The notes under the pieces were generated by a model. It saw only the letters and a list, made by a program, of their open reading frames with translations, ran no database searches and was not told the DNA's origin. The position numbers and the translations under genes are program-made. Positions 1-64,000 of a stretch of DNA of 64,000 nucleotides are shown here, piece after piece. The stretch's first letter is position 1, and every line of letters begins with the position of its first letter. This DNA comes from an uncultured Candidatus Competibacteraceae bacterium (GTDB taxonomy: Bacteria > Pseudomonadota > Gammaproteobacteria > Competibacterales > Competibacteraceae): positions 1 to 64,000 of the forward strand of contig CAIRMO010000077.1 of NCBI GenBank assembly GCA_903879705.1, in the 5' to 3' direction.

Positions 1-350
1 ACTTCTTTTGGCCATGGCATACATCACCTCGAATAGAATTTTTGCGCTTAAAATAATTTTTTATTACAACCCGCTTTTACCCCTTTATTTTACAGAAAAG
101 CTATTGAAATTCAATATCTTAGTTTTTAGACAGTCTCTCAAATGATTTGCCGATCACGGAATGACAGCCTGATAATTTTCATAATTTTCAATATCAAATG
201 AAGAAAATACGCCCGGTACTAAAGACGTATGTGGAGATCCACGGCAATGTTATTGCTCTGGTTTTCAGAACCCTGCTGCTATTCTGTAGCAGAAAAAATG
301 GTAAAAATCAAATGGATAATTCCAGAAAAATGAATGCACCTTTCACCCCC
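1..350 (+). other. AT-rich leader upstream of the first gene
   Basis: This stretch is strongly AT-rich and probably holds the promoter of the decarboxylase gene that follows. A 13-bp palindrome (attgaa-a-ttcaat) lies at 103-115. No -35/-10 pair stands out enough to assign. An open frame in the same phase as the next gene starts at 198, but the peptide it would add has no counterpart in the family and has no ribosome-binding site. Confidence 0.4.
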
Positions 351-1316
351 ATGAAGCCGTCCATTCGCAAACGTGTGTTAGTTACTGGCGGTGCCGGATT
401 TCTCGGTTCGCATCTGTGCGAGCGACTGCTCGATGCCGGGCACGACTTGTTGTGTGTCGATAATTTTTACACCGGCACCAAAGACAACCTGCTCCATGTG
501 CTGGCTAACCCGCATCTCGAGCTGATGCGGCATGACGTCACCTTTCCGCTGTATGTGGAAGTAGACGAGATCTTCAACCTGGCTTGTCCAGCCTCGCCGA
601 TCCACTACCAGTTCGATCCGGTGCAGACTACCAAGACCAGTGTGCATGGGGCGATCAATATGCTGGGCTTGGCCAAACGAGTGAAAGCCAATATCCTGCA
701 AGCCTCAACCAGCGAGGTGTACGGCGATCCGGAAGTCCACCCGCAACGCGAAGACTACTGGGGGCGCGTCAATCCCAATGGAATTCGAGCCTGCTATGAC
801 GAAGGGAAGCGCTGCGCCGAGACGCTCTTTTTTGATTACCGTCGTCAGCACGGGCTGAATATTAAGGTCGCACGCATCTTCAACACCTACGGACCGCGCA
901 TGCACCCTAACGATGGCCGGGTAGTCTCCAACTTTATTGTCCAAGCGCTGCATGACGAGCCGATCACCCTCTACGGTGATGGCAGCCAGACCCGGGCGTT
1001 TTGCTATGTGGACGACCTGATCGAAGGTCTGTTACGGCTGATGGCTACGCCGGACGACTTCACCGGGCCGGTAAACCTGGGCAATCCGGGCGAGTTCACC
1101 ATCAAGGAACTGGCGGAAAAAGTGATCGAGCTAACGGGTTCGCGCTCGGTACTGAGCTACCACCCCCTGCCAAGTGATGACCCGACGCAACGCCGGCCAG
1201 ATATCACCTTGGCCCGGAATGCGCTGGGCTGGGAGCCGAAAGTGCATTTGGAGGAAGGTCTGCGGCGTACTATCGCTTACTTCGATGCGCTGTTAAGCGG
1301 GAAGATTGAGGGGTAA
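351..1316 (+). CDS. UDP-glucuronate decarboxylase (UDP-xylose synthase type SDR epimerase)
   Basis: Extended short-chain dehydrogenase that would convert UDP-glucuronate to UDP-xylose, a cytoplasmic nucleotide-sugar step feeding the EPS locus. The N-terminus has the Rossmann signature [12 protein letters not shown]. The family motif [14 protein letters not shown] follows, then the catalytic set around [10 protein letters not shown] and the YDEGKR YxxxK motif, and the late SDQT-like [10 protein letters not shown] stretch. About 321 aa from this start, normal for bacterial UXS. The start at 351 was chosen because family members begin just before RKRVLVTGG. In-frame ATGs at 198, 312 and 330 also exist and none has a clear Shine-Dalgarno, so the start is uncertain. 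dTDP-glucose dehydratase is less likely because the PASP motif is typical of UXS. Confidence 0.88.
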
Positions 1317-1690
1317 AAAAGGTAAGGCGGCACTTTCTGTATCAAGAAAAGCCTCGCCCCCGCATTCGCGAGGGCAGGCTCTTTAGGGTGGAGGATGAAT
1401 AGTGCGGCAAACGAAGTTTGCGAGGCAGGGCATGATAGACCAGGGATCTGACGAAAGTCCGGGTAGCAAAAATGTATTATAAACGCCATATTAATGCACA
1501 ATAAAGTCATTTAACTACTTTTAGCGACTAGAACTGACCTAATTTGTCAGTATTTAGGGGTTGCGGTTGGGTTTTAGAATCAAAGCGGCCGGATTGTTCC
1601 TTATATATAGCCCTAAAACGGCACTTAAACGCTGTTATTAGCTATTTAGGGTCAGATTGGCCCGGTTAGTGTATATGCTTTTGCTATCTG
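1317..1690 (+). other. Intergenic region before the riboswitch
   Basis: No gene is visible here. Short open frames on the minus strand lack any recognisable domain. The right end (about 1550-1690) is AT-rich and must carry the promoter for the riboswitch-led transcript, but I could not assign a convincing -35/-10 pair. Confidence 0.4.
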
Positions 1691-1776
1691 AAAAGGGCAA
1701 AGCTGTCGAAAGGCAGCGACGCAAAATCACCGGTCTAAGGGGCTTCGGCCCTATGACGGCAGGGTCGCCAGATCAG
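1690..1776 (+). promoter_or_regulatory. Cyclic di-GMP-I (GEMM-I) riboswitch
   Basis: RNA aptamer that binds cyclic di-GMP. The elements occur in GEMM order. AGGGCAAAGC is followed by a 6-bp stem gctgtc/ggcagc closed by a GAAA tetraloop. Then comes the conserved GACGCAAA junction. A second arm follows with CTAAG facing CTATGA, which resembles the 11-nt GAAA-tetraloop receptor, and it is capped by a TTCG tetraloop. The element closes with GACGGCAGGGTCGCC. It lies about 107 nt upstream of the start of the FN3 protein and on the same strand. The expression platform is not obvious: I see no clean terminator stem before the AGGGGA ribosome-binding site near 1868. Confidence 0.9.
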
Positions 1777-1882
1777 CCTCTTCGCGTATGACTTTAAGTT
1801 AGCGTCGTTGCTGTCCCTGTGTTTTGATTCGGTGGTGTGTGTGTGCTCCATACGACATCAAACTCATTAGGGGATCGCAGCG

Positions 1883-2779
1883 ATGATGACTAGTAAAGGG
1901 TTACTCAATTTAATAAAAAATTTTGAGTGTCTAGTAAAATTGGGCATTCTATTTTTTCTTTGTACGGCAACAGTTCAAGCCTATCAAGCCACCCTGAGCT
2001 GGGATGCAAGTGCAGAATCTACCCCTGTCGGCTATCGTGTCCACTACGGACAGGCCAGTGGCAATTACAGCTCAAGTATCGATGTGGGCTTACAGACCAC
2101 ACATACGATATCCAACCTTCAGGATGGCACTTATTACTTTGCCGCTACGAGTTACGATGTCGATAAGATTGAAAGCAGATTTTCCAATGAGGTCAGCAAA
2201 AATTTTACTGCCACCAACCCCCCTTTGCCGAGTCCATGGCTGGATATGGACATCGGTAATGTAGGGCTAACCGGGAAAGCCAGTTTTACGGATAAAACCT
2301 ATACGTTATCAGGGTCTGGAGCCGATATCTGGGGTATCACAGACGCCTTTCACTTTGTGTATCAGCCTTTGAATGGAAACGGAACGATTATCGCGCGCGT
2401 GGTCAGTATTACTAACACGAACTCCTGGGCTAAGGCCGGAGTGATGATTCGTGAAAACCTGGATGCTAACGCGCGCCATGCAATGGTAGTGGTGACTTCG
2501 CAGAATGGCGTCTCTTTCCAACGCCGACTTACGACAAACGCGAACTCCTCCCTTACTGCTGGTGCTTCTGCGAAAGCTCCTTATTGGGTTAAATTAGTGC
2601 GCACCCGTAATCTCTTTAACGCCTACCAATCAGCCGATGGCATTAAGTGGATCGCTATCAGTAAATCGGTCACGATTAATATGGCAACCAGTGTGTACAT
2701 CGGCTTAGCAGTGACGAGCCATGATAACGGCACTCTGAATATTGCGAAGTTTGATAACGTAAGTGTGTACAGCAACTGA
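1883..2779 (+). CDS. Secreted FN3 plus ConA/laminin-G-like domain protein
   Basis: Probably exported carbohydrate- or matrix-binding protein; no catalytic residues recognised. An N-terminal signal peptide (hydrophobic core VKLGILFFLCTATVQA, likely cleavage after VQA about residue 33) precedes a fibronectin type III domain (about 35-108, with ATLSWDAS, VGYRVHYG and YYFAATSYD). A C-terminal ConA-like sandwich (about 118-297) resembles DUF1349-type domains, with WAKAGVMIRENLD, YWVKLVR and FDNVSV. The start ATGATG follows AGGGGA with usual spacing. It sits directly downstream of the c-di-GMP riboswitch and is followed after 13 nt by the beta-helix gene, so the two are likely co-transcribed. Specific ligand unknown. 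Confidence 0.8.
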   Translation: MMTSKGLLNLIKNFECLVKLGILFFLCTATVQAYQATLSWDASAESTPVGYRVHYGQASGNYSSSIDVGLQTTHTISNLQDGTYYFAATSYDVDKIESRFSNEVSKNFTATNPPLPSPWLDMDIGNVGLTGKASFTDKTYTLSGSGADIWGITDAFHFVYQPLNGNGTIIARVVSITNTNSWAKAGVMIRENLDANARHAMVVVTSQNGVSFQRRLTTNANSSLTAGASAKAPYWVKLVRTRNLFNAYQSADGIKWIAISKSVTINMATSVYIGLAVTSHDNGTLNIAKFDNVSVYSN

Positions 2780-2792
2780 CCGGAGGTGTAAA

Positions 2793-4418
2793 GTGAACAT
2801 GTCAACAACCCATTTTTTGAACTTCGCCGCGATCTGCCTTGCTATTGGATTATCCAGCAGTGCTCTGGAAGCGCGAGCAACGACCTATTACGTCGATCCA
2901 ACTGCTGGAAATGACTTCAACGCCGGCACCTCCCAGGCCACGCCGTGGAAAACCATTCCTGGAACGCGCACTACCAATAATTCTGATTTCCTACACAACT
3001 CTTGGGGAAACATTGTTAAGTGGAATATGTATATTCAGCCTGGGGACATCATTGAGCTTAAAGCCGGCACATCCATAACATCAGCAGAAGGTGGTCGGCT
3101 GCTAGTTGATGGAAATTTTTTTAAGAATGGCACATCTACAAATCCGATCGTGATTCGCGTGAGTTCTAGCTGGGGCACAGGGAACTTCATGTACAATGCA
3201 AGTGGGATGACGATCCCGGCTTATTCCTCCGCAGTCGTTATTGATAGGATTGATTATGTCCAGATTCGCGGAGCTGATGCTGCCAAACGATTTTCAGTCG
3301 TGAATGCCTCAGGCGGCGGTTGGGGAATCATTGCCAGTGGTTTATCCGGCACGAGGCAAGTTGGTGTTGTTTTGGACTATCTTGAACTAGCGAACAATAG
3401 TTACGGTGGTTCAAGTATCTCCAGTTCCGACAACTGGACGATCTCAAATTCAATTGCTCATAATAATGGCTCGATCGGATTTGATACCGGCGGTATCAAT
3501 GATATGAATGCCAATAATGGTTTCTATTCGGATGATGAATCGTACAATAATGGAGGGAACTCGACTGGTGGGATTGCACATGGCTTTGGCCTTTATGCTT
3601 CCACGAACATTACTTATCTTCGGTGTACATCCTACAATAACAATCGGCGCGGTTTTGATTTTGGCACAGTGTCCAATACCAATAACGCGAGCGCGACGGT
3701 TATCAATAGCTCTGCGTATACTAATGGCGAAGACGGCTTTGCGGCTAATGGCGGAACAATGGGAACGCAAGTCTTTAATTACATAAACGTTATCTCGTTC
3801 AACAACGCTTCGAGCGGGTTTAGTGTCTATGATGGCCCCATTGTTGGGATCTACCACTCAGTTGCTCACAGCAATGGTGTTCGGTCTTCCTTCGGCGGAA
3901 ACATTGCGATGTTTACAGACGCTGGCTTTCCTCCACCACACATCACACTAAGGAATAATATCTTTTATAAGCCAAAAACTTTTGTGCAGATCTACGAATA
4001 TGATTCTCCCGGTGGCGATCCGGTGGTTAGCAGTGATAATAATATTTATGTCCCACGATCTTTTGATAACGAATTTGGTTTCGAGTTTCCATACGGAACA
4101 GATATTAGTTATACCAACCCTCCAGCATTCATTGGGGCCAACGACAAGCTGGGTACCGCCAAGGATCCGGGGTTCGTTTCAGCAGGTAGCACCACCAACT
4201 TCTTGGCAAACGATTATCATCTTTCTTCTAATACCAGCCTTGCGATTAGTTCAGGCGCAATTCTGTCTTCGATAACATCAGATCCAACTTTGTTAAATAT
4301 TATTGCAAAAGACAGAGATGGGAAGACAAGAAGCTCGCCGCCGGATATCGGCGCCTACCAGTACGCTGGGCCGTCTTCTGGCTTGTCGTCGCCGACAAAT
4401 CTTCGGTTTCTGCCTTAG
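2793..4418 (+). CDS. Secreted right-handed parallel beta-helix protein (pectate-lyase-like fold)
   Basis: Predicted extracellular beta-helix protein that could bind or cleave polysaccharide; no specific lyase or hydrolase signature was recognised. A signal peptide is present (LNFAAICLAIGLSSSALEARA). The mature N-terminus TTYYVDPTAGNDFNAGTS followed by PWKTI is the opening typical of DUF1565/NosD-like beta-helix proteins. Asn-rich repeats over about 150-400 form the helix, and RSSPPDIGAYQY near the C-terminus is the usual last strand of this group. The GTG start at 2793 lies 6 nt after GGAGG (2782-2786); ATG at 2799 is the alternative. It follows the FN3 gene and is AT-richer than the flanking glycosyltransferase genes. 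Confidence 0.82.
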   Translation: MNMSTTHFLNFAAICLAIGLSSSALEARATTYYVDPTAGNDFNAGTSQATPWKTIPGTRTTNNSDFLHNSWGNIVKWNMYIQPGDIIELKAGTSITSAEGGRLLVDGNFFKNGTSTNPIVIRVSSSWGTGNFMYNASGMTIPAYSSAVVIDRIDYVQIRGADAAKRFSVVNASGGGWGIIASGLSGTRQVGVVLDYLELANNSYGGSSISSSDNWTISNSIAHNNGSIGFDTGGINDMNANNGFYSDDESYNNGGNSTGGIAHGFGLYASTNITYLRCTSYNNNRRGFDFGTVSNTNNASATVINSSAYTNGEDGFAANGGTMGTQVFNYINVISFNNASSGFSVYDGPIVGIYHSVAHSNGVRSSFGGNIAMFTDAGFPPPHITLRNNIFYKPKTFVQIYEYDSPGGDPVVSSDNNIYVPRSFDNEFGFEFPYGTDISYTNPPAFIGANDKLGTAKDPGFVSAGSTTNFLANDYHLSSNTSLAISSGAILSSITSDPTLLNIIAKDRDGKTRSSPPDIGAYQYAGPSSGLSSPTNLRFLP

Positions 4419-4522
4419 AAATCTGAGCCGGCGAGACACCGGTGCTGGCTCTTCCTTCGCGCCACCTTGCGTAAGTATGCCGAGCCTACTAGGATACAGA
4501 CTTAGCCACCATCTGTATCTGG

Positions 4523-5956
4523 ATGATTCGAATGAATGCGTTCCACCGAGGCTCCGTCGCTAAACCCACGTCGAATGCTGGACACCTTGCCGCGCTTGGC
4601 CTTGGCGCTGCCGCGGGTTTTTTCACCTTGTTTCTGGCCGATTGTGAGGTGCGCTGGACCATCTACGCCGTCGCTGGGCTGGCGGGCATTGTGTTCATCC
4701 TGGCGATGCCGGCCAAGCGATCATTGTTGATGATGATTTTCATACTGAGCCTGCAAGTCGACGTTCACCTACGCTTTCTGTACGGTCACGCACAAAGCGC
4801 GGGGTTGGCTATCCCCTTGGTGGTCGTTGCCGGCGTAGCCTTGTTAATCTGGTATGCCGGTTCCGGAAATCTAAAGGGATTTAAGTGGGCGGGAAGCATG
4901 CGGATGCCGATCGCCGCCCTTTTCGCGACCACCATGCTCTCTCTGGCAACCACGTCCGAACGATTCGTCGGCGTCACTGCGCTGTGGGAGGGCTTGGAGC
5001 TGTATTTCCTATATTGGCTGACGTTCAACACCGTTCAGACTGAAGATGACTTCAGGCAGGTCATCAAGCTCCTTTTCTTTACCTTGGGCGTCCAGGCGAT
5101 TGTCCTTTTCATCGAGAGCGCATTGGGGCTGAACTTTGACCTTGTAGGAAGCACTTGGGAACTGCAAGAGGTACCGCGACCCGGTGGCACGGTAAGCAGC
5201 AATCCGGCAGGATTTGCGAGCTTCATCATGCCCGCGCTGTTGATGGCAATCGCAAACTTCGCCGCTCGGGAGCACTTCATGCCCAAACGATATCTTTTTG
5301 TCGCGCTCGCACTCGGCACGACCGCCATCGGACTCACCTTTACGCGGGCTCCATGGATAGGCTTTTCCATGGCCTTGGCGTTCGTTGTCATCTATGGTTA
5401 CCGACGACAGTTCATTAAGGTTGGCATGATTGTGTGGATTATTGCGGCCGCTACCGTAATGATGGTGCTTCTCCTACCGAGTATGCTTGCCCGGATCCAG
5501 AGCGGGTACGGGGGCGACGTCACCGGCACGACCACGGTGGACGAGCGGCTGGGATTGATTCAGATCGCATTGAACATTATCACCGCGCATCCTGTCACCG
5601 GCATCGGTCCTGGAGCATACTCCCACGCCTATAAAGACTTTGTTCCTGCAGGAATGGACCAGTGGCTCTTCACAGTCCACAACGAGTTCCTACTCCGTGC
5701 TGCCGAGACCGGCATTCCTGGGGCTCTGGCGTTCGTGGCATTGCTTGTAACCGGCTTCCGAGTCGCAGGGCGACTCGCTCGCTCAGAATCGTCCCTCATC
5801 AGTGTAAGCGCCTTGGGCTGGCTGGCCGCCCTGATTGCCCTGGTCTGGCAGATGAACTGGGTCCCCTGGTCTGGCTGGACTTATAATGCGATGCTGTGGA
5901 TCATGCTTGGGCTGATGGATGGTGCCCAGCGGCTAGTAACGCGGAGCGAAAGATGA
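4523..5956 (+). CDS. O-antigen ligase / Wzy-type polymerase family membrane protein
   Basis: Multi-spanning inner-membrane protein of the Wzy_C (O-antigen ligase) superfamily, 477 aa with roughly 10-12 hydrophobic segments. The large periplasmic loop holds RPGGTVSSNPAGFASF. The conserved late motif HPVTGIGPGAYSH plus VHNEFLLRAAETGIPGA is the Wzy_C signature. In an EPS locus with Wzx, Wzz and Wza homologues the likely role is polymerising lipid-linked repeat units at the periplasmic face; ligase activity cannot be excluded from sequence. It begins 104 nt after the beta-helix gene and is followed by an inverted repeat. Confidence 0.85.
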   Translation: MIRMNAFHRGSVAKPTSNAGHLAALGLGAAAGFFTLFLADCEVRWTIYAVAGLAGIVFILAMPAKRSLLMMIFILSLQVDVHLRFLYGHAQSAGLAIPLVVVAGVALLIWYAGSGNLKGFKWAGSMRMPIAALFATTMLSLATTSERFVGVTALWEGLELYFLYWLTFNTVQTEDDFRQVIKLLFFTLGVQAIVLFIESALGLNFDLVGSTWELQEVPRPGGTVSSNPAGFASFIMPALLMAIANFAAREHFMPKRYLFVALALGTTAIGLTFTRAPWIGFSMALAFVVIYGYRRQFIKVGMIVWIIAAATVMMVLLLPSMLARIQSGYGGDVTGTTTVDERLGLIQIALNIITAHPVTGIGPGAYSHAYKDFVPAGMDQWLFTVHNEFLLRAAETGIPGALAFVALLVTGFRVAGRLARSESSLISVSALGWLAALIALVWQMNWVPWSGWTYNAMLWIMLGLMDGAQRLVTRSER

Positions 5957-5962
5957 TCCGCC

Positions 5963-6020
5963 AAGCAGGGGACAACTGATAATGCAACGCCCGCTGGTGA
6001 GCCTTTGCGATCCCCTGCTT
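5963..6020 (+). terminator. Inverted repeat after the Wzy-type gene
   Basis: Ten-base arms aagcagggga (5963-5972) and tcccctgctt (6011-6020) are perfectly complementary across a 38-nt loop, directly after the stop codon at 5956. There is no T-run right after it, so it is a weak or factor-dependent terminator candidate, or just an mRNA 3' structure. The rest of the interval up to 6256 is AT-rich and shows no convincing gene. Confidence 0.4.
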
Positions 6021-6256
6021 AGCCGGCGAGTACAATGACCGATTAGTAAGAATTGATGCGATTACCTTGGAGGTTTTTTAAATACTATTTCTTCTCCAGG
6101 AATTGCTGGTAGGGCGTGGGGCGGATTCCAAAGAATTCTCCAATCTTTGCACAAACTTTAGTCATTATCTCGAAATAGACCTTAAACCCTTAAAATATGC
6201 TCGGTACGCACAGTACGAAATAGCTTCCAGAGTAACGATCAAGAAAACAAAGAAGG

Positions 6257-7297
6257 ATGAAGATTTCTCAATATTTGGTCACCATATTTCTCGATGCCTT
6301 GGGGAAAATGGGGACCATGCCCAAAAATAAGAGACGGTTGCTGGCCTTACCCGCTAGGGTGCCTGGTTACCTAGAACTCATCCGCCGGTTACAGGCGCAA
6401 AAGATAGCAATCGTGATGTATCATGGGGTGACAGACTGTCCCCCCGCGGTCTTCAATTGGTGCCATCTCAAGGTCGATGAATTCGCCCGACAGATCGACT
6501 TCCTGGTCGAGCATTACACCATCCTGCATCTTGAAGAGGTTATCGAACGGCTACACAGGGGACAGAGCCTGCCACCGAGGACGGCTTGCGTGACCTTTGA
6601 CGATGGCTTCCGTAGTGTTGCAACGACGGCTTTTCCGATCCTCCTGCGGCGTCAGATACCGAGTACGGTATTCCTGGTAACAAGCCAGGTGGGGACCCGG
6701 CAGCCAGCTTGGCCGGACCGGCTGTACTGGAACGTAGCTTGCTCGACGCAAGGCTCGGTAAGGTTCAACGGCGTGGAATACCACCTCGGCAGCAATGATG
6801 ATCGAGCTACAGTTTACAGGAGACTGGCCGAACAGCTAAAGAACATGGATTTGGCCGAGCGCGAGGACCGGTTGGCTAGGCTCACCGAGGCGTTAGGCAA
6901 TTTTCGCGTCCCCTCCGAGGCGGTGGTGGCGACCTTAGACTGGAGCGAGGTAGACGCGCTGGCGCGCACAGGCTTGGTTCGATTCGGCTCGCACACCCAC
7001 ACCCACCCTATCCTCTCCCGCTGTCCGGTGGAAGTGCAACGGGAAGAGTTGGAAACGTCCCGCAACGTACTCCAGGAGCGTGGGCTGTCCGCCTCGCTGT
7101 TCGCCTACCCAAACGGCAGACCCGCCGATTTCACCGCCGACACTCAGCGTCTGCTCCGCGAATTGGGCTATCGTTGTGGGTTGACCACGATCCCGGGATT
7201 AAACAGACCCTACGCGGACCTATACACCCTGCGGCGGGTCAACGTCGGGGCTGATATACTGGGACTACAGTTCAGGTTGTGGATGGCCGGTCTTTAA
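6257..7297 (+). CDS. Polysaccharide deacetylase (NodB homology, CE4)
   Basis: CE4-type metal-dependent deacetylase that would remove N- or O-acetyl groups from the EPS. The NodB domain starts at IVMYHGV. TFDDGF carries the catalytic Asp and the metal-binding Asp, SHTHTHP carries the metal-binding His pair, and FAYPNG is the next conserved motif. No classical signal peptide is visible, so it could be cytoplasmic or poorly predicted. The start is uncertain: ATG 6257 has AAGAAGG directly abutting it, while ATG 6317 is preceded by GGGG and gives MPKNKRRLL, a plausible N-terminus. A second deacetylase lies in the minus arm (12635-13534). Confidence 0.85.
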   Translation: MKISQYLVTIFLDALGKMGTMPKNKRRLLALPARVPGYLELIRRLQAQKIAIVMYHGVTDCPPAVFNWCHLKVDEFARQIDFLVEHYTILHLEEVIERLHRGQSLPPRTACVTFDDGFRSVATTAFPILLRRQIPSTVFLVTSQVGTRQPAWPDRLYWNVACSTQGSVRFNGVEYHLGSNDDRATVYRRLAEQLKNMDLAEREDRLARLTEALGNFRVPSEAVVATLDWSEVDALARTGLVRFGSHTHTHPILSRCPVEVQREELETSRNVLQERGLSASLFAYPNGRPADFTADTQRLLRELGYRCGLTTIPGLNRPYADLYTLRRVNVGADILGLQFRLWMAGL

Positions 7298-7452
7298 GTC
7301 GAGGTGGTGCTGTCGTGCCTGAATCGGTGATGCTACCCAAGGGTGGCTGGCCTATCCCCGACCCATCCAAAAATCCGATGCACATTTGCACTCTGCGCAC
7401 CGGTCACGATCATCACCGAGTTCTCTCAGCTCGTTGTCCCTCGCCAGCCAAC

Positions 7453-7472
7453 CCACCGGCTTTAGCCGGTGG
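7453..7472. repeat. Perfect hairpin (CCACCGGC TTTA GCCGGTGG)
   Basis: Eight-base perfect arms with a 4-nt loop, sitting in the gap between the deacetylase and the ATP-grasp gene. Hairpins of this kind often occur as dispersed REP-like units in proteobacteria. No T-run follows on the plus strand, so a terminator role is only possible. Confidence 0.5.
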
Positions 7473-7522
7473 TAGGTGAGTTTCATCTCAGGTTGTCTAA
7501 AACATAGTCCGCTTCATAAATC

Positions 7523-8746
7523 ATGCCCCCATCATTCGAAACCCAGCACCCGGTATTCGTTTTAGGCCTCTTCGACACTGGCCTCGTAACCGCTCAAGGA
7601 CTTGCCCGACATGGAATTTCTGTCGTGGGGTTCGACTGCGATAAACGAAGTCCCGGTTTTTTTTCGAAGCTCTTTTCACCCGTGCTTTGCCCATCTCCTC
7701 ATGGTGGCGACGATCCGGCGCTGCTGGCACTCCTAAAGAGTCAAGCCAAAGCATTTACGAAGCCCCCCGTACTTTATCCCACGTCAGACGCCTTCGTTGG
7801 TTTCATCGCACGAAACACACAGGAACTGGCGAAGTCCTTTCTGTTCAATATTCCCGAACCTTCCGTAGCTGAAAAAATTCTTGCCAAGCATACTCAAGCA
7901 GAACTCGCGCAAAAAGCAGGCGCAATGGTTCCAAAAATGTTGCTCTTCACACCCGAAACTGTCGATAGCTTGCTTTCCTCATGTAAAAATAGCACTGAAA
8001 TCAATAAGTTCCATTTTCCGGCATTTTTTAAGCCCGTGCATGGCTATCAATGGCAGCGCCACATCAAGAACAAGGGGATGCTGGTACGCTCACCAGGGGA
8101 ATTGCGCATAGCTTTGCAGAATATCCGCAAATTCGATCTAAAAGCGATTCTTCAGGAGATCGTGGTTGGTCCCGCATCCGAACAATTTGAGATTTCGCTC
8201 TATGTCGACACGAAGGGAGATATTTCTGGCCCGTTTGTCATGCGCAAATGGCGTAGCTTTCCGCGAGAACTAGGCACCGGTACCTACGGGACATCGTTGA
8301 TCGATCCCACACTTTCGACCATCGCCCAGAGTCTAGCCCTAAAAATGGGCATTCGCGGTTTTGCCAACATGGAATTCAAACTTGATGCGTGCGACTCGAC
8401 GTTCAAGTTCATTGAGGTGAATCCTCGCGTTTGGCAGCAGGTAGGACTTGCCACGGATTGTGGTCTGGATCTTCTGCTGACTCAGTACCTCGACTTGACC
8501 AAACAGCAGTTTTCACCTGTCACGCAATACCAGGCCGGCGTACACTGGATAGACCCAATTACGGACCTTCTTGCCAACCCTTCGTTTTATGATTGGATAC
8601 GGGTCTTTCACTCCGCCACAAGCAGAGGCATCCTGGCAATAGACGACCCATGGCCTGCCGTTCGCACGATTTTCTTGAGCCGCAGGTTTTTTGGATTATT
8701 AAAGGCTTTATTGAAAAAAACTTGGCTCATGTTGGCAACTCGATGA
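7523..8746 (+). CDS. ATP-grasp family carboxylate-amine ligase-like protein
   Basis: Predicted ATP-dependent ligase joining a carboxylate to an amine or similar nucleophile, cytoplasmic. The N-terminal preATP-grasp part (VFVLGLFDTGLVTAQGLARH, VVGFDCD) is followed by an ATP-grasp core (about 115-320). FPAFFKPVHG is the nucleotide-lysine region and FKFIEVNPRVWQQ carries the metal-binding Glu/Asn pair. Length 407 aa is ordinary for the biotin-carboxylase-like group. Its position between a deacetylase and a GT2 suggests it decorates the EPS or a precursor, for example with an amino acid; the substrate cannot be read from sequence. Confidence 0.75.
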   Translation: MPPSFETQHPVFVLGLFDTGLVTAQGLARHGISVVGFDCDKRSPGFFSKLFSPVLCPSPHGGDDPALLALLKSQAKAFTKPPVLYPTSDAFVGFIARNTQELAKSFLFNIPEPSVAEKILAKHTQAELAQKAGAMVPKMLLFTPETVDSLLSSCKNSTEINKFHFPAFFKPVHGYQWQRHIKNKGMLVRSPGELRIALQNIRKFDLKAILQEIVVGPASEQFEISLYVDTKGDISGPFVMRKWRSFPRELGTGTYGTSLIDPTLSTIAQSLALKMGIRGFANMEFKLDACDSTFKFIEVNPRVWQQVGLATDCGLDLLLTQYLDLTKQQFSPVTQYQAGVHWIDPITDLLANPSFYDWIRVFHSATSRGILAIDDPWPAVRTIFLSRRFFGLLKALLKKTWLMLATR

Positions 8747-8850
8747 CTAGCGGAGAAATTTTTCAACGTGGCTCACCATTCCACCGATTTACCGATATGA
8801 GCGAAAAGTTTTGATGCGTTTGCCCTGCCCCCAAACCCTTGGATTAGCCA

Positions 8851-10032
8851 ATGCAAACTCTTTGGTCTATGCTGGGAACCTTGCTCATCTTAGCTACTCT
8901 GCCTGGCACGCTGGAATTGCTGTTCCTCACTCTCAGCGGCATCGTGCCCCGCCATCGTCATCCTAGCCACAGAACCACAGAAGCACAGTCCTTGCGTTTA
9001 TGCGCTGTGGTGCCGGCCCACAACGAAGAAAATGGCATTGGCGGTTGCGTGGCCTCACTCCTTGCCTGCGAACCAGGAAGACATGAAGTTACTGTCGTCG
9101 TCGTCGCCGACAATTGCACCGACTCCACTGCCGAACAGGCAAGGGCAGCCGGGGCGCGGGTGTTGGAACGGCAAGCCCTACAGCGCAGGGGTAAGGGTTA
9201 TGCTTTGGATTACGCCTTTTCCATCTTGCTACCGGAAAACCACGATGCCTTTTTGATTGTCGATGCGGACACGGCGGTAGAGGCCAATTTCATCCAAGCC
9301 ACGGCCAAGCAGTTCGCTCAAGGGGCCGAAGCTTTGCAATGCCGTTATCTGGCGGGCAATCCGGAAGAGTCCATCCGCGCCCGCTTGATGCATGTGGCCT
9401 GGCTGGCTTTCAACATTCTCAGGCTGCGGGGGCGGGAATGCTGGGGGCTGTCCGTGGGGATCTTGGGGAATGGCTTCGGCTTGGCGCGTGCGACCCTTGA
9501 AAAAGTTCCTTTTGACGCCAGCTCCATCGCCGAAGACCTGGAATACCATCTACGCTTGGTGCGGGCCGGGCTACGAGTACAGTATTGCGAAGATACCACG
9601 GTATGGTCAGCGGTACCCAACCAAGGCCGCGCTGCTGCTGGTCAACGCGCCCGCTGGGAAGGTGGTAGATTTCGCATGATCCGGGAACAGACCCTTGGAC
9701 TGGCCTTGGAGGTTTTGCAGGGACGCTTGAGGCTGTTGGAACCGCTGTTGGAATTGCTGTTGCTGCCCTTGGCCTTCCATGTGTTCCTGTTGCTGTGCCT
9801 ACTGGCTGTGCCTTTCCCACTGGGCCGGATTCTAGCACTTGTGGGGCTAGGCGGGGTGTGCTTGCATGTGTGTGCTGCCTTGTATGTGGGGCTGGCTGGC
9901 TGGCGCGACGCCTTGGTGTTGCTGTACGCGCCGGTTTACATCCTTTGGAAACTCACCATCGGGCGGCACATCTTCGAATCAACTAGGGCGGGGGCCGCTT
10001 GGGAGCGCACTGAACGGAGTGACAAGCCATGA
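8851..10032 (+). CDS. Membrane-bound family 2 glycosyltransferase
   Basis: Inverting GT2 with GT-A fold at the cytoplasmic membrane face. One hydrophobic segment at the N-terminus (about 5-28) precedes VVPAHNEENGIGGCV and VVVADNCTDST. The metal-binding DXD is LIVDADTAVE, the acceptor-region motif is EDLEYHLRLV, and QRARWEGGR is the Q(Q/R)xRW-like motif of processive or cellulose-synthase-like enzymes. Several C-terminal membrane segments follow (about 290-370). It is the last plus-strand gene of the left arm and ends 31 nt from the convergent GT4 gene. Sugar specificity unknown. Confidence 0.85.
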   Translation: MQTLWSMLGTLLILATLPGTLELLFLTLSGIVPRHRHPSHRTTEAQSLRLCAVVPAHNEENGIGGCVASLLACEPGRHEVTVVVVADNCTDSTAEQARAAGARVLERQALQRRGKGYALDYAFSILLPENHDAFLIVDADTAVEANFIQATAKQFAQGAEALQCRYLAGNPEESIRARLMHVAWLAFNILRLRGRECWGLSVGILGNGFGLARATLEKVPFDASSIAEDLEYHLRLVRAGLRVQYCEDTTVWSAVPNQGRAAAGQRARWEGGRFRMIREQTLGLALEVLQGRLRLLEPLLELLLLPLAFHVFLLLCLLAVPFPLGRILALVGLGGVCLHVCAALYVGLAGWRDALVLLYAPVYILWKLTIGRHIFESTRAGAAWERTERSDKP

Positions 10033-10063
10033 ACCATATTTCAGGGGGATAGGAAAAATATCT

Positions 10064-11227
10064 TCACGCCATGTAGCACAGCCGCCGATACTCCTCTTGA
10101 AAGTCGTCCGCCATCCGCCGGGCGGAAAACTTCTCGCTAACGACCTGCCTGGCCATTGACGCCATGCGCTGCGCAAGCTCGGGATCCTTACCTATCCGCT
10201 CTAAGGCGCTCGCCAGCGAAGCCGGTTCGCCCACGGGAACGAGCAAGCCCGTTATCTCATGCTCAACAAGCTGTCTAATCCCCGGGATCGCAGTGCCAAT
10301 GACCGGCACCCCGGCCGCGAAGGCTTCCATCACCACACGCGGTATTCCCTCAGAGTAGGATGGCAACACCATGACATGGCTTTCGAGCAGGTATGGCGCA
10401 ATGGACGGCACTGCGCCAATAAACGTCACCCGGTCCGCCACACCGATTGTGCGTGCCAGATCTTCGGCCTCTCGTCTATCCGGGCCATCACCGGCGACCG
10501 TTAGGCGAATCGGCGCACTACACCTTGTTTCCGCAAAGCCTCTGATAAGATCATAGATGCCCTTCGGCTGACAAACCCGACCGACAAACAGCACCGACAG
10601 CGCGTCACCCGGGCGGCGCTTATTAAACCGGTAATCAAAGCCAGATAAATCAACGCCATTCAGGATCAGACGCAGCCGTGTCGGGCAAAACTTGCGTGCT
10701 TGCAAATCCTCAAGCAGTGCGGGGCTAAGCGGATAGACACGATCAAAGCGCTTGAGAAACGCCCGGCTGATCGCCTCATACACTCGAATTAGTAAGCCCT
10801 CACTGGCGCTCCAACCGTGAATGCTCGACACCAGACGCACGGACAGCTTCCGAGTTGCGAGGTAACCGAGCACATCTGCCTTGAAACCGTGCGTGTGCAG
10901 AATATCGATGTTATGTCGGAGTAGCAGACGACGCAGTTGCAGGACGGCTCTGGGATTCAACCTGCCAGGAACGGCGATGTGTTCCGCATGCATATCTTCA
11001 GACATTAGCAGACGGAAAAAAGCGTCGGCGCCCGGCTTGGTGCCTATGGAAATGACGATTGGCTCGAATTCCCGCCGGTCAAGGTATTTTACCAGTGCAA
11101 GTGTCCAGCGCTCGGCCCCATAAACGCCCAGCGTCGAATGCAAATGGGCAACGCGACAGCGCGGATAACGCAGAGTCGGCTGTGCCGCACCTACCTGATC
11201 CTTTCCTTTGATGCCCTGAATAGTCAT
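10064..11227 (-). CDS. Family 4 glycosyltransferase
   Basis: Retaining GT-B glycosyltransferase, cytoplasmic or peripheral. The N-terminal half has LHSTLGVYGAERWTLALV and the DILHTHGFKAD stretch. The C-terminal Glycos_transf_1 domain has SVLFVGRVCQPKGIYDLI, VAGDGPDRREAEDLA and the sugar-nucleotide-binding EGIPRVVMEAFAAGVPVI. Its start overlaps the end of the next upstream GT4 gene by 4 nt, so the two are translationally coupled. Donor and acceptor unknown; one of at least five glycosyltransferases in the locus. Confidence 0.87.
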   Translation of the reverse strand: MTIQGIKGKDQVGAAQPTLRYPRCRVAHLHSTLGVYGAERWTLALVKYLDRREFEPIVISIGTKPGADAFFRLLMSEDMHAEHIAVPGRLNPRAVLQLRRLLLRHNIDILHTHGFKADVLGYLATRKLSVRLVSSIHGWSASEGLLIRVYEAISRAFLKRFDRVYPLSPALLEDLQARKFCPTRLRLILNGVDLSGFDYRFNKRRPGDALSVLFVGRVCQPKGIYDLIRGFAETRCSAPIRLTVAGDGPDRREAEDLARTIGVADRVTFIGAVPSIAPYLLESHVMVLPSYSEGIPRVVMEAFAAGVPVIGTAIPGIRQLVEHEITGLLVPVGEPASLASALERIGKDPELAQRMASMARQVVSEKFSARRMADDFQEEYRRLCYMA

Positions 11228-12642
11228 TCAGCACGCTCCCGGATGTTCCCGTCATCGTTTTGTCCGGCGACTCTCCGCAGAATTTCTGCCAATCGCTGCG
11301 TCAGGGCACGATAGTCATAATGGGCGATTTGAGCTTCATCCGGATCAACCATCAAATCACTTCTCTGCCATGCAAGATAGTAGCGCTTCATCTGTTCATA
11401 GATGGGGTCCACGCCTCGCTGCGGCGATATGACTGCACCCATACGAGTTTCGGCGATGATCGATGCAGTCACCCCTTCTTCCGGGGCAATAGCAAGTATC
11501 GGCCCTTTCATGATGAGGTAATGGTAGAGCTTCATGGGCACGATGGACATGCTGTAATCATTTTCGTAAAGCAGCAACAGCCTTATGTCGGTATTGGCGG
11601 TTAAACACATCGCATCGCTATGAGGCAGCATTCCATGTGCATCAACGAGGTCGGTCATCTGCCGCTCATGCAGATAGGCCCAAAATTGTTTTGAAAGATG
11701 ACCACAATGTACCAGTTTGACCTTGTCTCGTCCGACCTCTTCGGCCAGCTTGCTCAACGCCTCCATTGCGATCCGCCAAGGAAAATCATGCTTGTCAAAG
11801 GCCCCTGCGTAGCCAATCCGGAAGACTTTTAGCGAAGGTTTTGCCTCGTGCTGTATCAAATCGTCTCGGTCGAAACCGTTCGGAATCACGTCAATTCGGC
11901 TTCTCGAAAGACCGAATCGCTGAATATGACGTTCGGCGTTCCCGGGCGTATTCGCGATTACGTAATTCGCCGTTCTGAATACGTTGCACTCGAGCCGCTT
12001 GATCCACCAGTCATGCAAGGGCGTGGCCGGTCGGTAAAGTAACTTTTTCTCAGTCCAAAGATCTTGGAAATCTGCGACCCAGCGGATGCCGAGCGATCGT
12101 TTGAGGTTCATGCCGATCAGGTGGTTGCTCTCCGGCGGTGACGTAGTCAGCACTACTTGAATGTTTTCCCGACGCACGATTTCCTTGGCGAGCCTGATCC
12201 CGTGTGGGATCCATCTCACCATGTAGTCAGGCACAAGGACGAAACGCTCGGGAAATGATAGAAGGGCAAGCAGCCGATAATGCTTCGCGTCGGGGCCACG
12301 ATCCAGAAATCGCTCAGTAAAGTACGACCAACCGATAGAAGCGGCGCGATAGGCCTTGAGCTGAGCAGGATAAGAACGCCGTTGAAATACCTCGGCCAAT
12401 TCCTCGGCCTTTGGAAAGGAGCTTTCTTTGGCTGAAAGAACGATTGGTTCGACGCCGAAGTCGGGAAGAAATTTCACCAACTTGGCTATGCGGCCCCCTC
12501 CTCCGTTGGGGAAGCCTCCGACCACTATAAGAACCTTTACGGACCCAGCCGAGGCCCCTGGCCGGGCAATCAAAACATCCGCCTCACGCATAGTCATTCC
12601 CGTCCGGGACTCGCCGTCTGCCGCGATAACTTTCTCAGTCAT
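11224..12642 (-). CDS. Glycosyltransferase, GT4-like (GT-B fold)
   Basis: 472-aa GT-B glycosyltransferase. The N-terminus has VVGGFPNGGGGRIAKL, the glycine-rich acceptor-domain loop. It has VVLTTSPPESNHLIG and WVADFQDLW in the linker, then DVIPNGFDRDDL and RIGYAGAF in the C-terminal nucleotide-binding half. WVADFQDLW plus IPNGFD is common in glycosyltransferases of EPS loci. It overlaps the upstream deacetylase gene by 8 nt and the downstream GT4 by 4 nt. The C-terminal part is less conserved than in the neighbouring GT4. Specificity unknown. Confidence 0.78.
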   Translation of the reverse strand: MTEKVIAADGESRTGMTMREADVLIARPGASAGSVKVLIVVGGFPNGGGGRIAKLVKFLPDFGVEPIVLSAKESSFPKAEELAEVFQRRSYPAQLKAYRAASIGWSYFTERFLDRGPDAKHYRLLALLSFPERFVLVPDYMVRWIPHGIRLAKEIVRRENIQVVLTTSPPESNHLIGMNLKRSLGIRWVADFQDLWTEKKLLYRPATPLHDWWIKRLECNVFRTANYVIANTPGNAERHIQRFGLSRSRIDVIPNGFDRDDLIQHEAKPSLKVFRIGYAGAFDKHDFPWRIAMEALSKLAEEVGRDKVKLVHCGHLSKQFWAYLHERQMTDLVDAHGMLPHSDAMCLTANTDIRLLLLYENDYSMSIVPMKLYHYLIMKGPILAIAPEEGVTASIIAETRMGAVISPQRGVDPIYEQMKRYYLAWQRSDLMVDPDEAQIAHYDYRALTQRLAEILRRVAGQNDDGNIRERAE

Positions 12643-13534
12643 GGCCGCTGGCCTGTATGTGCCACAAGGTGCGATCGACCCAGGACCAAGCGTCTAATCC
12701 TCCGCGCAGCAGCAGTTTGAACAACCACAGCCCTTCACCGCCTTCAACTTTGACTCGCGGCAGCGAAAATGGATCTAATCCCGGGCGAACAGCTCCATGT
12801 TGCGAGGTAAACGCACAGCAATAGCCGGCCCCTTTGAGGATGCTGGCCGTGCGTGCGTTAAAGTCGGCGCGGGTGCCGAAGGGATACGCAAACGCAGTCA
12901 CCCGCTCACCGAGACGTTGCTCGATCATCTCCCGCGAGCGCACCACCTCGTCTTCCGCCTGCGCGGGGGACATGCGCCCCAGGGAGCGGTGTGTCCAGGA
13001 ATGGGAGCCTATAGCTATGTTGGCTCCGGTGATCTGTTCCAACTCTCTCCAGTCCATGTAGTCTTCGGGTGCGCAGTCGGAACAAGCCGTCACCGGCACT
13101 GCGCCGGACCGGCCGATAAGACTCGGCGTCACAAAAGCGACGGCGGGCACCGCGTAGTCCCGCAGAATAGGGAGCGCGCTACTGTATGTGCTGTGGAACC
13201 CGTCATCAATGGTGACAAGAACCGCACCCCGGCGCGGCGGCCTACCACCGAAGACCGATTCCTCGAATTCGTTGAGAGAGATGGCGATCCCGCTCTCTGC
13301 CAAGTAAGCGATCTGCCCCTTGAAATCAGTAGGCGAAATACAGAATGGGTCCCGGGCCACAGTCCCAAAGCGGTGGTAAGTCAGTACACGGATCTCGGGG
13401 CGTCCCGAGGCCCCGCCCGGCCCAACCAGCCGCCAGGTAGCCCAAGAGCCGAGAGCCACGCTGGCACGCGCCGTTTTCTTAATTGCCCAGCGAGCAATAG
13501 AGATCATGAATCGCACACGCGCAACTGCACCCAA
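12635..13534 (-). CDS. Polysaccharide deacetylase (NodB homology, CE4)
   Basis: Second CE4 deacetylase of the locus. Core motifs: RVLTYHRFG at the N-terminus, TIDDGFHST with the catalytic and metal-binding Asp residues, SHSWTHRSLG with the metal His pair, and FAYPFGTRADF. A basic, weakly hydrophobic N-terminus is present but no clear signal peptide. The start could be 13534 or the internal ATG at 13507 (MISIARWA). The two deacetylases differ substantially in sequence, so they probably act on different residues or steps rather than being a recent duplicate. Confidence 0.85.
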   Translation of the reverse strand: MGAVARVRFMISIARWAIKKTARASVALGSWATWRLVGPGGASGRPEIRVLTYHRFGTVARDPFCISPTDFKGQIAYLAESGIAISLNEFEESVFGGRPPRRGAVLVTIDDGFHSTYSSALPILRDYAVPAVAFVTPSLIGRSGAVPVTACSDCAPEDYMDWRELEQITGANIAIGSHSWTHRSLGRMSPAQAEDEVVRSREMIEQRLGERVTAFAYPFGTRADFNARTASILKGAGYCCAFTSQHGAVRPGLDPFSLPRVKVEGGEGLWLFKLLLRGGLDAWSWVDRTLWHIQASGHD

Positions 13535-13583
13535 TTTATGCGCCTTCTTCCCCGTACCGATCCAGTAGCCACCACGGTTCTCT

Positions 13584-14357
13584 TCAGTCTTTTCGCCGCT
13601 GCAAACGATCCCATAGCAACTCCCGCACGATCCGCATCACGAACTTTGGATTGCCTAAGATATATCGCCGCCATTTGTGTGGTTGCTGCAGTAAAAGTTG
13701 CAACCACTCAAACCCTTGCCGACGTACCCAGAGCGGTGCTCGCTTTAGGTTCCCTCCCCAGTGATCAAACAAACCGCCCACCCCGATGCATACTGGAACC
13801 TGTAATTCACGCAGGTGAGCATTGATCCAGTTCTCCTGTTTTGGGTTGCCCATCCCTACCAGTAGCAGATGAGGTCTGGATACATTGATCGCTTCGATGA
13901 TCTGCGCGGTCTCATCCTGCCCAAAGTACCCATGATGAAAGCCCGCAAGATCCCAGCCAGGATAAGCATCGGCAGAATATTTTGCCGCTCGCCCTATTAT
14001 CTCCGGATCAGCACCCAGCAGGAAGTATCGGTAGCCGCGGCCCGCCGTGACATTGAAAAGCTTTGGGGTGAGGTCCGTCCCTACCAAGTTGTCTTTCAGC
14101 CGGACGCCTTGCATCCGTGCCGCCCAGCGCGCTCCGGTTCCATCAGCCAGCACCACATGGGCCGAGTTGATCACATCCCGGTATGCTGGGTATTCATGAG
14201 CTAAATTTAGTGTATGTGCATTGACGATGAAAATGCCATGCGCGCGCCCATCCCATTCACGAATGATCTTTTCAATATCCGTAATTGCTTCCTGAGAAGA
14301 CAAATTAGCGATCTGGATACCGAGAATTACCACAGAGCCTTCAGTTTGCGCGCCCAT
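13584..14357 (-). CDS. WecG/TagA/CpsF family glycosyltransferase
   Basis: GT26-type transferase that adds a second sugar, typically N-acetylmannosaminuronate or ManNAc, to an undecaprenyl-linked primer at the inner face of the membrane. 257 aa. Family landmarks are IFIVNAHTLNLA, VVLADGTGARWAAR, FLLGADPEIIGRAA, LLLVGMGNPKQENWI and VPVCIGVGGLFDHWGG, followed by RAPLWVRRQGFEWLQLL. It lies 49 nt upstream of the deacetylase in the minus-strand arm. The exact sugar cannot be predicted. Confidence 0.92.
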   Translation of the reverse strand: MGAQTEGSVVILGIQIANLSSQEAITDIEKIIREWDGRAHGIFIVNAHTLNLAHEYPAYRDVINSAHVVLADGTGARWAARMQGVRLKDNLVGTDLTPKLFNVTAGRGYRYFLLGADPEIIGRAAKYSADAYPGWDLAGFHHGYFGQDETAQIIEAINVSRPHLLLVGMGNPKQENWINAHLRELQVPVCIGVGGLFDHWGGNLKRAPLWVRRQGFEWLQLLLQQPHKWRRYILGNPKFVMRIVRELLWDRLQRRKD

Positions 14358-14495
14358 CTATGCTCAGTCCTGGCAGTATTCAACTGTTCTTCAGTCCGGT
14401 GCGTGTCAATGTAGTGGCTGTCTGAATCACGCAGCGGTTGATTCGTCGTCATAGCCGATTCCACCGGGCGTTTCAAATCACGGTGGGACACATAA

Positions 14496-14780
14496 CCCCC
14501 AAGGTATCAATCAGCACACAAAAACCAAACAAGTCGACCCGGAAAAGGAAGAGGCACTGCCTCCTATTGGGCTGCCCGCATTGAATATGACACCACCAAA
14601 CACCCGGACCCGGAAAAGCGTGTTCTTGCTACAACGCTCGATGCTGACCTGAAGGCTGGTCGAATCCACCCGTCAACCGAGTTTGCGTGGCGGCTACACA
14701 CCACGCAAACTCTTGATTCGTTGAGGCAAAGTCGGGCTTTATGGCTGCATTACCTGCCGGCCTCAGCCTCTGCGGTCTGA
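14496..14780 (+). pseudogene. Orphan open frame without a start, possible gene remnant
   Basis: The 405-nt gap between the WecG-type gene and the acyltransferase gene contains one open plus-strand frame of 94 codons with no start codon. It overlaps the 3' end of the acyltransferase gene by 18 nt. Its translation includes GTASYWAARIEYD and HPDPEKRVLATTLDADL and has a normal soluble-protein composition. It weakly recalls the short SY-x-x-ARL-x-RD module found in phage and plasmid proteins. I treat it as a possible remnant; the rest of the gap (14358-14495) shows nothing. Confidence 0.25.
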
Positions 14781-15953
14781 GTCAGTCCCCCGCCCAAGGC
14801 TCCGCATGCTCTCCATCAAAGTTGCTTCGATTGCCTTGATGCGCAAACGCCAGCGCGGCGACAGCATCTGGCCGATTTTGCTTCTGGCCGTAAGAAGATA
14901 GAACGGCGGAAGCTTCATCAGAAGAATGTAACAAAATCCACGGATCGTGTTGGCGTAGTCGAAATAGAAGGTAGTGGCGATGCGATTTGCCCATATATAC
15001 TTATAGTCTTCCCCTCCGACACGCATGTCATAGTGCAGATGCCGATGCTCATCCAACCCCCATTGGATACAATTTTCTGTCAGCAGAGCCCCCGGGGAAT
15101 ATTTAAAAAAATCATTATCGTAGGTACCAGTAAAAGATTCAACACGATGCTGATCGATGGCGCTAAGTTCACCGGCGATGATCTTGCTGTCTAGCGTCAG
15201 CACGAAGACATGTAATCCGCAGTGTGACCCTTCGGCCGCAACGAGCTGATGAAAAAAATCCCGGCATTCTCGCGACCGCATCCAGTCATTTTTGATGTTG
15301 TGTTTGTCAAACCAGCGTCGTTTATGCTGGAGTATCCAGTCGATAGCCGCCTCGCAGGCGACAGCATCCGTCAGTATCTCGAATTTGACGACGCCTTGCT
15401 TGGACAAGCGCCTGCGTTTGTACGGTTGTTGTCGTTTTTTCAGATAAGCGCTCGGATTGGCGATCCCATCCCAGCATAACCAGGGCGCAACGTCTGCTCT
15501 CACAGCCTTCAGTCCCCATTCATTAGTGACCACTCGGTACAGTGCGGTTTCATCCCTGACATTACGCAGGCTGATCACATCGCATCCGCAGGTTTTCCGC
15601 ACCATCTTCCACGCCGCCGCGACGTAGCGTTCGGCATCGGGGCCATCCTCGACCAGAACCGTGCAATATTCGGTGGCCTGCGGTAAGGGGCGAGCCACCT
15701 TCACTCCGCCGGCCCGAAAGATGACAAACGGCCAGATCAGACGTATCTTGCCTGCTACGCGGATGACCAAGCAGTAGAGTCTGTCACCGCGCGGGGCCGC
15801 GGTCGTTTCCCAGCTTGCCCGGAACCAAGTAAAAGATTGGGCCAGATAGTGTCTGGTCGAGCGCCGGCACAAATCCTCCCACTCATCCTGCAAAGCTATA
15901 ACCGATTGAAAATCAGTCAAAATCTTGTATTCTGGGGAGAAAGCCTGTGCCAT
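14763..15953 (-). CDS. BioF2-like/FemAB-related GNAT acyltransferase
   Basis: Acetyltransf_6 (BioF2/CelD-like) protein of two tandem GNAT-like halves, 396 aa, likely cytoplasmic. The conserved C-terminal half has HKRRWFDKHN, HVFVLTLDSKIIAGELSA, TGTYDNDFFKYSPGALL and YDMRVGGEDYKYIWAN. Such proteins are routine members of EPS and exosortase-type loci and are thought to acylate or aminoacylate sugars or precursors. The substrate is unknown. It begins 216 nt downstream of the methyltransferase gene's end, with no gene in that gap. Confidence 0.82.
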   Translation of the reverse strand: MAQAFSPEYKILTDFQSVIALQDEWEDLCRRSTRHYLAQSFTWFRASWETTAAPRGDRLYCLVIRVAGKIRLIWPFVIFRAGGVKVARPLPQATEYCTVLVEDGPDAERYVAAAWKMVRKTCGCDVISLRNVRDETALYRVVTNEWGLKAVRADVAPWLCWDGIANPSAYLKKRQQPYKRRRLSKQGVVKFEILTDAVACEAAIDWILQHKRRWFDKHNIKNDWMRSRECRDFFHQLVAAEGSHCGLHVFVLTLDSKIIAGELSAIDQHRVESFTGTYDNDFFKYSPGALLTENCIQWGLDEHRHLHYDMRVGGEDYKYIWANRIATTFYFDYANTIRGFCYILLMKLPPFYLLTARSKIGQMLSPRWRLRIKAIEATLMESMRSLGRGTDSDRRG

Positions 15954-16169
15954 TGTCTCTACCTTCTTTTCCTAGGTTTTTCTGAATCTGCCTACCTGAA
16001 CAGTCACAGACACTCTTTGCTATCGATCTGAGCTAAAAATTGGGCTCTATCACCCTTCGGCGAACTGCGTTACGACCAACAAGTAAACGCAGTTTGCAAT
16101 CGCCTCCCAATTCAGGATTAAGAGATCCGAAATTTCGGCCCATGCTATAAATACATGGCTCCCTTGACT

Positions 16170-16835
16170 TTACCTGACAGGGACTGCGGAAGACCGCGAT
16201 TCCCATCGGATGAGATAGGCTAGCCCAGTGGCCGCCCAACCGGGGCTGAGCTGCTCGCAGATGAAAGATGGGTCGTCGCGGAAAACGCTAATGTGCTTAG
16301 CTTGCGCATAGATGAGGCGGACTTCATCCCGGCAAACTTGTTTAAGCTTATCAGCGAAAGCCGCCATGACCCGTTCATTAAACGGGTTGTACAGCCAAAA
16401 AAGTGTGCCCTCTGCCGGGAAGTTCTCGATCACATTTCCAACTATGATTTCGACGTTCTGCACGCCAGCGAATCGCATGGCAGTTTTTGAAGCAATGCGG
16501 GAGTCGAGTTCAATCCCAATGATATGATTCGAGCAATCATTGGCAAGCCACCAACCGATAACACGTCCTTTGCCGCAGCCAACATCGACAAGGATATCTT
16601 TCGGCGAGATAGGTACCTGCTGAAAAAGCCGCTTCAGAACGTCATAGCGAATGGACTCTGTTCTTCTCGCACCGCGCTCCTGGTAAGCGGATTCAATAAT
16701 ACCCCCTGTCCAACCGTCGCACCGCCAATCATAGACAAGATCTTGGAGTCCACCGATCAGCCTTCTCGCATGATAGCCAATCGATAATCGGCGTTTCACG
16801 CTTATCAGCGTACTCACCAACCTATTCTTAGCCAT
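16170..16835 (-). CDS. Class I SAM-dependent methyltransferase
   Basis: 221-aa Rossmann-fold methyltransferase. Motif I is ILVDVGCGKGRVIG, the acidic end of strand 2 is IGIELDS, and NVEIIVGNVIENFPA plus LFWLYNPFN matches the later motifs. A role in O-methylating a sugar of the EPS is suggested only by context. Together with the next two upstream genes it forms an AT-richer part of the minus arm. No signal peptide or membrane segment. Confidence 0.8.
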   Translation of the reverse strand: MAKNRLVSTLISVKRRLSIGYHARRLIGGLQDLVYDWRCDGWTGGIIESAYQERGARRTESIRYDVLKRLFQQVPISPKDILVDVGCGKGRVIGWWLANDCSNHIIGIELDSRIASKTAMRFAGVQNVEIIVGNVIENFPAEGTLFWLYNPFNERVMAAFADKLKQVCRDEVRLIYAQAKHISVFRDDPSFICEQLSPGWAATGLAYLIRWESRSSAVPVR

Positions 16836-17002
16836 ATGCCCTCAGCATTTGCTTTGCCAAAGCCAAAAAAACATAATTTTTGCTGACAACGAGCGATCCC
16901 CACTCACGACGAAACTTCTGGCGGGTCTTTGTGGTAGATTTGACTGACGTGTCGGGTAGGTTGCTCGGTATCCCTATTTTTGCGCGGAGAAAATGAAGTC
17001 AC

Positions 17003-18427
17003 TCATCGGTATTCACTTTTCCAACACCGGATATCAGCCGTTCGACAAGACCAGATCACATATAAATTAAGTGATATACTTAAGGCTACACCTGCGACGC
17101 TGAAGACCGCCACAGCGCCTACATCGCTTTGCAGGACGACAAAACCGATATACAACGCAGCAACTCTTAGAAGCACACTCAAAATTTCGTAGATCAGGAA
17201 AACCCCTTGCAGGCGGATAACGGGTATTGCGCTTACAACAGGTCGGTTGATTAATTCGAAAAAAAACCATATCGCAAGCCATCGACCATACTCGCCAGCA
17301 GTACGCCATGCCGCACCAAACACTACATCGAACAAGGATGGACCAAAGACCATCACGACTGAAAAAGGCAGTAGTCCTATCATACCCATGCTGATTATCG
17401 TTTTAAGCATGAGCGCTGATAAATTTTCTCGATTGTGTACAGCTTCGTTGAAACGCGGATAAAAAACCTGCTTGACAGAATTACCGATCAATCCGGCCGG
17501 CACACCGAGTACCACAGTCGCAATGGAGTAGAAACCAGCCGCGGTAACTCCAAAATAGTTGGCGAGAAGCAGTATCGGCAGGCTCTGTGACGCTGCATTT
17601 AAGAGCACCTGCGGCGCACGTAGCAAAGGGAAGTCTCGATGCCGTTTTGCAAGTTCCCACTCACCCAAGCCTGACTCCGAATCTTTTGTTTCAGCCTGCT
17701 CAATTATATGTCTTACGCGCCCTCTGCGCAAGCCCAGCAGCATCAATACCGTACTCAGCAAATCACTGCTGATATTAGTGACAACCAATACAGCCGCCGT
17801 AGGGTATACAAACCCCAAGCCAGCCTTGACCGTACTCATCAGCAGCGTTTGCCAGACAGCAACTTTAGCCGTTAATATAAAGGCTTTCTTGCGTATCAAC
17901 CATTGGTTCACGACCCCACCCGCCACCGCAATCAGCATCGAGACCGGAATCAGGTACATGAAGGCCGAAATCTCTTGGGCGTTCAGAAGGGAAAGTATTT
18001 CCTGGCCGAACAGGAACAGAGCCAGCGTTACCAGCAGAGAGGTCACGATGCCGATGTAGATCGACAGGCGGGCCAAGCCCAACGCATCCGTATCGCTTTT
18101 GGGTAGAACGATGGCGATCGGGTAAGTCATGGCGGCAATCGTTCCGATAATGCCGGCGATGGACATGAACACACCTTGGATGCCGTAGGCTTCGGGGCCG
18201 TAGAGGCGGGTGATAAGCGGGGAGAAGGCCATTGAAATAGCCTGCGACGCGGCCGTGCCGCCGGCAACCGCTGCGACGTTACGGACGAAGGGACGCTGGC
18301 TGAACTGTTGAATTTTTTGACGCACAACTTGTCGCCTAGAATGGTGGGTTGGATCATGATCGTCATCTCGGCCAACACCTAAAAATTGCCTAAAGCATAG
18401 GGTGCGGTGACGAAGGAACCGCTTCAC
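17003..18427 (-). CDS. wzx: Wzx-type oligosaccharide flippase
   Basis: MOP-superfamily flippase that moves undecaprenyl-linked repeat units across the inner membrane. About 12 membrane segments. The family N-terminal motif is present (VAAVAGGTAASQAISMAFSPLITRLYG shortened here to GGTAASQAI and SPLITRLYGPEAYG). LLRAPQVLLNAASQSLPILL and the later ATVVLGVPAGLIGNSV stretch also fit. The annotated GTG at 18427 gives an unusually polar 48-residue N-terminus with no ribosome-binding site. A GTG at 18325 (VRQKIQQF...) would be closer to family length, so the start is uncertain. Confidence 0.88.
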   Translation of the reverse strand: MKRFLRHRTLCFRQFLGVGRDDDHDPTHHSRRQVVRQKIQQFSQRPFVRNVAAVAGGTAASQAISMAFSPLITRLYGPEAYGIQGVFMSIAGIIGTIAAMTYPIAIVLPKSDTDALGLARLSIYIGIVTSLLVTLALFLFGQEILSLLNAQEISAFMYLIPVSMLIAVAGGVVNQWLIRKKAFILTAKVAVWQTLLMSTVKAGLGFVYPTAAVLVVTNISSDLLSTVLMLLGLRRGRVRHIIEQAETKDSESGLGEWELAKRHRDFPLLRAPQVLLNAASQSLPILLLANYFGVTAAGFYSIATVVLGVPAGLIGNSVKQVFYPRFNEAVHNRENLSALMLKTIISMGMIGLLPFSVVMVFGPSLFDVVFGAAWRTAGEYGRWLAIWFFFELINRPVVSAIPVIRLQGVFLIYEILSVLLRVAALYIGFVVLQSDVGAVAVFSVAGVALSISLNLYVIWSCRTADIRCWKSEYR

Positions 18428-18535
18428 GGAGGACTGGCAGGTATATAGCTACACAAAGCCTTGTGGCAATTGCCATACATCAACTCCAGCTCAAACCCTG
18501 ACTTTATTCCTAAAAGCAAAAATTTGCTCCTGCAA

Positions 18536-19663
18536 CTAGGCGGGGTTGAAGTGCCGATCAAACTTTGAGAAGAACGCCTCAGGAGACAGCCACTCAAGCC
18601 AGAGGCGGCGGCACTGGTGCTGCAAATCGATAAAATCCTGCGGTGAAATTGAATTATGAAATTCCAGTATTTTTTCGGGCAGTGACTCAATCTCCGATTC
18701 CTCTACCCAGATAAAACGGTTTCGCCAGTCTATCAAACGATCGTAGGGGAAACTCGAATCTGTATTGATGAAAACAGGGATTCTTCCCATGCATAAAGTT
18801 TCGTAAAGCCTAAAGGAATAATTTCCAGAGCCGCGGCAGCAAAAAATATAGTCGCTTCCAACCATGTTGGAGATAAACTGCTGACGATATTCTTGCCTGA
18901 TCTCGTCATTGGGACAGCCAAAAAAAACATTCTTTTTTCTGAGAATAAAGTTCGTTTCAATGGCCGGATGTTTGGCGAGAATGCCCAACGCCTGGGTGCG
19001 CAGGTTTTCACCCCGCCTCGGTGGGACATCAGGTCTTCCCTGAGTGGCTAACATGAGCGTTTGGTAGAGGCCCAGCCTTACCAGATCGCTCCATTTCCAA
19101 TCTCCTGCTAACCCGCAAAAACCAACAGTAGGCTTGAGCTGCTTAGAACGTACGACAATGTTGCCCTGACAGTAAATTTTGATCAGGTCTTCTGAAAAGG
19201 CAGGCAGGACAAAGTCTGACAGTGTACGGCGGGATTGATATAAGCCTTCTCGGAAGACGGTTGCCTGCTTTAAGGGTATTTTTTCATGAGAACGATCTCC
19301 CTGAAAAAAGACAACAACCGGCTTATTTTTTGCCTTGGCTGCTTTATAGATTTGAAGACTCAGATCTTTGATTTCCCGGGCTATTGGATACTCTCTTGAA
19401 AATGTCCTGTTCGGCAACCAGTCGTTGCCCCTAACTCTACGCCAATCATAGGGCAAAACCACAATATCACATTCTTCCAAAGAAGTGAGTTCAAAATATG
19501 AGTGGGCAGATTGCCAATAGCTGTCGAATATCAAAGAATATAAGCTACCCCTATCCACACTAGGTACTTCCGTCCTAAAGAAAGGATGAATCATCGGCAC
19601 CAAGGCGATGTGTTTGAGAGAGTCATGGTTGATGTGGGTTGTATAGAATTTCAACTTTTTCAT
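18536..19663 (-). CDS. Exostosin-family (GT47) glycosyltransferase
   Basis: Predicted GT47-type glycosyltransferase, about 375 aa. The exostosin hallmarks are IVVLPYDW, VVVFFQGDRS, and the C-terminal CCRGSGNYSFRLYETLCMG followed by RIPVFINTD. No signal peptide or membrane segment, as in other bacterial exostosin-like proteins, so it would work in the cytoplasm. The start at 19663 gives MKKLKFYTTHIN and matches family starts; the longer open frame back to 19867 encodes an unrelated Cys/Ser-rich stretch. The gene is clearly AT-richer than the copolymerase genes next to it, consistent with transfer. Confidence 0.83.
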   Translation of the reverse strand: MKKLKFYTTHINHDSLKHIALVPMIHPFFRTEVPSVDRGSLYSLIFDSYWQSAHSYFELTSLEECDIVVLPYDWRRVRGNDWLPNRTFSREYPIAREIKDLSLQIYKAAKAKNKPVVVFFQGDRSHEKIPLKQATVFREGLYQSRRTLSDFVLPAFSEDLIKIYCQGNIVVRSKQLKPTVGFCGLAGDWKWSDLVRLGLYQTLMLATQGRPDVPPRRGENLRTQALGILAKHPAIETNFILRKKNVFFGCPNDEIRQEYRQQFISNMVGSDYIFCCRGSGNYSFRLYETLCMGRIPVFINTDSSFPYDRLIDWRNRFIWVEESEIESLPEKILEFHNSISPQDFIDLQHQCRRLWLEWLSPEAFFSKFDRHFNPA

Positions 19664-19953
19664 TGACAGTACCTCAAAATTAATCTGATCAAATGGGAAC
19701 CACCCGCTGGCTCTAGACCAACAATAACAAGAAGAATAGAAGGCTAAACAAAATGATCCCCGCCACATCGATCTAACCAGAGAGATCAATCTATAGGAGT
19801 CCGATCTGAGTTGTGGAAAGCTTGTTTCGTCTCTGTATTTAGAAAAATCACAGAAAATAAATAACATTTTGAAAACGATTAAGTTATTTATTTTTAGTGA
19901 ATGCAGTTGCGAAAAAAATTAATCCACAACCTGTAAAGGAGACCTATAGCAGC

Positions 19954-20682
19954 TTACAGTCTTTGATAAACGAACTCCGGAACGTAGTATCGCCGCTTGT
20001 TGAACACGACACCGATCACCCGGCCTCCTGCATTGGTGATCTGCTGATGTATGGTATTGGCCACGGGACAGCGGGTGGATTCGGCCTCGATGACGAGTAC
20101 CACACCGTCGGCCTTGCGGCTGAGGGTGATGCTGTCGGGGAACACCGTGGCCGGGGCACCATCGATGAGAATGAGATCAAAGCGCTCCCGGAGCGCCCCA
20201 AAAAGGCCCTCCATGCCCGGCGCGTCAATGACCTGGACGGTTCCGGCCCTGGCTGAGGAGACGGGAACGAGCCAGAGCCGATCACTGTTCGTCGGGCAAA
20301 ACGCCTTCTCAGCCGGCCCAGCCCCCCTTAGCACGTCGTCCCACCCCACTGTCGGACTGACGCCGAACAACCGATGCTGGGCGGGATGCAAGGTATCGGC
20401 GTCGAGGACCGCCACCTTGCGGTTGAGACGTTCGGCCGCGACCCGCGCCAAGTTGCTCACCACGGTGGAGGCGCCCTCGCCCCCTTTCGCGCCGAGGAAC
20501 AGGATCACCTTCTGATGGAGACCCGGGAAGACGTTATCCAGGGACCGGTAAAGGCCGAGCATCTCGATATCGATATCGAGACCGACCGCAACTCCGGCGG
20601 GTGCGGGGTCAACGAATATCGGCGGCTGCGACACCGGTCGATCCCCCTTCGCTTGTTGCAGTGCCTCGTACAGTTTGCTCAT
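19954..20682 (-). CDS. CpsD/CapB-like P-loop protein lacking the P-loop lysine
   Basis: Homologue of the cytoplasmic tyrosine-kinase partner of Wzz/Wzc copolymerases, 242 aa from MSKLYEALQQA, the normal start of this group; AGAGGG precedes it. The deviant Walker A reads GAKGGEGAST (about 64-73): the signature Lys66 is kept but the usual lysine before Ser/Thr is Ala71. Walker A' is VAVLDAD (90-96) and Walker B is LILIDGAPA. The C-terminus has a small tyrosine group (RRYYVPEFVYQRL) instead of a long Tyr cluster. It is the last gene of the sugar transferase-GumB-GumC-ExeA run. It probably regulates chain assembly; kinase activity is doubtful. Confidence 0.82.
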   Translation of the reverse strand: MSKLYEALQQAKGDRPVSQPPIFVDPAPAGVAVGLDIDIEMLGLYRSLDNVFPGLHQKVILFLGAKGGEGASTVVSNLARVAAERLNRKVAVLDADTLHPAQHRLFGVSPTVGWDDVLRGAGPAEKAFCPTNSDRLWLVPVSSARAGTVQVIDAPGMEGLFGALRERFDLILIDGAPATVFPDSITLSRKADGVVLVIEAESTRCPVANTIHQQITNAGGRVIGVVFNKRRYYVPEFVYQRL

Positions 20683-20755
20683 GCGGTACCCTCTGACACT
20701 TCGGTAAAGCGCACACAACGGCAGTTCTGTATTGTCTCTATCATCGCTGTAATTC

Positions 20756-22027
20756 CTAGCGGTCAGCGGGTGGGAAAACGAGGCGGTCGCCGACGTGGAT
20801 GCGATGACTGTTCTTGATCTGCGGGTTGTGGCGCTGCACCCACTGTACCAAGCGTTCGTCCCGTCCACCGTAGACCGTTTCCACCAGGTCGATGAGCCGA
20901 TCCCCCGGCTTCACGACCCGCGACACCGGCTCCGGTTCGCCCGCTTTTACCGCAACAGGCTCGACAGCAGCGGTCTGCCCCACCGCGCCACCGGTGGGTG
21001 TGCTGGGCACCAGCGGCAACATAGTCTGAGTCGGTGCCGCTGTGCTATCCGCGGTAGGCGGTGGCCACTGGAGTAATGGCCTCAGCGCTTCTACTGGACT
21101 GCGTTGCACCTCCGACAGGAAGCCGAAGTCGCTGGCCCCGCTCAGAAACACTCCCGCAGTCACGACGGTCGCAGCTACCCCAACGGCGGGCCATCGCCAC
21201 CGTCTGACCCGCGGGCGAGTCTGTACCTTGCGGTCAGCAATGACCTCTCGCACCACGCTTGCTTTGACGCGCCGCTGCTGATAGCCAAAAGCAGTAACCA
21301 GCGCATTGTCACAAAGGATATTGATCCGACGTGGGATGCCCCGCGCCTCTTTTAGGATCGTCTTGATTGCACCTTGGGTGAATATCACCCGATCAATGGC
21401 CCCCGCCAAGGCCAGACGGTGCTGAATGTACCGGATCCCCTCCGCTTCGGTGAGCGGCATGACCGTGGCGCGCACCGCGATCCGCTGTTTCAGTTGCCGC
21501 AGTTCGGACCGATCGAGCTTGTCGTCGAATTCGGGCTGGCCACAGAAAATAATCTGCAGCAACTTGTCGGTGGCCGTCTCGAGGTTCGACAGGACGCGCA
21601 ACCCCTCCAGGGTCTCGATGGGCATGTTCTGGGCCTCGTCGACGATCAGCACCACGTTCCGACCCTGCCGGAACTGGTCGATGAGGATCAGATGGAGCTG
21701 GTTTACCCGCATGAAGGCGTACTCTGCATCGAGAACAGCACCGAACTCCAGGAGCATGGTCTGGAGCAGGGCATCGAAAGAGATGTTAGCGTCCAGCAAG
21801 TAGATAACCTGCGTTTGCTCCGGCTCGATCCGCTCCAGAAAGGTCCGCAGGATCGTCGTCTTGCCCATCCCGACCTCGCCGGTGAGGGCGATGAACCCCT
21901 TTCTGAGCATGACCCCATAAATAAGGGCCGAGAGCGCTTCCCGGTGGCCCGGGGAAGCGTAGAGAAACGCGGGGTCGGGCGTCACATGAAAGGGCGATCT
22001 CTGGAGCTGGAAGAAGTCGAGATACAT
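20756..22027 (-). CDS. ExeA-like AAA ATPase with membrane anchor and C-terminal LysM
   Basis: Three-part protein of 423 aa. An N-terminal GspA/ExeA-type AAA ATPase (about 1-265) opens with MYLDFFQLQRSPFHVTPDP, has Walker A GEVGMGKTT (50-58), Walker B VVLIVDEA (125-132) and sensor-type FCGQPEFDDKL. One membrane helix follows (VGVAATVVTAGVFLSG, about 285-300), then a Pro/Thr-rich linker and a C-terminal LysM domain (from SRVVKPGDRLIDLVETVYGG to IHVGDRLVFP). The topology puts the ATPase in the cytoplasm and LysM on peptidoglycan in the periplasm. It lies 7 nt after the GumC-like gene, so it probably helps place or drive the EPS export complex through the cell wall. Confidence 0.88.
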   Translation of the reverse strand: MYLDFFQLQRSPFHVTPDPAFLYASPGHREALSALIYGVMLRKGFIALTGEVGMGKTTILRTFLERIEPEQTQVIYLLDANISFDALLQTMLLEFGAVLDAEYAFMRVNQLHLILIDQFRQGRNVVLIVDEAQNMPIETLEGLRVLSNLETATDKLLQIIFCGQPEFDDKLDRSELRQLKQRIAVRATVMPLTEAEGIRYIQHRLALAGAIDRVIFTQGAIKTILKEARGIPRRINILCDNALVTAFGYQQRRVKASVVREVIADRKVQTRPRVRRWRWPAVGVAATVVTAGVFLSGASDFGFLSEVQRSPVEALRPLLQWPPPTADSTAAPTQTMLPLVPSTPTGGAVGQTAAVEPVAVKAGEPEPVSRVVKPGDRLIDLVETVYGGRDERLVQWVQRHNPQIKNSHRIHVGDRLVFPPADR

Positions 22028-22034
22028 AGTGCCC

Positions 22035-23504
22035 TCAGCGCTTCAGTGCGATTGAGGCTAGCACCGGCAGCCCAAGCCGCCGCTCCACCTGTTCAGGGGT
22101 GGAAAAACTCTGGGAAGTAAACTCGACCAAAAAGGCATACCCCAGCCCGGACACTGCACCCAAGAGGATAGCCAGGATCAGAATGAGCAGTTTTTTCGGT
22201 TTCACTGGTTTCTGCGTGGTTGCTGGCGCTTGGATGACGCTGATGTTTGCAATCTTCTGATGGTTCAGATCGTCCGAGATGCGTGCTTCCTCCAGTTTCT
22301 CCGCATAGGTCTGGTAGTTCTTCTCGTGGGTCGAAAGCTCACGCTGGAGATTGCGGAGTTCGTTCTGTTTTTGGTCGACAGCCTGGATTTTACGGTTGAG
22401 CTGAGCAAACTGCTGGGCGAGCGTTACCGCCCCGGCCCGCTGAGAGGCCAATTCAGCCTCGGCTTTGAACAGTTCCTTCTCTATCTCCTGATAGACCGGG
22501 TTGCCAGTCTGCACCTTACGACTGATGTCTTCCTCCTGGGCTCTGAGAAAAGCCTTGACGAGCAGGATTTCCTTGCGCACGTTGTCGACAAAGCGGCTGT
22601 CCTCACGATAGTCCTTGGCCAGGAGTTCCTGCTCCTTGAGTTGCAGACTCAGCAGATGGTTCTGGGCATTGACCACGATCGCATCCCGGGCGGTTTGGGT
22701 GTACCGGGCCTTGTTCTGAGCCATGCCGCGCAACTGCTCCCGATAGGAGGCAACCTTTTTCTGGAGTTCCTCAACGCGGTTATGCGTAGCTTGCAGCCCC
22801 GTGTCGAGTTCAACCTGCTGCCGCAACAGCAGGCTGCGCTGCTCCTCGACGGCATAGACCTGATTCTGTTGCTTGAAGGCCTCAAGGGCATTCTCGGACT
22901 CCTTGAGACGTTGCTGGTAATTGGCCAGTTGCTTCTCCAGAAACGAGGACTGGGGGTTGGAGAAGACCTCGAGATGCTTTTCCTTGAAGAGGTCGATCAG
23001 GAGCGCGAGCGCCTTCGTCGCGACCACAGGGTTGCGGTGCTGGAACGAGACGCTGATCACGCTGGACTTCTTGACCCCATCTACCGTCAGATCCTTGGAA
23101 AATTGGATCGCGGCGGCTTCAAGGGGTGTCATCCTGGCCGGAGGGTCGCTCGCGAGCTGCGGATAGATCGTGCCGACCCCCATAGTGGTGATCACTTTCT
23201 CGATCAAATCCCGATTGTTGAGGATCGCGATCTCGGAATTGATGATGTCTTCCTGATTGACCATCATGAGATTTCGAGCCTCCCCGACCTCCGATTTGGT
23301 GATGTACTCCCGGCCGATCTTGACCAAGAGGCTGGCCGTTGCCTCGTAGACTGGGGCGATGAGAAAGGAACCGACCGCGACCGTCGCGATCGTCCCGAAG
23401 AAAATGACCAGGATCTTGGCCTGGTGTTTAAAAAGGACATAGAAAAGGTCCCGCAGGCCACCGCCGGGGACTTCTTGCTTCATGTTAGTGGATGGGACGG
23501 TCAT
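22035..23504 (-). CDS. GumC/Wzz-type polysaccharide copolymerase
   Basis: Inner-membrane chain-length determinant with a long periplasmic coiled coil, 489 aa. TM1 is ILVIFFGTIATVAVGSFLIA (about 30-50), followed by the Wzz domain (VYEATASLLVKIGREY). The central region (about 190-400) is rich in Gln, Leu and Glu heptads. The C-terminal TM2 (LLILILAILLGAVSGLGYAFLV) is preceded by the Pro-rich VIQAPATTQKPVKPKK, typical of Wzz. There is no fused kinase domain; the P-loop partner is the separate gene at 19954-20682. It overlaps the end of the Wza-like gene by 4 nt (translational coupling). Confidence 0.92.
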   Translation of the reverse strand: MTVPSTNMKQEVPGGGLRDLFYVLFKHQAKILVIFFGTIATVAVGSFLIAPVYEATASLLVKIGREYITKSEVGEARNLMMVNQEDIINSEIAILNNRDLIEKVITTMGVGTIYPQLASDPPARMTPLEAAAIQFSKDLTVDGVKKSSVISVSFQHRNPVVATKALALLIDLFKEKHLEVFSNPQSSFLEKQLANYQQRLKESENALEAFKQQNQVYAVEEQRSLLLRQQVELDTGLQATHNRVEELQKKVASYREQLRGMAQNKARYTQTARDAIVVNAQNHLLSLQLKEQELLAKDYREDSRFVDNVRKEILLVKAFLRAQEEDISRKVQTGNPVYQEIEKELFKAEAELASQRAGAVTLAQQFAQLNRKIQAVDQKQNELRNLQRELSTHEKNYQTYAEKLEEARISDDLNHQKIANISVIQAPATTQKPVKPKKLLILILAILLGAVSGLGYAFLVEFTSQSFSTPEQVERRLGLPVLASIALKR

Positions 23505-24244
23505 GGCGTCGTCGTCGGGTTAATCTGGTAGCTCAGGCCGAAGCTCACTGGCACGTTCTTCCGCAGGTACTGGTCGATCCACAGGTTAACATTGGTGATT
23601 GCACTCTTCGGTACATAGACGACGTCGAAAGGCATGAGGGCCACGTTTTGGCCGGGGTCGGTTCCGTCAAGGATGCGGGTAAGATCCACGGCGAAGACCT
23701 GAGGCTTGCCTTCCGGCCCTCGGCGAATGATGACGATTTCACTGGATCGTGCACTATCCTTGAGTCCTCCAGCCACGGCTATCGACTGAAGGACGGTCAT
23801 GGTAGCCGAAAGCGGCACGAGGGCGGGCTTGTTCACTTCACCGTCTACGAAGATTTGTTGTCCTGCAAAGCTGCGCATGAGAACAGTGATCACCGGCCGA
23901 TTTAGTTCGTGGGTATAACTCTGTTTTAGCACTTGGACCAGCTCGGCGGGGGTGAGTCCCGCCGCCGGTATTTCATGGGCGAGCGGCAACGACACGCGGC
24001 CATCGGGCCTGACAGTCACCGATTCGTTCAGTTCGGGGTTATAAAAAAGCTTGACGTCCATCTGGTCGCCAGGCTGGATGCGGTATTCCGATGGAGATTT
24101 TTGGCTGACCGGCAGGGGGGCAGGGCTGACTACAACCGGAGAGCAGCCCTGCCCGAACGAGAGTAGACCAAGCATCAACATGATGGCCCCCCGCGGCCAC
24201 AACCCTGGCAGCAATAATCTTCCCCCATGACAGGAAGTGTTCAT
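23501..24244 (-). CDS. Wza/GumB-type polysaccharide export lipoprotein
   Basis: Outer-membrane EPS export channel subunit, 247 aa. A signal peptide ends in a lipobox (LSFGQGC, Cys about 34). The Poly_export domain follows (YRIQPGDQMDVKLFYNPELN, VRPDGRVSLPLA), then SLBB-type segments (VFVDGEVNKPALV shape at IFVDGEVNKPALVPL and VLQSIAVAGGL). FDVVYVPKSAI precedes the C-terminal amphipathic region. Shorter than E. coli Wza (about 380 aa) and similar in size to GumB. It is coupled to the copolymerase gene by a 4-nt overlap. Confidence 0.93.
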   Translation of the reverse strand: MNTSCHGGRLLLPGLWPRGAIMLMLGLLSFGQGCSPVVVSPAPLPVSQKSPSEYRIQPGDQMDVKLFYNPELNESVTVRPDGRVSLPLAHEIPAAGLTPAELVQVLKQSYTHELNRPVITVLMRSFAGQQIFVDGEVNKPALVPLSATMTVLQSIAVAGGLKDSARSSEIVIIRRGPEGKPQVFAVDLTRILDGTDPGQNVALMPFDVVYVPKSAITNVNLWIDQYLRKNVPVSFGLSYQINPTTTP

Positions 24245-24286
24245 GACGTTACACTCAATGAATCCTAGCCGTTTAAAGCAAAAAAC

Positions 24287-25729
24287 CTAAGCCGCCCCCC
24301 TGCCTTGAAGAACGGCAGGGATCGTTTGCAGGAGTATCTTCACATCCAGCCAAAGCGACCAACTATCAATGTAAAGCATATCGAGTTCCATCCATTGATT
24401 GAAGTCAAGATCGCTTCGGCCACCGACTTGCCAGAGACAGGTGATGCCAGGTTTCACGCTGAAGCGGCGGCGGTGCCAATCCTCCCGAAAGTTTTCATAG
24501 TCTCTCACCGGCAAAGGCCGCGGTCCCACCAGGCTCATATCCCCCTTCAGCACATTGAAAAGTTGCGGCAACTCGTCGATGCTGGTCTTGCGGAGAAACT
24601 TACCGACCGGGGTGATTCTCGGATCGTTCCTGATCTTGAAGGCCGGGCCGTTGACCTCATTGAGGGACTCAAATTCTTTTTGCATCTGGTCCGCCCCTTG
24701 CGCCATGGTCCTGAACTTGTATATCCGAAAGAGCCGCTTATTCAAGCCAAGGCGTTTCTGCACAAAGAAGACTGAACCCGGCGATGTCGCCTTGATCAGT
24801 AGTGCCGTTGCCAGCAGAACCGGGGAAAGAAACACTAGGAGGAGACCTGAACCTACGAGGTCGAAAAGCCGCTTGGCAATGATGGGTCCGTTCTCCAAGG
24901 TGACCGACGTGATCGTGATTGTATCGAGACCCTCTAGGGAGTTCACCCGCGTCCGTCCGGGATTAACACTGAAAAGGTCAGACAGCAGACGAACGACTAC
25001 CCCTTCTTTCTCGCAGAGCGTGATAATACGCTCAGCCTCCTCGTAGCGTGATTTCATGGGGAGGCAGATGATAATTTCGTCCACAGGATTTTGATTGAGG
25101 AAAGACCGAAAATTGCTAAAGTTAGTCAATAACGGATACCCGCTTTTTCCTAAATTGCTGATACCTTGTACCGAAGGCTCATCGATAAAGCCCTTGATCC
25201 GACACCCCAGTTCCGGCATGGCTTCGATCCTCTTGATCAGTTGCAGTGCCCGTTCATTGGTGCCGACAATAACAACATCGCGCAGGTTTTTTCCCGTCAG
25301 CCACACCCTGTACAGAATTGATCTCAAAATCAGGCGTACCAGAAACATGCAGGTGGAAACGGACAACCAGTAAACGATCAGGAACAGGAGATTGATCATC
25401 CGGATCGGTACGATGAACGACAGGATCAGCAGTAGCCCTGTTCCGAAAGAGGTCGCCTTCAGAATTTCAATCGCCCCGTTCTGAGGAGACGAAAACCATG
25501 TCGATTGATAGATCCCGGATTCGGCGAGTATTCCGTGCCAAGCGACCATGAATACCCCGATCATCAGGAAGTTCGACACCTTCACGCGCATCGAGAGGAA
25601 CTCTTCGAAGGATAGACTCGGGATGGCGTGGGCGGTGACGGTCGCTGCGAGCAGCAAACAGAGCGCCGCTGCAAGAAAATCAAGGAGCTTGAGGACACTC
25701 AGTAATGATCTTCTGCTTAAATCAGGCAT
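24287..25729 (-). CDS. EPS-priming polyprenyl glycosylphosphotransferase (WbaP/WcaJ type)
   Basis: Initiating enzyme that transfers a sugar-1-phosphate from a nucleotide sugar to undecaprenyl phosphate. 480 aa: four to five N-terminal membrane helices, a central Rossmann-like CoA-binding-type domain (VVIVGTNERALQLIKRI) and the C-terminal bacterial sugar transferase domain. The latter has KRLFDLVGSGLLLVFLSP, YKFRTM, RKTSIDELPQLFNVLKGDMS and LVGPRPLP, then KPGITCLWQVGGRS. It is the first gene of the minus-strand EPS operon. GGGGGA lies just before the ATG inside a near-palindrome (ctatatggggg/atatatag). Confidence 0.94.
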   Translation of the reverse strand: MPDLSRRSLLSVLKLLDFLAAALCLLLAATVTAHAIPSLSFEEFLSMRVKVSNFLMIGVFMVAWHGILAESGIYQSTWFSSPQNGAIEILKATSFGTGLLLILSFIVPIRMINLLFLIVYWLSVSTCMFLVRLILRSILYRVWLTGKNLRDVVIVGTNERALQLIKRIEAMPELGCRIKGFIDEPSVQGISNLGKSGYPLLTNFSNFRSFLNQNPVDEIIICLPMKSRYEEAERIITLCEKEGVVVRLLSDLFSVNPGRTRVNSLEGLDTITITSVTLENGPIIAKRLFDLVGSGLLLVFLSPVLLATALLIKATSPGSVFFVQKRLGLNKRLFRIYKFRTMAQGADQMQKEFESLNEVNGPAFKIRNDPRITPVGKFLRKTSIDELPQLFNVLKGDMSLVGPRPLPVRDYENFREDWHRRRFSVKPGITCLWQVGGRSDLDFNQWMELDMLYIDSWSLWLDVKILLQTIPAVLQGRGAA

Positions 25730-26063
25730 CTATATATCCCCCATATAGATTGTGAAATTTTGAAATATAGCGGTTTTAATGCAGAACCGGACACACCCCA
25801 GCCCTCCTTGGCATGACTCAGCGATAACTTGTTATTTTAATATAGATAAAACTGAAACAAGCATGAACGATGCGTGGATCACCATTACGAAAGCTATGTG
25901 AGTTACCCACTGACGTCGCTCTCATGGTACGACCCCATTGAATGCTTATCAAGCCTCCAATCCACGCGGGTACATCGAACAAAAAGCCACCCGACCAGCA
26001 AACGGATTTAGAAAATCCCGCTGCTCCGATAGAGAATTAATGCAAAAGTTTGTAACCCGAAGA
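25730..26063 (-). promoter_or_regulatory. Upstream region of the minus-strand EPS operon
   Basis: This 334-nt gap has no gene. The part next to the sugar transferase gene is very AT-rich (around 25745-25860) and should hold the operon promoter on the minus strand. TATATT- and TTGTTT-like hexamers occur but not at a standard spacing, so I assign no site. No riboswitch like the one at 1690 is visible here. Confidence 0.4.
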
Positions 26064-26079
26064 TTAACAGAATGTTAAT
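26063..26079. repeat. Inverted repeat at the broken end of galE
   Basis: Perfect 7-bp arms attaaca and tgttaat with a 3-nt centre, overlapping the stop codon of the truncated galE. It is flanked by two direct copies of tttgtaacc (26049-26057 and 26081-26089). This could be a small terminator or the scar of the event that cut the gene. Confidence 0.45.
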
Positions 26080-26888
26080 TTTTGTAACCAGGCCGTGTGG
26101 ATGGTAGTACCTGACGAATTCGGCTCCCAAGTCCCAGCGTTTAGCGCCGTCAGCGCTGCCCCATGACCAGCGGCTAAATCCATCACATGTATATAATCGC
26201 GTACGCCAGTGCCATCAGGCGTCGGGTAGTCATTGCCAAAAATATTAAGTTGCGGCCGTTCGCCACTGGCCACTTGGGCAATGAATGGCATCAGATTATC
26301 AGGAATACCCTGGGGCGCTTCGCCAATTAAACCCGATTCATGCGCGCCGACCGGATTGAAATATCGCAAGCAGGAAATGTGCCAAGTCTTGTCAGCGTGG
26401 GCAACATCGCTCAGCAAGTCCTCGATCTGCAACTTGGTCCGGCCATAGGGATTAGTTGCAGACCGCGGGTGTTGTTCGTCAATGGGCAGGTACTGCGGAT
26501 CGCCATAAACCGTGGCGCTGGAACTGAATACCAGGGTTTTCACGCCGGACGCCTGCATTGCTTGCAACAGGCTGATCGCGCCCTGCACGTTGTTGGCATA
26601 GTAGTCGAGGGACCGGGCCATTGACGCGCCGACTGCTTTGAGACCTGCGAAGTGGATTACCGCTTCAATGGCGTGCTGGCGCAGGGTTTGCGTCAGCCGG
26701 GTGGTATTGCGTACGTCGCATTCCACCTGCGGCACGGACTGGCCCAGAATCTTCGCCAGCCGATCACCTGCGCCGGGTCGGCTATTGGAATAATTATCCA
26801 GCAGGACAATCTGATGCCCGGCCTGAGCCAGCGCCACTGCTGTATGACTGCCGATATAACCGGTACCGCCGGTGAGGAGGATATTCAT
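26064..26888 (-). pseudogene. galE: UDP-glucose 4-epimerase, C-terminally truncated
   Basis: The reading frame matches GalE from the first residue: MNILLTGGTGYIGSHTAVAL (NAD-binding), HFAGLKAVGAS, SSSATVYGDP, NPYGRTK (catalytic YxxxK) and VRDYIHVMDLAAGH. Intact GalE is about 335-340 aa; here homology stops near residue 250 after GAALTALNAG. It is followed by an unrelated tail (TWEPNSSGTTIHTAWLQ) and a stop at 274 aa. The missing part closes the UDP-sugar-binding domain, so the product is probably inactive. It lies upstream of the EPS operon on the same strand, as if the EPS block replaced its 3' end. Confidence 0.85.
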
Positions 26889-27123
26889 GGGTAAGCATCC
26901 ATATGAGCTAGGGCGGCTATTTTGCCACTAACCGCTGGCGACTCACCACTGATTGAATCAGCGTGAGAATGGTTGGATTTTCTGTGTGAGTCTTCCTCTG
27001 ATTGTCTCTTTATTGTGAATTTGTTTTTGAATGACGACGGCCAAACCGCTACTAAGGCTGATCAAGGCGGCGTAAAATCAGGGGAACCCTTCGCGGCCAA
27101 GATTAAATTATCGGGAGGTAAAA

Positions 27124-27414
27124 ATGAACATTAGCGCCATGTCCTCTGCCACAACAGGCATCGGATCGGCCATGGATCTGATGAGTCGCAGCGCCGGAGT
27201 TATCGCCAACCAGTCCGTGACCGCGTCGGCCGATCCGATGGCTGGACCAGCGTCCAATCAGCAAAATGGGGGTTCCCAGCTGATCACGCCGACCGGCGAC
27301 ATTACCAAGGCCTTGATCGATCAGCGTCAGGCGCTGACTATGTTCAATGCAAACGCCAAAGTGATCCGGGCTGACGGCCAAATGATCGGCAGCCTGCTCG
27401 ATGCACGAGCCTGA
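27124..27414 (+). CDS. Small protein similar to flagellar rod/hook C-terminal segments
   Basis: 96-aa protein with a strong GGGAGG ribosome-binding site 5 nt before the ATG. The C-terminus (DITKALIDQRQALTMFNANA, then KVIRADGQMIGSLLDARA) follows the pattern of the flagellar basal-body rod C-terminal helix, where an extended hydrophobic heptad run ends in MLGTLL-like sequence. The N-terminus MNISAMSSATTGIGSAMDL also resembles rod-protein starts. The middle part is short and low in complexity. No other flagellar gene is in the window. It may be a mini rod-like or motility-accessory protein; function unknown. Confidence 0.6.
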   Translation: MNISAMSSATTGIGSAMDLMSRSAGVIANQSVTASADPMAGPASNQQNGGSQLITPTGDITKALIDQRQALTMFNANAKVIRADGQMIGSLLDARA

Positions 27415-27642
27415 ATCACGAAAACCGTCAGATCCATTTACCCAGCCGATCAGACCGTCAGTTGTCAGTGTGGTCAGCTACACTCTGATTCGCCGTTTAG
27501 TCCAGGATGGCAGACGATCTTTCCGACCGGCCCATTCAACGGTCAGCGCTCCCCCGTGTGCCTCGCCTCCATCCGCATCGGGGAACCATCGGCTACTGAC
27601 GGTTCCGCAAACCACGGAAATGGGGGACAGGCCTGAACGGTT

Positions 27643-27918
27643 ATGCCCAACTTAAAGGATTCCGACCCATGCCCGACCCGCAGTTTGCCCCTCTTCCCAA
27701 TCACCGCCGTTTTCCGACTGCACTGCTGGCCGGCTCCACTGCGCTGGCTTTCGGTGACCCGGGCAGTCCCCGCTTGGTGTGCGCCGCCGCTGTTGACCAT
27801 TGACGTGTGGGAACACGCCTACCATCCGGATTATCAGAACCGGCGGCCCGATGATGTCGCCGCGGTGCTGGACGGACTGATCAACCGGGAGTTCGCCGCG
27901 AACAACCTGGCGGCCTGA
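27643..27918 (+). pseudogene. Superoxide dismutase (Fe/Mn) C-terminal remnant
   Basis: The last 40 or so codons encode [20 protein letters not shown], then [20 protein letters not shown]. This is the C-terminal Fe/Mn-SOD block that includes the Asp and His metal ligands of DVWEHAY. A preceding LRWLSV matches the W-x-WL strand of the same family. Everything N-terminal, including the first two His ligands, is absent. The first 30 codons ([18 protein letters not shown]) are unrelated. It ends 29 nt before the acyl-CoA ligase gene. It could be translated as a 91-aa protein but cannot be a working SOD. Confidence 0.75.
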
Positions 27919-27946
27919 CGTTTCACAATGGATTAAGGGGTAACGC

Positions 27947-29470
27947 ATGTATATCGGTGATTATCTTGGCCGGCGGGCAATCTACAGTCCGGAGGCGCTG
28001 GCGATCGTGGACGCCGGCAAGGCCCCGGAACTGCGATTGACTTATGCCCGGATGAACGAACGCGCCAACCGACTGGCTAACGCGCTGTCCGCCGCCGGCA
28101 TCGGCAAGGGCGACCGGGTGGCGATGCTGGCCCTGGACGGCGTGGAGCATCTCGACCTGCTGTTCGCCTGTGGCAAGTTGGGCGCGATTCATACTGCGCT
28201 CAACTGGCGACTGCACTGGCGCGAATTGCAACACATTCTGGCCGACGTGACCCCGACGGTGCTGATTTACGACGATTCGTTCCGTGACCGCGTTGCGCAA
28301 CTGGCGCAGGCGGAGACTCCGGTGCGTTGCTGGATTCACCTGGACGGAACCGGGGTTCCCGGCAGTCTGGAGTTCAACGCGCTGCTGGCGGGTTCGCCCG
28401 TCACTCCTTGCCACTGCGAAACGCTGGGGGAAGAAGACATCGCGGCGATCGTCTTCACCGGCGGCACAACCGGCCTGCCCAAGGGAGCGCGCATCAGCCA
28501 CCGCCAGATCGCCTGGAACAGCCTCAACACGCTGATTCATGACCTGGGGCACGGCGACGTGTATTTGAACGTATTCCCGATGTTTCACATTGGCGGGCTG
28601 TTTGTCTACACCCTGCCGCAGATCGTTGTCGGCGGGACCACGGTATTGATGAAACGCTTTGATCCGGAGCGGGTGTTGCGGCTGATCGAACGGGAACGGG
28701 CAACGATCTTTGCCGCGGTGCCGGCGATGTATCAGATGCTGACTCAGACCCCGGCCTGGGCCGAGGCGAATTTGAGTTCGTTGCGATTCTGCACCAGCGG
28801 CGGCGCACCCTTGCCCGTTCCCCTGATTGAGCAATACACCCGCGAAAAAGGTGTCCGGTTCAAGCAGGGCTTCGGCATGACCGAATTCGGGCCAGGGCTG
28901 TTCGCGCTGGCACCCGAAGACGCGATCCGCAAGGCCGGCAGCATTGGCCGGCCCAATTTCTATGTCGACGCCCGGATCGTCGATGCCAATAACCAGCCGC
29001 TGGGACCGAATCAGGTTGGCGAACTGGTGCTAAAAGGACCCAGCATCGCCTCCGGCTATTTCAACAGCGCCGCCGCCTGGGCGGAGGTCATCGATGCCGA
29101 CGGCTGGTTTCACACAGGCGATCTGGCTCGTTACGACGAAGACTGGTATTTCACCATCGTCGACCGGCTGAAAGACCTGTTCATTTCCGGCGGCGAGAAT
29201 GTCTATCCGGCGGAAATCGAAGCGGCGCTATACCGCCATCCAGCGGTGTTTCAGTGCGCGGTGGTCGGCATCCCGGACCCAAAATGGGGCGAGGTTGGCA
29301 AGGCATTCGTAGCGCTCAAGCCAGACGAAACCGCCAGCGCCGAGGAACTGCTGGCGCATCTCAGCGACTGCCTGGCCCGTTACAAAATTCCCTGTCAGGT
29401 CGAGTTTCTGCCAGCGCTGCCCATTTCCGCAGCGGGCAAAGTGCTGCGGCGGGAGTTGCGTGAACGCTGA
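27947..29470 (+). CDS. Acyl-CoA synthetase (AMP-forming, ANL superfamily)
   Basis: 507-aa AMP-dependent acyl-CoA ligase that activates a fatty or aromatic acid with ATP and CoA, cytoplasmic. The P-loop-like motif is VFTGGTTGLPKGARISH. The adenylate motif GFGMTEFGPG, the hinge region TGDLARYDEDWYFTIVDRLKD, SGGENVYPAEIEAAL and the C-terminal catalytic lysine in ISAAGKVLRREL are all present. Length and motifs fit medium/long-chain ligases of the FadD3/FadD13 type. Neighbours give no pathway clue. Substrate undetermined. Confidence 0.9.
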   Translation: MYIGDYLGRRAIYSPEALAIVDAGKAPELRLTYARMNERANRLANALSAAGIGKGDRVAMLALDGVEHLDLLFACGKLGAIHTALNWRLHWRELQHILADVTPTVLIYDDSFRDRVAQLAQAETPVRCWIHLDGTGVPGSLEFNALLAGSPVTPCHCETLGEEDIAAIVFTGGTTGLPKGARISHRQIAWNSLNTLIHDLGHGDVYLNVFPMFHIGGLFVYTLPQIVVGGTTVLMKRFDPERVLRLIERERATIFAAVPAMYQMLTQTPAWAEANLSSLRFCTSGGAPLPVPLIEQYTREKGVRFKQGFGMTEFGPGLFALAPEDAIRKAGSIGRPNFYVDARIVDANNQPLGPNQVGELVLKGPSIASGYFNSAAAWAEVIDADGWFHTGDLARYDEDWYFTIVDRLKDLFISGGENVYPAEIEAALYRHPAVFQCAVVGIPDPKWGEVGKAFVALKPDETASAEELLAHLSDCLARYKIPCQVEFLPALPISAAGKVLRRELRER

Positions 29471-29659
29471 CCAAAGCCAGTGCAAGAGACGGTCTAAAAA
29501 TTAAATCCTTGATCTGCATCATAGTAGAGCCGGTTCCATATTAAATTTTCCTTCAAAATCAATGGCGAAGTTTTCGACAGTCTCATAGAGCAGGACGGGG
29601 TAGTTTAGCGCGGGCGCGGATCGTTTTCGTGTTGCCGTCCCGAACCGCGACCGTCCCGC

Positions 29660-31978
29660 TTACCCCGCCGCCAGCCGCGCCTGCTCCTTGAGGTCTTTCT
29701 TGCGCTGTTGCGCCCGCTTTTCGTAACTCGCCCGATTCTTGGTGCAAACCAGACCATAGGGACGCCCGCGCTGCTCGGTCACACAATCGACATCGCAACC
29801 ATTGCTCCGAATCGATTCCTCCACATGACTACGCTCGGCTTGGGCAGCTTTAAGAGTCCAGCTTTTGCAGGCAGGATCGGCCAGAAAGCCGCTGAGTTCA
29901 GTGCAATGGACGCACGGGCAAGTGATCGCGCTGGCTCGCTTCCAATCGCGAGGCGGCTCCAGCGGTTCGGCGATCCGGGTATTCAGATGTGCCAGCGCCG
30001 CACCGCGCAATCGTTGCACCGCCGTCCCGTCCCGCACCGCCGCCCGGTCGGTCAAAGTCAAGGCGGCGGGTACGATCACCTCGTCCAGCCCATAGGTTTT
30101 CGGCCAAGCCAGCAAATACTCCACCGCCCGGTCGGCCCGCGCCGGATCCAGGAGACTCAGCGCGGTTAGCACATCAACCACGAAACCCGGCGTTACCTCC
30201 GACCGGGATCGCCTGCGCTGCTGCTCAAGTGGCGGCTCCCGCGCTGGATCACCGGGCATCGCCTGGATCAGCGCAATAGCGGCGGGAATCAAATCGACAG
30301 TGCGCCGGGCATCCCGCGCTTCGATGGCGCAGCGCATCAGCAGATCGCCGCAGGCAGCAAGGGCTTTCGCCCCGTTCCGGATCATGATGCGTTCGATTAG
30401 TTCGGCCACTTGGACCGGAGGCAACAAGCCGGCAGCCTGCATCAAAGCCGGGTTGTCGCTCTTGCCATAATCACCCGCCGCGGAAATATCGCTCAGAACA
30501 GCCACTATGCGCTCCGGATCGTTCAGCCAGGTCAAAGCGTTCAGCATCCTCGTGGCAGCGCTGTCGGACCCATCCTGCCAAGTGCCGCGGTCTTGCAGCG
30601 GCCAGGTCTGCAACATGTGACCAGCCAGTTCATGCGCCTCGCACCACAGCGACGATGTCGGATTTTTGCCACTCGCGATCCAGCCCTCGGTCAGTTCTTC
30701 CAGATAAGGCAAAGTAGCGGACAGCCCAGGCTGATTCAGCACCGCCAGCCACTGTCGACGCGGCCACAGCACCAGCGCCGCCCGGCGATAGGTGCGATCA
30801 AAGGATGCGCCTTCATTACCGGTCGCTTCCTGAAAATGCAGTTCATCCGGTTCCAGGCCATCAAAAGCATTAGGCGGGCAGAGTTCCTGCTCATCAAACG
30901 GAAAATCCCCCCATGTAGGCCGTTTACCATTAACGCCTCGCCATTGGGAGATCGTGGTTTCGTGATCAAAAATCTCGCCCACCTCAAATTGATCGTTATT
31001 GTCGTGGTGATGATCGTCATCCCGCCAGCGCCGGCGACGCGACCGGTAATAATCACCGTTGTATTCCGCGCTACCGCTTTCCGAAATCGACACCCGCGCC
31101 AGATACACATCGCAATCGGCCTGTTTTGCCGCATCGACCAGTACGGCCACCGTTGCGGTATCCGCTCCTTTCAGGGCGTCGAAATCCAGTTCCGCTTCGG
31201 TGTAAACGTGTTCCAGGCAGTACAGCAGTTTGACGGGCGCGTCGCTGTCTGGCTGCGCCAACTCCGCCGCCCACTGGCGCAACAGCGCGGCAGCCTGAGC
31301 CTGCTCATTCGCGTAGTTGGGCGGTTGCGGCACCGGGTCGTTGCCGCGCCGCAGCAGGTTGTAAATCAGCGTCAGCCGGCACCCGGAGGTAATCGGCAGT
31401 ACTTCGTGCATGCAGTCGGCGTAGAACGCTGCGAAGGCGACTTCCGACGGTTCCTCGCAACGCAACTCAAGCCGCTCCTCCCGGTCCAGGTGGCACACGA
31501 TCAGTTCGCCGCCCTCGTAGATTGAGGGCAACACGATGACCAGGGTGGCAAACATGCCTGGCGCTTTCTCAGTGTCACGGTGGCTGACAAAAAAGCTGCC
31601 CTCGTCGTAAATCAACAGCTTGTAAAGTTCGGCCGCAACCCGCCCGGTCACCCCCAGACTGGCGGCGGACCAGGTAACGATGTTGGTCAGGGTCTGGGTC
31701 CAGCCCACGCCTTCCAGGTGAACCCGGGCTTCTTCGATCTGCCAGGTACGGCGCACTTGCGTATCGACCAGGGTTTCCGCGCCGCGTCCGTAAGGAGCCT
31801 GTTCCGCAACCGCGATCAGTTGCTGCACCTGCACCGGCAGCACCGGCAGGGCAATCGGGCCGACTCCATCAACTGTCAGGCGGGGCGCGGATAGTTCGGT
31901 TATACCGGAAGCGTAAAAATCGCCCGGCCGCTGCACGGTACTTAGCGCCTTGGCCAGCTCGGTGGTGATCAATGACAT
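29660..31978 (-). CDS. Large 2OG-Fe(II) dioxygenase with C-terminal extension
   Basis: 772-aa protein. The N-terminal third is a prolyl-4-hydroxylase-like 2OG-Fe(II) domain: iron ligands H133 and D135 (SHRDTEK) and H191 (CMHEVLP), with R201 (SGCRLTL) for 2-oxoglutarate. A Leu/Ala-rich helical region follows (about 430-690). The C-terminus has a Cys/His-rich patch (CPCVHC, later CDVDC and VC, about 695-760), possibly a metal-binding module, and a Lys/Arg-rich tail. The start ATG follows GAGGAG and AAGGAG in tandem. It lies 36 nt downstream of the amylase gene, so the two are likely co-transcribed. The hydroxylated target is unknown. Confidence 0.78.
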   Translation of the reverse strand: MSLITTELAKALSTVQRPGDFYASGITELSAPRLTVDGVGPIALPVLPVQVQQLIAVAEQAPYGRGAETLVDTQVRRTWQIEEARVHLEGVGWTQTLTNIVTWSAASLGVTGRVAAELYKLLIYDEGSFFVSHRDTEKAPGMFATLVIVLPSIYEGGELIVCHLDREERLELRCEEPSEVAFAAFYADCMHEVLPITSGCRLTLIYNLLRRGNDPVPQPPNYANEQAQAAALLRQWAAELAQPDSDAPVKLLYCLEHVYTEAELDFDALKGADTATVAVLVDAAKQADCDVYLARVSISESGSAEYNGDYYRSRRRRWRDDDHHHDNNDQFEVGEIFDHETTISQWRGVNGKRPTWGDFPFDEQELCPPNAFDGLEPDELHFQEATGNEGASFDRTYRRAALVLWPRRQWLAVLNQPGLSATLPYLEELTEGWIASGKNPTSSLWCEAHELAGHMLQTWPLQDRGTWQDGSDSAATRMLNALTWLNDPERIVAVLSDISAAGDYGKSDNPALMQAAGLLPPVQVAELIERIMIRNGAKALAACGDLLMRCAIEARDARRTVDLIPAAIALIQAMPGDPAREPPLEQQRRRSRSEVTPGFVVDVLTALSLLDPARADRAVEYLLAWPKTYGLDEVIVPAALTLTDRAAVRDGTAVQRLRGAALAHLNTRIAEPLEPPRDWKRASAITCPCVHCTELSGFLADPACKSWTLKAAQAERSHVEESIRSNGCDVDCVTEQRGRPYGLVCTKNRASYEKRAQQRKKDLKEQARLAAG

Positions 31979-32014
31979 CGATTTTCTCCTTAATCTCCTC
32001 AGTGAATTAGCGGG

Positions 32015-34150
32015 TTAGCGCAGATAAACTCCGTCTTCGCCGATTTTACCTGGGCCGTCGAGAACGTAGATACCGGCAGAGTTGCCCTGAACATGGAAGG
32101 ACAAATTGCCATTGCCGACCTGAACCTCGCGGCCGCTTACTACATCGCGGTAAACCCCGTTCCAGACTCCGCCGACGCTGATGTGCTGATTGCCGCCTAT
32201 CGCCAGTCCGACCACTGCATAACTGCCGCTGTCCTCATGGTGACGGACAAAGCTCAACCCGTTGCCCCATTCGTTGATTTGACTCATGGGCGCTTTTTGC
32301 AGGGCGGGAATGACGCGCCGAATCTGATTGAGCCGTTTGAGGTGCTGATAGAGCGGATGGCTTTGGGTCTGGGCCATCCGCTCGTCGGTCAAATGATCGC
32401 CGAAATAGGCGCGACCGGTTTGATCCAGGGTGTCGTCGTTGCCGATCACATCCTGCGGCGCGCCTTTCATGAATTCGATTTCCTCACCGTAATACAGGCA
32501 GGGAATACCACGCACCGTCCACAACAGGTTATAAGCCGCCGCCGCCATCCACTGCTCACCCTTGAAGCGGAAGCGAAAATCGTTGTCCGGGCCAACATCG
32601 TGATTTTGCAGGAAGGTCACTAATTCCGTGGCGTTGCCATAAATCCAGTCCATTTCCAACACGCGCCCAACTCCATCATAACTGCCCCGGCTAAGATTAT
32701 CGCGGAAGGTGGAGAACAAGCCAAAATCGAGTTGCGGGAAACCGGAATCGCCGCCGGAATTGGGATCGCGGGGATCGTGGCCAAGTCGCGTATACCACCA
32801 CGGACGGATAAAAGATGGGCCATTATCGCCGCCGCCCATATCGCCCCAGCCATAGCCCTTGACCAGATTCTCGCCGAAGACGAACAGGCCGGGTTTATGC
32901 GTTTTCCAGGCGTTGACATACTCCAGCAGGTTATCGCGGGGAACGTGTTTAACGGTATCAAGCCGCAGCGCATCGACGCCCATGTCGAGATAGTGGTTAA
33001 TCGAGCCGATCAGATAATCCTTGACGTTCTGGCGGTCGGTGGCAAGATTGATGCAGTCGCCGGCGATATGCTTCAACTGTACTGCCGCGCTTTCCCAGTC
33101 GCCGCCGCAGATAAAGCCGTGCTGCATATACCAGTCAGGATCGAGCGTCTGGGCGTCAATGCCGAAGAAACGGCCCGGATTATAGCCAGGCTGGGGAATG
33201 GTCTCGCCGGTTTTCGGATCAACCAGTGAAACTTTGCCATTTGGATCGGTGTTATGCCGCTCCTGATACCAGTCCGGCGCGACCGGATTATCAATGTCAT
33301 CGCGGTTCAACCAGGCGTAATTGCCGAGATTGCCTTGATAGGGACCGTGATTCACCCGGCCCGATTCGGAACCTTGCGGGACGTAGTATTTAATCGGCAG
33401 ATGGTCAATATGCACCTTGCCGCGAATCCCGTATTGGCAGGAATGATTAACCACCACATCCTGAATAATCTTGAGGCCACGTTGATGCGCCTCGTCGATC
33501 AAATTCTGATAGGTCGCATCCGGCGATTCCAGGCGGGGATCAATCCGGGTCCAGTCGTAAGCGTGATAACCATGGTAATCCAGGCCACTGCGATTCTCGA
33601 CCGGCGGCGTGATCCAGATCGCGGTAAAACCGAGATCGCGGATGTAGTCCAGACGCTGAATCAGACCCTTGAAATCCCCGCGCCAATGCGGGTCTTCCGG
33701 CTGGCCGGTCTGGCGGTTGAACTTGATCCGGTCGCGGCAAAAAAAGCTGATTGACGGATCGCCCTCGTAAAAGCGGGCGGTTAGCAGGAAATAAATAGTC
33801 TCCTCGCGGAAATCCTTGCCTGATGGCGTGAGGGACACGGGGCGCGGGGAGCGCGGGGCAACAATGGCTGCCGAAGCGTCCAGGCGTTGGTCATACCATT
33901 GACCGTCCCGATAGAACCCATCCCGGTCCCGCCGTAAATCGCTGGTTTGGCAACCCTGGTTATCGTTGAACAGAAGATCGACCGCGCTGATGCCATTAAA
34001 GCAGTAAACGAACCAGCCCTCGTCTTCCATGATCATTGCGACGCCAGGCCAGGCTGAAGCGCGGCCACCCGGCTGGGCATTCCAATAATGAATATGGACG
34101 GTATCCGCCCAGTCGGCGGGTTTCTGGAAGTAAAGCGTCAGTTGAGACAT
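32015..34150 (-). CDS. GH13 alpha-amylase with N-terminal starch-binding module
   Basis: 711-aa glycoside hydrolase family 13 enzyme acting on alpha-1,4-glucans. No signal peptide is present, so it is probably cytoplasmic and would work on glycogen or maltodextrins. Residues 1-90 form a CBM26-like starch-binding module (LTLYFQKPADWADTVHIHYW, then GWFVYCFNG). The catalytic (beta/alpha)8 barrel has DVVVNH (231-236), nucleophile D398 in DALRLDTVKH, acid/base E427 in VFGENL, and D518 in LQNHDVG. A beta-sandwich domain C ends the protein. The 2OG oxygenase follows on the same strand. Confidence 0.92.
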   Translation of the reverse strand: MSQLTLYFQKPADWADTVHIHYWNAQPGGRASAWPGVAMIMEDEGWFVYCFNGISAVDLLFNDNQGCQTSDLRRDRDGFYRDGQWYDQRLDASAAIVAPRSPRPVSLTPSGKDFREETIYFLLTARFYEGDPSISFFCRDRIKFNRQTGQPEDPHWRGDFKGLIQRLDYIRDLGFTAIWITPPVENRSGLDYHGYHAYDWTRIDPRLESPDATYQNLIDEAHQRGLKIIQDVVVNHSCQYGIRGKVHIDHLPIKYYVPQGSESGRVNHGPYQGNLGNYAWLNRDDIDNPVAPDWYQERHNTDPNGKVSLVDPKTGETIPQPGYNPGRFFGIDAQTLDPDWYMQHGFICGGDWESAAVQLKHIAGDCINLATDRQNVKDYLIGSINHYLDMGVDALRLDTVKHVPRDNLLEYVNAWKTHKPGLFVFGENLVKGYGWGDMGGGDNGPSFIRPWWYTRLGHDPRDPNSGGDSGFPQLDFGLFSTFRDNLSRGSYDGVGRVLEMDWIYGNATELVTFLQNHDVGPDNDFRFRFKGEQWMAAAAYNLLWTVRGIPCLYYGEEIEFMKGAPQDVIGNDDTLDQTGRAYFGDHLTDERMAQTQSHPLYQHLKRLNQIRRVIPALQKAPMSQINEWGNGLSFVRHHEDSGSYAVVGLAIGGNQHISVGGVWNGVYRDVVSGREVQVGNGNLSFHVQGNSAGIYVLDGPGKIGEDGVYLR

Positions 34151-34214
34151 TTAGGTGGGATTCCAAGGCAGAGAGAACGGTAGAAAGACTAAAGTGAAAC
34201 GCCATCAGCGCAAA

Positions 34215-34768
34215 TCAAACAGGCGTCACCCCGACTCCATAGATCGCCAAGGTGGCATCACGAGAAAGCGCTTCATCGGTTTTACCAGCGACTGCACGAT
34301 CATGATGCGATCGGATGAATCGTTGTGAATCGACGGCAGGCTATTGACCATCGCCGTGTACCGCTAGGTCACCAGCAGTTCCCGGTAGCCGGCCTGGGCA
34401 AATAATACCAATTTCCAGTAGGTTTTCGCATTTAGCTCTCCCGGGTTCCGTCATTCCCGCGAATGCGGGAATCCAGTCAGCCGCTGAAAAATCTGGATAC
34501 CCGCTTTCGCGGGTATGACGAACGGGGTGGTTTTTGATCTGAAAAAGATAAAATCTATCGGGGAAACCGTATAACTTGGCCGCGCGTACCCAGATCGGCA
34601 TGTCGCCTCGCTTCAGCGCGTATTTGATGGCAACCTCCCAAACCGAGGCGGCGCTAGCATAAATCCCGTTCGTCAGGTTTTCAATCAGTCGTTGCGCCAA
34701 GCCCCCCAAGGACGGGTGGAACCGATCAAGGCACAGAGCGCGATCTGGGTGTCGAGTAACAAACAGAC
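34215..34768 (-). pseudogene. VapC-type PIN-domain toxin gene, broken
   Basis: PIN-domain fragments appear in order but in different frames. LLLDTQIALCALIGSTRPWG carries the first catalytic Asp. After a frame change comes GIYASAASVWEVAIKYALKR with the second acidic site. A palindromic repeat interrupts the gene (34450-34519). Beyond it come AGYRELLVT, an in-frame stop, SLPSIHNDSSDRIMI (third acidic block), and after another shift DEALSRDATLAIYGV. At least two frameshifts, one stop and the repeat make it non-functional. A 51-codon gene lies immediately upstream, where a cognate antitoxin would sit. Confidence 0.8.
34450..34519. repeat. Dispersed palindromic repeat (27-bp arms)
   Basis: Arms at 34450-34476 and 34493-34519 pair across a 16-nt loop. 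Twenty-four of 27 positions are complementary, and the arms are themselves made of a smaller palindrome (cccgcgaatgcggg and cccgctttcgcggg). Read through, such units give peptides like RESGYPDF and WIPAFAGMT, a well-known mark of this dispersed proteobacterial repeat family. Here the unit sits inside the dead PIN-domain gene. Confidence 0.85.
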
Positions 34769-34924
34769 TTAATGATTCCCCAAAAACAGGGCGATTACCT
34801 CGGCGTTGTGCCGGTCGAGGAAATTGCCTTGAGTATTTACGGTTGTCGATACCGGGATATTAAATGAATACTCCTCACCGGGAGTAATATTCAGAGCCGA
34901 TTCCAGCTTATCCCCAAGGCGCAT
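34769..34924 (-). CDS. Small protein (51 aa), possible antitoxin
   Basis: Short intact frame, MRLGDKLESALNITPGEEYS to the end EVIALFLGNH, ending exactly where the VapC-type remnant begins and in the same orientation. This is the usual position of an antitoxin gene, but the sequence does not look like VapB, Phd or YefM, so the function is inferred from position alone. It may equally be the truncated end of a longer gene. The ribosome-binding site is weak. Confidence 0.4.
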   Translation of the reverse strand: MRLGDKLESALNITPGEEYSFNIPVSTTVNTQGNFLDRHNAEVIALFLGNH

Positions 34925-35082
34925 TTATGAACATCACCCACATCATCCGCTTGGACAAAGCCCCGCTTCCCCCACCCGGCGGCGCACGATCAACGACCAG
35001 ACCCGCGGCCACACCGAGGCCGCCGGCGCACACGAACTGGTGCTGTTCCAAGGCCTGTCGCCATAACCAGCCCGATCCTGCC

Positions 35083-35772
35083 ATGCCTACTATTCTGGTC
35101 GTTGATGACGATCCTCACATCCGCGAAGTGATCAGTTTTGCTTTGCAAAAGGCCGGCTTCGCCACGCTGGAGGCTGAGAACGGGGCACAAGCGCTGACCC
35201 GGTTCCAGGAGGCCAACCCGGATCTGGTGGTGCTGGACATCGTCATGCCCGAGCTGGATGGGACCGAGGTGTGCAAGGCGTTGCGCCGAACCAGCGCGGT
35301 TCCCATCGTGTTTCTGTCCTCGCGTGACGATGAAGTGGATCGCATTCTCGGGCTGGAGTTGGGCGGCGACGACTATGTGACCAAGCCGTTCAGCCCCCGC
35401 GAACTGACCGCGCGAGTGCGGGCCATTCTGCGGCGCGGCAAGGGCGAAGCGCCGGACGGGGTCGCTGCGGGCGAACACCGGATGGAACACGGGCGGTTGC
35501 GGCTGGATCTGGATCGCTACACCGCGTTTTGGCAGGACCAGGAGGTGGTGCTGACCCTCACCGAGTTCGGCATTCTGCGGACTCTGCTCGGTCATCCGGG
35601 CAAGGTGTTCAACCGCGATCAATTGATGGATGGCAGCTATCAGGACTACCGGGTAGTCAGCGACCGCACCATCGACAGTCATGTCCGCCGGGTGCGCGCC
35701 AAGTTTAAAGCGATGGGCGCGGATCCCATTGAAACGCTGCATGGCATCGGCTACCGGTTGGGGATTTGTTGA
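35083..35772 (+). CDS. OmpR-family response regulator
   Basis: 229-aa two-component response regulator. Receiver domain: acidic pair in VVDDD (D8-D10), phospho-acceptor D52 in VVLDIVMPELDG, conserved K101 in DDYVTKPFSPREL. The C-terminal winged-helix DNA-binding domain carries LTLTEFGILRTLLGHPG and the recognition helix SDRTIDSHVRRVRAKF, similar to CreB/ChvI-type regulators. ATG 35083 was chosen because the longer frame from 34927 adds 52 residues with no match to the family. Its stop codon abuts the kinase start codon with no gap, so the pair is co-translated. Target genes unknown. Confidence 0.9.
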   Translation: MPTILVVDDDPHIREVISFALQKAGFATLEAENGAQALTRFQEANPDLVVLDIVMPELDGTEVCKALRRTSAVPIVFLSSRDDEVDRILGLELGGDDYVTKPFSPRELTARVRAILRRGKGEAPDGVAAGEHRMEHGRLRLDLDRYTAFWQDQEVVLTLTEFGILRTLLGHPGKVFNRDQLMDGSYQDYRVVSDRTIDSHVRRVRAKFKAMGADPIETLHGIGYRLGIC

Positions 35773-37392
35773 ATGGCATCGCCCCGGCCCCGCCTCAAAC
35801 TGCGCTATCTGCTGCTGGCGGTGAATTTGACGGTGCTGTGGCTGCCGCTGCTGGGACTGGAGGCGTTGCGGCTGTACGACAGCGCGCTGGTGCGCCAGAC
35901 CGAGTCGGAACTGATAGCCCAGGCGGCATTCGTTGCCGCCAGTTACCGCGCTGCTCTGACCCGGCGGGCCCCGCACCTCGTAGCCAATCCAGGCTATGGC
36001 GTCCCGCTGGCCGCGCCTTGGCGGGAACTGTATGACCGCGAACCCCGCTGGCGGCCCCGCCCGGCGCGACTGGATCTGGCTGAGGAGCCGGTGTCCCCGC
36101 CGCCGCCAGAGACGACAGAACCACCTACCCCGGTTGATTCTTACGCCCAGGCGGTCGGTCAGGAACTGCAAGCGCTGTTACAGGATGCACAAGTCATGAC
36201 CCTGGCGGGGATTGCCGTGGCTGACGCGCAGGGCACGGTGGTGGCCACCACCGGCCCTAGCCTGGGTCGTTCCCTGACTGCGTTCGACGAAGTACGGCGG
36301 GCCTTGACCGGCGAGCCGGTGAGTTCGTTGCGCCAGCGTATTTCTGACGCGCTGCCGCCGGCGATTGACTCGATCAGTCGCGGTACGCCACTGCGGGTGT
36401 TCGTCGCCGCGCCGATTCTCCAGGATCAGCGGATCGTCGCGGCGGTCCTGCTGTGGCGCACCCCGATTTCGCTCTCGCAAGTGCTTCATGGCAAACGCTA
36501 TCACCTGCTGTTGGCGGCGATGTTGCTGCTGGGTACCGTGGCGCTGATGTCAGTGTTCACCTCCCTGACCGTGGTGCGGCCACTGCAGGCGCTGGTGCGA
36601 CAGGCGCAGCGTGCGACCGCCGGGGAAAAGGGCGTAGTCGCGCCGCTAGCCTATCCGGTCACGCAGGAAATGGCCGATTTGTCGCAGGCCGTGACCACGA
36701 TGGCCCGGTATCTGGAACAGCGCACCGACTATATCCGCAGCTTCGCTGCCCAGGTTTCCCACGAGTTCAAAACCCCGCTGGCGGCGATCCGGGGTGCGGT
36801 GGAATTGCTGCGCGATCATCTCGCCACGATGACCGCCGCCGAACGTGATCGGTTTTTAGGGAATCTGGATCAGGATGCCGCCCGGCTGGAACGGCTGGTG
36901 CGGCGCGTGCTGGAACTGGCCCGCGCCGATGTGATGCAGGCTTCAGCCACTGACCGGGCCGAGGTTGCTGTGATGGTTCGTCACTTGGCCGCCCGTTACG
37001 CGGATGCCGGGTTCCAGGTGATGGTGATTGAACCGTTGCCGTCAGTTACCGTGGCGATGACCGAGGACGTGCTGGAATCGATTTTGAGCAATGTGCTGGA
37101 TAACGCCCGGCAACACGGCGGCGATGTGGTCAGGGTGGCGGTGATCGGCCTTGCGCCCGATCCTGCCGTACTGATTGAGATCAGTGACAACGGTCCGGGC
37201 ATTTCAGCGGCTAATACGGCGCGGGTGTTCGAGCCGTTTTTCACCACTGCTCGCCAGCAGGGCGGGACGGGCCTGGGTTTGGCGGTGGTGAAATCCCTGG
37301 TGATCGCTCATGGCGGCAGCATTGAACTGGGGGAAAGCAGCGCAGGCGTTCGGCTGCGGATCAGGTTGCCACTTGGGATCACGAATCGATGA
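35773..37392 (+). CDS. Sensor histidine kinase (two-component, membrane)
   Basis: 539-aa membrane kinase partner of the preceding regulator. TM1 is about 12-30, followed by a periplasmic sensor region of about 210 residues with a Pro-rich stretch (VSPPPPETTEPPTP). TM2 is about 243-268, followed by a HAMP linker and the HisKA domain with phospho-acceptor H330 (QVSHEFKTPLAAIRG). The HATPase_c domain has the N box NVLDNARQHGG, G1 box ISDNGPGIS and G2 box GGTGLGLAVVKSL. Signal not predictable from sequence. Confidence 0.92.
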   Translation: MASPRPRLKLRYLLLAVNLTVLWLPLLGLEALRLYDSALVRQTESELIAQAAFVAASYRAALTRRAPHLVANPGYGVPLAAPWRELYDREPRWRPRPARLDLAEEPVSPPPPETTEPPTPVDSYAQAVGQELQALLQDAQVMTLAGIAVADAQGTVVATTGPSLGRSLTAFDEVRRALTGEPVSSLRQRISDALPPAIDSISRGTPLRVFVAAPILQDQRIVAAVLLWRTPISLSQVLHGKRYHLLLAAMLLLGTVALMSVFTSLTVVRPLQALVRQAQRATAGEKGVVAPLAYPVTQEMADLSQAVTTMARYLEQRTDYIRSFAAQVSHEFKTPLAAIRGAVELLRDHLATMTAAERDRFLGNLDQDAARLERLVRRVLELARADVMQASATDRAEVAVMVRHLAARYADAGFQVMVIEPLPSVTVAMTEDVLESILSNVLDNARQHGGDVVRVAVIGLAPDPAVLIEISDNGPGISAANTARVFEPFFTTARQQGGTGLGLAVVKSLVIAHGGSIELGESSAGVRLRIRLPLGITNR

Positions 37393-37449
37393 ATAACACC
37401 ATAAAGCGGCCCAGGAATATCGGTCCGGTCAGTGGCACCAACGACGGCT

Positions 37450-38457
37450 TCAACCGCCGGTATGGCTCATGTGGCGCAGGATGACCGGTTGCCCACTCAT
37501 TTGAAACTCGTGGCCATGTGGTTTGAGGTTCAGCGCCGCGATCATCGCCTGTTGCAGGCGGTCGCGATCGCCGGGATGAGCGCGCAACACCCGGCGCAAA
37601 TCCACCGAATGCTCCTGCCCCAGACAGAGCAATAACCGGCCCTCGGCGGACACCCGCACCCGGTTGCAGTCGTCGCAGAAGTTATGGCTGTGTGGTGAAA
37701 TAAAACCGATGCGGCTGCCAGTTCCCGGAATGCGGTAATAGCGGGACGGGCCGCCGGTGGTTTCGGTGCTGGGCATCAGGGTGAAGACCCTCGTCAGGTC
37801 GGCGCGAATCGCATCGCCGGAGTAATACGCCTCGGCGCGGTCGTGATCGTTGATCATGCCGAGTGGCATAGCCTCGATGTAGCTAATATCCAGCCCGTTT
37901 GCAATGGCGAACCGAGCCAGATCAACCACTTCATCATGATTGCGGCCCTTGAGAATCACCGCGTTCAGCTTGATGCGCTGAAAACCGGCGGATCGAGCGG
38001 CCCGAATGCCGCGTAACACCGGCTCCAGTTCGCCGATACGAGTGAGCGCACGGAAGCGATCCGGTTGCAGGCTATCCAGGCTGATGTTGATTCGCGCTAC
38101 GCCGGCAGCATGGAGATCACCGGCCAGTCGTTCCAGTTGCGAACCGTTGGTGGTAATGACCAGTTCCGCCAGCCCATCTTCCCGCAGTCGCCCCAGCTCC
38201 CGACATAGCCATAGAAGATTTTGCCGCACCAAGGGTTCTCCGCCGGTGAGGCGGATTTTACGAACGCCGAGTTCTACGAACGCCCGCCCCAGTGTCGCCA
38301 GCTCTTCCAGAGTCAGGAGACGGGCGCGGGGCAGAAAACTCATTCGCTTGCTCATGCAATAAATGCAACGAAAATCGCAACGGTCGGTGACCGAAAACCG
38401 GACATAGTTGACCTGACGACCGAAGCGATCCACGAGAGCAGCGGATGAAGGGTTCAT
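37450..38457 (-). CDS. moaA: GTP 3',8-cyclase MoaA
   Basis: Radical SAM enzyme catalysing the first step of molybdopterin synthesis from GTP. 335 aa. The N-terminal 4Fe-4S cluster motif is C27-x3-C31-x2-C34 (RCDFRCIYC). RLTGGEPLVR is the SAM-binding GGEP motif. The C-terminal cluster cysteines lie in FCDDCNRVRVSAEGRLLLCL, and the protein ends in the conserved Gly-Gly (HTGG). It lies 6 nt downstream of narI on the same strand, so the cofactor gene is coupled to the molybdoenzyme operon. Confidence 0.96.
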   Translation of the reverse strand: MNPSSAALVDRFGRQVNYVRFSVTDRCDFRCIYCMSKRMSFLPRARLLTLEELATLGRAFVELGVRKIRLTGGEPLVRQNLLWLCRELGRLREDGLAELVITTNGSQLERLAGDLHAAGVARINISLDSLQPDRFRALTRIGELEPVLRGIRAARSAGFQRIKLNAVILKGRNHDEVVDLARFAIANGLDISYIEAMPLGMINDHDRAEAYYSGDAIRADLTRVFTLMPSTETTGGPSRYYRIPGTGSRIGFISPHSHNFCDDCNRVRVSAEGRLLLCLGQEHSVDLRRVLRAHPGDRDRLQQAMIAALNLKPHGHEFQMSGQPVILRHMSHTGG

Positions 38458-38463
38458 ATTGGA

Positions 38464-39144
38464 TCAGCGTTGCCGCACCACTTGATAAGGCCGGGCCGGA
38501 TAAGTGACTGGGGCACTCCAGATATGCACCAGACGACTAAACGGGAATACTAAAAAGACAGTCAAACCGAGGGTGATATGCAGTTTGAACAGGAAGCCGA
38601 GCGGGCCAATCGCTGCGACCGCCTCCATCGGATCGAAGGTCACCACATTCCGCGCCCACTGCATCAGCAACAGCATGTTGTGGCCATCCAGGTGCGTCAG
38701 TGATACCGGCACCGTCAGCAGGCCGAGGATTAACTGGGTGTACAACAGCAACAGGATAAAAATATCCATTTTACTGCTGGTCGCCCGGATGCGTGGATCG
38801 GTCAGCCGCCGTTTGACCAGCATAGTCAATCCGGTGAAACACATCAGGCCAAAGATACTGCCGGCAACGACCGCCAGCACTTGCTTGGCACCCGCGGAGA
38901 CGCCCAAGGCGTGCAGAATCTCTGGCGGGGTCAACATGCCGAAAAAATGGCCGAAGAACAGCAGAATGATGCCGACATGGAATAAATTACTGGCCAGCCA
39001 CATATTCTTGTTACTCAGCATCTGACTGGAATGGGCTTTCCAAGTGAATTGGTCGCGATCAAAGCGAATCAGACTGCCGACCAGGAACACCGTCCCGGCC
39101 AGATACGGATAAACGCCAAACAACAGAGCATCCAGATAATTCAT
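38464..39144 (-). CDS. narI: Respiratory nitrate reductase gamma subunit (cytochrome b)
   Basis: Membrane di-haem b subunit that oxidises quinol and passes electrons to NarH. 226 aa with five membrane helices. Haem-ligand histidines lie in GIILLFFGHFFG and in KLHITLGLTVFLVFPFSRLVH near the C-terminus. It starts 10 nt after narJ and is followed by moaA. Confidence 0.96.
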   Translation of the reverse strand: MNYLDALLFGVYPYLAGTVFLVGSLIRFDRDQFTWKAHSSQMLSNKNMWLASNLFHVGIILLFFGHFFGMLTPPEILHALGVSAGAKQVLAVVAGSIFGLMCFTGLTMLVKRRLTDPRIRATSSKMDIFILLLLYTQLILGLLTVPVSLTHLDGHNMLLLMQWARNVVTFDPMEAVAAIGPLGFLFKLHITLGLTVFLVFPFSRLVHIWSAPVTYPARPYQVVRQR

Positions 39145-39154
39145 GTTATTAGCC

Positions 39155-39877
39155 TCATAGGTTTGCTTGGGAACGGGCCGACTCTAGCATCGAACCGGGT
39201 GACGGAATCCATTGCACGGGTTGTGCTGTGTCCGGCATTGGATGGTTAATACCGCAACCCCGCTGATTCGCCAAAAATGTCACGGCTTCTTCTTCCCAAA
39301 TCTGATCCATATTCACCACGGTTTGATCGGGTCCCTCAGTCGCGGCCTGGCGGCGAATTTCGGCGATGCTGGCGGGTTCACCCACCAGGGCGGCCAGCGC
39401 ATCAAATACCACATGGTAATCGCTGCGGCGTTCCGCCAGACGAGCGCCGATCAACGCCATGACCGGCATGGCATCCGCTAATAGACTCAATGCCTCGTTT
39501 GCCGGTTGTTGCGCCAGATACTCCAAAAATAGCGGGATGTAATCAGGCAACTCGCGGGCGCTGAGTTCAAGGCCATGCCGGCGATACGTTTCCAGAAGAT
39601 CAACCATCGCCTGCCCGCGATCCCGCGATTGGCCGTGAATGTGTTCAAACAGATGCAGCGACAAGGCCCGGCCCCGATCAAACAACCCGATATAGCTTTC
39701 CTGCAAGGCCATTAAATCAGTGCTAAGCATCTGATTCATTAACGCCTGTAATGCCCGGCATTCTGATTCTGGCAACCGGTTTTCCTGTTTCAGCACCACC
39801 GCCATTTCAGCCAGCGCTGCCTGCATTTCCGGTTGCGGATAACACAGCAGCGCCGACAAGACCTTCAGGGTTTTCAT
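39155..39877 (-). CDS. narJ: Nitrate reductase assembly chaperone
   Basis: NarJ chaperone that holds NarG for cofactor insertion and membrane docking; cytoplasmic and all-helical. 240 aa starting MKTLKVLSALLCYPQ, with AGGAGC 7 nt before the start. The family core SLHLFEHIHGQSRDRGQAM and LPDYIPLFLEYLA are present. Lies between narH and narI, as in narGHJI operons generally. Confidence 0.95.
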   Translation of the reverse strand: MKTLKVLSALLCYPQPEMQAALAEMAVVLKQENRLPESECRALQALMNQMLSTDLMALQESYIGLFDRGRALSLHLFEHIHGQSRDRGQAMVDLLETYRRHGLELSARELPDYIPLFLEYLAQQPANEALSLLADAMPVMALIGARLAERRSDYHVVFDALAALVGEPASIAEIRRQAATEGPDQTVVNMDQIWEEEAVTFLANQRGCGINHPMPDTAQPVQWIPSPGSMLESARSQANL

Positions 39878-39921
39878 TGCACAGCTCCTAAAAAGCAAGG
39901 TTACATCTTATCCTTTAACCT

Positions 39922-41472
39922 TTAGTCTTTTTCCCGATCTGCCCGAATTGGCGCAGCCCGGCGGATATTGATTTTTTTTCCGCCAAACAGATTGGTCTTC
40001 TCAGTTCCCGGCGAACAATTATTGCCGAAACTGAATCCACAACCACCACGTTCCCCGAAAGCGTCGTAAGTTGCTGAGGCGTATTCACGGTGACTGCTCG
40101 GGATGACAAACCGATCTTCGTAATTGGCAATCGCCAGATAACGATACATCGCTTCGACCTGATCAATCCGCAGATTAACTGCTTTCAATACGTCATCACG
40201 GATTTCGCCATCCACCGTCTTGGCCCGCATATACGCTCGCATCGCCAGCATTCGTTCCAGCGCCAGCTTCACCGGTTTCTCATCACCGGCAGTCAGTAAA
40301 TTGGCGAGATATTGGAGCGGAATCCGCAACGAACCGACATCGGGAATAATCCCGTTCATACCGATTTGACCTGATTCAGCGCGGGCCTGAATCGGCGACA
40401 GCGCTGGCACATACCAGACCATCGGCAAGGTGCGATATTCAGGATGCAAGGGGAAGGCGATCTTCCAGTCAATCGCCATTTTGTAAACCGGCGAGTCCTG
40501 GGCCGCTTTCAGCCACGCCTCGGGAATGCCGGCTTTGCGGGCTTCGGCTTGCACCATTGGGCTGAATGGATCAAGGAACATATCCAGTTGCGCCTGATAC
40601 AAGCTCTTTTCATCCACCACACTGGCGGCTTGCTCAATTTTATCGGCGTCATACAGCAAGACGCCGAGGTAGCGAATGCGGCCTACACAAGTTTCCGAAC
40701 ATACGGTTGGTTGACCGGCCTCAATACGCGGATAGCAGAAAATACACTTTTCCGACTTGCCGGTGTTCCAGTTGAAGTAAATCTTCTTGTACGGGCAACC
40801 CGACACACACATCCGCCAGCCCCGGCATTTGTCCTGATCGATGAGAACAATGCCGTCTTCCTCGCGCTTGTAAATCGCCCCACTAGGACAAGACGCGACA
40901 CAGGCCGGATTCAGGCAATGCTCGCACAAGCGCGGCAAATACATCATGAAGGTATGTTCAAATTCGCCGTAAATCTCCTTCTGCACGTTCTCAAAGTTGT
41001 AGTCTTTGGACCGCTTGGCGAATTCAGTACCGAGGATTTCTTCCCAGTTTGGCCCCCAATGAATCTTCTCCATCCGTTCGCCGCTAATCGCGGAACGGGG
41101 CCGGGCCACTGGCATTGCTTTCGACTCCGGCGCATTCTGCAAATGGGCGTAATCGTAATCCCACGGCTCGTAATAATCATCAATCGCCGGTAAATCAGGA
41201 TTGGCAAAGATGTTGGATAAAAGCCTCAGCTTGCCGCCCTGTTTCGGCTCAATTTTGCCATCCTTGCCCCGTTTCCAGCCGCCATTCCACTGCTTTTGAT
41301 TCTCCCAGTTCTTGGGATAGCCAATGCCGGGTTTAGTTTCGACATTATTAAACCAGGCGTATTCCATGCCGTCACGGCTGGTCCAGACATTCTTGCAGGT
41401 CACTGAACAGGTGTGGCAACCAATGCACTTATCCAGGTTTAGAACCATGGCGATTTGTGCGCGTACTTTCAT
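39922..41472 (-). CDS. narH: Respiratory nitrate reductase beta subunit (Fe-S)
   Basis: Electron-transfer subunit with three 4Fe-4S clusters and one 3Fe-4S cluster, 516 aa. Starts MKVRAQIAMVLNLDKCIGCH. Cluster motifs include CIGCHTCSVTC, CEHCLNPACVASCPSGAIYK and CRGWRMCVSGCPYKK, where Trp replaces the Cys of the 3Fe-4S cluster as in E. coli NarH. KSEKCIFCYPR adds further ligands. The start at 41472 follows the narG stop by 1 nt. The stop lies inside a tandem cctttaa repeat. Confidence 0.97.
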   Translation of the reverse strand: MKVRAQIAMVLNLDKCIGCHTCSVTCKNVWTSRDGMEYAWFNNVETKPGIGYPKNWENQKQWNGGWKRGKDGKIEPKQGGKLRLLSNIFANPDLPAIDDYYEPWDYDYAHLQNAPESKAMPVARPRSAISGERMEKIHWGPNWEEILGTEFAKRSKDYNFENVQKEIYGEFEHTFMMYLPRLCEHCLNPACVASCPSGAIYKREEDGIVLIDQDKCRGWRMCVSGCPYKKIYFNWNTGKSEKCIFCYPRIEAGQPTVCSETCVGRIRYLGVLLYDADKIEQAASVVDEKSLYQAQLDMFLDPFSPMVQAEARKAGIPEAWLKAAQDSPVYKMAIDWKIAFPLHPEYRTLPMVWYVPALSPIQARAESGQIGMNGIIPDVGSLRIPLQYLANLLTAGDEKPVKLALERMLAMRAYMRAKTVDGEIRDDVLKAVNLRIDQVEAMYRYLAIANYEDRFVIPSSHREYASATYDAFGERGGCGFSFGNNCSPGTEKTNLFGGKKINIRRAAPIRADREKD

Positions 41473-41473
41473 A

Positions 41474-44400
41474 TCAATGCGCCTCTGCGGTAGTGGTTTC
41501 AGCCGGAACTTCGCCGTCCAGCCAGTCAATCTTGACCATCTTGCGGACGATGATAAATTCATCGCGGTTCGAACCAACGGTGCCGTAATAATTAAAGCCG
41601 TAGCTCTGTTGGGCGTAACTACCGATCATGTGGGTCGGTTTCAGCACTGTGCGAGTCACCGAGTTGTGAATGCCACCGCGAGTGCCGGTAATTTCGGAAC
41701 CGGGCGTATTCACAATCTTCTCTTGGGCGTGGTACATCATGGACATGCCTTCGGGAACCCGCTGACTGACCACCGCCCGCGCCGCAATCGCGCCATTGAT
41801 GTTATAAGCCTCGATCCAGTCATTATCGACAATCCCGGCTTTTCTGGCGTCCACTTCGGAAATCCAGATAATCGGGCCGCCCCGCGACAGCGTAAGCATG
41901 ATCAGGTTGTCAGTATAAGTGCTGTGAATCCCCCATTTCTGATGCGGGGTAATAAAGTTCAGCACGATTTCCTTATTCCCATTCGGGCGCTTGCCAATAA
42001 TCGGCTCGACAGTTTTCATGTCCACCGGTGGCCGGTAAGCACACATCGCCTCACCGAATCCCAGCATCCACCGATGATCCTGATAGAACTGCTGGCGGCC
42101 AGTCACGGTACGCCACGGGATTAATTCATGGACGTTGGTGTAGCCGGCATTGTACGAAACCTTCTCATCCTCCAGCCCGGACCAGGTCGGCGAGGAGATG
42201 ATCTTGCGCGGCTGAGCCTGGATGTCGCGGAAGCGGATCTTCTCGTGTTCCTTGGGCAAGGCCAGATGGGTATGGTCGCGACCGGTAATTTTGCCCAGCG
42301 CCGCCCAAGCTTTCACCGCGACATGACCGTTAGTCTCCGGAGCCAGCATCATGATCATCTCAGCGGCGTCGATGTCGCTATTGATGCAAGGCCGGCCCTT
42401 GGAAACGCCTTCCTCCTGCACCGTGTAATTCAGCGTTGCCAGTGCCTCGACCTCGTGTTCGGTATTCCAATTGATGCCCTTGCCGCCATTGCCGAGTTTG
42501 TCCAGCAGCGGACCGATCGAGGTGAATTTCTTGTAGGTGTTCGGATAATCCCGCTCCACCACAATCAGGCTCGGCGCAGTCTTTCCGGGAATCAGATCGC
42601 ATTCGCCCCTCTTCCAGTCACGCACGTCCGGCATCGCCAGTTCAGTCGGCGTGTCGTGATGGGTGGGCAGGGCGATGAGATCCTTCTCCACGCCGAGATG
42701 ACCGACACACACTTCCGAGAAGGTCTTGGCGAGGCCCTTGAAAATGTCCCAATCGGTCCGTGCTTCCCAGGCCGGGTCCACCGCCGCGCTCAACGGGTGA
42801 ATAAAGGGGTGCATATCGCTGGTGTTGAGGTCGTTCTTCTCGTACCAGGTCGCGGTCGGCAACACGATGTCGGAATACATACAGGTGGTGGACATGCGGA
42901 AGTCCAGGGTCACCAGTAAATCCAGCTTGCCATGCGCTGCGTCACGCCACTTCACTTCCAACGGCTTCTCGCCGCCTTCCTCGCCTAAATCCTTGCCTTG
43001 CACGCCGTGCGTAGTGCCGAGCAGGTATTTAAGAAAGTACTCATGGCCCTTGCCGGAAGAACCGAGCAGATTCGAGCGCCACACGAACATATTGCGCGGA
43101 AAATTGACCGGATTGTCCGGGTCTTCAAACGCGAAGTTGACCTTGCCGGTCTTGAGGCTCTCGGCCAGATACGCGGCTGGGGCTTGACCAGCCGCTTCGG
43201 CATCCTTCACCAGCTTGAGCGGATTGGCGTCGAAATGCGGCGCAGTCGGCAACCAGCCCATTCGGGCGGCACGCACGTTGTAATCGATCTGCGTGCCTTT
43301 CCAGTCATCGGGATTGACCAGCGGCGAGAGAATCTCGGTCATCGCCAGTTTTTCATGCCGCCACTGACTGCTGTGAATGTAGAAAAATGAGGTGGAATTC
43401 ATGTGCCGGGGCGGACGGTGCCAATCCAGCGCAAAGGCCAGCGCAGTCCAGCCGGTTTGGGGCCGCAGTTTTTCCTGACCGACGTAATGCGCCCAACCGC
43501 CGCCACTCTGGCCGACGCAGCCGCACATCATCAGCAGGTTAATGACGCCCCGGTAATTCATATCCATGTGATACCAGTGATTCATCGCCGCGCCGATGAT
43601 GATCATCGACTTGCCGTGGGTCTTGTCGGCGTTCTCGGCAAACTGGCGGGCGACGGTGATGATCTGGGCACGGGGCACGCCGGTAATTTTTTCCTGCCAA
43701 GCCGGGGTGTAAGGCACGTCGTCGTCATAGGTTTTAGCGACATTGCCGCCACCTAAGCCCCGATCCAGACCGTACTGGGCCAGAGTCAGATCATAGACCG
43801 TAGCGACCAGTGCCTCGGAACCATTGGCCAGCTTGACCTTCCTGGCGGGCACGTTGCGTACCTGGATTTCGTCGTGGCTGGTGCAAGCAAAGTGCGGGTG
43901 CTTGGTCGAACCGAAATAGGGGAAGGCGACCGGAACGACCTCATCCCTGATTTCGTTCACCGACAACCGCAACTGGGTTTCAGCGCCGCTCAGCGATTCT
44001 CTGGCTTCCAGATTCCACTTGCCGACCATACCGTCCTTTTCGCCCCAGCGGAAGCCGATGGAACCGTTGGGCACGATCAACTGGCCGCTGTTCTCATCGA
44101 AGGCCAAGGTCTTCCACTCGGGATTATTGGCCTGACCGGCGCTGTCGCTCAGGTCGGAGGCGCGCAGGAATCGGCTATTGACGTAGCTGCCGTCCTCACG
44201 AGAGTCGAGCATCACCAAATAGGGGAAATCGGTGGTTTCGCGCACATATTTGTTGAAATAGTCCGACGTACCGTCGAGATGGAATTCGCGCAGGATGACG
44301 TGCCCCATGGCCATCGCCACGGCGGCGTCAGTGCCTTGTTTGGGATGCAGCCAGATGTCGGCAAATTTCGAGGCTTCGGAATAATCCGGGCACACCACAA

Positions 44401-45235
44401 CCGTCTTGGTTCCCTTGTAGCGCACCTCGGTCATAAAATGCGCGTCAGGAGTACGGGTTTGCGGCACATTAGAACCCCACATCATTAAAAATGTGGAGTT
44501 GTACCAGTCAGCGGATTCCGGTACGTCGGTTTGTTCGCCCCAAATCATCGGACTGGCGGGCGGTAAGTCGCAATACCAGTCATAGAAACTGCCGCAAGCA
44601 CCGCCAATCAAGGATAGATACCGGGAGCCGGCAGCATAAGAAACCATCGACATCGCCGGGATTGGCGAAAAGCCGTAAATCCGATCCGGGCCGTATTGTT
44701 TGGCGGTATAAACATTGGCTGCCGCAATCAGTGGATTCATTTCTTCCCAAGTGGCGCGGACAAACCCGCCCAACCCGCGCTGAGTCTTGTATTCAGCGGA
44801 TTTAGCCGGGTCTTCGACAATGGATGCCCAGGCATCGACCGGGTCTTTTTTGACAGAGAGTGCATCGCGCCACAGTTTTAACAGCTTGCCGCGAATCATC
44901 GGGTATTTTACCCGGTTGGCACTGTACAGATACCAGCTATAGGATGCCCCGCGCTGACAACCACGCGGCTCATGATTCGGCAAATCGTCGCGGGTGCGGG
45001 GATAATCGGTCTGCTGGGTTTCCCAAGTCACCAACCCATTCTTGACATAAATTTTCCAGCTACAGGAACCGGTGCAATTCACCCCGTGGGTCGAGCGCAC
45101 AATCTTGTCATGTTGCCAGCGGGCGCGATAAGCATCCTCCCAACCGCGATCTTCATTGGTGACAATGCCGTGATCGCCGGAGAAGGTATCCGTGACTTTC
45201 TTAAAAAAATTCAGCCGGTCGAGAAAATGACTCAT
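41474..45235 (-). CDS. narG: Respiratory nitrate reductase alpha subunit
   Basis: Catalytic Mo-bis-MGD subunit that reduces nitrate to nitrite on the cytoplasmic side. 1253 aa, full length. The FS0 cluster site STHGVNCTGSCSWKIY starts with the His ligand typical of Nar enzymes, followed by the last Cys in EPRGCQRG. The Asp Mo-ligand region is in MMWGSNVPQTRTPDAH. HPKQGTDAAVAMAMGHVIL is a conserved cofactor-binding stretch. No Tat signal, so membrane-bound cytoplasm-facing Nar rather than Nap or extracellular Nar. Confidence 0.98.
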   Translation of the reverse strand: MSHFLDRLNFFKKVTDTFSGDHGIVTNEDRGWEDAYRARWQHDKIVRSTHGVNCTGSCSWKIYVKNGLVTWETQQTDYPRTRDDLPNHEPRGCQRGASYSWYLYSANRVKYPMIRGKLLKLWRDALSVKKDPVDAWASIVEDPAKSAEYKTQRGLGGFVRATWEEMNPLIAAANVYTAKQYGPDRIYGFSPIPAMSMVSYAAGSRYLSLIGGACGSFYDWYCDLPPASPMIWGEQTDVPESADWYNSTFLMMWGSNVPQTRTPDAHFMTEVRYKGTKTVVVCPDYSEASKFADIWLHPKQGTDAAVAMAMGHVILREFHLDGTSDYFNKYVRETTDFPYLVMLDSREDGSYVNSRFLRASDLSDSAGQANNPEWKTLAFDENSGQLIVPNGSIGFRWGEKDGMVGKWNLEARESLSGAETQLRLSVNEIRDEVVPVAFPYFGSTKHPHFACTSHDEIQVRNVPARKVKLANGSEALVATVYDLTLAQYGLDRGLGGGNVAKTYDDDVPYTPAWQEKITGVPRAQIITVARQFAENADKTHGKSMIIIGAAMNHWYHMDMNYRGVINLLMMCGCVGQSGGGWAHYVGQEKLRPQTGWTALAFALDWHRPPRHMNSTSFFYIHSSQWRHEKLAMTEILSPLVNPDDWKGTQIDYNVRAARMGWLPTAPHFDANPLKLVKDAEAAGQAPAAYLAESLKTGKVNFAFEDPDNPVNFPRNMFVWRSNLLGSSGKGHEYFLKYLLGTTHGVQGKDLGEEGGEKPLEVKWRDAAHGKLDLLVTLDFRMSTTCMYSDIVLPTATWYEKNDLNTSDMHPFIHPLSAAVDPAWEARTDWDIFKGLAKTFSEVCVGHLGVEKDLIALPTHHDTPTELAMPDVRDWKRGECDLIPGKTAPSLIVVERDYPNTYKKFTSIGPLLDKLGNGGKGINWNTEHEVEALATLNYTVQEEGVSKGRPCINSDIDAAEMIMMLAPETNGHVAVKAWAALGKITGRDHTHLALPKEHEKIRFRDIQAQPRKIISSPTWSGLEDEKVSYNAGYTNVHELIPWRTVTGRQQFYQDHRWMLGFGEAMCAYRPPVDMKTVEPIIGKRPNGNKEIVLNFITPHQKWGIHSTYTDNLIMLTLSRGGPIIWISEVDARKAGIVDNDWIEAYNINGAIAARAVVSQRVPEGMSMMYHAQEKIVNTPGSEITGTRGGIHNSVTRTVLKPTHMIGSYAQQSYGFNYYGTVGSNRDEFIIVRKMVKIDWLDGEVPAETTTAEAH

Positions 45236-45290
45236 GATAATTGACCTCGTCTTAAGCGGCGGCCAAAAGAAAAAGGAAAGATGCTAATTC

Positions 45291-45318
45291 CCTTTAACCT
45301 TTAGCCTTTAACCTTATT
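45291..45318. repeat. Tandem heptamer array (cctttaa)
   Basis: Four heptamer units (cctttaa, cctttag, cctttaa, ccttatt) directly downstream of the narK stop codon on the minus strand. Shorter versions lie at the narH 3' end (39912-39925), after the fused narK (46751-46763) and, degraded, after hypF (60463-60476). Confidence 0.7.
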
Positions 45319-45319
45319 T

Positions 45320-46657
45320 TCAGCACGGCGCTTCCGCCCCATTACGGGCGTAGAACCACCAGTTAATTCCAACATTGATCACATAGAAGACTGCCAGCGC
45401 ATACAGGAAGGCGTTGACCGATCCAGTGACCGCAAATGACGCGCCAATCAGCGATCCCCAGATAAATGGCCCAAACGCAGCCATTGCGCCAGTAAAACCA
45501 ATCACGCCCCCAGCCTGACGCGGCGGGAAAATCATCGGCATTTGTTTGAACGTGCTGGCATTGCCCACTCCAGTAAAAAAGAACACGCCGAGCATTAACC
45601 CGACAAACATCGGGAACTGCTCCATCGAGGTTGGCGTGGTGTAAAAACTGACGCCGATCAGACAAACCAGCAGACCAACCCCGGAGATCTGCGTCACAAT
45701 AGCGCCGCCCACCTTGTCGGCAATCGGGCCGCCGATAACGCGGGCAGCGGAACCAATCAGTGGGCCGTAGAATGCCCAAGCCAGCGGATCCGGGCCACCC
45801 GGCAAAACTCCGTACAGTTGTTTAATCAGTAGTGGAAAAGTGGCGGCGAAACCGGAAAATGAACCGAAGGTCATGATGTACAGACTGGTCATCATCCAGG
45901 TGTGCTTGTTGCTGAAAATATCGAGCTGCTCAGTGATATTAGCTCGCACCGGAACCGACTTGAGCCAAATCCAGCCGGCAATTGCAAATACCACAATGAA
46001 CGGCACATAAACCAGTGCGGCATTTTGCAGCCACATCGGCTTACTTACATCACCCTTGGTAAACGTCAGCGGATCGCCGGCCAGCGTCCCAAACAAGGCA
46101 AAGCCGATAATCCACGGCGTGATGAACTGCACCACGCTGACCCCAAAATTACCAATGCCGGCTTGAATGGCCAGCGCGGTGCCTTGCAAGCGTTTCGGGA
46201 AAAACAGGCTGGTCGAAGGCATGAATGAGGAGAAGTTGCCGCCGCCCAGTCCAGCCAGAAACGACAGGGTTAATAACACCCAATACGGCGTGGTCGGGTC
46301 TTGCACCGCATAGAACCAACCGAGCGCTGGAATCAATAGCGACAGGGTAGAAAAAGTCACGACATGGCGGGTGCCATAGATCGGAGTTAAAAAGGTATGG
46401 AGAGTACGCAGAATGCCAGCGGCGAAGCCCGGCATGGCGATCAGCCAGAACAATTCGTTGGCCGATAGCTTGAAACCAACATTGGGCAACCGCACCACCA
46501 GCGCCGACACCATAAACCAGACGATGAAGGCCATCGTTAGATTGAGGGTAGTAATGGTCAAGGTGCGCCATGCAATGGATTTGCCGGTTTTCTCCCAGAA
46601 GTCCGGGTCTTCCGGAGTCCAGGATTTTAGCCAAGTTCGGGGATTGTGTTCAGTCAT
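45320..46657 (-). CDS. narK: Nitrate/nitrite transporter, NarK family (MFS)
   Basis: 445-aa MFS protein with about 12 membrane helices, probably a NarK2-like nitrate/nitrite exchanger. Conserved stretches are FLAGLGGGNFSSFMPSTSLFFP, shown here as GLGGGNFSS (nitrate signature 1), and FFTGVGNASTFKQMPMIFP (signature 2 region). The N-terminal MTEHNPRTWLKSWTPEDPDF is the usual cytoplasmic start of NarK2. It resembles the second half of the upstream fused transporter. It lies between that gene and narG on the same strand. Confidence 0.93.
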   Translation of the reverse strand: MTEHNPRTWLKSWTPEDPDFWEKTGKSIAWRTLTITTLNLTMAFIVWFMVSALVVRLPNVGFKLSANELFWLIAMPGFAAGILRTLHTFLTPIYGTRHVVTFSTLSLLIPALGWFYAVQDPTTPYWVLLTLSFLAGLGGGNFSSFMPSTSLFFPKRLQGTALAIQAGIGNFGVSVVQFITPWIIGFALFGTLAGDPLTFTKGDVSKPMWLQNAALVYVPFIVVFAIAGWIWLKSVPVRANITEQLDIFSNKHTWMMTSLYIMTFGSFSGFAATFPLLIKQLYGVLPGGPDPLAWAFYGPLIGSAARVIGGPIADKVGGAIVTQISGVGLLVCLIGVSFYTTPTSMEQFPMFVGLMLGVFFFTGVGNASTFKQMPMIFPPRQAGGVIGFTGAMAAFGPFIWGSLIGASFAVTGSVNAFLYALAVFYVINVGINWWFYARNGAEAPC

Positions 46658-46770
46658 ATAGAGACGCTCCAGTTAAATCAAAACGGAAACATGGGCCACG
46701 AAATAACACGGAAGACACGAAAAAAGATGGAAAAGTTAACGGCTAGATTTCTTTAACCTTTAACCTCGAC

Positions 46771-49467
46771 TCAGCAAGGTACTGCCGCCGCTTTGCGGGC
46801 ATACCACTGCCAAGTAATAAACAGGCAACTCAGGTAGAACAGGCTGAAGAAGATCAACGCGCCTTGCGGGCCGCCGCTCAAGTCAAAAGATGCGCCGTAA
46901 GCAATCGGAATGAAGAACCCGCCAAATGCGGCTACCGCTGAACTGAAACCGAGCGTTGCCGCTGCTTCGGTCACACCGTCGCGCCGGGCCTGCACCAAGG
47001 CGGCTTCGCCCTGACCCGCCGCTTGCTGTTCACGCAGGCTACGGAAAATAGTCGGAATCATGCGAAAGGTGGAGCCGTTGCCGAGGCCCGCCGCTAAAAA
47101 CAGGATCAAAAACATCAGCACGAAGCCGACGACGCTGCCGCTGTCGGCCACTCCTGGCATTGGCAAAAACGGGATCGCTGCTAATGGCGCTGCGGCCATA
47201 ACCGCAAAGCTCCAAAAGGTAATTCTCGCCCCGCCATTCCGATCAGCCAGCCAACCGCCAATGGGTCGCACCAGCGCCGCCAGTAACGGGCCAATAAAGG
47301 CGAATTTAAAGGCGTCCACTGTCGGAAATTCAGTATTAACCAGCATCGGGAAACTGGCTGCCAAACCAATGAACGAGCCGAAAGTGCCGGTATACAGCCA
47401 GCTCATCAGCCATTGATGCTTGTGCCTGAAGATCGCAGTTTGATCGGCGAATCCGGCTTTTACCGTGGCGATATTATCCATGCCGAACCAGGCGGCGACG
47501 GCAGCGGTGACTATGAAGGGTACCCAGATAAACCCGGCGTTTTGTAGCCAGATACGGGTGTCAGAACCATCATTCAGGGTTTGCGCTTGGCCGCCGAGAA
47601 TCAGCAACGCTCCGCCATAAACCGCAATCGGCGTGATCAATTGCGCGAGTCCGACGCCCAAATTGCCGACCCCGGCGTTCAGCCCCAGCGCGGTGCCTTG
47701 TAGCCGTTGCGGGTAGAAGAAGCTGATATTAGCCATGCTGGAGGAGAAGTTGCCCGCGCCGAGTCCGCATAACAGGGCAATGACGACAAATACCGGATAG
47801 TTGGTGTTGATGTCTTGCACTGCAACACCGATCCATAGCGTCGGCAGTAACAACAGCGCGGTGCTAAATACCGTCCAGTTGCGCCCGCCAAAGATCGGCA
47901 CCACAAAAGAATACAGCACTCGAAACAGCGCCCCCGACAAGCCGGGCAGCGCCGCCAGCCAGAACAACTGGTTCGGGGTGAACTTGAAACCGACCAGCGG
48001 CAACTTGACTACGATCACGCTCCACACCACCCACACCGCGAAGGCCAGCAGCAGGGCGGGCATCGACAGCCACAAGTTGCGGTTGGCAATGGCGCGACCG
48101 GTCTGCTCCCAGAAGCCTTGATCGTCGGGTCGCCAGTCGATCAGTAAATGCCGGCGCGGGCGGAGATGCTCGATCAGTTCCGCCTGTTCCAGTTCGGCGC
48201 GGGCCGCGGCGTGTTTGTCGAGAATGGCTTCGCGCTCGTTATTTTCGGCCACCCAAGTCCAGATCATAGTGACCACCACCAGCAGGAACATCAGCATGAA
48301 ACAACTGCTGCGAACCCCGACGGCATCAGCCACGACCCCGAACATGATCGGCAACACGAAGCCGCCCAGTCCACCGATCAAGCCGACGATGCCGCCCACC
48401 ACGCCCATTTGCCCCGGAAAGTGATCGGCCAGACTGCGATAAACACTAGCCTTACCAAAGCCCTGCGCCAGTCCGATCACGAAGACCAGAATGGTAAACA
48501 GCACGATGCCGAGGCCGAGATTGACCGCAATATCGCCCTTGATGCCGTGAATGACCAAGGTGGTCGGTGGATAACTGAGCAGGAACAGGCCCACCAAACT
48601 GACCCACAGTACCCACCAGGTTACGGTATTGCCGCCCCATTTGTCCGAGGCCCAGCCGCCAAGCGCACGGATTGCCCCAGAGGGGAGATCGAAGAAGATG
48701 GTCAGAAAGGCAGCGGTCGCCAGTGGCAGACCGTATTCGCCGACATAGTATTTGGGCAACCACAGCGCCAGCGCCACAAACCCGCCGAACACGAAGGCAT
48801 AAGCCAGACCGAAGCGCCAGACCCGGGCGTCGAGCAGGGGCATAAGCTGCTGACCGAGGGTAGGCTGGGGCCGGTTCGCCGCCATGCCTTTCTCATGCAG
48901 CGGGTCGGGATAGGTGAAGAACCAGAACAGCACCGCCATCACCACCAGTGCCACGGCATAAATCTTTGGCACCATCTGCCACGCGCCAAACGCACCAATA
49001 ATCAGCGGGGCGATGAACTTGGTCAGCGAGGAACCCGCGTTGCCTGCGCCGAAAATGCCCATCGCGGTGCCTTGCCGTTCCTTGCTGAACCACGCCGAGG
49101 TATAGGCAATGCCGACCGCAAACGAACCGCCGGCCAGCCCAATGAACAAGCCCAAGGTCAGGTAATGCCAGTATTCGGTGGCATAGGACAGCAGCCAGGT
49201 GGGGATTGCCACCAGCAGCATTTGCAGGAAAAACACGATTCGTCCGCCGTAGCGGTCAGTCAGAATGCCCAGCGGTAGCCGCACCAGCGATCCAGTCAAA
49301 ATCGGCGTTGCCACCAGCAGGCCAAATTCGGTTTCATTAAGATTCAGTTCTGCTTTGATTTTGATACCGATGACTGAAAACATGACCCACACGGCAAAAT
49401 TCACCGCGAAGGCCATCGTACTCATGGTCAGGACCGAAACTTGTTTTTTCTGAAACGTCATAGCCAT
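46771..49467 (-). CDS. narK: Fused NarK1-NarK2 nitrate transporter
   Basis: Double-length MFS protein, about 898 aa and 24 membrane helices. The first half (about 1-420, VSVLTMSTMAFAVNFAVWVM, AGGSFAVGIAYTSAWFS) is of the NarK1 type, a nitrate/proton symporter. A cytoplasmic linker (LEQAELIEHLRPRRHLLIDW) leads to a NarK2-type half with LLCGLGAGNFSSSMANISFF and GNGSTFRMIPTIFR. Fusions of this type are known from denitrifiers such as Paracoccus. Start 49467 (MAMTFQKKQ) or 49461 is preferred over the longer frame from 49536. Confidence 0.93.
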   Translation of the reverse strand: MAMTFQKKQVSVLTMSTMAFAVNFAVWVMFSVIGIKIKAELNLNETEFGLLVATPILTGSLVRLPLGILTDRYGGRIVFFLQMLLVAIPTWLLSYATEYWHYLTLGLFIGLAGGSFAVGIAYTSAWFSKERQGTAMGIFGAGNAGSSLTKFIAPLIIGAFGAWQMVPKIYAVALVVMAVLFWFFTYPDPLHEKGMAANRPQPTLGQQLMPLLDARVWRFGLAYAFVFGGFVALALWLPKYYVGEYGLPLATAAFLTIFFDLPSGAIRALGGWASDKWGGNTVTWWVLWVSLVGLFLLSYPPTTLVIHGIKGDIAVNLGLGIVLFTILVFVIGLAQGFGKASVYRSLADHFPGQMGVVGGIVGLIGGLGGFVLPIMFGVVADAVGVRSSCFMLMFLLVVVTMIWTWVAENNEREAILDKHAAARAELEQAELIEHLRPRRHLLIDWRPDDQGFWEQTGRAIANRNLWLSMPALLLAFAVWVVWSVIVVKLPLVGFKFTPNQLFWLAALPGLSGALFRVLYSFVVPIFGGRNWTVFSTALLLLPTLWIGVAVQDINTNYPVFVVIALLCGLGAGNFSSSMANISFFYPQRLQGTALGLNAGVGNLGVGLAQLITPIAVYGGALLILGGQAQTLNDGSDTRIWLQNAGFIWVPFIVTAAVAAWFGMDNIATVKAGFADQTAIFRHKHQWLMSWLYTGTFGSFIGLAASFPMLVNTEFPTVDAFKFAFIGPLLAALVRPIGGWLADRNGGARITFWSFAVMAAAPLAAIPFLPMPGVADSGSVVGFVLMFLILFLAAGLGNGSTFRMIPTIFRSLREQQAAGQGEAALVQARRDGVTEAAATLGFSSAVAAFGGFFIPIAYGASFDLSGGPQGALIFFSLFYLSCLFITWQWYARKAAAVPC

Positions 49468-49807
49468 CCCGGTAAACCGCCAGTTGGGCGGGAAGTAACG
49501 CCTGTGGAGAGGAAGGCACTGGCTAGGATTTAACAACCCTGGTGAAACCGGCCTCGTTGAAGCAGGAGGTCAGCCATAAAATAAAACGCTATGGTTTATG
49601 CAACGGTAGGTTCCTAAGAACGGCGGAGATGGTAGAATAAATGATGACCAAAATCAACCCGTTTTTCAGCAGTTGCCAACCCTTACACAAGGTTGCACCG
49701 TGAATATGATGCGATGAAACACGTTAAATCACTAGATTATTTTCAATAGCTGCTGACCGCACCATGACCGAATTGATGACCTGATCGAAAAATATAGGGT
49801 GACCAAC
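49468..49807. promoter_or_regulatory. Divergent intergenic region between the nar block and mobA
   Basis: About 340 nt that must contain the promoters for the minus-strand narK-narGHJI-moaA block and the plus-strand mobA gene. I searched by eye for an FNR box (TTGAT-N4-ATCAA) and NarL heptamers and found none that fits; the nearest, ttgatgacctgatcg at about 49774, has the wrong second half. Confidence 0.4.
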
Positions 49808-50398
49808 ATGATCGACTGCCCAAGCGCCATCACCGGCGTCATTCTAGCCGGGGGACGGGCGGAACGAATGGGCGGACAAGATAAAGGACTCTTGCCGCTG
49901 GCCGGTGAGCCGTTGATCGCGCACAGCATTCGCCGGTTGCAACCGCAGGTAGCGGAACTGCTGATCAGCGCCAATCGCAATCTGGCGATTTACCGGACCT
50001 TCGGCTGTCGGGTGATCAGTGACGGTTCGGAGCCCCGGTTCCGGGGACCGTTGGCCGGGATATTGGCGGCATTGTCGGCGGCAAAGACGCCTTATCTACT
50101 GACTGCGCCGTGTGATTCACCGTGGTTGCCGCCCGATTATGCAGCGCGGATGGCAGCAGTGCTGACCCGCGAGGGCGCATTGATCAGCGTGGCGGTTCAC
50201 GAGGAGAGTTGGCAGCCGGTATTTGCGCTATTGCCGATTACCTTGCGGGACGATCTGACGGAATGGCTGGCGACCGATCAGCGCGGGGTCGGACGCTGGT
50301 TGCAACGGTTTCAGCCGGCGCGGGTGAAGTTCGCCGACGGGCCGGCCTTGTTCCGCAACCTTAATACGCCGCAAGATTGGGCGGAATGGGCATCCTGA
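49808..50398 (+). CDS. mobA: Molybdenum cofactor guanylyltransferase
   Basis: Couples GMP to molybdopterin to give MGD, the form needed by NarG. About 196 aa. The nucleotidyltransferase signature LAGGRAERMGGQDKGLLPL is nearly the family consensus, followed by PLIAHSIRRLQPQ and the metal-binding TAPCDSPWLPP. AGGGTGA precedes the ATG at 49808; a GTG at 49799 is in frame and also possible. Divergent from the nar genes it serves. Confidence 0.95.
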   Translation: MIDCPSAITGVILAGGRAERMGGQDKGLLPLAGEPLIAHSIRRLQPQVAELLISANRNLAIYRTFGCRVISDGSEPRFRGPLAGILAALSAAKTPYLLTAPCDSPWLPPDYAARMAAVLTREGALISVAVHEESWQPVFALLPITLRDDLTEWLATDQRGVGRWLQRFQPARVKFADGPALFRNLNTPQDWAEWAS

Positions 50399-50429
50399 CT
50401 TGTTGCCAAGGTGGTTCAACTCGGTCGGG

Positions 50430-51470
50430 TTAAACCGTATTTTTGCGCGGATCGAACGCATCGCGCACGGCCTCGCCCACAAATACCAGCAAGCTCAGCA
50501 TCAGCGCCGTCAGCATGAAGCCGGAGACGCCCAGCCACGGCGCTTGCAGGTTATCCTTGCCTTGGCGCAGCAGATCGCCCAGGGAAGCGGAACCCGGCGG
50601 CAGGCCCAAACCGAGAAAATCCAGCGCAGTCAGCGCCACAATAGAACCGGACAGAATAAACGGCATGAAGGTCAGGGTTGCCACCATCGCATTCGGCAGG
50701 ACATGCTTGAAGATGATCCGGCCATCGGACAAGCCCAGGGCGCGGGCAGCGCGGACGTAATCAAAGTTGCGGGCGCGGAGAAATTCGGCCCGTACTACGC
50801 CCACCAGTGAAGTCCAGCCAAACAGCATCAGGATCAGCAATAAAGTCCAGAATCCTGGCGCGACTACGCTGGAGACGATGATCAGAATGAACAGTTGCGG
50901 CAGCCCGCCCCAGATTTCCAGAAAGCGCTGAAAGATTAAGTCCAGCCGCCCGCCGAAATAGCCCTGCACCGCCCCTGCCGCTACCCCGACAATCGAAGAA
51001 GTCAGGGTTAGCAGCAGGCCGAACAACACCGAAATCCGCAAACCATAAATCAGGCGGGCCATGACATCGCGGCCCTGGTCATCGGTACCTAGCCAGTTGT
51101 CGGCGGAAGGCGGGGCCGGCGCGGGAACCGGCAATTGATAATTAACCGTGTCATAGCGAAAGCGGATCGGCGGCCATAGCATCCAGCCGTGTTCGTGAAT
51201 CAGTTGCGCTAGATAGGGATCGCGGTAATTGGCTTCGCTGGGAAAGACGCCGTCGAAGTCGGTTTCCGCATAATCCTTGAAGACCGGGTAATAAAATGAG
51301 TCGCGGTAATGAATCAGCAGAGGCCGATCATTGGCGATGAATTCGGCGCCCAGGCTCAGTCCGAATAGCAGCAGGAATAGCCACAGCGACCAATAGCCGC
51401 GTTGGTTGGCGCGGAATTGCATTAATCGGCGCTGGGTCAGCGGATTAAGATGAATCAGAAGTGGTTTCAT
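50430..51470 (-). CDS. ABC peptide transporter permease, YejE-like
   Basis: 346-aa inner-membrane permease of a peptide/oligopeptide (microcin C-type) ABC importer. A long N-terminal periplasmic segment after TM1 contains FYYPVFKDYAETDFDGVFPSEA, diagnostic of YejE. The permease core has NWLGTDDQGRDVMARLIYGL and the EAA loop (VRAARALGLSDGRIIFKHVLPN). The usual partners yejA, yejB and yejF are not next to it, because the flanks are mobA (plus) and alaA (plus), so the gene stands alone here. Confidence 0.9.
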   Translation of the reverse strand: MKPLLIHLNPLTQRRLMQFRANQRGYWSLWLFLLLFGLSLGAEFIANDRPLLIHYRDSFYYPVFKDYAETDFDGVFPSEANYRDPYLAQLIHEHGWMLWPPIRFRYDTVNYQLPVPAPAPPSADNWLGTDDQGRDVMARLIYGLRISVLFGLLLTLTSSIVGVAAGAVQGYFGGRLDLIFQRFLEIWGGLPQLFILIIVSSVVAPGFWTLLLILMLFGWTSLVGVVRAEFLRARNFDYVRAARALGLSDGRIIFKHVLPNAMVATLTFMPFILSGSIVALTALDFLGLGLPPGSASLGDLLRQGKDNLQAPWLGVSGFMLTALMLSLLVFVGEAVRDAFDPRKNTV

Positions 51471-51704
51471 GGTGGCGTTGTTTACCGTTGTTTATCAGAT
51501 AGTATAATAATGAAACACAAATAAACGTATTTTATAGTATGTCAAATAAACTCGTACCCTGTTGAAGATCGATGCTATTGGAAACGCCGGGCTGGTGAAA
51601 TAGCATCGGACACCGCGACGACGGACCAGCGCGGCGCAAAACCCAATACCGGTTTTTTTAGGTACAATTCCGGTCCGATTCCCGCCATTCAAAAGGACCC
51701 CCCG

Positions 51705-52931
51705 ATGCAACCCGTTTTGAAATCCGCCAAGCTGGCCAACGTCTGTTATGACATTCGCGGCCCGGTACTGGCGCGCGCCAAACAGATGGAAGACGAAGGA
51801 CAGCGTATCACCAAGCTCAATCTCGGCAACCCGGCCCCCTTCGGTTTCCTCGCCCCGGACGAGCTGGTGCAAGACGTGATCCGCAACCTGCCGGACGCCT
51901 CCGGCTACTGTGATTCCAAAGGGCTGTTCGCGGCGCGCAAGGCGGTGATGCATTACACCCAGCAGAAGCAGATTCGCGGCATCCACGTTGAGGATATTTA
52001 CATCGGCAATGGCGTATCCGAATTGATTGTGATGGCGCTGCAAGCCCTGTTGAACAATGGCGACGAAGTGTTGATTCCGGCCCCCGACTATCCCTTGTGG
52101 ACAGCGGCAGTCAGCCTGTCCGGCGGGATACCGCGCCATTATCTCTGCGACGAACAAGCCGGCTGGCTGCCGGATGTGGACGACCTGCGCGGCAAGATCA
52201 CGCCTAACACCCGGGCGCTGGTGATCATCAATCCCAATAACCCGACCGGCGCGTTGTATCCGGTGGAGCTGCTACGGGAGCTGGTCGAAATCGCCCGTCA
52301 GCATCAACTCATTATTTACGCTGACGAGATCTACGACAAAGTGCTTTACGACGGGAACCGGCATACTTCAATTGCCGCGTTGACCGAAGACGTGTTGTGT
52401 CTGACGTTCAACGGCCTGTCGAAAAACTACCGGGCCTGCGGCTACCGGGCGGGCTGGATGATCGTATCCGGCGAGCAGAGCCATGCCCAGGACTATATCG
52501 AGGGCCTGAACATTCTTTCCTCGATGCGGTTATGCGCCAATGTTCCGGCTCAGTACGCGATCCAGACCGCTTTGGGCGGCTACCAGAGCATCGACGATCT
52601 GGTGCTGCCCACCGGCCGGTTGGGCAAACAGCGCGATGTGGCGTTCGAGTTGCTCACCGCGTTACCCGGCGTCAGTTGCGTCAAACCCCAGGCTGCGCTG
52701 TATCTTTTTCCCCGGCTCGATCTGCGTCGCTACCCGATCGCTGATGACCAGCAGTTTGTTCTGGATTTGCTGCTGGAGGAGAAAGTGCTGCTGGTGCAGG
52801 GCAGTGGTTTCAACTGGCCGCATCCCGATCACCTGCGGATTGTGTTTCTGCCCCACGAAGATGATCTGATCGATGCTATCGGGCGCTTCGGGCGCTTTCT
52901 GGAGCGGTATCACGCCCGTCATGCGTTGTGA
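51705..52931 (+). CDS. alaA: Alanine/glutamate-pyruvate aminotransferase AlaA
   Basis: PLP-dependent class I aminotransferase, 408 aa, very close to E. coli AlaA. It has KLANVCYDIRGPVL at the start, NLGNPAPFGF, YIGNGVSELIVMALQALL, PDYPLWTAAVSLSGG, INPNNPTGA and YADEIYDKVLYD. FNGLSKNYRACGYRAGWM carries the PLP lysine. Role: alanine synthesis from pyruvate and glutamate. AAAGGA lies before the start. Upstream AT-rich gap 51471-51704 holds the promoters of this gene and the divergent permease. Confidence 0.94.
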   Translation: MQPVLKSAKLANVCYDIRGPVLARAKQMEDEGQRITKLNLGNPAPFGFLAPDELVQDVIRNLPDASGYCDSKGLFAARKAVMHYTQQKQIRGIHVEDIYIGNGVSELIVMALQALLNNGDEVLIPAPDYPLWTAAVSLSGGIPRHYLCDEQAGWLPDVDDLRGKITPNTRALVIINPNNPTGALYPVELLRELVEIARQHQLIIYADEIYDKVLYDGNRHTSIAALTEDVLCLTFNGLSKNYRACGYRAGWMIVSGEQSHAQDYIEGLNILSSMRLCANVPAQYAIQTALGGYQSIDDLVLPTGRLGKQRDVAFELLTALPGVSCVKPQAALYLFPRLDLRRYPIADDQQFVLDLLLEEKVLLVQGSGFNWPHPDHLRIVFLPHEDDLIDAIGRFGRFLERYHARHAL

Positions 52932-52943
52932 GGATTCAACGGC

Positions 52944-53522
52944 TTACTGCTTGAGCGTCCGCCCGAGCTGATAAAACTCATCGTTCGGGCGCAGGCTGAT
53001 CAGATTGGCCATCCGGTTGGACAGGGCGAAAAACGCAGCAACAGCTCCGATGTCCCAGATATCCTCGTCAGTAAAGCCGTGATCACGCAGAGCAGCAAAG
53101 TCGGCATCGGCAATAACGTGGGCTTCACTGGCGACTTTCAGCGCAAAATCCAGCATGGCTTTTTGACGCGGGGTCAAATCGGCCTTGCGGTAGTTGACGG
53201 CAACCTGGTCGGCAATCCGGTGATCCTTGGCGCGAATCCGCAAGATCGCGCCGTGGGCGACTACGCAATACTGACATTGATTGGCGTTCGAGGTCGCTAC
53301 CACGATCATTTCCCGTTCGGCCTTGGTCAAGCCGCTGTCCTTTTCCATCAAGGCATCGTGATAGGCGAAAAATGCCCGGAATTCGTCGGGCCGGTGGGCC
53401 AGTGCGGCAAAAACATTGGGAATGAAGCCGGATTTTTCCTGCACCGCCAAAATGCGGGTGCGGAGGTCTTCGGGCAGGTCGTCGAGACTGGGAACGGGAT
53501 AACGGCTGATGGGGGCGGTCAT
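52944..53522 (-). CDS. Peroxidase-related AhpD/CMD-family protein
   Basis: 192-aa AhpD-like (carboxymuconolactone decarboxylase) fold protein of the 'uncharacterized peroxidase-related' group. The redox motif is CQYCVVAHG, with E/H residues just upstream in LTKAEREMIVVATSNAN. KLTPRQKAMLDF-like DLTPRQKAMLDFALKV is a family mark. It is convergent with alaA, with 12 nt between stop codons. Likely peroxide or thiol chemistry; no substrate known. Confidence 0.87.
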   Translation of the reverse strand: MTAPISRYPVPSLDDLPEDLRTRILAVQEKSGFIPNVFAALAHRPDEFRAFFAYHDALMEKDSGLTKAEREMIVVATSNANQCQYCVVAHGAILRIRAKDHRIADQVAVNYRKADLTPRQKAMLDFALKVASEAHVIADADFAALRDHGFTDEDIWDIGAVAAFFALSNRMANLISLRPNDEFYQLGRTLKQ

Positions 53523-53583
53523 GCTGGATTCCGGTGGGGTTGAATGGCTGAACCCATCATACCGGCAAAAACTGGCGTTTTTA

Positions 53584-53995
53584 CTAATACCGCGCGAGAG
53601 GTTCGATGCGGAAAACCTGATCGATTTCCACCTGGTCAGTGCGTTCGATGTACCGCACCATTCAGAACTTACCGTCGTCGTGCCGGGTGAGCATCATCGG
53701 CGCACCGTAGACCTTGTGTTCGGCCAGCAATACGCCGTCGCATCGGGTTCGCTGTCGGACAGCACAATGTCCAGTGACCACGGTTTGCAAGGTTCATTCT
53801 TGGCGTTGTGGGGATCGTCGGGGCGGGCGAACACCTCGGCAATCAAACCAGCCATGAGCGTTTTACCCGCTCCGGTTGGAGCTTCCAGCAGCACACACCC
53901 ATTAGAAAGCGCTGGCGGTGCGGCGGCTATGGTCGTCGGTCGCAAACTGAAGCGGGCCTTCGGCATAGCGGAATCCGGTCAACATTCCACAATTC
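53584..53995 (-). pseudogene. Helicase/ATPase gene remnant
   Basis: The best piece is CVLLEAPTGAGKTLMAGL followed by IAEVFARPDD, a Walker A start of a superfamily 2 DEAD/DEAH or type III restriction-like helicase. The neighbouring pieces lie in other frames: MLTGFRYAEGPLQFATDD upstream, and LLAEHKVYGAPMMLTRHDDG then YIERTDQVEIDQVFRIEPLA downstream. No Walker B or helicase C domain is present, so the gene is shifted in frame and has lost most of its length. Confidence 0.55.
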
Positions 53996-54436
53996 GGATC
54001 GGACGCCTATAGCGCAAAAAATCAAACTGCGATCTGTTATGTATCTAAAAACATGCATTTTAGGCCCTCAAGCGAAAGTCCTAAATCAGGATCAAGCCGG
54101 TGAGCGGTACACGAACGACCGCGGTGAAAAACGCCAGTACGAACATGTTCGCTGGGACGCGCTCGAACAGCGGATGATCGGGATATCCAGCAGAGATTTT
54201 TGCATTCATTCAACCATGTTGCGTTTAACCATTCGCCGGCAGACTGGTGCTGAATTGGATCGGGTTGCGCGGGAAAGGATGAATTATACTGGCGGCAATA
54301 GCCCGTTCCATACTGGATTTCGCGCCGCTGCGCCGGCGCCGCCTCAATCGCTTTCAGGGCAAGACGCCGGCTGAAAGCATCTTGAATTTTTTAAGAATGA
54401 CTCCAACGATTAACCACAGCTGAGGAGTTCCGTCCC
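53996..54436. other. Intergenic region upstream of the RND operon
   Basis: About 440 nt in which I see no confident gene. The open frames have no start with a ribosome-binding site and no recognised motif. The end carries the RND operon's Shine-Dalgarno GAGGAG. No adjacent TetR-type repressor gene was found, although many RND operons have one. Confidence 0.4.
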
Positions 54437-55660
54437 ATGCGAGATTCGCGCCCCATTGATAAAACCAAGCCTCGATTCGAGTTCCGGCCCAGCGCCGGAG
54501 CCTTGTTGGCGACTCTGCTAGGCATCGGCCCGATGCTGACGTTCGCCCAAACGCCGGCTGCCTCCCGTCCACCGACCGTGGTCACCGTGGTGGAGATCAA
54601 ACCGGAGAATACCCCGGCCACCTTCGAGTTCACCGGCAAAACCGCCAGTTCCCAGCAGGTGGAAATCAACGCCCGGGTCGAAGGCTTTCTCGACAAAATC
54701 GCCTATACCGAAGGCAGTCTGGTCAAGACCGGCCAACTGCTGTTCCAGCTCGATCCGAAACCGTTCCAGGCCTCATTGACCAGCGCCCAGGCCAGTCTGG
54801 CCCAACAACAGGCGCTGTTGGTCAAAGCCCAGCAGACCCTGGCCCGGGTCAGACCGCTGGCCAAGCAAAACGCAGTCAGCCAGCAGGATCTGGATAACTC
54901 CATCGCCAGCGAACTGGCCGCCGCCGCCCAAGTGCAGGCCGCCAAAGCCGCGGTTGATCAGGCGCAACTGAATCTCGGCTACACCACGATCAAATCGCCG
55001 ATCACGGGCCTGTCCAGTAGCGCCAATTACCGTGAGGGTGCGCTGATCCGGTCAACCGGCAGCGGCAGTCAGCTCACCACCGTCGTCCAGCTCGACCCGA
55101 TGTGGATCAATTTTGGAGTCGGCGAAAACGAAGTACTCAAGATAGAGGCGCAGAAGGGAAAAGGCGAGTTGAAAGGCCCCGGTTTAAGCAAGATCGAGGT
55201 GGACTTGACGCTAGCTGATGGATCGAGTTACCCGCGCAAAGGCCAGATCACCTTCGTGGACCCGGTGATCAACGCGCAGACCGGCACCTATAACATTCGC
55301 GCCGTCGTGCCGAACCCGAACAATGCGCTGAGTCCCGGCCAGTTCGTGCGGGTGCAGCTCAAAGGCGCATTCCGGCCCAACGCGATCCTGGTCCCGCAAG
55401 CCGCGGTGATGCAGGGGCCAACCGGCAAATTCGTGTTTGTGGTCGGCCCGGACAATACCGCCCAATCTAAACCGATTCAGGTCGGCGACTGGTACGGCGA
55501 CCAGTGGATCATCAATTCCGGCCTGCAAGCGGGTGATCGGGTGATAGTCAACGGCGCAGTGCGCTTGCAACCTGGCGCACCGGTGCAGATTCAGTCGGCG
55601 GTGGCGGTGCCTGAATCGGTGCCCACGAAAGTCCCCAGCGCTACCCCGCTCAAACCCTGA
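54437..55660 (+). CDS. RND efflux periplasmic adaptor (AcrA/MexA family)
   Basis: 407-aa membrane fusion protein linking the inner-membrane pump to the outer-membrane channel. The N-terminus has a hydrophobic signal-like segment (AGALLATLLGIGPMLTFAQT) but no lipobox cysteine, so it is probably not a lipoprotein. Barrel-sandwich halves are EINARVEGFLDKIAYTEGS and LNLGYTTIKSPITGL, with an alpha-helical hairpin between (about 105-180). The membrane-proximal part has LVPQAAVMQGPTGKFVFVV. First gene of the acrAB-oprM-type operon; GAGGAG precedes the ATG. Confidence 0.92.
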   Translation: MRDSRPIDKTKPRFEFRPSAGALLATLLGIGPMLTFAQTPAASRPPTVVTVVEIKPENTPATFEFTGKTASSQQVEINARVEGFLDKIAYTEGSLVKTGQLLFQLDPKPFQASLTSAQASLAQQQALLVKAQQTLARVRPLAKQNAVSQQDLDNSIASELAAAAQVQAAKAAVDQAQLNLGYTTIKSPITGLSSSANYREGALIRSTGSGSQLTTVVQLDPMWINFGVGENEVLKIEAQKGKGELKGPGLSKIEVDLTLADGSSYPRKGQITFVDPVINAQTGTYNIRAVVPNPNNALSPGQFVRVQLKGAFRPNAILVPQAAVMQGPTGKFVFVVGPDNTAQSKPIQVGDWYGDQWIINSGLQAGDRVIVNGAVRLQPGAPVQIQSAVAVPESVPTKVPSATPLKP

Positions 55661-55671
55661 GAGGACGCCCG

Positions 55672-58600
55672 ATGATCTCCCATTTCTTCATTGACCGCCC
55701 GGTGTTCGCCGCGGTGGTGTCGATTATTCTGACCCTGGCCGGGCTATCGGCGATGGGCGCGCTGCCTATCTCCCAATATCCCAATATCACCCCGGTGCAG
55801 ATTCAGGTTTCGGCCACTTACCCCGGCGCGAGCGCCGACGTGGTCTCGCAATCGGTGGCCGCACCCATCGAGCAGCAGGTCAACAGCGTCGATAACCTGA
55901 TGTATATGTATTCGTCGAGTTCGTCGACCGGCAACATGACCCTGAGCGTGTTCTTCGACATCGGCGTCGATCCGAATATCGCCCAGGTGAATGTCCAGAA
56001 TCAGGTCAGCCTGGCCTTGCCGCAGTTGCCCCAAGCGGTGTCGCAACAAGGGGTGCAGGTCGAAACCCGTTCGTCCACCTTCCAGATGGTGATTGCGATC
56101 TATTCACCGGACGGGAGCCACGACGAGACTTTTGTCGGCAACTACGCCTATCTGTATGTGCTGAACGCCCTGCAACGGATTCCCGGCGCCAATCAGGCGC
56201 AAATCTTCGGCGTTCCCAACTATGCGATGCGGATCTGGCTAAAACCGGATCGGATGAGTGCGTTGGGGTTGACCACCGACGATGTGGTCAACGCCATCAA
56301 GAATCAGAACCAGCAGTTCGCCATCGGCCAGATCGGCCAGTCGCCCACTAACGGCCCGGTGGAACTGACCTTCCCGGTCTCCACTCAGGGCCGGCTGAGC
56401 AAGCCGGAGGAGTTCGAGAACATCATCCTGCGGGCCAGCACCACCGGCGAGGGGGTATTGCGGCTCAAGGATGTCGGCTATGTGACCTTGGGGATGCAGA
56501 GCTACAACCTGCGCAGCCGCTTTAACGGCAAGGTTGGCACCGCCATTGCGATCTACCAGCAGGCCGGCGCTAACGCCCTGGAAGTCTCCAAGCAGGTGCG
56601 CGCCACCCTGGAGGAGCTGAAAGGGAGCTTCCCGGAGGGGCTGGCGTACTCGGTCGCCCTGGATTCCACCGAATTTGTCCAAGCCTCGATCAATGAGGTG
56701 GTGCAGACCTTGATGGAAGCCATTGTGCTGGTGATCCTGGTGGTGTTTATCTTCCTGCAAAGCTGGCGAGCGACGGTCATTCCCATCGTCGCGGTGGTGA
56801 TCTCGGTGATCGGCACCTTCAGCGGGATGTATCTGCTCGGCTTCTCCATCAACATGCTCACCCTGTTCGGCATGGTGCTGTGCATTGGCATTGTGGTGGA
56901 TGACGCCATCGTGGTAGTGGAAAACGTGGAGCGCAATATGGCCAGCTTCGGCCTCTCGCCCAAGGCAGCGGCGCACAAGGCGATGGACGAAGTCACCGGC
57001 CCGGTGATCGCGGTGGTGCTGGTGCTGAACGCGGTATTCATTCCGGTCGGCTTTCTGGGCGGCATGACCGGGCAGTTGTACAAGCAGTTCGCCATCACCA
57101 TTGCGATCTCGGTCGCGATTTCCGGCCTGGTAGCGCTGAGTCTCAGTCCGGCCCTGGCGGCGCTATTGCTCAAGCCCGGCGAACACGGCGATCAGCGCAC
57201 TGATTTTCTCTACCGCTTCTTTTTCGGACCCTTCAACCGGGGCTTTGACTGGATCACTCACGGTTACGCCAAGAGTGTCCGGTTCATGGCGAAACGGGCG
57301 TTACTGGGACTGACGTTGTTCGCCATCATGCTGGTGGCGATTTACGCGCTGTTCGAGAAGGTGCCAACCAGTTTCGTCCCGGATGAAGATCAAGGCTATG
57401 TATTTGGGGTGGGCATCATGCCCGACGGCGCCAGTCTGGATCGCACTGAGGCGGCGGCCACCAAAATGACCGACATCTTCCGCGCCAATCCCGCCGTGGA
57501 CAGCGTGGTGGCGATTAACGGCTACAGCCTGCTGGATTCGCAGCAGAAAACCACCGACTCCACTCTGTTCGTCTCGTTCAAGAACTACGATCAGCGGAAA
57601 GATCCGAAGGAAAGCGCACCCAATGTCATCAAGGAAGTGATGGGCCAGTTTGCCCATATCACTGAAGCCATCGCACTGGTGTTCAATCCGCCCGCGATTC
57701 CCGGTCTCGGTACCACCGGCGGTTTTGAGTTTTGGGTGCAGAGTCGCGGCAATGGCGATATCAAGCAACTGACCCAAGTGACCAACGATTTCGTGGACAA
57801 GGCCCGCCAGCGCCCGGAACTGCGCGGTCTGACTTCGACCGTCAGCGCCGCCTCCCAGCAGTTATATATCTACCTGGATCGTGAACAGGCCCGGACTTTG
57901 GGAGTGCCGGTCGAAACCATCTTCGGCACCTTGCAAGTGCTGTTCGGATCGGCCTATGTCAGCCAGTTCAATCTGTACAGCCAGGTCTGGCAGGTGATCG
58001 TGCAGGCCGCCCCGGAATATCGCTCCCGGCCTGAGGATATTCAAAAGGTCTATGTGCGCTCGAATAACCCCAGCAGCGGCAATACCGGCGTCGCGCCCAT
58101 GCCCAACTCCGCATCGAGTACCGGGATGGCCAACATGGTGCCGCTGGCGTCGGTGGTTCGACTGGAATACACCAACGCGCCCAACCTGATCAGCCGGTTC
58201 AACACCTTCCCGGCCGCCAAGGTCACCGGCGGCGCGGCGCCCGGATTCAGCTCCGGGCAGGCGATTGCCGCGATGGAGGCGGTAGCCCGCGATCCCCAGG
58301 TGTTGCCGCAGGGCTATTCGTTCGGCTGGAGCGGTCAGGCCTATCAGGAAAAGAAGGTCGGCGGCGATTCGGCGATGGTGTTTGTCTACGGCCTGATCAT
58401 GGTGTTCCTGATTCTGGCGGCCCAGTATGAAAAATGGTCACTGCCGTTCAGCGTGCTGATGGCGGTGCCGTTTGGCGTGTTTGGAGCCTTGCTGGCGGTC
58501 TGGCTGCGCGGGATGGAGAACGACGTTTATTTTCAGATCGGCTTGTTGACCCTGGTCGGGCTGGCGGCCAAAAACGCCATTCTGATCGTCGAGTTTGCGG

Positions 58601-58986
58601 TGATGAAGCACGAGGAGGGAATGCCGATTCTGGAAGCGGCGGTCGAAGCGGCGCATTTACGGTTCCGCCCGATTCTGATGACCTCGCTGGCATTCATTCT
58701 CGGCGCGATTCCGCTGGTGATCGCCACCGGGGCCGGGGCCAACAGCCGCCATTCCATCGGTACCGGCATCGTCGGCGGCATGACCGCAGCGACGGTGCTG
58801 GCGATCTTTTTTGTGCCGCTGTTCTTCCGCCTGTTCCAGGGGATAAGCGAGAAAGGCCAAAAGCCGGTCGCCATGGAAAGCATGGAAAGCATGGAAAGCA
58901 TGGAAACCACCGAAAGCACGGAAAAACTGGAACTGAAGAAAGATCATCAGGGTGAGAGTCTGCCGGAGGATCACGACTATGCGTAA
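55672..58986 (+). CDS. RND multidrug efflux pump (HAE1, AcrB-like)
   Basis: 1104-aa inner-membrane proton-driven pump with 12 membrane helices. The N-terminus ISHFFIDRPVFAAVVSIIL and SVDNLMYMYSSSSSTG are HAE1 hallmarks. The TM4 proton relay has the paired Asp in GIVVDDAIVVVENVERNM, and TM10 carries AAKNAILIVEFA. LVPDEDQGYVF-type SFVPDEDQGYVFGVG is conserved. The C-terminus is odd: after the last helix it carries a Met-Glu-Ser repeat tail encoded by a 9-bp tandem repeat. AGAGGA precedes the start 11 nt after the adaptor gene. Confidence 0.96.
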   Translation: MISHFFIDRPVFAAVVSIILTLAGLSAMGALPISQYPNITPVQIQVSATYPGASADVVSQSVAAPIEQQVNSVDNLMYMYSSSSSTGNMTLSVFFDIGVDPNIAQVNVQNQVSLALPQLPQAVSQQGVQVETRSSTFQMVIAIYSPDGSHDETFVGNYAYLYVLNALQRIPGANQAQIFGVPNYAMRIWLKPDRMSALGLTTDDVVNAIKNQNQQFAIGQIGQSPTNGPVELTFPVSTQGRLSKPEEFENIILRASTTGEGVLRLKDVGYVTLGMQSYNLRSRFNGKVGTAIAIYQQAGANALEVSKQVRATLEELKGSFPEGLAYSVALDSTEFVQASINEVVQTLMEAIVLVILVVFIFLQSWRATVIPIVAVVISVIGTFSGMYLLGFSINMLTLFGMVLCIGIVVDDAIVVVENVERNMASFGLSPKAAAHKAMDEVTGPVIAVVLVLNAVFIPVGFLGGMTGQLYKQFAITIAISVAISGLVALSLSPALAALLLKPGEHGDQRTDFLYRFFFGPFNRGFDWITHGYAKSVRFMAKRALLGLTLFAIMLVAIYALFEKVPTSFVPDEDQGYVFGVGIMPDGASLDRTEAAATKMTDIFRANPAVDSVVAINGYSLLDSQQKTTDSTLFVSFKNYDQRKDPKESAPNVIKEVMGQFAHITEAIALVFNPPAIPGLGTTGGFEFWVQSRGNGDIKQLTQVTNDFVDKARQRPELRGLTSTVSAASQQLYIYLDREQARTLGVPVETIFGTLQVLFGSAYVSQFNLYSQVWQVIVQAAPEYRSRPEDIQKVYVRSNNPSSGNTGVAPMPNSASSTGMANMVPLASVVRLEYTNAPNLISRFNTFPAAKVTGGAAPGFSSGQAIAAMEAVARDPQVLPQGYSFGWSGQAYQEKKVGGDSAMVFVYGLIMVFLILAAQYEKWSLPFSVLMAVPFGVFGALLAVWLRGMENDVYFQIGLLTLVGLAAKNAILIVEFAVMKHEEGMPILEAAVEAAHLRFRPILMTSLAFILGAIPLVIATGAGANSRHSIGTGIVGGMTAATVLAIFFVPLFFRLFQGISEKGQKPVAMESMESMESMETTESTEKLELKKDHQGESLPEDHDYA
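58872..58907. repeat. 9-bp tandem repeat in the RND pump gene
   Basis: Four units of catggaaag (the last ends in c), followed by two degenerate units to about 58925. In frame they give repeated Met-Glu-Ser, then Thr-Thr-Glu-Ser-Thr-Glu. The number of copies could change by slippage without shifting the frame, since 9 is a multiple of 3. Confidence 0.9.
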
Positions 58987-60409
58987 AACACTGCTCACTG
59001 CCGCGCTCGGCGTGGCGTTGACCGGTTGCTCGGTCGGTCCGGTTTATGAACGCCCGGAAGTGCCGGTTCCAGCCCAATGGCAAGTCAATATCCAGCAGGC
59101 TAATGATTTCGCCAATACAACATGGTGGAATCAGTTCAACGATCCGGAACTCAATCGGCTGGTCCAGATTGCCCTGGAACAGAACAAGGACTTGCTGATC
59201 GCCACCGCCCGGGTGCAAGAGTACATGGGCCGCTATGGGGTAACTCGTTCCGCCCAGTTCCCGCAGATCGGTGCCAATGCTGCCGGGGCGCGCACCCGCT
59301 ACGGCGAAAGCACCGTCCCGGCTGGAACTGAACTGACCATCGACAGTTATCAGGTGAATTTGGGCGCGTCGTTCGAGCTGGATTTGTGGGGCAAGCTACG
59401 CAGCGCCACCGAGGCCGCCCGCGCCCAACTGCTGGCGACCGAGGAAGCCAAGCGTACCGTGATCCTGAGCCTGATCGGCCAGTTGGCGAACAGCTATGTG
59501 TTGTTGCTCGACTATGACCAGCAACTGGTCGTGACCAAAGAAACCCTGAAAACCCGTAGTGAATCGGTACGGATCAACGGGCTGCGCTTCAAGGCGGGAC
59601 TGATCGGGGAGCTGGATTATCAGCAGGCAGTGGCCGAATACCAGAACGCGGCGGTGCAGGTGCCGCTGCTGGAGCGGCTGATTGGGCAGCAACAGAACGC
59701 CATTAGCTTGTTGCTGGGGCGCAATCCCGGCCCCATCAAGCGCGGGGTAACTCTGGACAAGCTGGCGATGCCGCAAGTCCCGGCAGGTCTGCCTTCCGAG
59801 GTGCTGGAGCGTCGCCCCGACATCCGTCAGGCCGAGCAGCAGTTGATCGCTGCCAATGCCCAGATTGGGGTCGCCAAGGCGGCGTTTTACCCCAACATCG
59901 CGCTCACCGGCTTTTTCGGAGTCGCCAGCACTGATCTGTCTAATCTGTTCGACGGGCCATCGCGCGCCTGGCAGTTCGCCGGCCAACTGACGCAGCCGAT
60001 TTTCACCGGCGGCTCGCTGACCGGTCAGTTGCAGGTCGCCGAAGCGGTGCAGCAGGAGGTGCTGTTCAACTACCAGCAGGTGATTCAAAAAGCCTTCGCT
60101 GAAGTCGATAACAGTCTGATCGCGATTAGCAAGTTGCGCAGTCAATTGAAGGATGAGCAAGCCCAGGTCAAGGCGTTGCAACGCTATCTGGACCTGGCGA
60201 CACTGCGCTACCAGAACGGCTATTCCGACTACCTGACGGTAGTGGACGCCGAGCGCAATCTGTATACCGCGCAGCTGCAGTATGTTCAGGATCAGGGAAC
60301 GCTGTACACGGCAATGATCAGCCTGTACGCCGCGCTGGGCGGCGGCTGGATCAGTCAGGCCGAGCAGATGACCGCCCCGGTCGCTAAATCCGCTGCGCCA
60401 GCCAGTTGA
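58979..60409 (+). CDS. RND outer-membrane efflux lipoprotein (OprM/NodT family)
   Basis: TolC-type outer-membrane channel, about 476 aa. A signal peptide ends in the lipobox LTGCSVGP (Cys about 16). OEP domains follow: TTWWNQFNDPELNRLVQIAL, SFELDLWGKLRSATEAARAQ and LLGRNPGPI, with the second repeat at VLERRPDIRQAEQQLIAANA. The start at 58979 lies 8 nt inside the pump gene with GGAGGA at 58965-58970; the longer frame from 58952 adds a stretch before the signal peptide. Third gene of the RND operon. Confidence 0.95.
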   Translation: MRKTLLTAALGVALTGCSVGPVYERPEVPVPAQWQVNIQQANDFANTTWWNQFNDPELNRLVQIALEQNKDLLIATARVQEYMGRYGVTRSAQFPQIGANAAGARTRYGESTVPAGTELTIDSYQVNLGASFELDLWGKLRSATEAARAQLLATEEAKRTVILSLIGQLANSYVLLLDYDQQLVVTKETLKTRSESVRINGLRFKAGLIGELDYQQAVAEYQNAAVQVPLLERLIGQQQNAISLLLGRNPGPIKRGVTLDKLAMPQVPAGLPSEVLERRPDIRQAEQQLIAANAQIGVAKAAFYPNIALTGFFGVASTDLSNLFDGPSRAWQFAGQLTQPIFTGGSLTGQLQVAEAVQQEVLFNYQQVIQKAFAEVDNSLIAISKLRSQLKDEQAQVKALQRYLDLATLRYQNGYSDYLTVVDAERNLYTAQLQYVQDQGTLYTAMISLYAALGGGWISQAEQMTAPVAKSAAPAS

Positions 60410-60415
60410 TCGGTG

Positions 60416-60459
60416 CTACCCCTCCTCCCCTTTTCCGCCGGTGGGAGAGGGGAGGAGGT
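60416..60459. terminator. Palindromic repeat / bidirectional terminator between oprM-like gene and hypF
   Basis: Perfect 10-bp arms cctcctcccc (60421-60430) and ggggaggagg (60449-60458) with an 18-nt spacer, placed between convergent genes. A second, related copy of this GC-rich unit lies inside hypF (61882-61922), so this is also a dispersed repeat. Confidence 0.6.
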
Positions 60460-60472
60460 CAACCTTTAATTT

Positions 60473-62788
60473 TTAATCTTCAATCCTCTGCATCGCCGCC
60501 CACGCCTGTCCCAAGCTCAAACCGCCGTCGTTCGGCGGGGCCAACCGGGCGGTGAATACCTGCCAACCGGTTGCTTTCAGCCGCGACTGAAGTTGTGAAC
60601 TCAACAGCCGGTTGAGGAAACAGCCGCCGCCGAGCGCAACCTGGCGGATACCCGATAGTTCGCCCGCCCAGTCCAACCATGCGCTTAATGCCTCCACCAA
60701 GGTGGCGTGAAACACCGCCGCACCCGCCGCCGGTTCTACTCCATTGGCCAACCAGGCGAGCGTTGGTAACAAGTCCAATATCCCGGCGGCGCTCAGGCGG
60801 AATCCATCCACCCGCACTGCCGTCGCGCCGTAGCCCTGTGCCAGCGCCTCCAGCTCCATCGCCGCCTGTCCTTCGTAAGCGCATATTTCGCGCACGCCCA
60901 GCAGGCCGGCAGCGGCATCGAACAGTCGGCCCGCACTGCTGGTTTCCGGGGTATTCAAGCGCCGTTCGAGCATTTGCTGGATCAACGCCGCTTTGGATCC
61001 GAACCGGTCGGCAAGCTCCGCACCGCGCCCTAATAGATGTAGCACCGCCGCCGCCAACCGCCACGGTTCACGAGCAGCGCGGTCGCCGCCGGGCAGCGGC
61101 AACAGGCGCAAATGACCGAGCCGCATAAACTCCGCGCCATCAACCTGCAGCAATTCTCCGCCCCAAATGCCACCGTCCGCCCCTAGCCCGACGCCATCCA
61201 GCGCCAATCCTAAAAGCGGTTGGCGCAGCCCGTGTTCCGCCATGACCGCCGCAATATGGGCGTGATGATGCTGAATCGCCATGCAAGGCAAGCCGCGCTC
61301 GGTCGCAATGGTCGCCGCGAGCCGGCTGCTGGGGAAATCGGGATGCCGATCGCAGGCGATCCGTTCTGGCGTGATCCGTAGAACCTGTTGCCAGTGATCA
61401 ACGGCTTCTTCCAGCGCCAGACAGGTTTGGGCATTGTCGAGACTGCCGATGTGCGGCGCGAGATAAGCCCGGTCCTCGCGGGTCAGGCAGATGGTGTTTT
61501 TCAGATAGCCGCCAAGCGCCAGCACTGAAGGTCCGGCGCTGGGCAACCGGATGGGTTGCGGGGTATAGCCACGCGCGCGGCGAATAAAGGTTCCGCCGGT
61601 GATAACGCTATCGTCGCACCGGGCTAGAATCGCCCGGTCGTGCGTAATCAAGCCGTCGGCGATCCCGGCCAGCCGCCGCACCGCTTCATCATCATCGATC
61701 ACCAGCGGTTCACCGCCGGGATTAGCGCTGGTCATCACCAGTAGCAATGGTTGCGGCTGCTCCAGCCATGCCGTTCCATCCGGTCGCCCTGCTGCTTCGT
61801 GGAACAGCAGGTAATGCAGTGGGGTATAGGGCAGCAGGACGCCTAGATGTGCCAGTCCGGGAGCAATGCCGGGTAATCGATCTACCCTCACCTCCGGCCC
61901 CTCTCCCGGTGGGGGAGGGGAGTTAAAACGCCTACGCAATAACACGATGGGCCGTTGCGGCGATTCCAGTAGCCGCCATTCTTCTGCGTCGCCCTCGACC
62001 CACGGCTTTAGTGAGGCCACATTAGCCGCCATGACCGCAAAGGGTTTCGCGTCGCGTTGCTTGCGTTGACGCAGACGATCCACGGCAGCCGCATTTTGGG
62101 CATCGCAGACCAAGTGGAATCCGCCTAGCCCCTTGATCGCCAGAATCCCGCCGGTTTGCAGCCCTTCAAGGGTAGCGGCGATCACATCGGCTACGGCCAG
62201 CGGAACGCCTTGGGCATCGCGCAAGGTCAGGCGCGGGCCGCAAACCGGGCAGGCGTTGGGTTGGGCGTGAAAGCGGCGGTCACCCGGATCGCGGTATTCC
62301 CGCGCACAAACCGGACACAGCGGAAACCCGGCCATGCTGGTATTGGGCCGGTCGTAGGGTAGCGCGGCAGTAATCGTGTAACGGGGGCCGCAGTCAGTGC
62401 AGTTGATGAAGGGGTAACGGTAGCGGCGATCCTGCGGATCGAACAGTTCCACTAGACAGTGGCTGCAAATCGCGGTGTCCGGGGTAATGTCGGCAGTGAG
62501 CGAGCCGCTACTGCTGGCGGCGATAGTGAATACGGTTTCCGCAACCAGCGCCGGCAACACCTTGACGTGCAAGGAATCCATTCGGGCCAGCGGCGGCAAC
62601 TCATGCAAGGCGTCAAGAAAGTCATCCAGCGTTGTGGCATCGCCCTGAATCTCGATATCCACGCCCGCGCCATCATTGCGAACCCAACCGCTCAAGCCAC
62701 GCCGGGTCGCCAGCCGGTAGATGAACGGACGGAAGCCGACGCCTTGCACTTGGCCGCGAATCCGGATCGCTCGCCGCTGGTAGAGCAT
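60473..62788 (-). CDS. hypF: [NiFe]-hydrogenase maturation carbamoyltransferase HypF
   Basis: Makes the CN ligand of the hydrogenase active site from carbamoyl phosphate. 771 aa with the full domain order. The acylphosphatase domain (QGVGFRPFIYRLATRRG) is followed by two zinc fingers (CSHCLVELFD with NCTDCGPRYT; CPVCAREYRD with ACPVCGPRL). Then come the YrdC-like domain (GGILAIKGLGGFHLVCDA) and the Kae1-like domain with the metal-binding QHHHAHIAAVMAEHG and GVGLGADGGIWGGE. An in-frame insertion of about 14 residues (NSPPPPGEGPEVRV) lies in the YrdC part and comes from a palindromic DNA repeat. Confidence 0.96.
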   Translation of the reverse strand: MLYQRRAIRIRGQVQGVGFRPFIYRLATRRGLSGWVRNDGAGVDIEIQGDATTLDDFLDALHELPPLARMDSLHVKVLPALVAETVFTIAASSSGSLTADITPDTAICSHCLVELFDPQDRRYRYPFINCTDCGPRYTITAALPYDRPNTSMAGFPLCPVCAREYRDPGDRRFHAQPNACPVCGPRLTLRDAQGVPLAVADVIAATLEGLQTGGILAIKGLGGFHLVCDAQNAAAVDRLRQRKQRDAKPFAVMAANVASLKPWVEGDAEEWRLLESPQRPIVLLRRRFNSPPPPGEGPEVRVDRLPGIAPGLAHLGVLLPYTPLHYLLFHEAAGRPDGTAWLEQPQPLLLVMTSANPGGEPLVIDDDEAVRRLAGIADGLITHDRAILARCDDSVITGGTFIRRARGYTPQPIRLPSAGPSVLALGGYLKNTICLTREDRAYLAPHIGSLDNAQTCLALEEAVDHWQQVLRITPERIACDRHPDFPSSRLAATIATERGLPCMAIQHHHAHIAAVMAEHGLRQPLLGLALDGVGLGADGGIWGGELLQVDGAEFMRLGHLRLLPLPGGDRAAREPWRLAAAVLHLLGRGAELADRFGSKAALIQQMLERRLNTPETSSAGRLFDAAAGLLGVREICAYEGQAAMELEALAQGYGATAVRVDGFRLSAAGILDLLPTLAWLANGVEPAAGAAVFHATLVEALSAWLDWAGELSGIRQVALGGGCFLNRLLSSQLQSRLKATGWQVFTARLAPPNDGGLSLGQAWAAMQRIED
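61882..61922. repeat. Palindromic repeat inside the hypF coding sequence
   Basis: GC-rich unit (ctaccctcacctccggcccc then ctctcccggtgggggagggg) whose two halves are near-inverse. It resembles the unit at 60416-60459 and keeps the hypF frame, adding a Pro/Gly-rich stretch to the protein. Confidence 0.75.
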
Positions 62789-62830
62789 GACAGTGCCTAT
62801 TCCACAGCTGTGATGCCAGGTAGCGCCGAT

Positions 62831-63688
62831 TCAACCCGCGGTTCGCGCCAGTCGCGCTCGAACAGCCGCCAGCTCGGTTTCGAGTCGGGCGGCTTGTTGC
62901 GCCAGCGCCGCCCGCTGTCCCTGCCGCAGCCAGTCCAGCCAGGCCGCCATACCCTCGCCGGTGCGGGCGGACAGTTGCAGAATCTGCAAGGTCGGATTGA
63001 CGCGCCGGGCGTAGTCCAGACATTGGGCTACGTCGAACTCAACATGCGGCAACAAGTCAATCTTATTGAGCAGCATCAGGTCGGCGGCGGCAAACATGTT
63101 GGCGTATTTCAGCGGCTTGTCTTCGCCTTCGGTCACCGACAGCACCACCACCTTGTGCGCCTCGCCGAGATCGAAATCAGCCGGACAGACCAAATTGCCG
63201 ACATTCTCGATGAACAGGATGCCGCCTTCCGGCAACGGCAACTGCTCCAGCGCATGACCGACGCCGTGGGCATCGAGGTGGCAACCCTTGCCCGTGTTGA
63301 TTTGCACCGCTGGCGCTCCCGCGGCTCGAATCCGCTCGGCATCGTTGGCCGTCTGCTGATCGCCACCGATCACCGCGACCGGGAATTCATCGCCCAAGAT
63401 CCGCACGGTTTGACTCAACAAAGTGGTCTTGCCGGAGCCGGGGCTGGACACCAGATTCAGGGCAAACACACCCCGCACCGCGAACAAGCGCCGATTTTCT
63501 CTGGCAAATCCGGCGTTCTTCGCCAGAATGTCCTGCTCAATGCTAATCAACCGGCTTTCTGGAGTATGGCTATGCGCGGCAACGCCAGGGTTATGCGCGT
63601 GAGGATGCGAATGATCGTGATGATCGTGGGAATGCTCATGATCGTGGGGACTCGCTTCAGGATTACCGCAACCGCAAGTGATGCACAT
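62831..63688 (-). CDS. hypB: Hydrogenase nickel-incorporation GTPase HypB
   Basis: SIMIBI GTPase that delivers nickel to the hydrogenase precursor. 285 aa. The N-terminal high-affinity nickel site is MCITCGCGN (Cys2, Cys5, Cys7), followed by a His-rich nickel-storage stretch (about 15-42). The GTPase domain has the P-loop [22 protein letters not shown], the metal-binding GKGCHLDA and [13 protein letters not shown], and the guanine motif LLNKIDLLP. It sits directly after hypA and 43 nt before hypF. Confidence 0.96.
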
Positions 63689-64000
63689 TTAATCAACCTC
63701 CAGTTCCTTGATGCGCAGTTCAGTACCGCTCACCAATCGCCATTGATAACCGCCGCACAGTGGGCAAGGATCGAAATGCTGTTGGACCGGGACAGTTTGG
63801 GCGCAATCCAGACAGTGAGCGCGGCCCGGCACAGTGATGATGTCCAGTTCCGCCTCAGCCGCCGTGGTGTCCTGGCGCACGATCTCGAAGGCAAACCGCA
63901 ACGCCTCCAGTTCGACGTTAGCCAGCTCGCCGATTTCCAGCCACACCCGCCGCACCCGGCTGAAACCCTGTTGGCGGGCCTGAGTGGTAACGGTATCGAT
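63689..64000 (-). CDS. hypA: Hydrogenase nickel-insertion protein HypA (5' end cut by window)
   Basis: Nickel metallochaperone working with HypB. The reading frame stays open to the window edge, so the N-terminal MHE nickel site lies outside. Visible: GFSRVRRVWLEIGELANVEL, VPGRAHCLDC and HFDPCPLCGGYQW, which is the two-CxxC zinc site. An internal ATG (63955) is not the true start because family sequence continues upstream of it. The stop codon touches the hypB start. Confidence 0.95.
   Translation of the reverse strand: MDTVTTQARQQGFSRVRRVWLEIGELANVELEALRFAFEIVRQDTTAAEAELDIITVPGRAHCLDCAQTVPVQQHFDPCPLCGGYQWRLVSGTELRIKELEVD

Follow-up and report, generated by a model that had tools for sequence, protein, structure and literature searches.

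An EPS locus of a Competibacteraceae bacterium holds a secreted gene pair behind a canonical c-di-GMP-I aptamer, and this aptamer, together with a downstream strand-exchange platform, probably forms a translational OFF switch, all of the switching being predicted from a 64-kb stretch of DNA (the window) and from homologous leaders. Without ligand, platform strand 2, aided by strand 1, would invade the aptamer core before the ribosome-binding site (RBS) is transcribed; because the resulting helix would be topologically incompatible with pairing of strand 1 to the RBS, the RBS would stay open and the FN3/ConA-like protein and the beta-helix protein behind it would be translated. With c-di-GMP bound, the aptamer would retain its own strands and the platform strands would pair with the SD, spacer, and AUG, stopping translation. 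c-di-GMP is thus most likely a repressor of this module. The coordinates of the features are collected in Table 1.

Table 1. Features of the leader and its surroundings, in window coordinates
Feature	Position	Strand	Remarks
NAD-dependent epimerase/dehydratase-family gene	198..1316	+	Upstream EPS context
c-di-GMP-I (GEMM-I) aptamer including P1	1686..1773	+	RF01051, 75.7 bits, E 4.5e-13
Aptamer P1 strands	ATCTG 1686-1690 / CAGAT 1769-1773	+	
Aptamer GAAA tetraloop	1708-1711	+	
Aptamer strand caught by the platform in the alternative fold (predicted), AGCGACGCAAAATCACCGG	1715..1733	+	17-bp alternative helix in the window
Platform strand 1, GCGTCGTTGCTGTCCCTG	1802..1819	+	Partners: aptamer P2 3' side and junction (-24.7 kcal/mol) or RBS (-24.7)
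Platform strand 2, TCGGTGGTGTGTGTGTGCT (family consensus TCGGTGGTNTGCGYGCC)	1829..1847	+	Partners: aptamer core or RBS
RBS: SD AGGGG 1869-1873, spacer, ATG 1883-1885	1869..1885	+	Family consensus AGGGGATCGCARCCATG resembles the aptamer strands
Gene 1: secreted FN3 + ConA-like (DUF1349-type) protein, 298 aa	1883..2779	+	
Gene 2: secreted right-handed beta-helix protein, 541 aa	2793..4418	+	GTG start; SD GGAGG 2782-2786
Downstream EPS genes: Wzy_C/O-antigen-ligase type, polysaccharide deacetylase, ATP-grasp-like, GT2	4523..10032	+	GT2 EpsU-like below cutoff

A c-di-GMP-I Aptamer Ahead of a Secreted Gene Pair

A cmscan of the whole window gave a single above-threshold Rfam match, RF01051 (c-di-GMP-I), at 1686-1772(+), scoring 75.7 bits against a gathering threshold of 35 (E 4.5e-13). 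The alignment covers the full model (1-87), the aptamer is intact, and its P1 reaches 1773, one base past the end of the match. By sequence, the element is a member of the c-di-GMP-I class, and the score bears out the GEMM-I assignment of a preliminary description, which had proposed an Infernal search with RF01051 as its check. The GAAA tetraloop arm, the GACGCAAA junction, the CTAAG/CTATGA segments, and the TTCG loop named there are all present in the RF01051 alignment; the start, placed there at 1690, moves to 1686, and the end given there, 2779, coincides with the FN3 stop codon. The canonical ligand-contacting G, A, and C occur at aligned positions 12, 38, and 83 of the aptamer, and from the Rfam alignment and the Vc2 numbering we take window positions 1697, 1723, and 1768 to be the equivalents of Vc2 G20, A47, and C92. 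G20 is a selectivity factor between cyclic dinucleotides, favouring c-di-GMP over cGAMP (PMC9262584). The window aptamer would be expected to bind c-di-GMP. The source genome (3.62 Mb in 148 contigs) carries one further c-di-GMP-I copy, on contig C119, and 34 GGDEF matches.

The aptamer stands between the epimerase/dehydratase gene and a two-gene unit in which gene 2 begins 13 nt after gene 1; both genes are intact and are probably operon partners, and the N termini of both products are hydrophobic and signal-peptide-like. The gene 1 product matches FN3 (PF00041) above cutoff and DUF1349 (PF07081) at 27.3 bits, just below the curated cutoff of 32.4, a cutoff that its relatives L044, L045, and L046 exceed. 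Its AlphaFold model (pLDDT 87) resembles ConA-like folds including CBM66: the predicted C-terminal fold is like those of DUF1349, a GH43 C-terminal domain, and CBM66 (PDB 3o12, 3mep, 4b1m; TM by target 0.69-0.76), but identity is 14-18% and the gene 1 domain is preceded by FN3. The protein is probably glycan-binding, a putative assignment. The gene 2 product matches Beta_helix at 27.0 bits (cutoff 25.9), and no relatives of it were found in viral contigs, 39 family genomes, or 398 phylum genomes; since its single-sequence structure model is useless (pLDDT 31), we claim no enzymatic role for it.

Matches to the Epimerase family, Wzy_C, polysaccharide deacetylase, GT2, Wzz/GNVR, and EPS_sugtrans (the last above cutoff, and lying with Wzz/GNVR further downstream) agree with the EPS locus of the preliminary description. 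Its secreted FN3/ConA-like protein is upheld by the domain matches and the model above, and its two-gene unit behind the riboswitch stands as probable; we also retain its view that the protein component could be controlled separately beside the EPS polymer genes. Close relatives of the gene 1 protein, 55-64% identical to it over most of its length, sit behind a c-di-GMP-I aptamer in genomes G002, G004, and G007, as do FN3/PKD proteins in G010 and G008. Polysaccharide genes adjoin the FN3 loci of G002 and G007 too, but because the deacetylase, ATP-grasp, and polymerase types there are only 24-29% identical to those of the window, the loci are alike in kind but do not represent one shared cluster. 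Outside Competibacteraceae, the 12 other loci with FN3/ConA homologues that we scanned showed no riboswitch nearby.

Homologous Leaders Share Platform Strands

Comparison of the flanks of 61 aptamers, the window's included, identified five Competibacteraceae leaders (window, G033, G030, G013, and G036; type A) that are homologous from P1 to the start codon. A covariance model built from them recovered only the same five at full score in an order-level search, with a large gap below. Past the aptamer, two motifs recur in all five, UCGGUGGUNUGCGYGCC and AGGGGAUCGCARCCAUG, the window versions being UCGGUGGUGUGUGUGUGCU and AGGGGAUCGCAGCGAUG. The first of these motifs has two complementary partners, the aptamer core (about 19 bp, at roughly nucleotides 27-49 of the aptamer) and the RBS, and in the window leader strand 1 is a second strand with such double complementarity, to aptamer and RBS. 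The pairing of one 26-nt strand with core and RBS alike beats 1000 dinucleotide shuffles in all five leaders, with p values of 0.004, 0.022, 0.004, 0.013, and 0.014 (window, 0.004) that are not independent, the leaders being kin. Standard pairs make up 95.8% of the alternative helix over the five leaders and 96.9% of the RBS helix, vs. 25-57% and 38-48%, respectively, once the strands are slid. Compensatory change in the two helices was not above shuffles among the five type A sequences, so the argument for the platform rests on conservation and complementarity and not on covariation, which we dropped as proof because five sequences are too few.

A class-wide search for the platform motif gave matches in 40 of 369 genomes, vs. 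two for the reversed pattern. All 20 matches that we fetched lie inside long open frames, with no AGGGGATC after them and no c-di-GMP-I aptamer at their loci, and are therefore unrelated coding matches.

The preliminary description had seen no clear terminator or anti-RBS helix and had concluded that the direction of the switch could not be read. Its first point stands, as no terminator was called between the aptamer and the start codon (1773 to 1883); an anti-RBS arrangement does exist, visible by comparison, and from the same comparison a direction can be inferred that points to translational OFF. A terminator-like match lies at window 1925-1949(+), in the first codons of the FN3 gene and followed by TATTTTTTCT; such matches are within chance numbers for the region.

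Predicted Direction of Switching

In computed folding energies, which leave out tertiary contacts and ligand, opening the SD costs 10.7, 9.6, 10.7, 9.4, and 10.5 kcal/mol with the aptamer imposed (window, G033, G030, G013, and G036) and 3.6, 6.9, 2.6, 4.8, and 3.4 kcal/mol, in the same order, with the alternative helix imposed. In these imposed states, aptamer and anti-aptamer pairings are predicted to be mutually exclusive, with the RBS blocked in the aptamer state. When P1 and P3 were penalized and the alternative helix was not imposed, coupling reached 2.9-6.0 kcal/mol in the four other type A leaders, and positive coupling was above shuffles at 0.05 in two of the four (the shuffle test spanned all leaders except G009 C78).

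RBS accessibility of the window leader at equilibrium differs between states by a ddG of 0.0-1.3 kcal/mol, no more than in shuffles, because the RBS is occupied by strand 1 in either state. Equilibrium coupling as the sole proof of direction fails for this copy, and since the RBS is sequestered at equilibrium either way, its switching would have to be kinetic. The nesting of the strands is such that strand 1 on the RBS and strand 2 on the aptamer would together make a pseudoknot. At the stage of transcription immediately ahead of the RBS, the window leader favours the ensemble with a disrupted aptamer by 12.7 kcal/mol, tertiary contacts and ligand uncounted. We predict that the window copy works by co-transcriptional capture.

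A translational ON switch, in which the ligand-bound aptamer frees the RBS and c-di-GMP induces a matrix protein beside the EPS genes, would suit the setting of the locus; class I riboswitches can be ON (PMC6366702), and without equilibrium coupling the direction is not proven for the window copy. We nevertheless regard it as unlikely, because in five of five type A leaders aptamer capture and potential RBS blocking fall to a single strand, so that aptamer formation favours RBS blockage, and because FN3-type leaders mostly show the OFF sign too. Improbable as well, and ranked after the ON switch, is a loss of switching in the window leader, where extended strand-1/RBS pairing (-24.7 kcal/mol) would keep the gene low and the aptamer would be a relic. 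Sequestration of the RBS in both equilibrium states fits such a loss, but the aptamer is intact with canonical contacts, the platform ranks with the strongest in dual complementarity of one strand (p 0.004), capture of the aptamer is favoured in the transcript that stops short of the RBS, and genes 1 and 2 are both intact. Transcription termination, intrinsic or by Rho, in place of translational control is very improbable: elsewhere in the family, some 30 c-di-GMP-I leaders have U-runs, apparently terminators, near 35 nt past the aptamer, but these form a distinct aptamer subgroup (C20-G46), and the window leader has no called terminator from 1773 to 1883; the sequence speaks less firmly against Rho than against an intrinsic terminator.

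Comparison with Known Systems

Like V. cholerae Vc2/Vc1 (RF01051), the window leader has the G20-C46 and C92 equivalents and no called terminator, and is likely to act on the RBS; it differs in its platform, with one strand complementary to aptamer core and RBS, and in its targets. The two class I switches of V. cholerae have opposite directions, neither of them via termination (PMC6366702). In C. difficile, the class I riboswitch Cdi1_12 represses the secreted protease PPEP-1 (CD2830) at high c-di-GMP (PMC7865049, PMC11477304), and class I switches there work via transcription termination (PMC6366702). For the window aptamer, too, the prediction is that high c-di-GMP turns down a secreted factor, and secreted proteases are the targets in relatives and at the source genome's other locus; in contrast, the window target is an FN3/ConA-like and beta-helix pair with no protease, its control is predicted to be translational, and the parallel does not extend to an inversely regulated adhesin. 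Bc2 of B. thuringiensis, before the cap collagen adhesin, is an ON switch via transcription read-through (PMC4933901, PMC6366702); there, as in the window, a class I riboswitch stands in front of a binding protein at the surface or secreted (a putative one in the window), but translational OFF control is predicted for the window leader.

We infer that the secreted pair, tied to the EPS locus, is expressed at low c-di-GMP in parallel to the proteases behind related leaders of the family. Because those leaders mostly precede secreted proteases, remodelling or release at low c-di-GMP is the more likely role of the module, over that of a c-di-GMP-induced matrix. Competibacteraceae accumulate glycogen and belong to the communities of wastewater sludge. 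Should RNA switches there let c-di-GMP repress secreted proteases and sugar-binding proteins, the break-up of flocs or granules could be tied to one measurable signal, and the c-di-GMP-repressed protease of C. difficile would gain a Gram-negative, translational counterpart. The FN3 leaders also present a case, open to experiment, in which a gene family would have kept the direction of its regulation through an exchange of platforms. Among the papers searched, none mentioned both a c-di-GMP riboswitch and Competibacter.

Other c-di-GMP-I Leaders in Competibacteraceae

At least one RF01051 match is present in 26 of the 39 family genomes, with 61 matches in total. The first gene encodes an S8 subtilase in each type A locus but the window's and a reprolysin-like metalloprotease in type B loci, that of the source genome's second copy included; an M11 peptidase and FN3/PKD/ConA-like proteins also occur as first genes behind canonical leaders. 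Nothing in the source genome closely matches the type A subtilase (33% over part at best), and the type A leader thus has unrelated genes behind it in different species. FN3-type leaders, among them the one ahead of the M11 peptidase, are unlike type A in sequence; their SD is buried in a hairpin in six of six folded (z -1.4 to -5.2), and of seven with computed coupling, six lean toward OFF and G007 is zero. Type B leaders, the source genome's other copy among them, give mixed coupling signs. The terminator-type group has mixed targets, including a subtilase and an M6 peptidase, so the link to proteases is not exclusive to the canonical group. We put forward only tentatively, as a possibility that may well prove wrong, that the canonical leaders of the family join secreted subtilases, reprolysin- and gametolysin-type proteases, and FN3/ConA-like proteins in one translational OFF regulon. 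This would be a riboswitch-driven programme of matrix release at low c-di-GMP, in which two or more platform designs arrive at the same direction and one leader type stands before unrelated genes.

By eye, the SD lies inside the P1 3' strand in G013 C4 and G016 C72. In the compact leaders L037:494-618 and L040:550-649, an SD GAGGAG overlaps the P1 3' strand, so a ligand-stabilized P1 could itself cover the SD.

Terminator-type aptamers (L051-L086, e.g., L058, L067, and L072) mostly read GCC...GACGG, with the Vc2 pair G20-C46 swapped to C20-G46 at a position known to influence ligand selectivity; the translational leaders of the family retain G20-C46. A small conserved protein of ~90-100 aa starting ML[ST][FY]EDCVGL follows several terminator-type aptamers (L072:3820-4095(-); also L055, L061, L070, L073, L076, and L082), and the one example searched had no Pfam match. 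In several cases, two to three c-di-GMP-I aptamers lie within 2-11 kb on one contig: L043 (G010 C47), L052 (G030 C65), L057 (G019 C63), and L036 (G038 C2).
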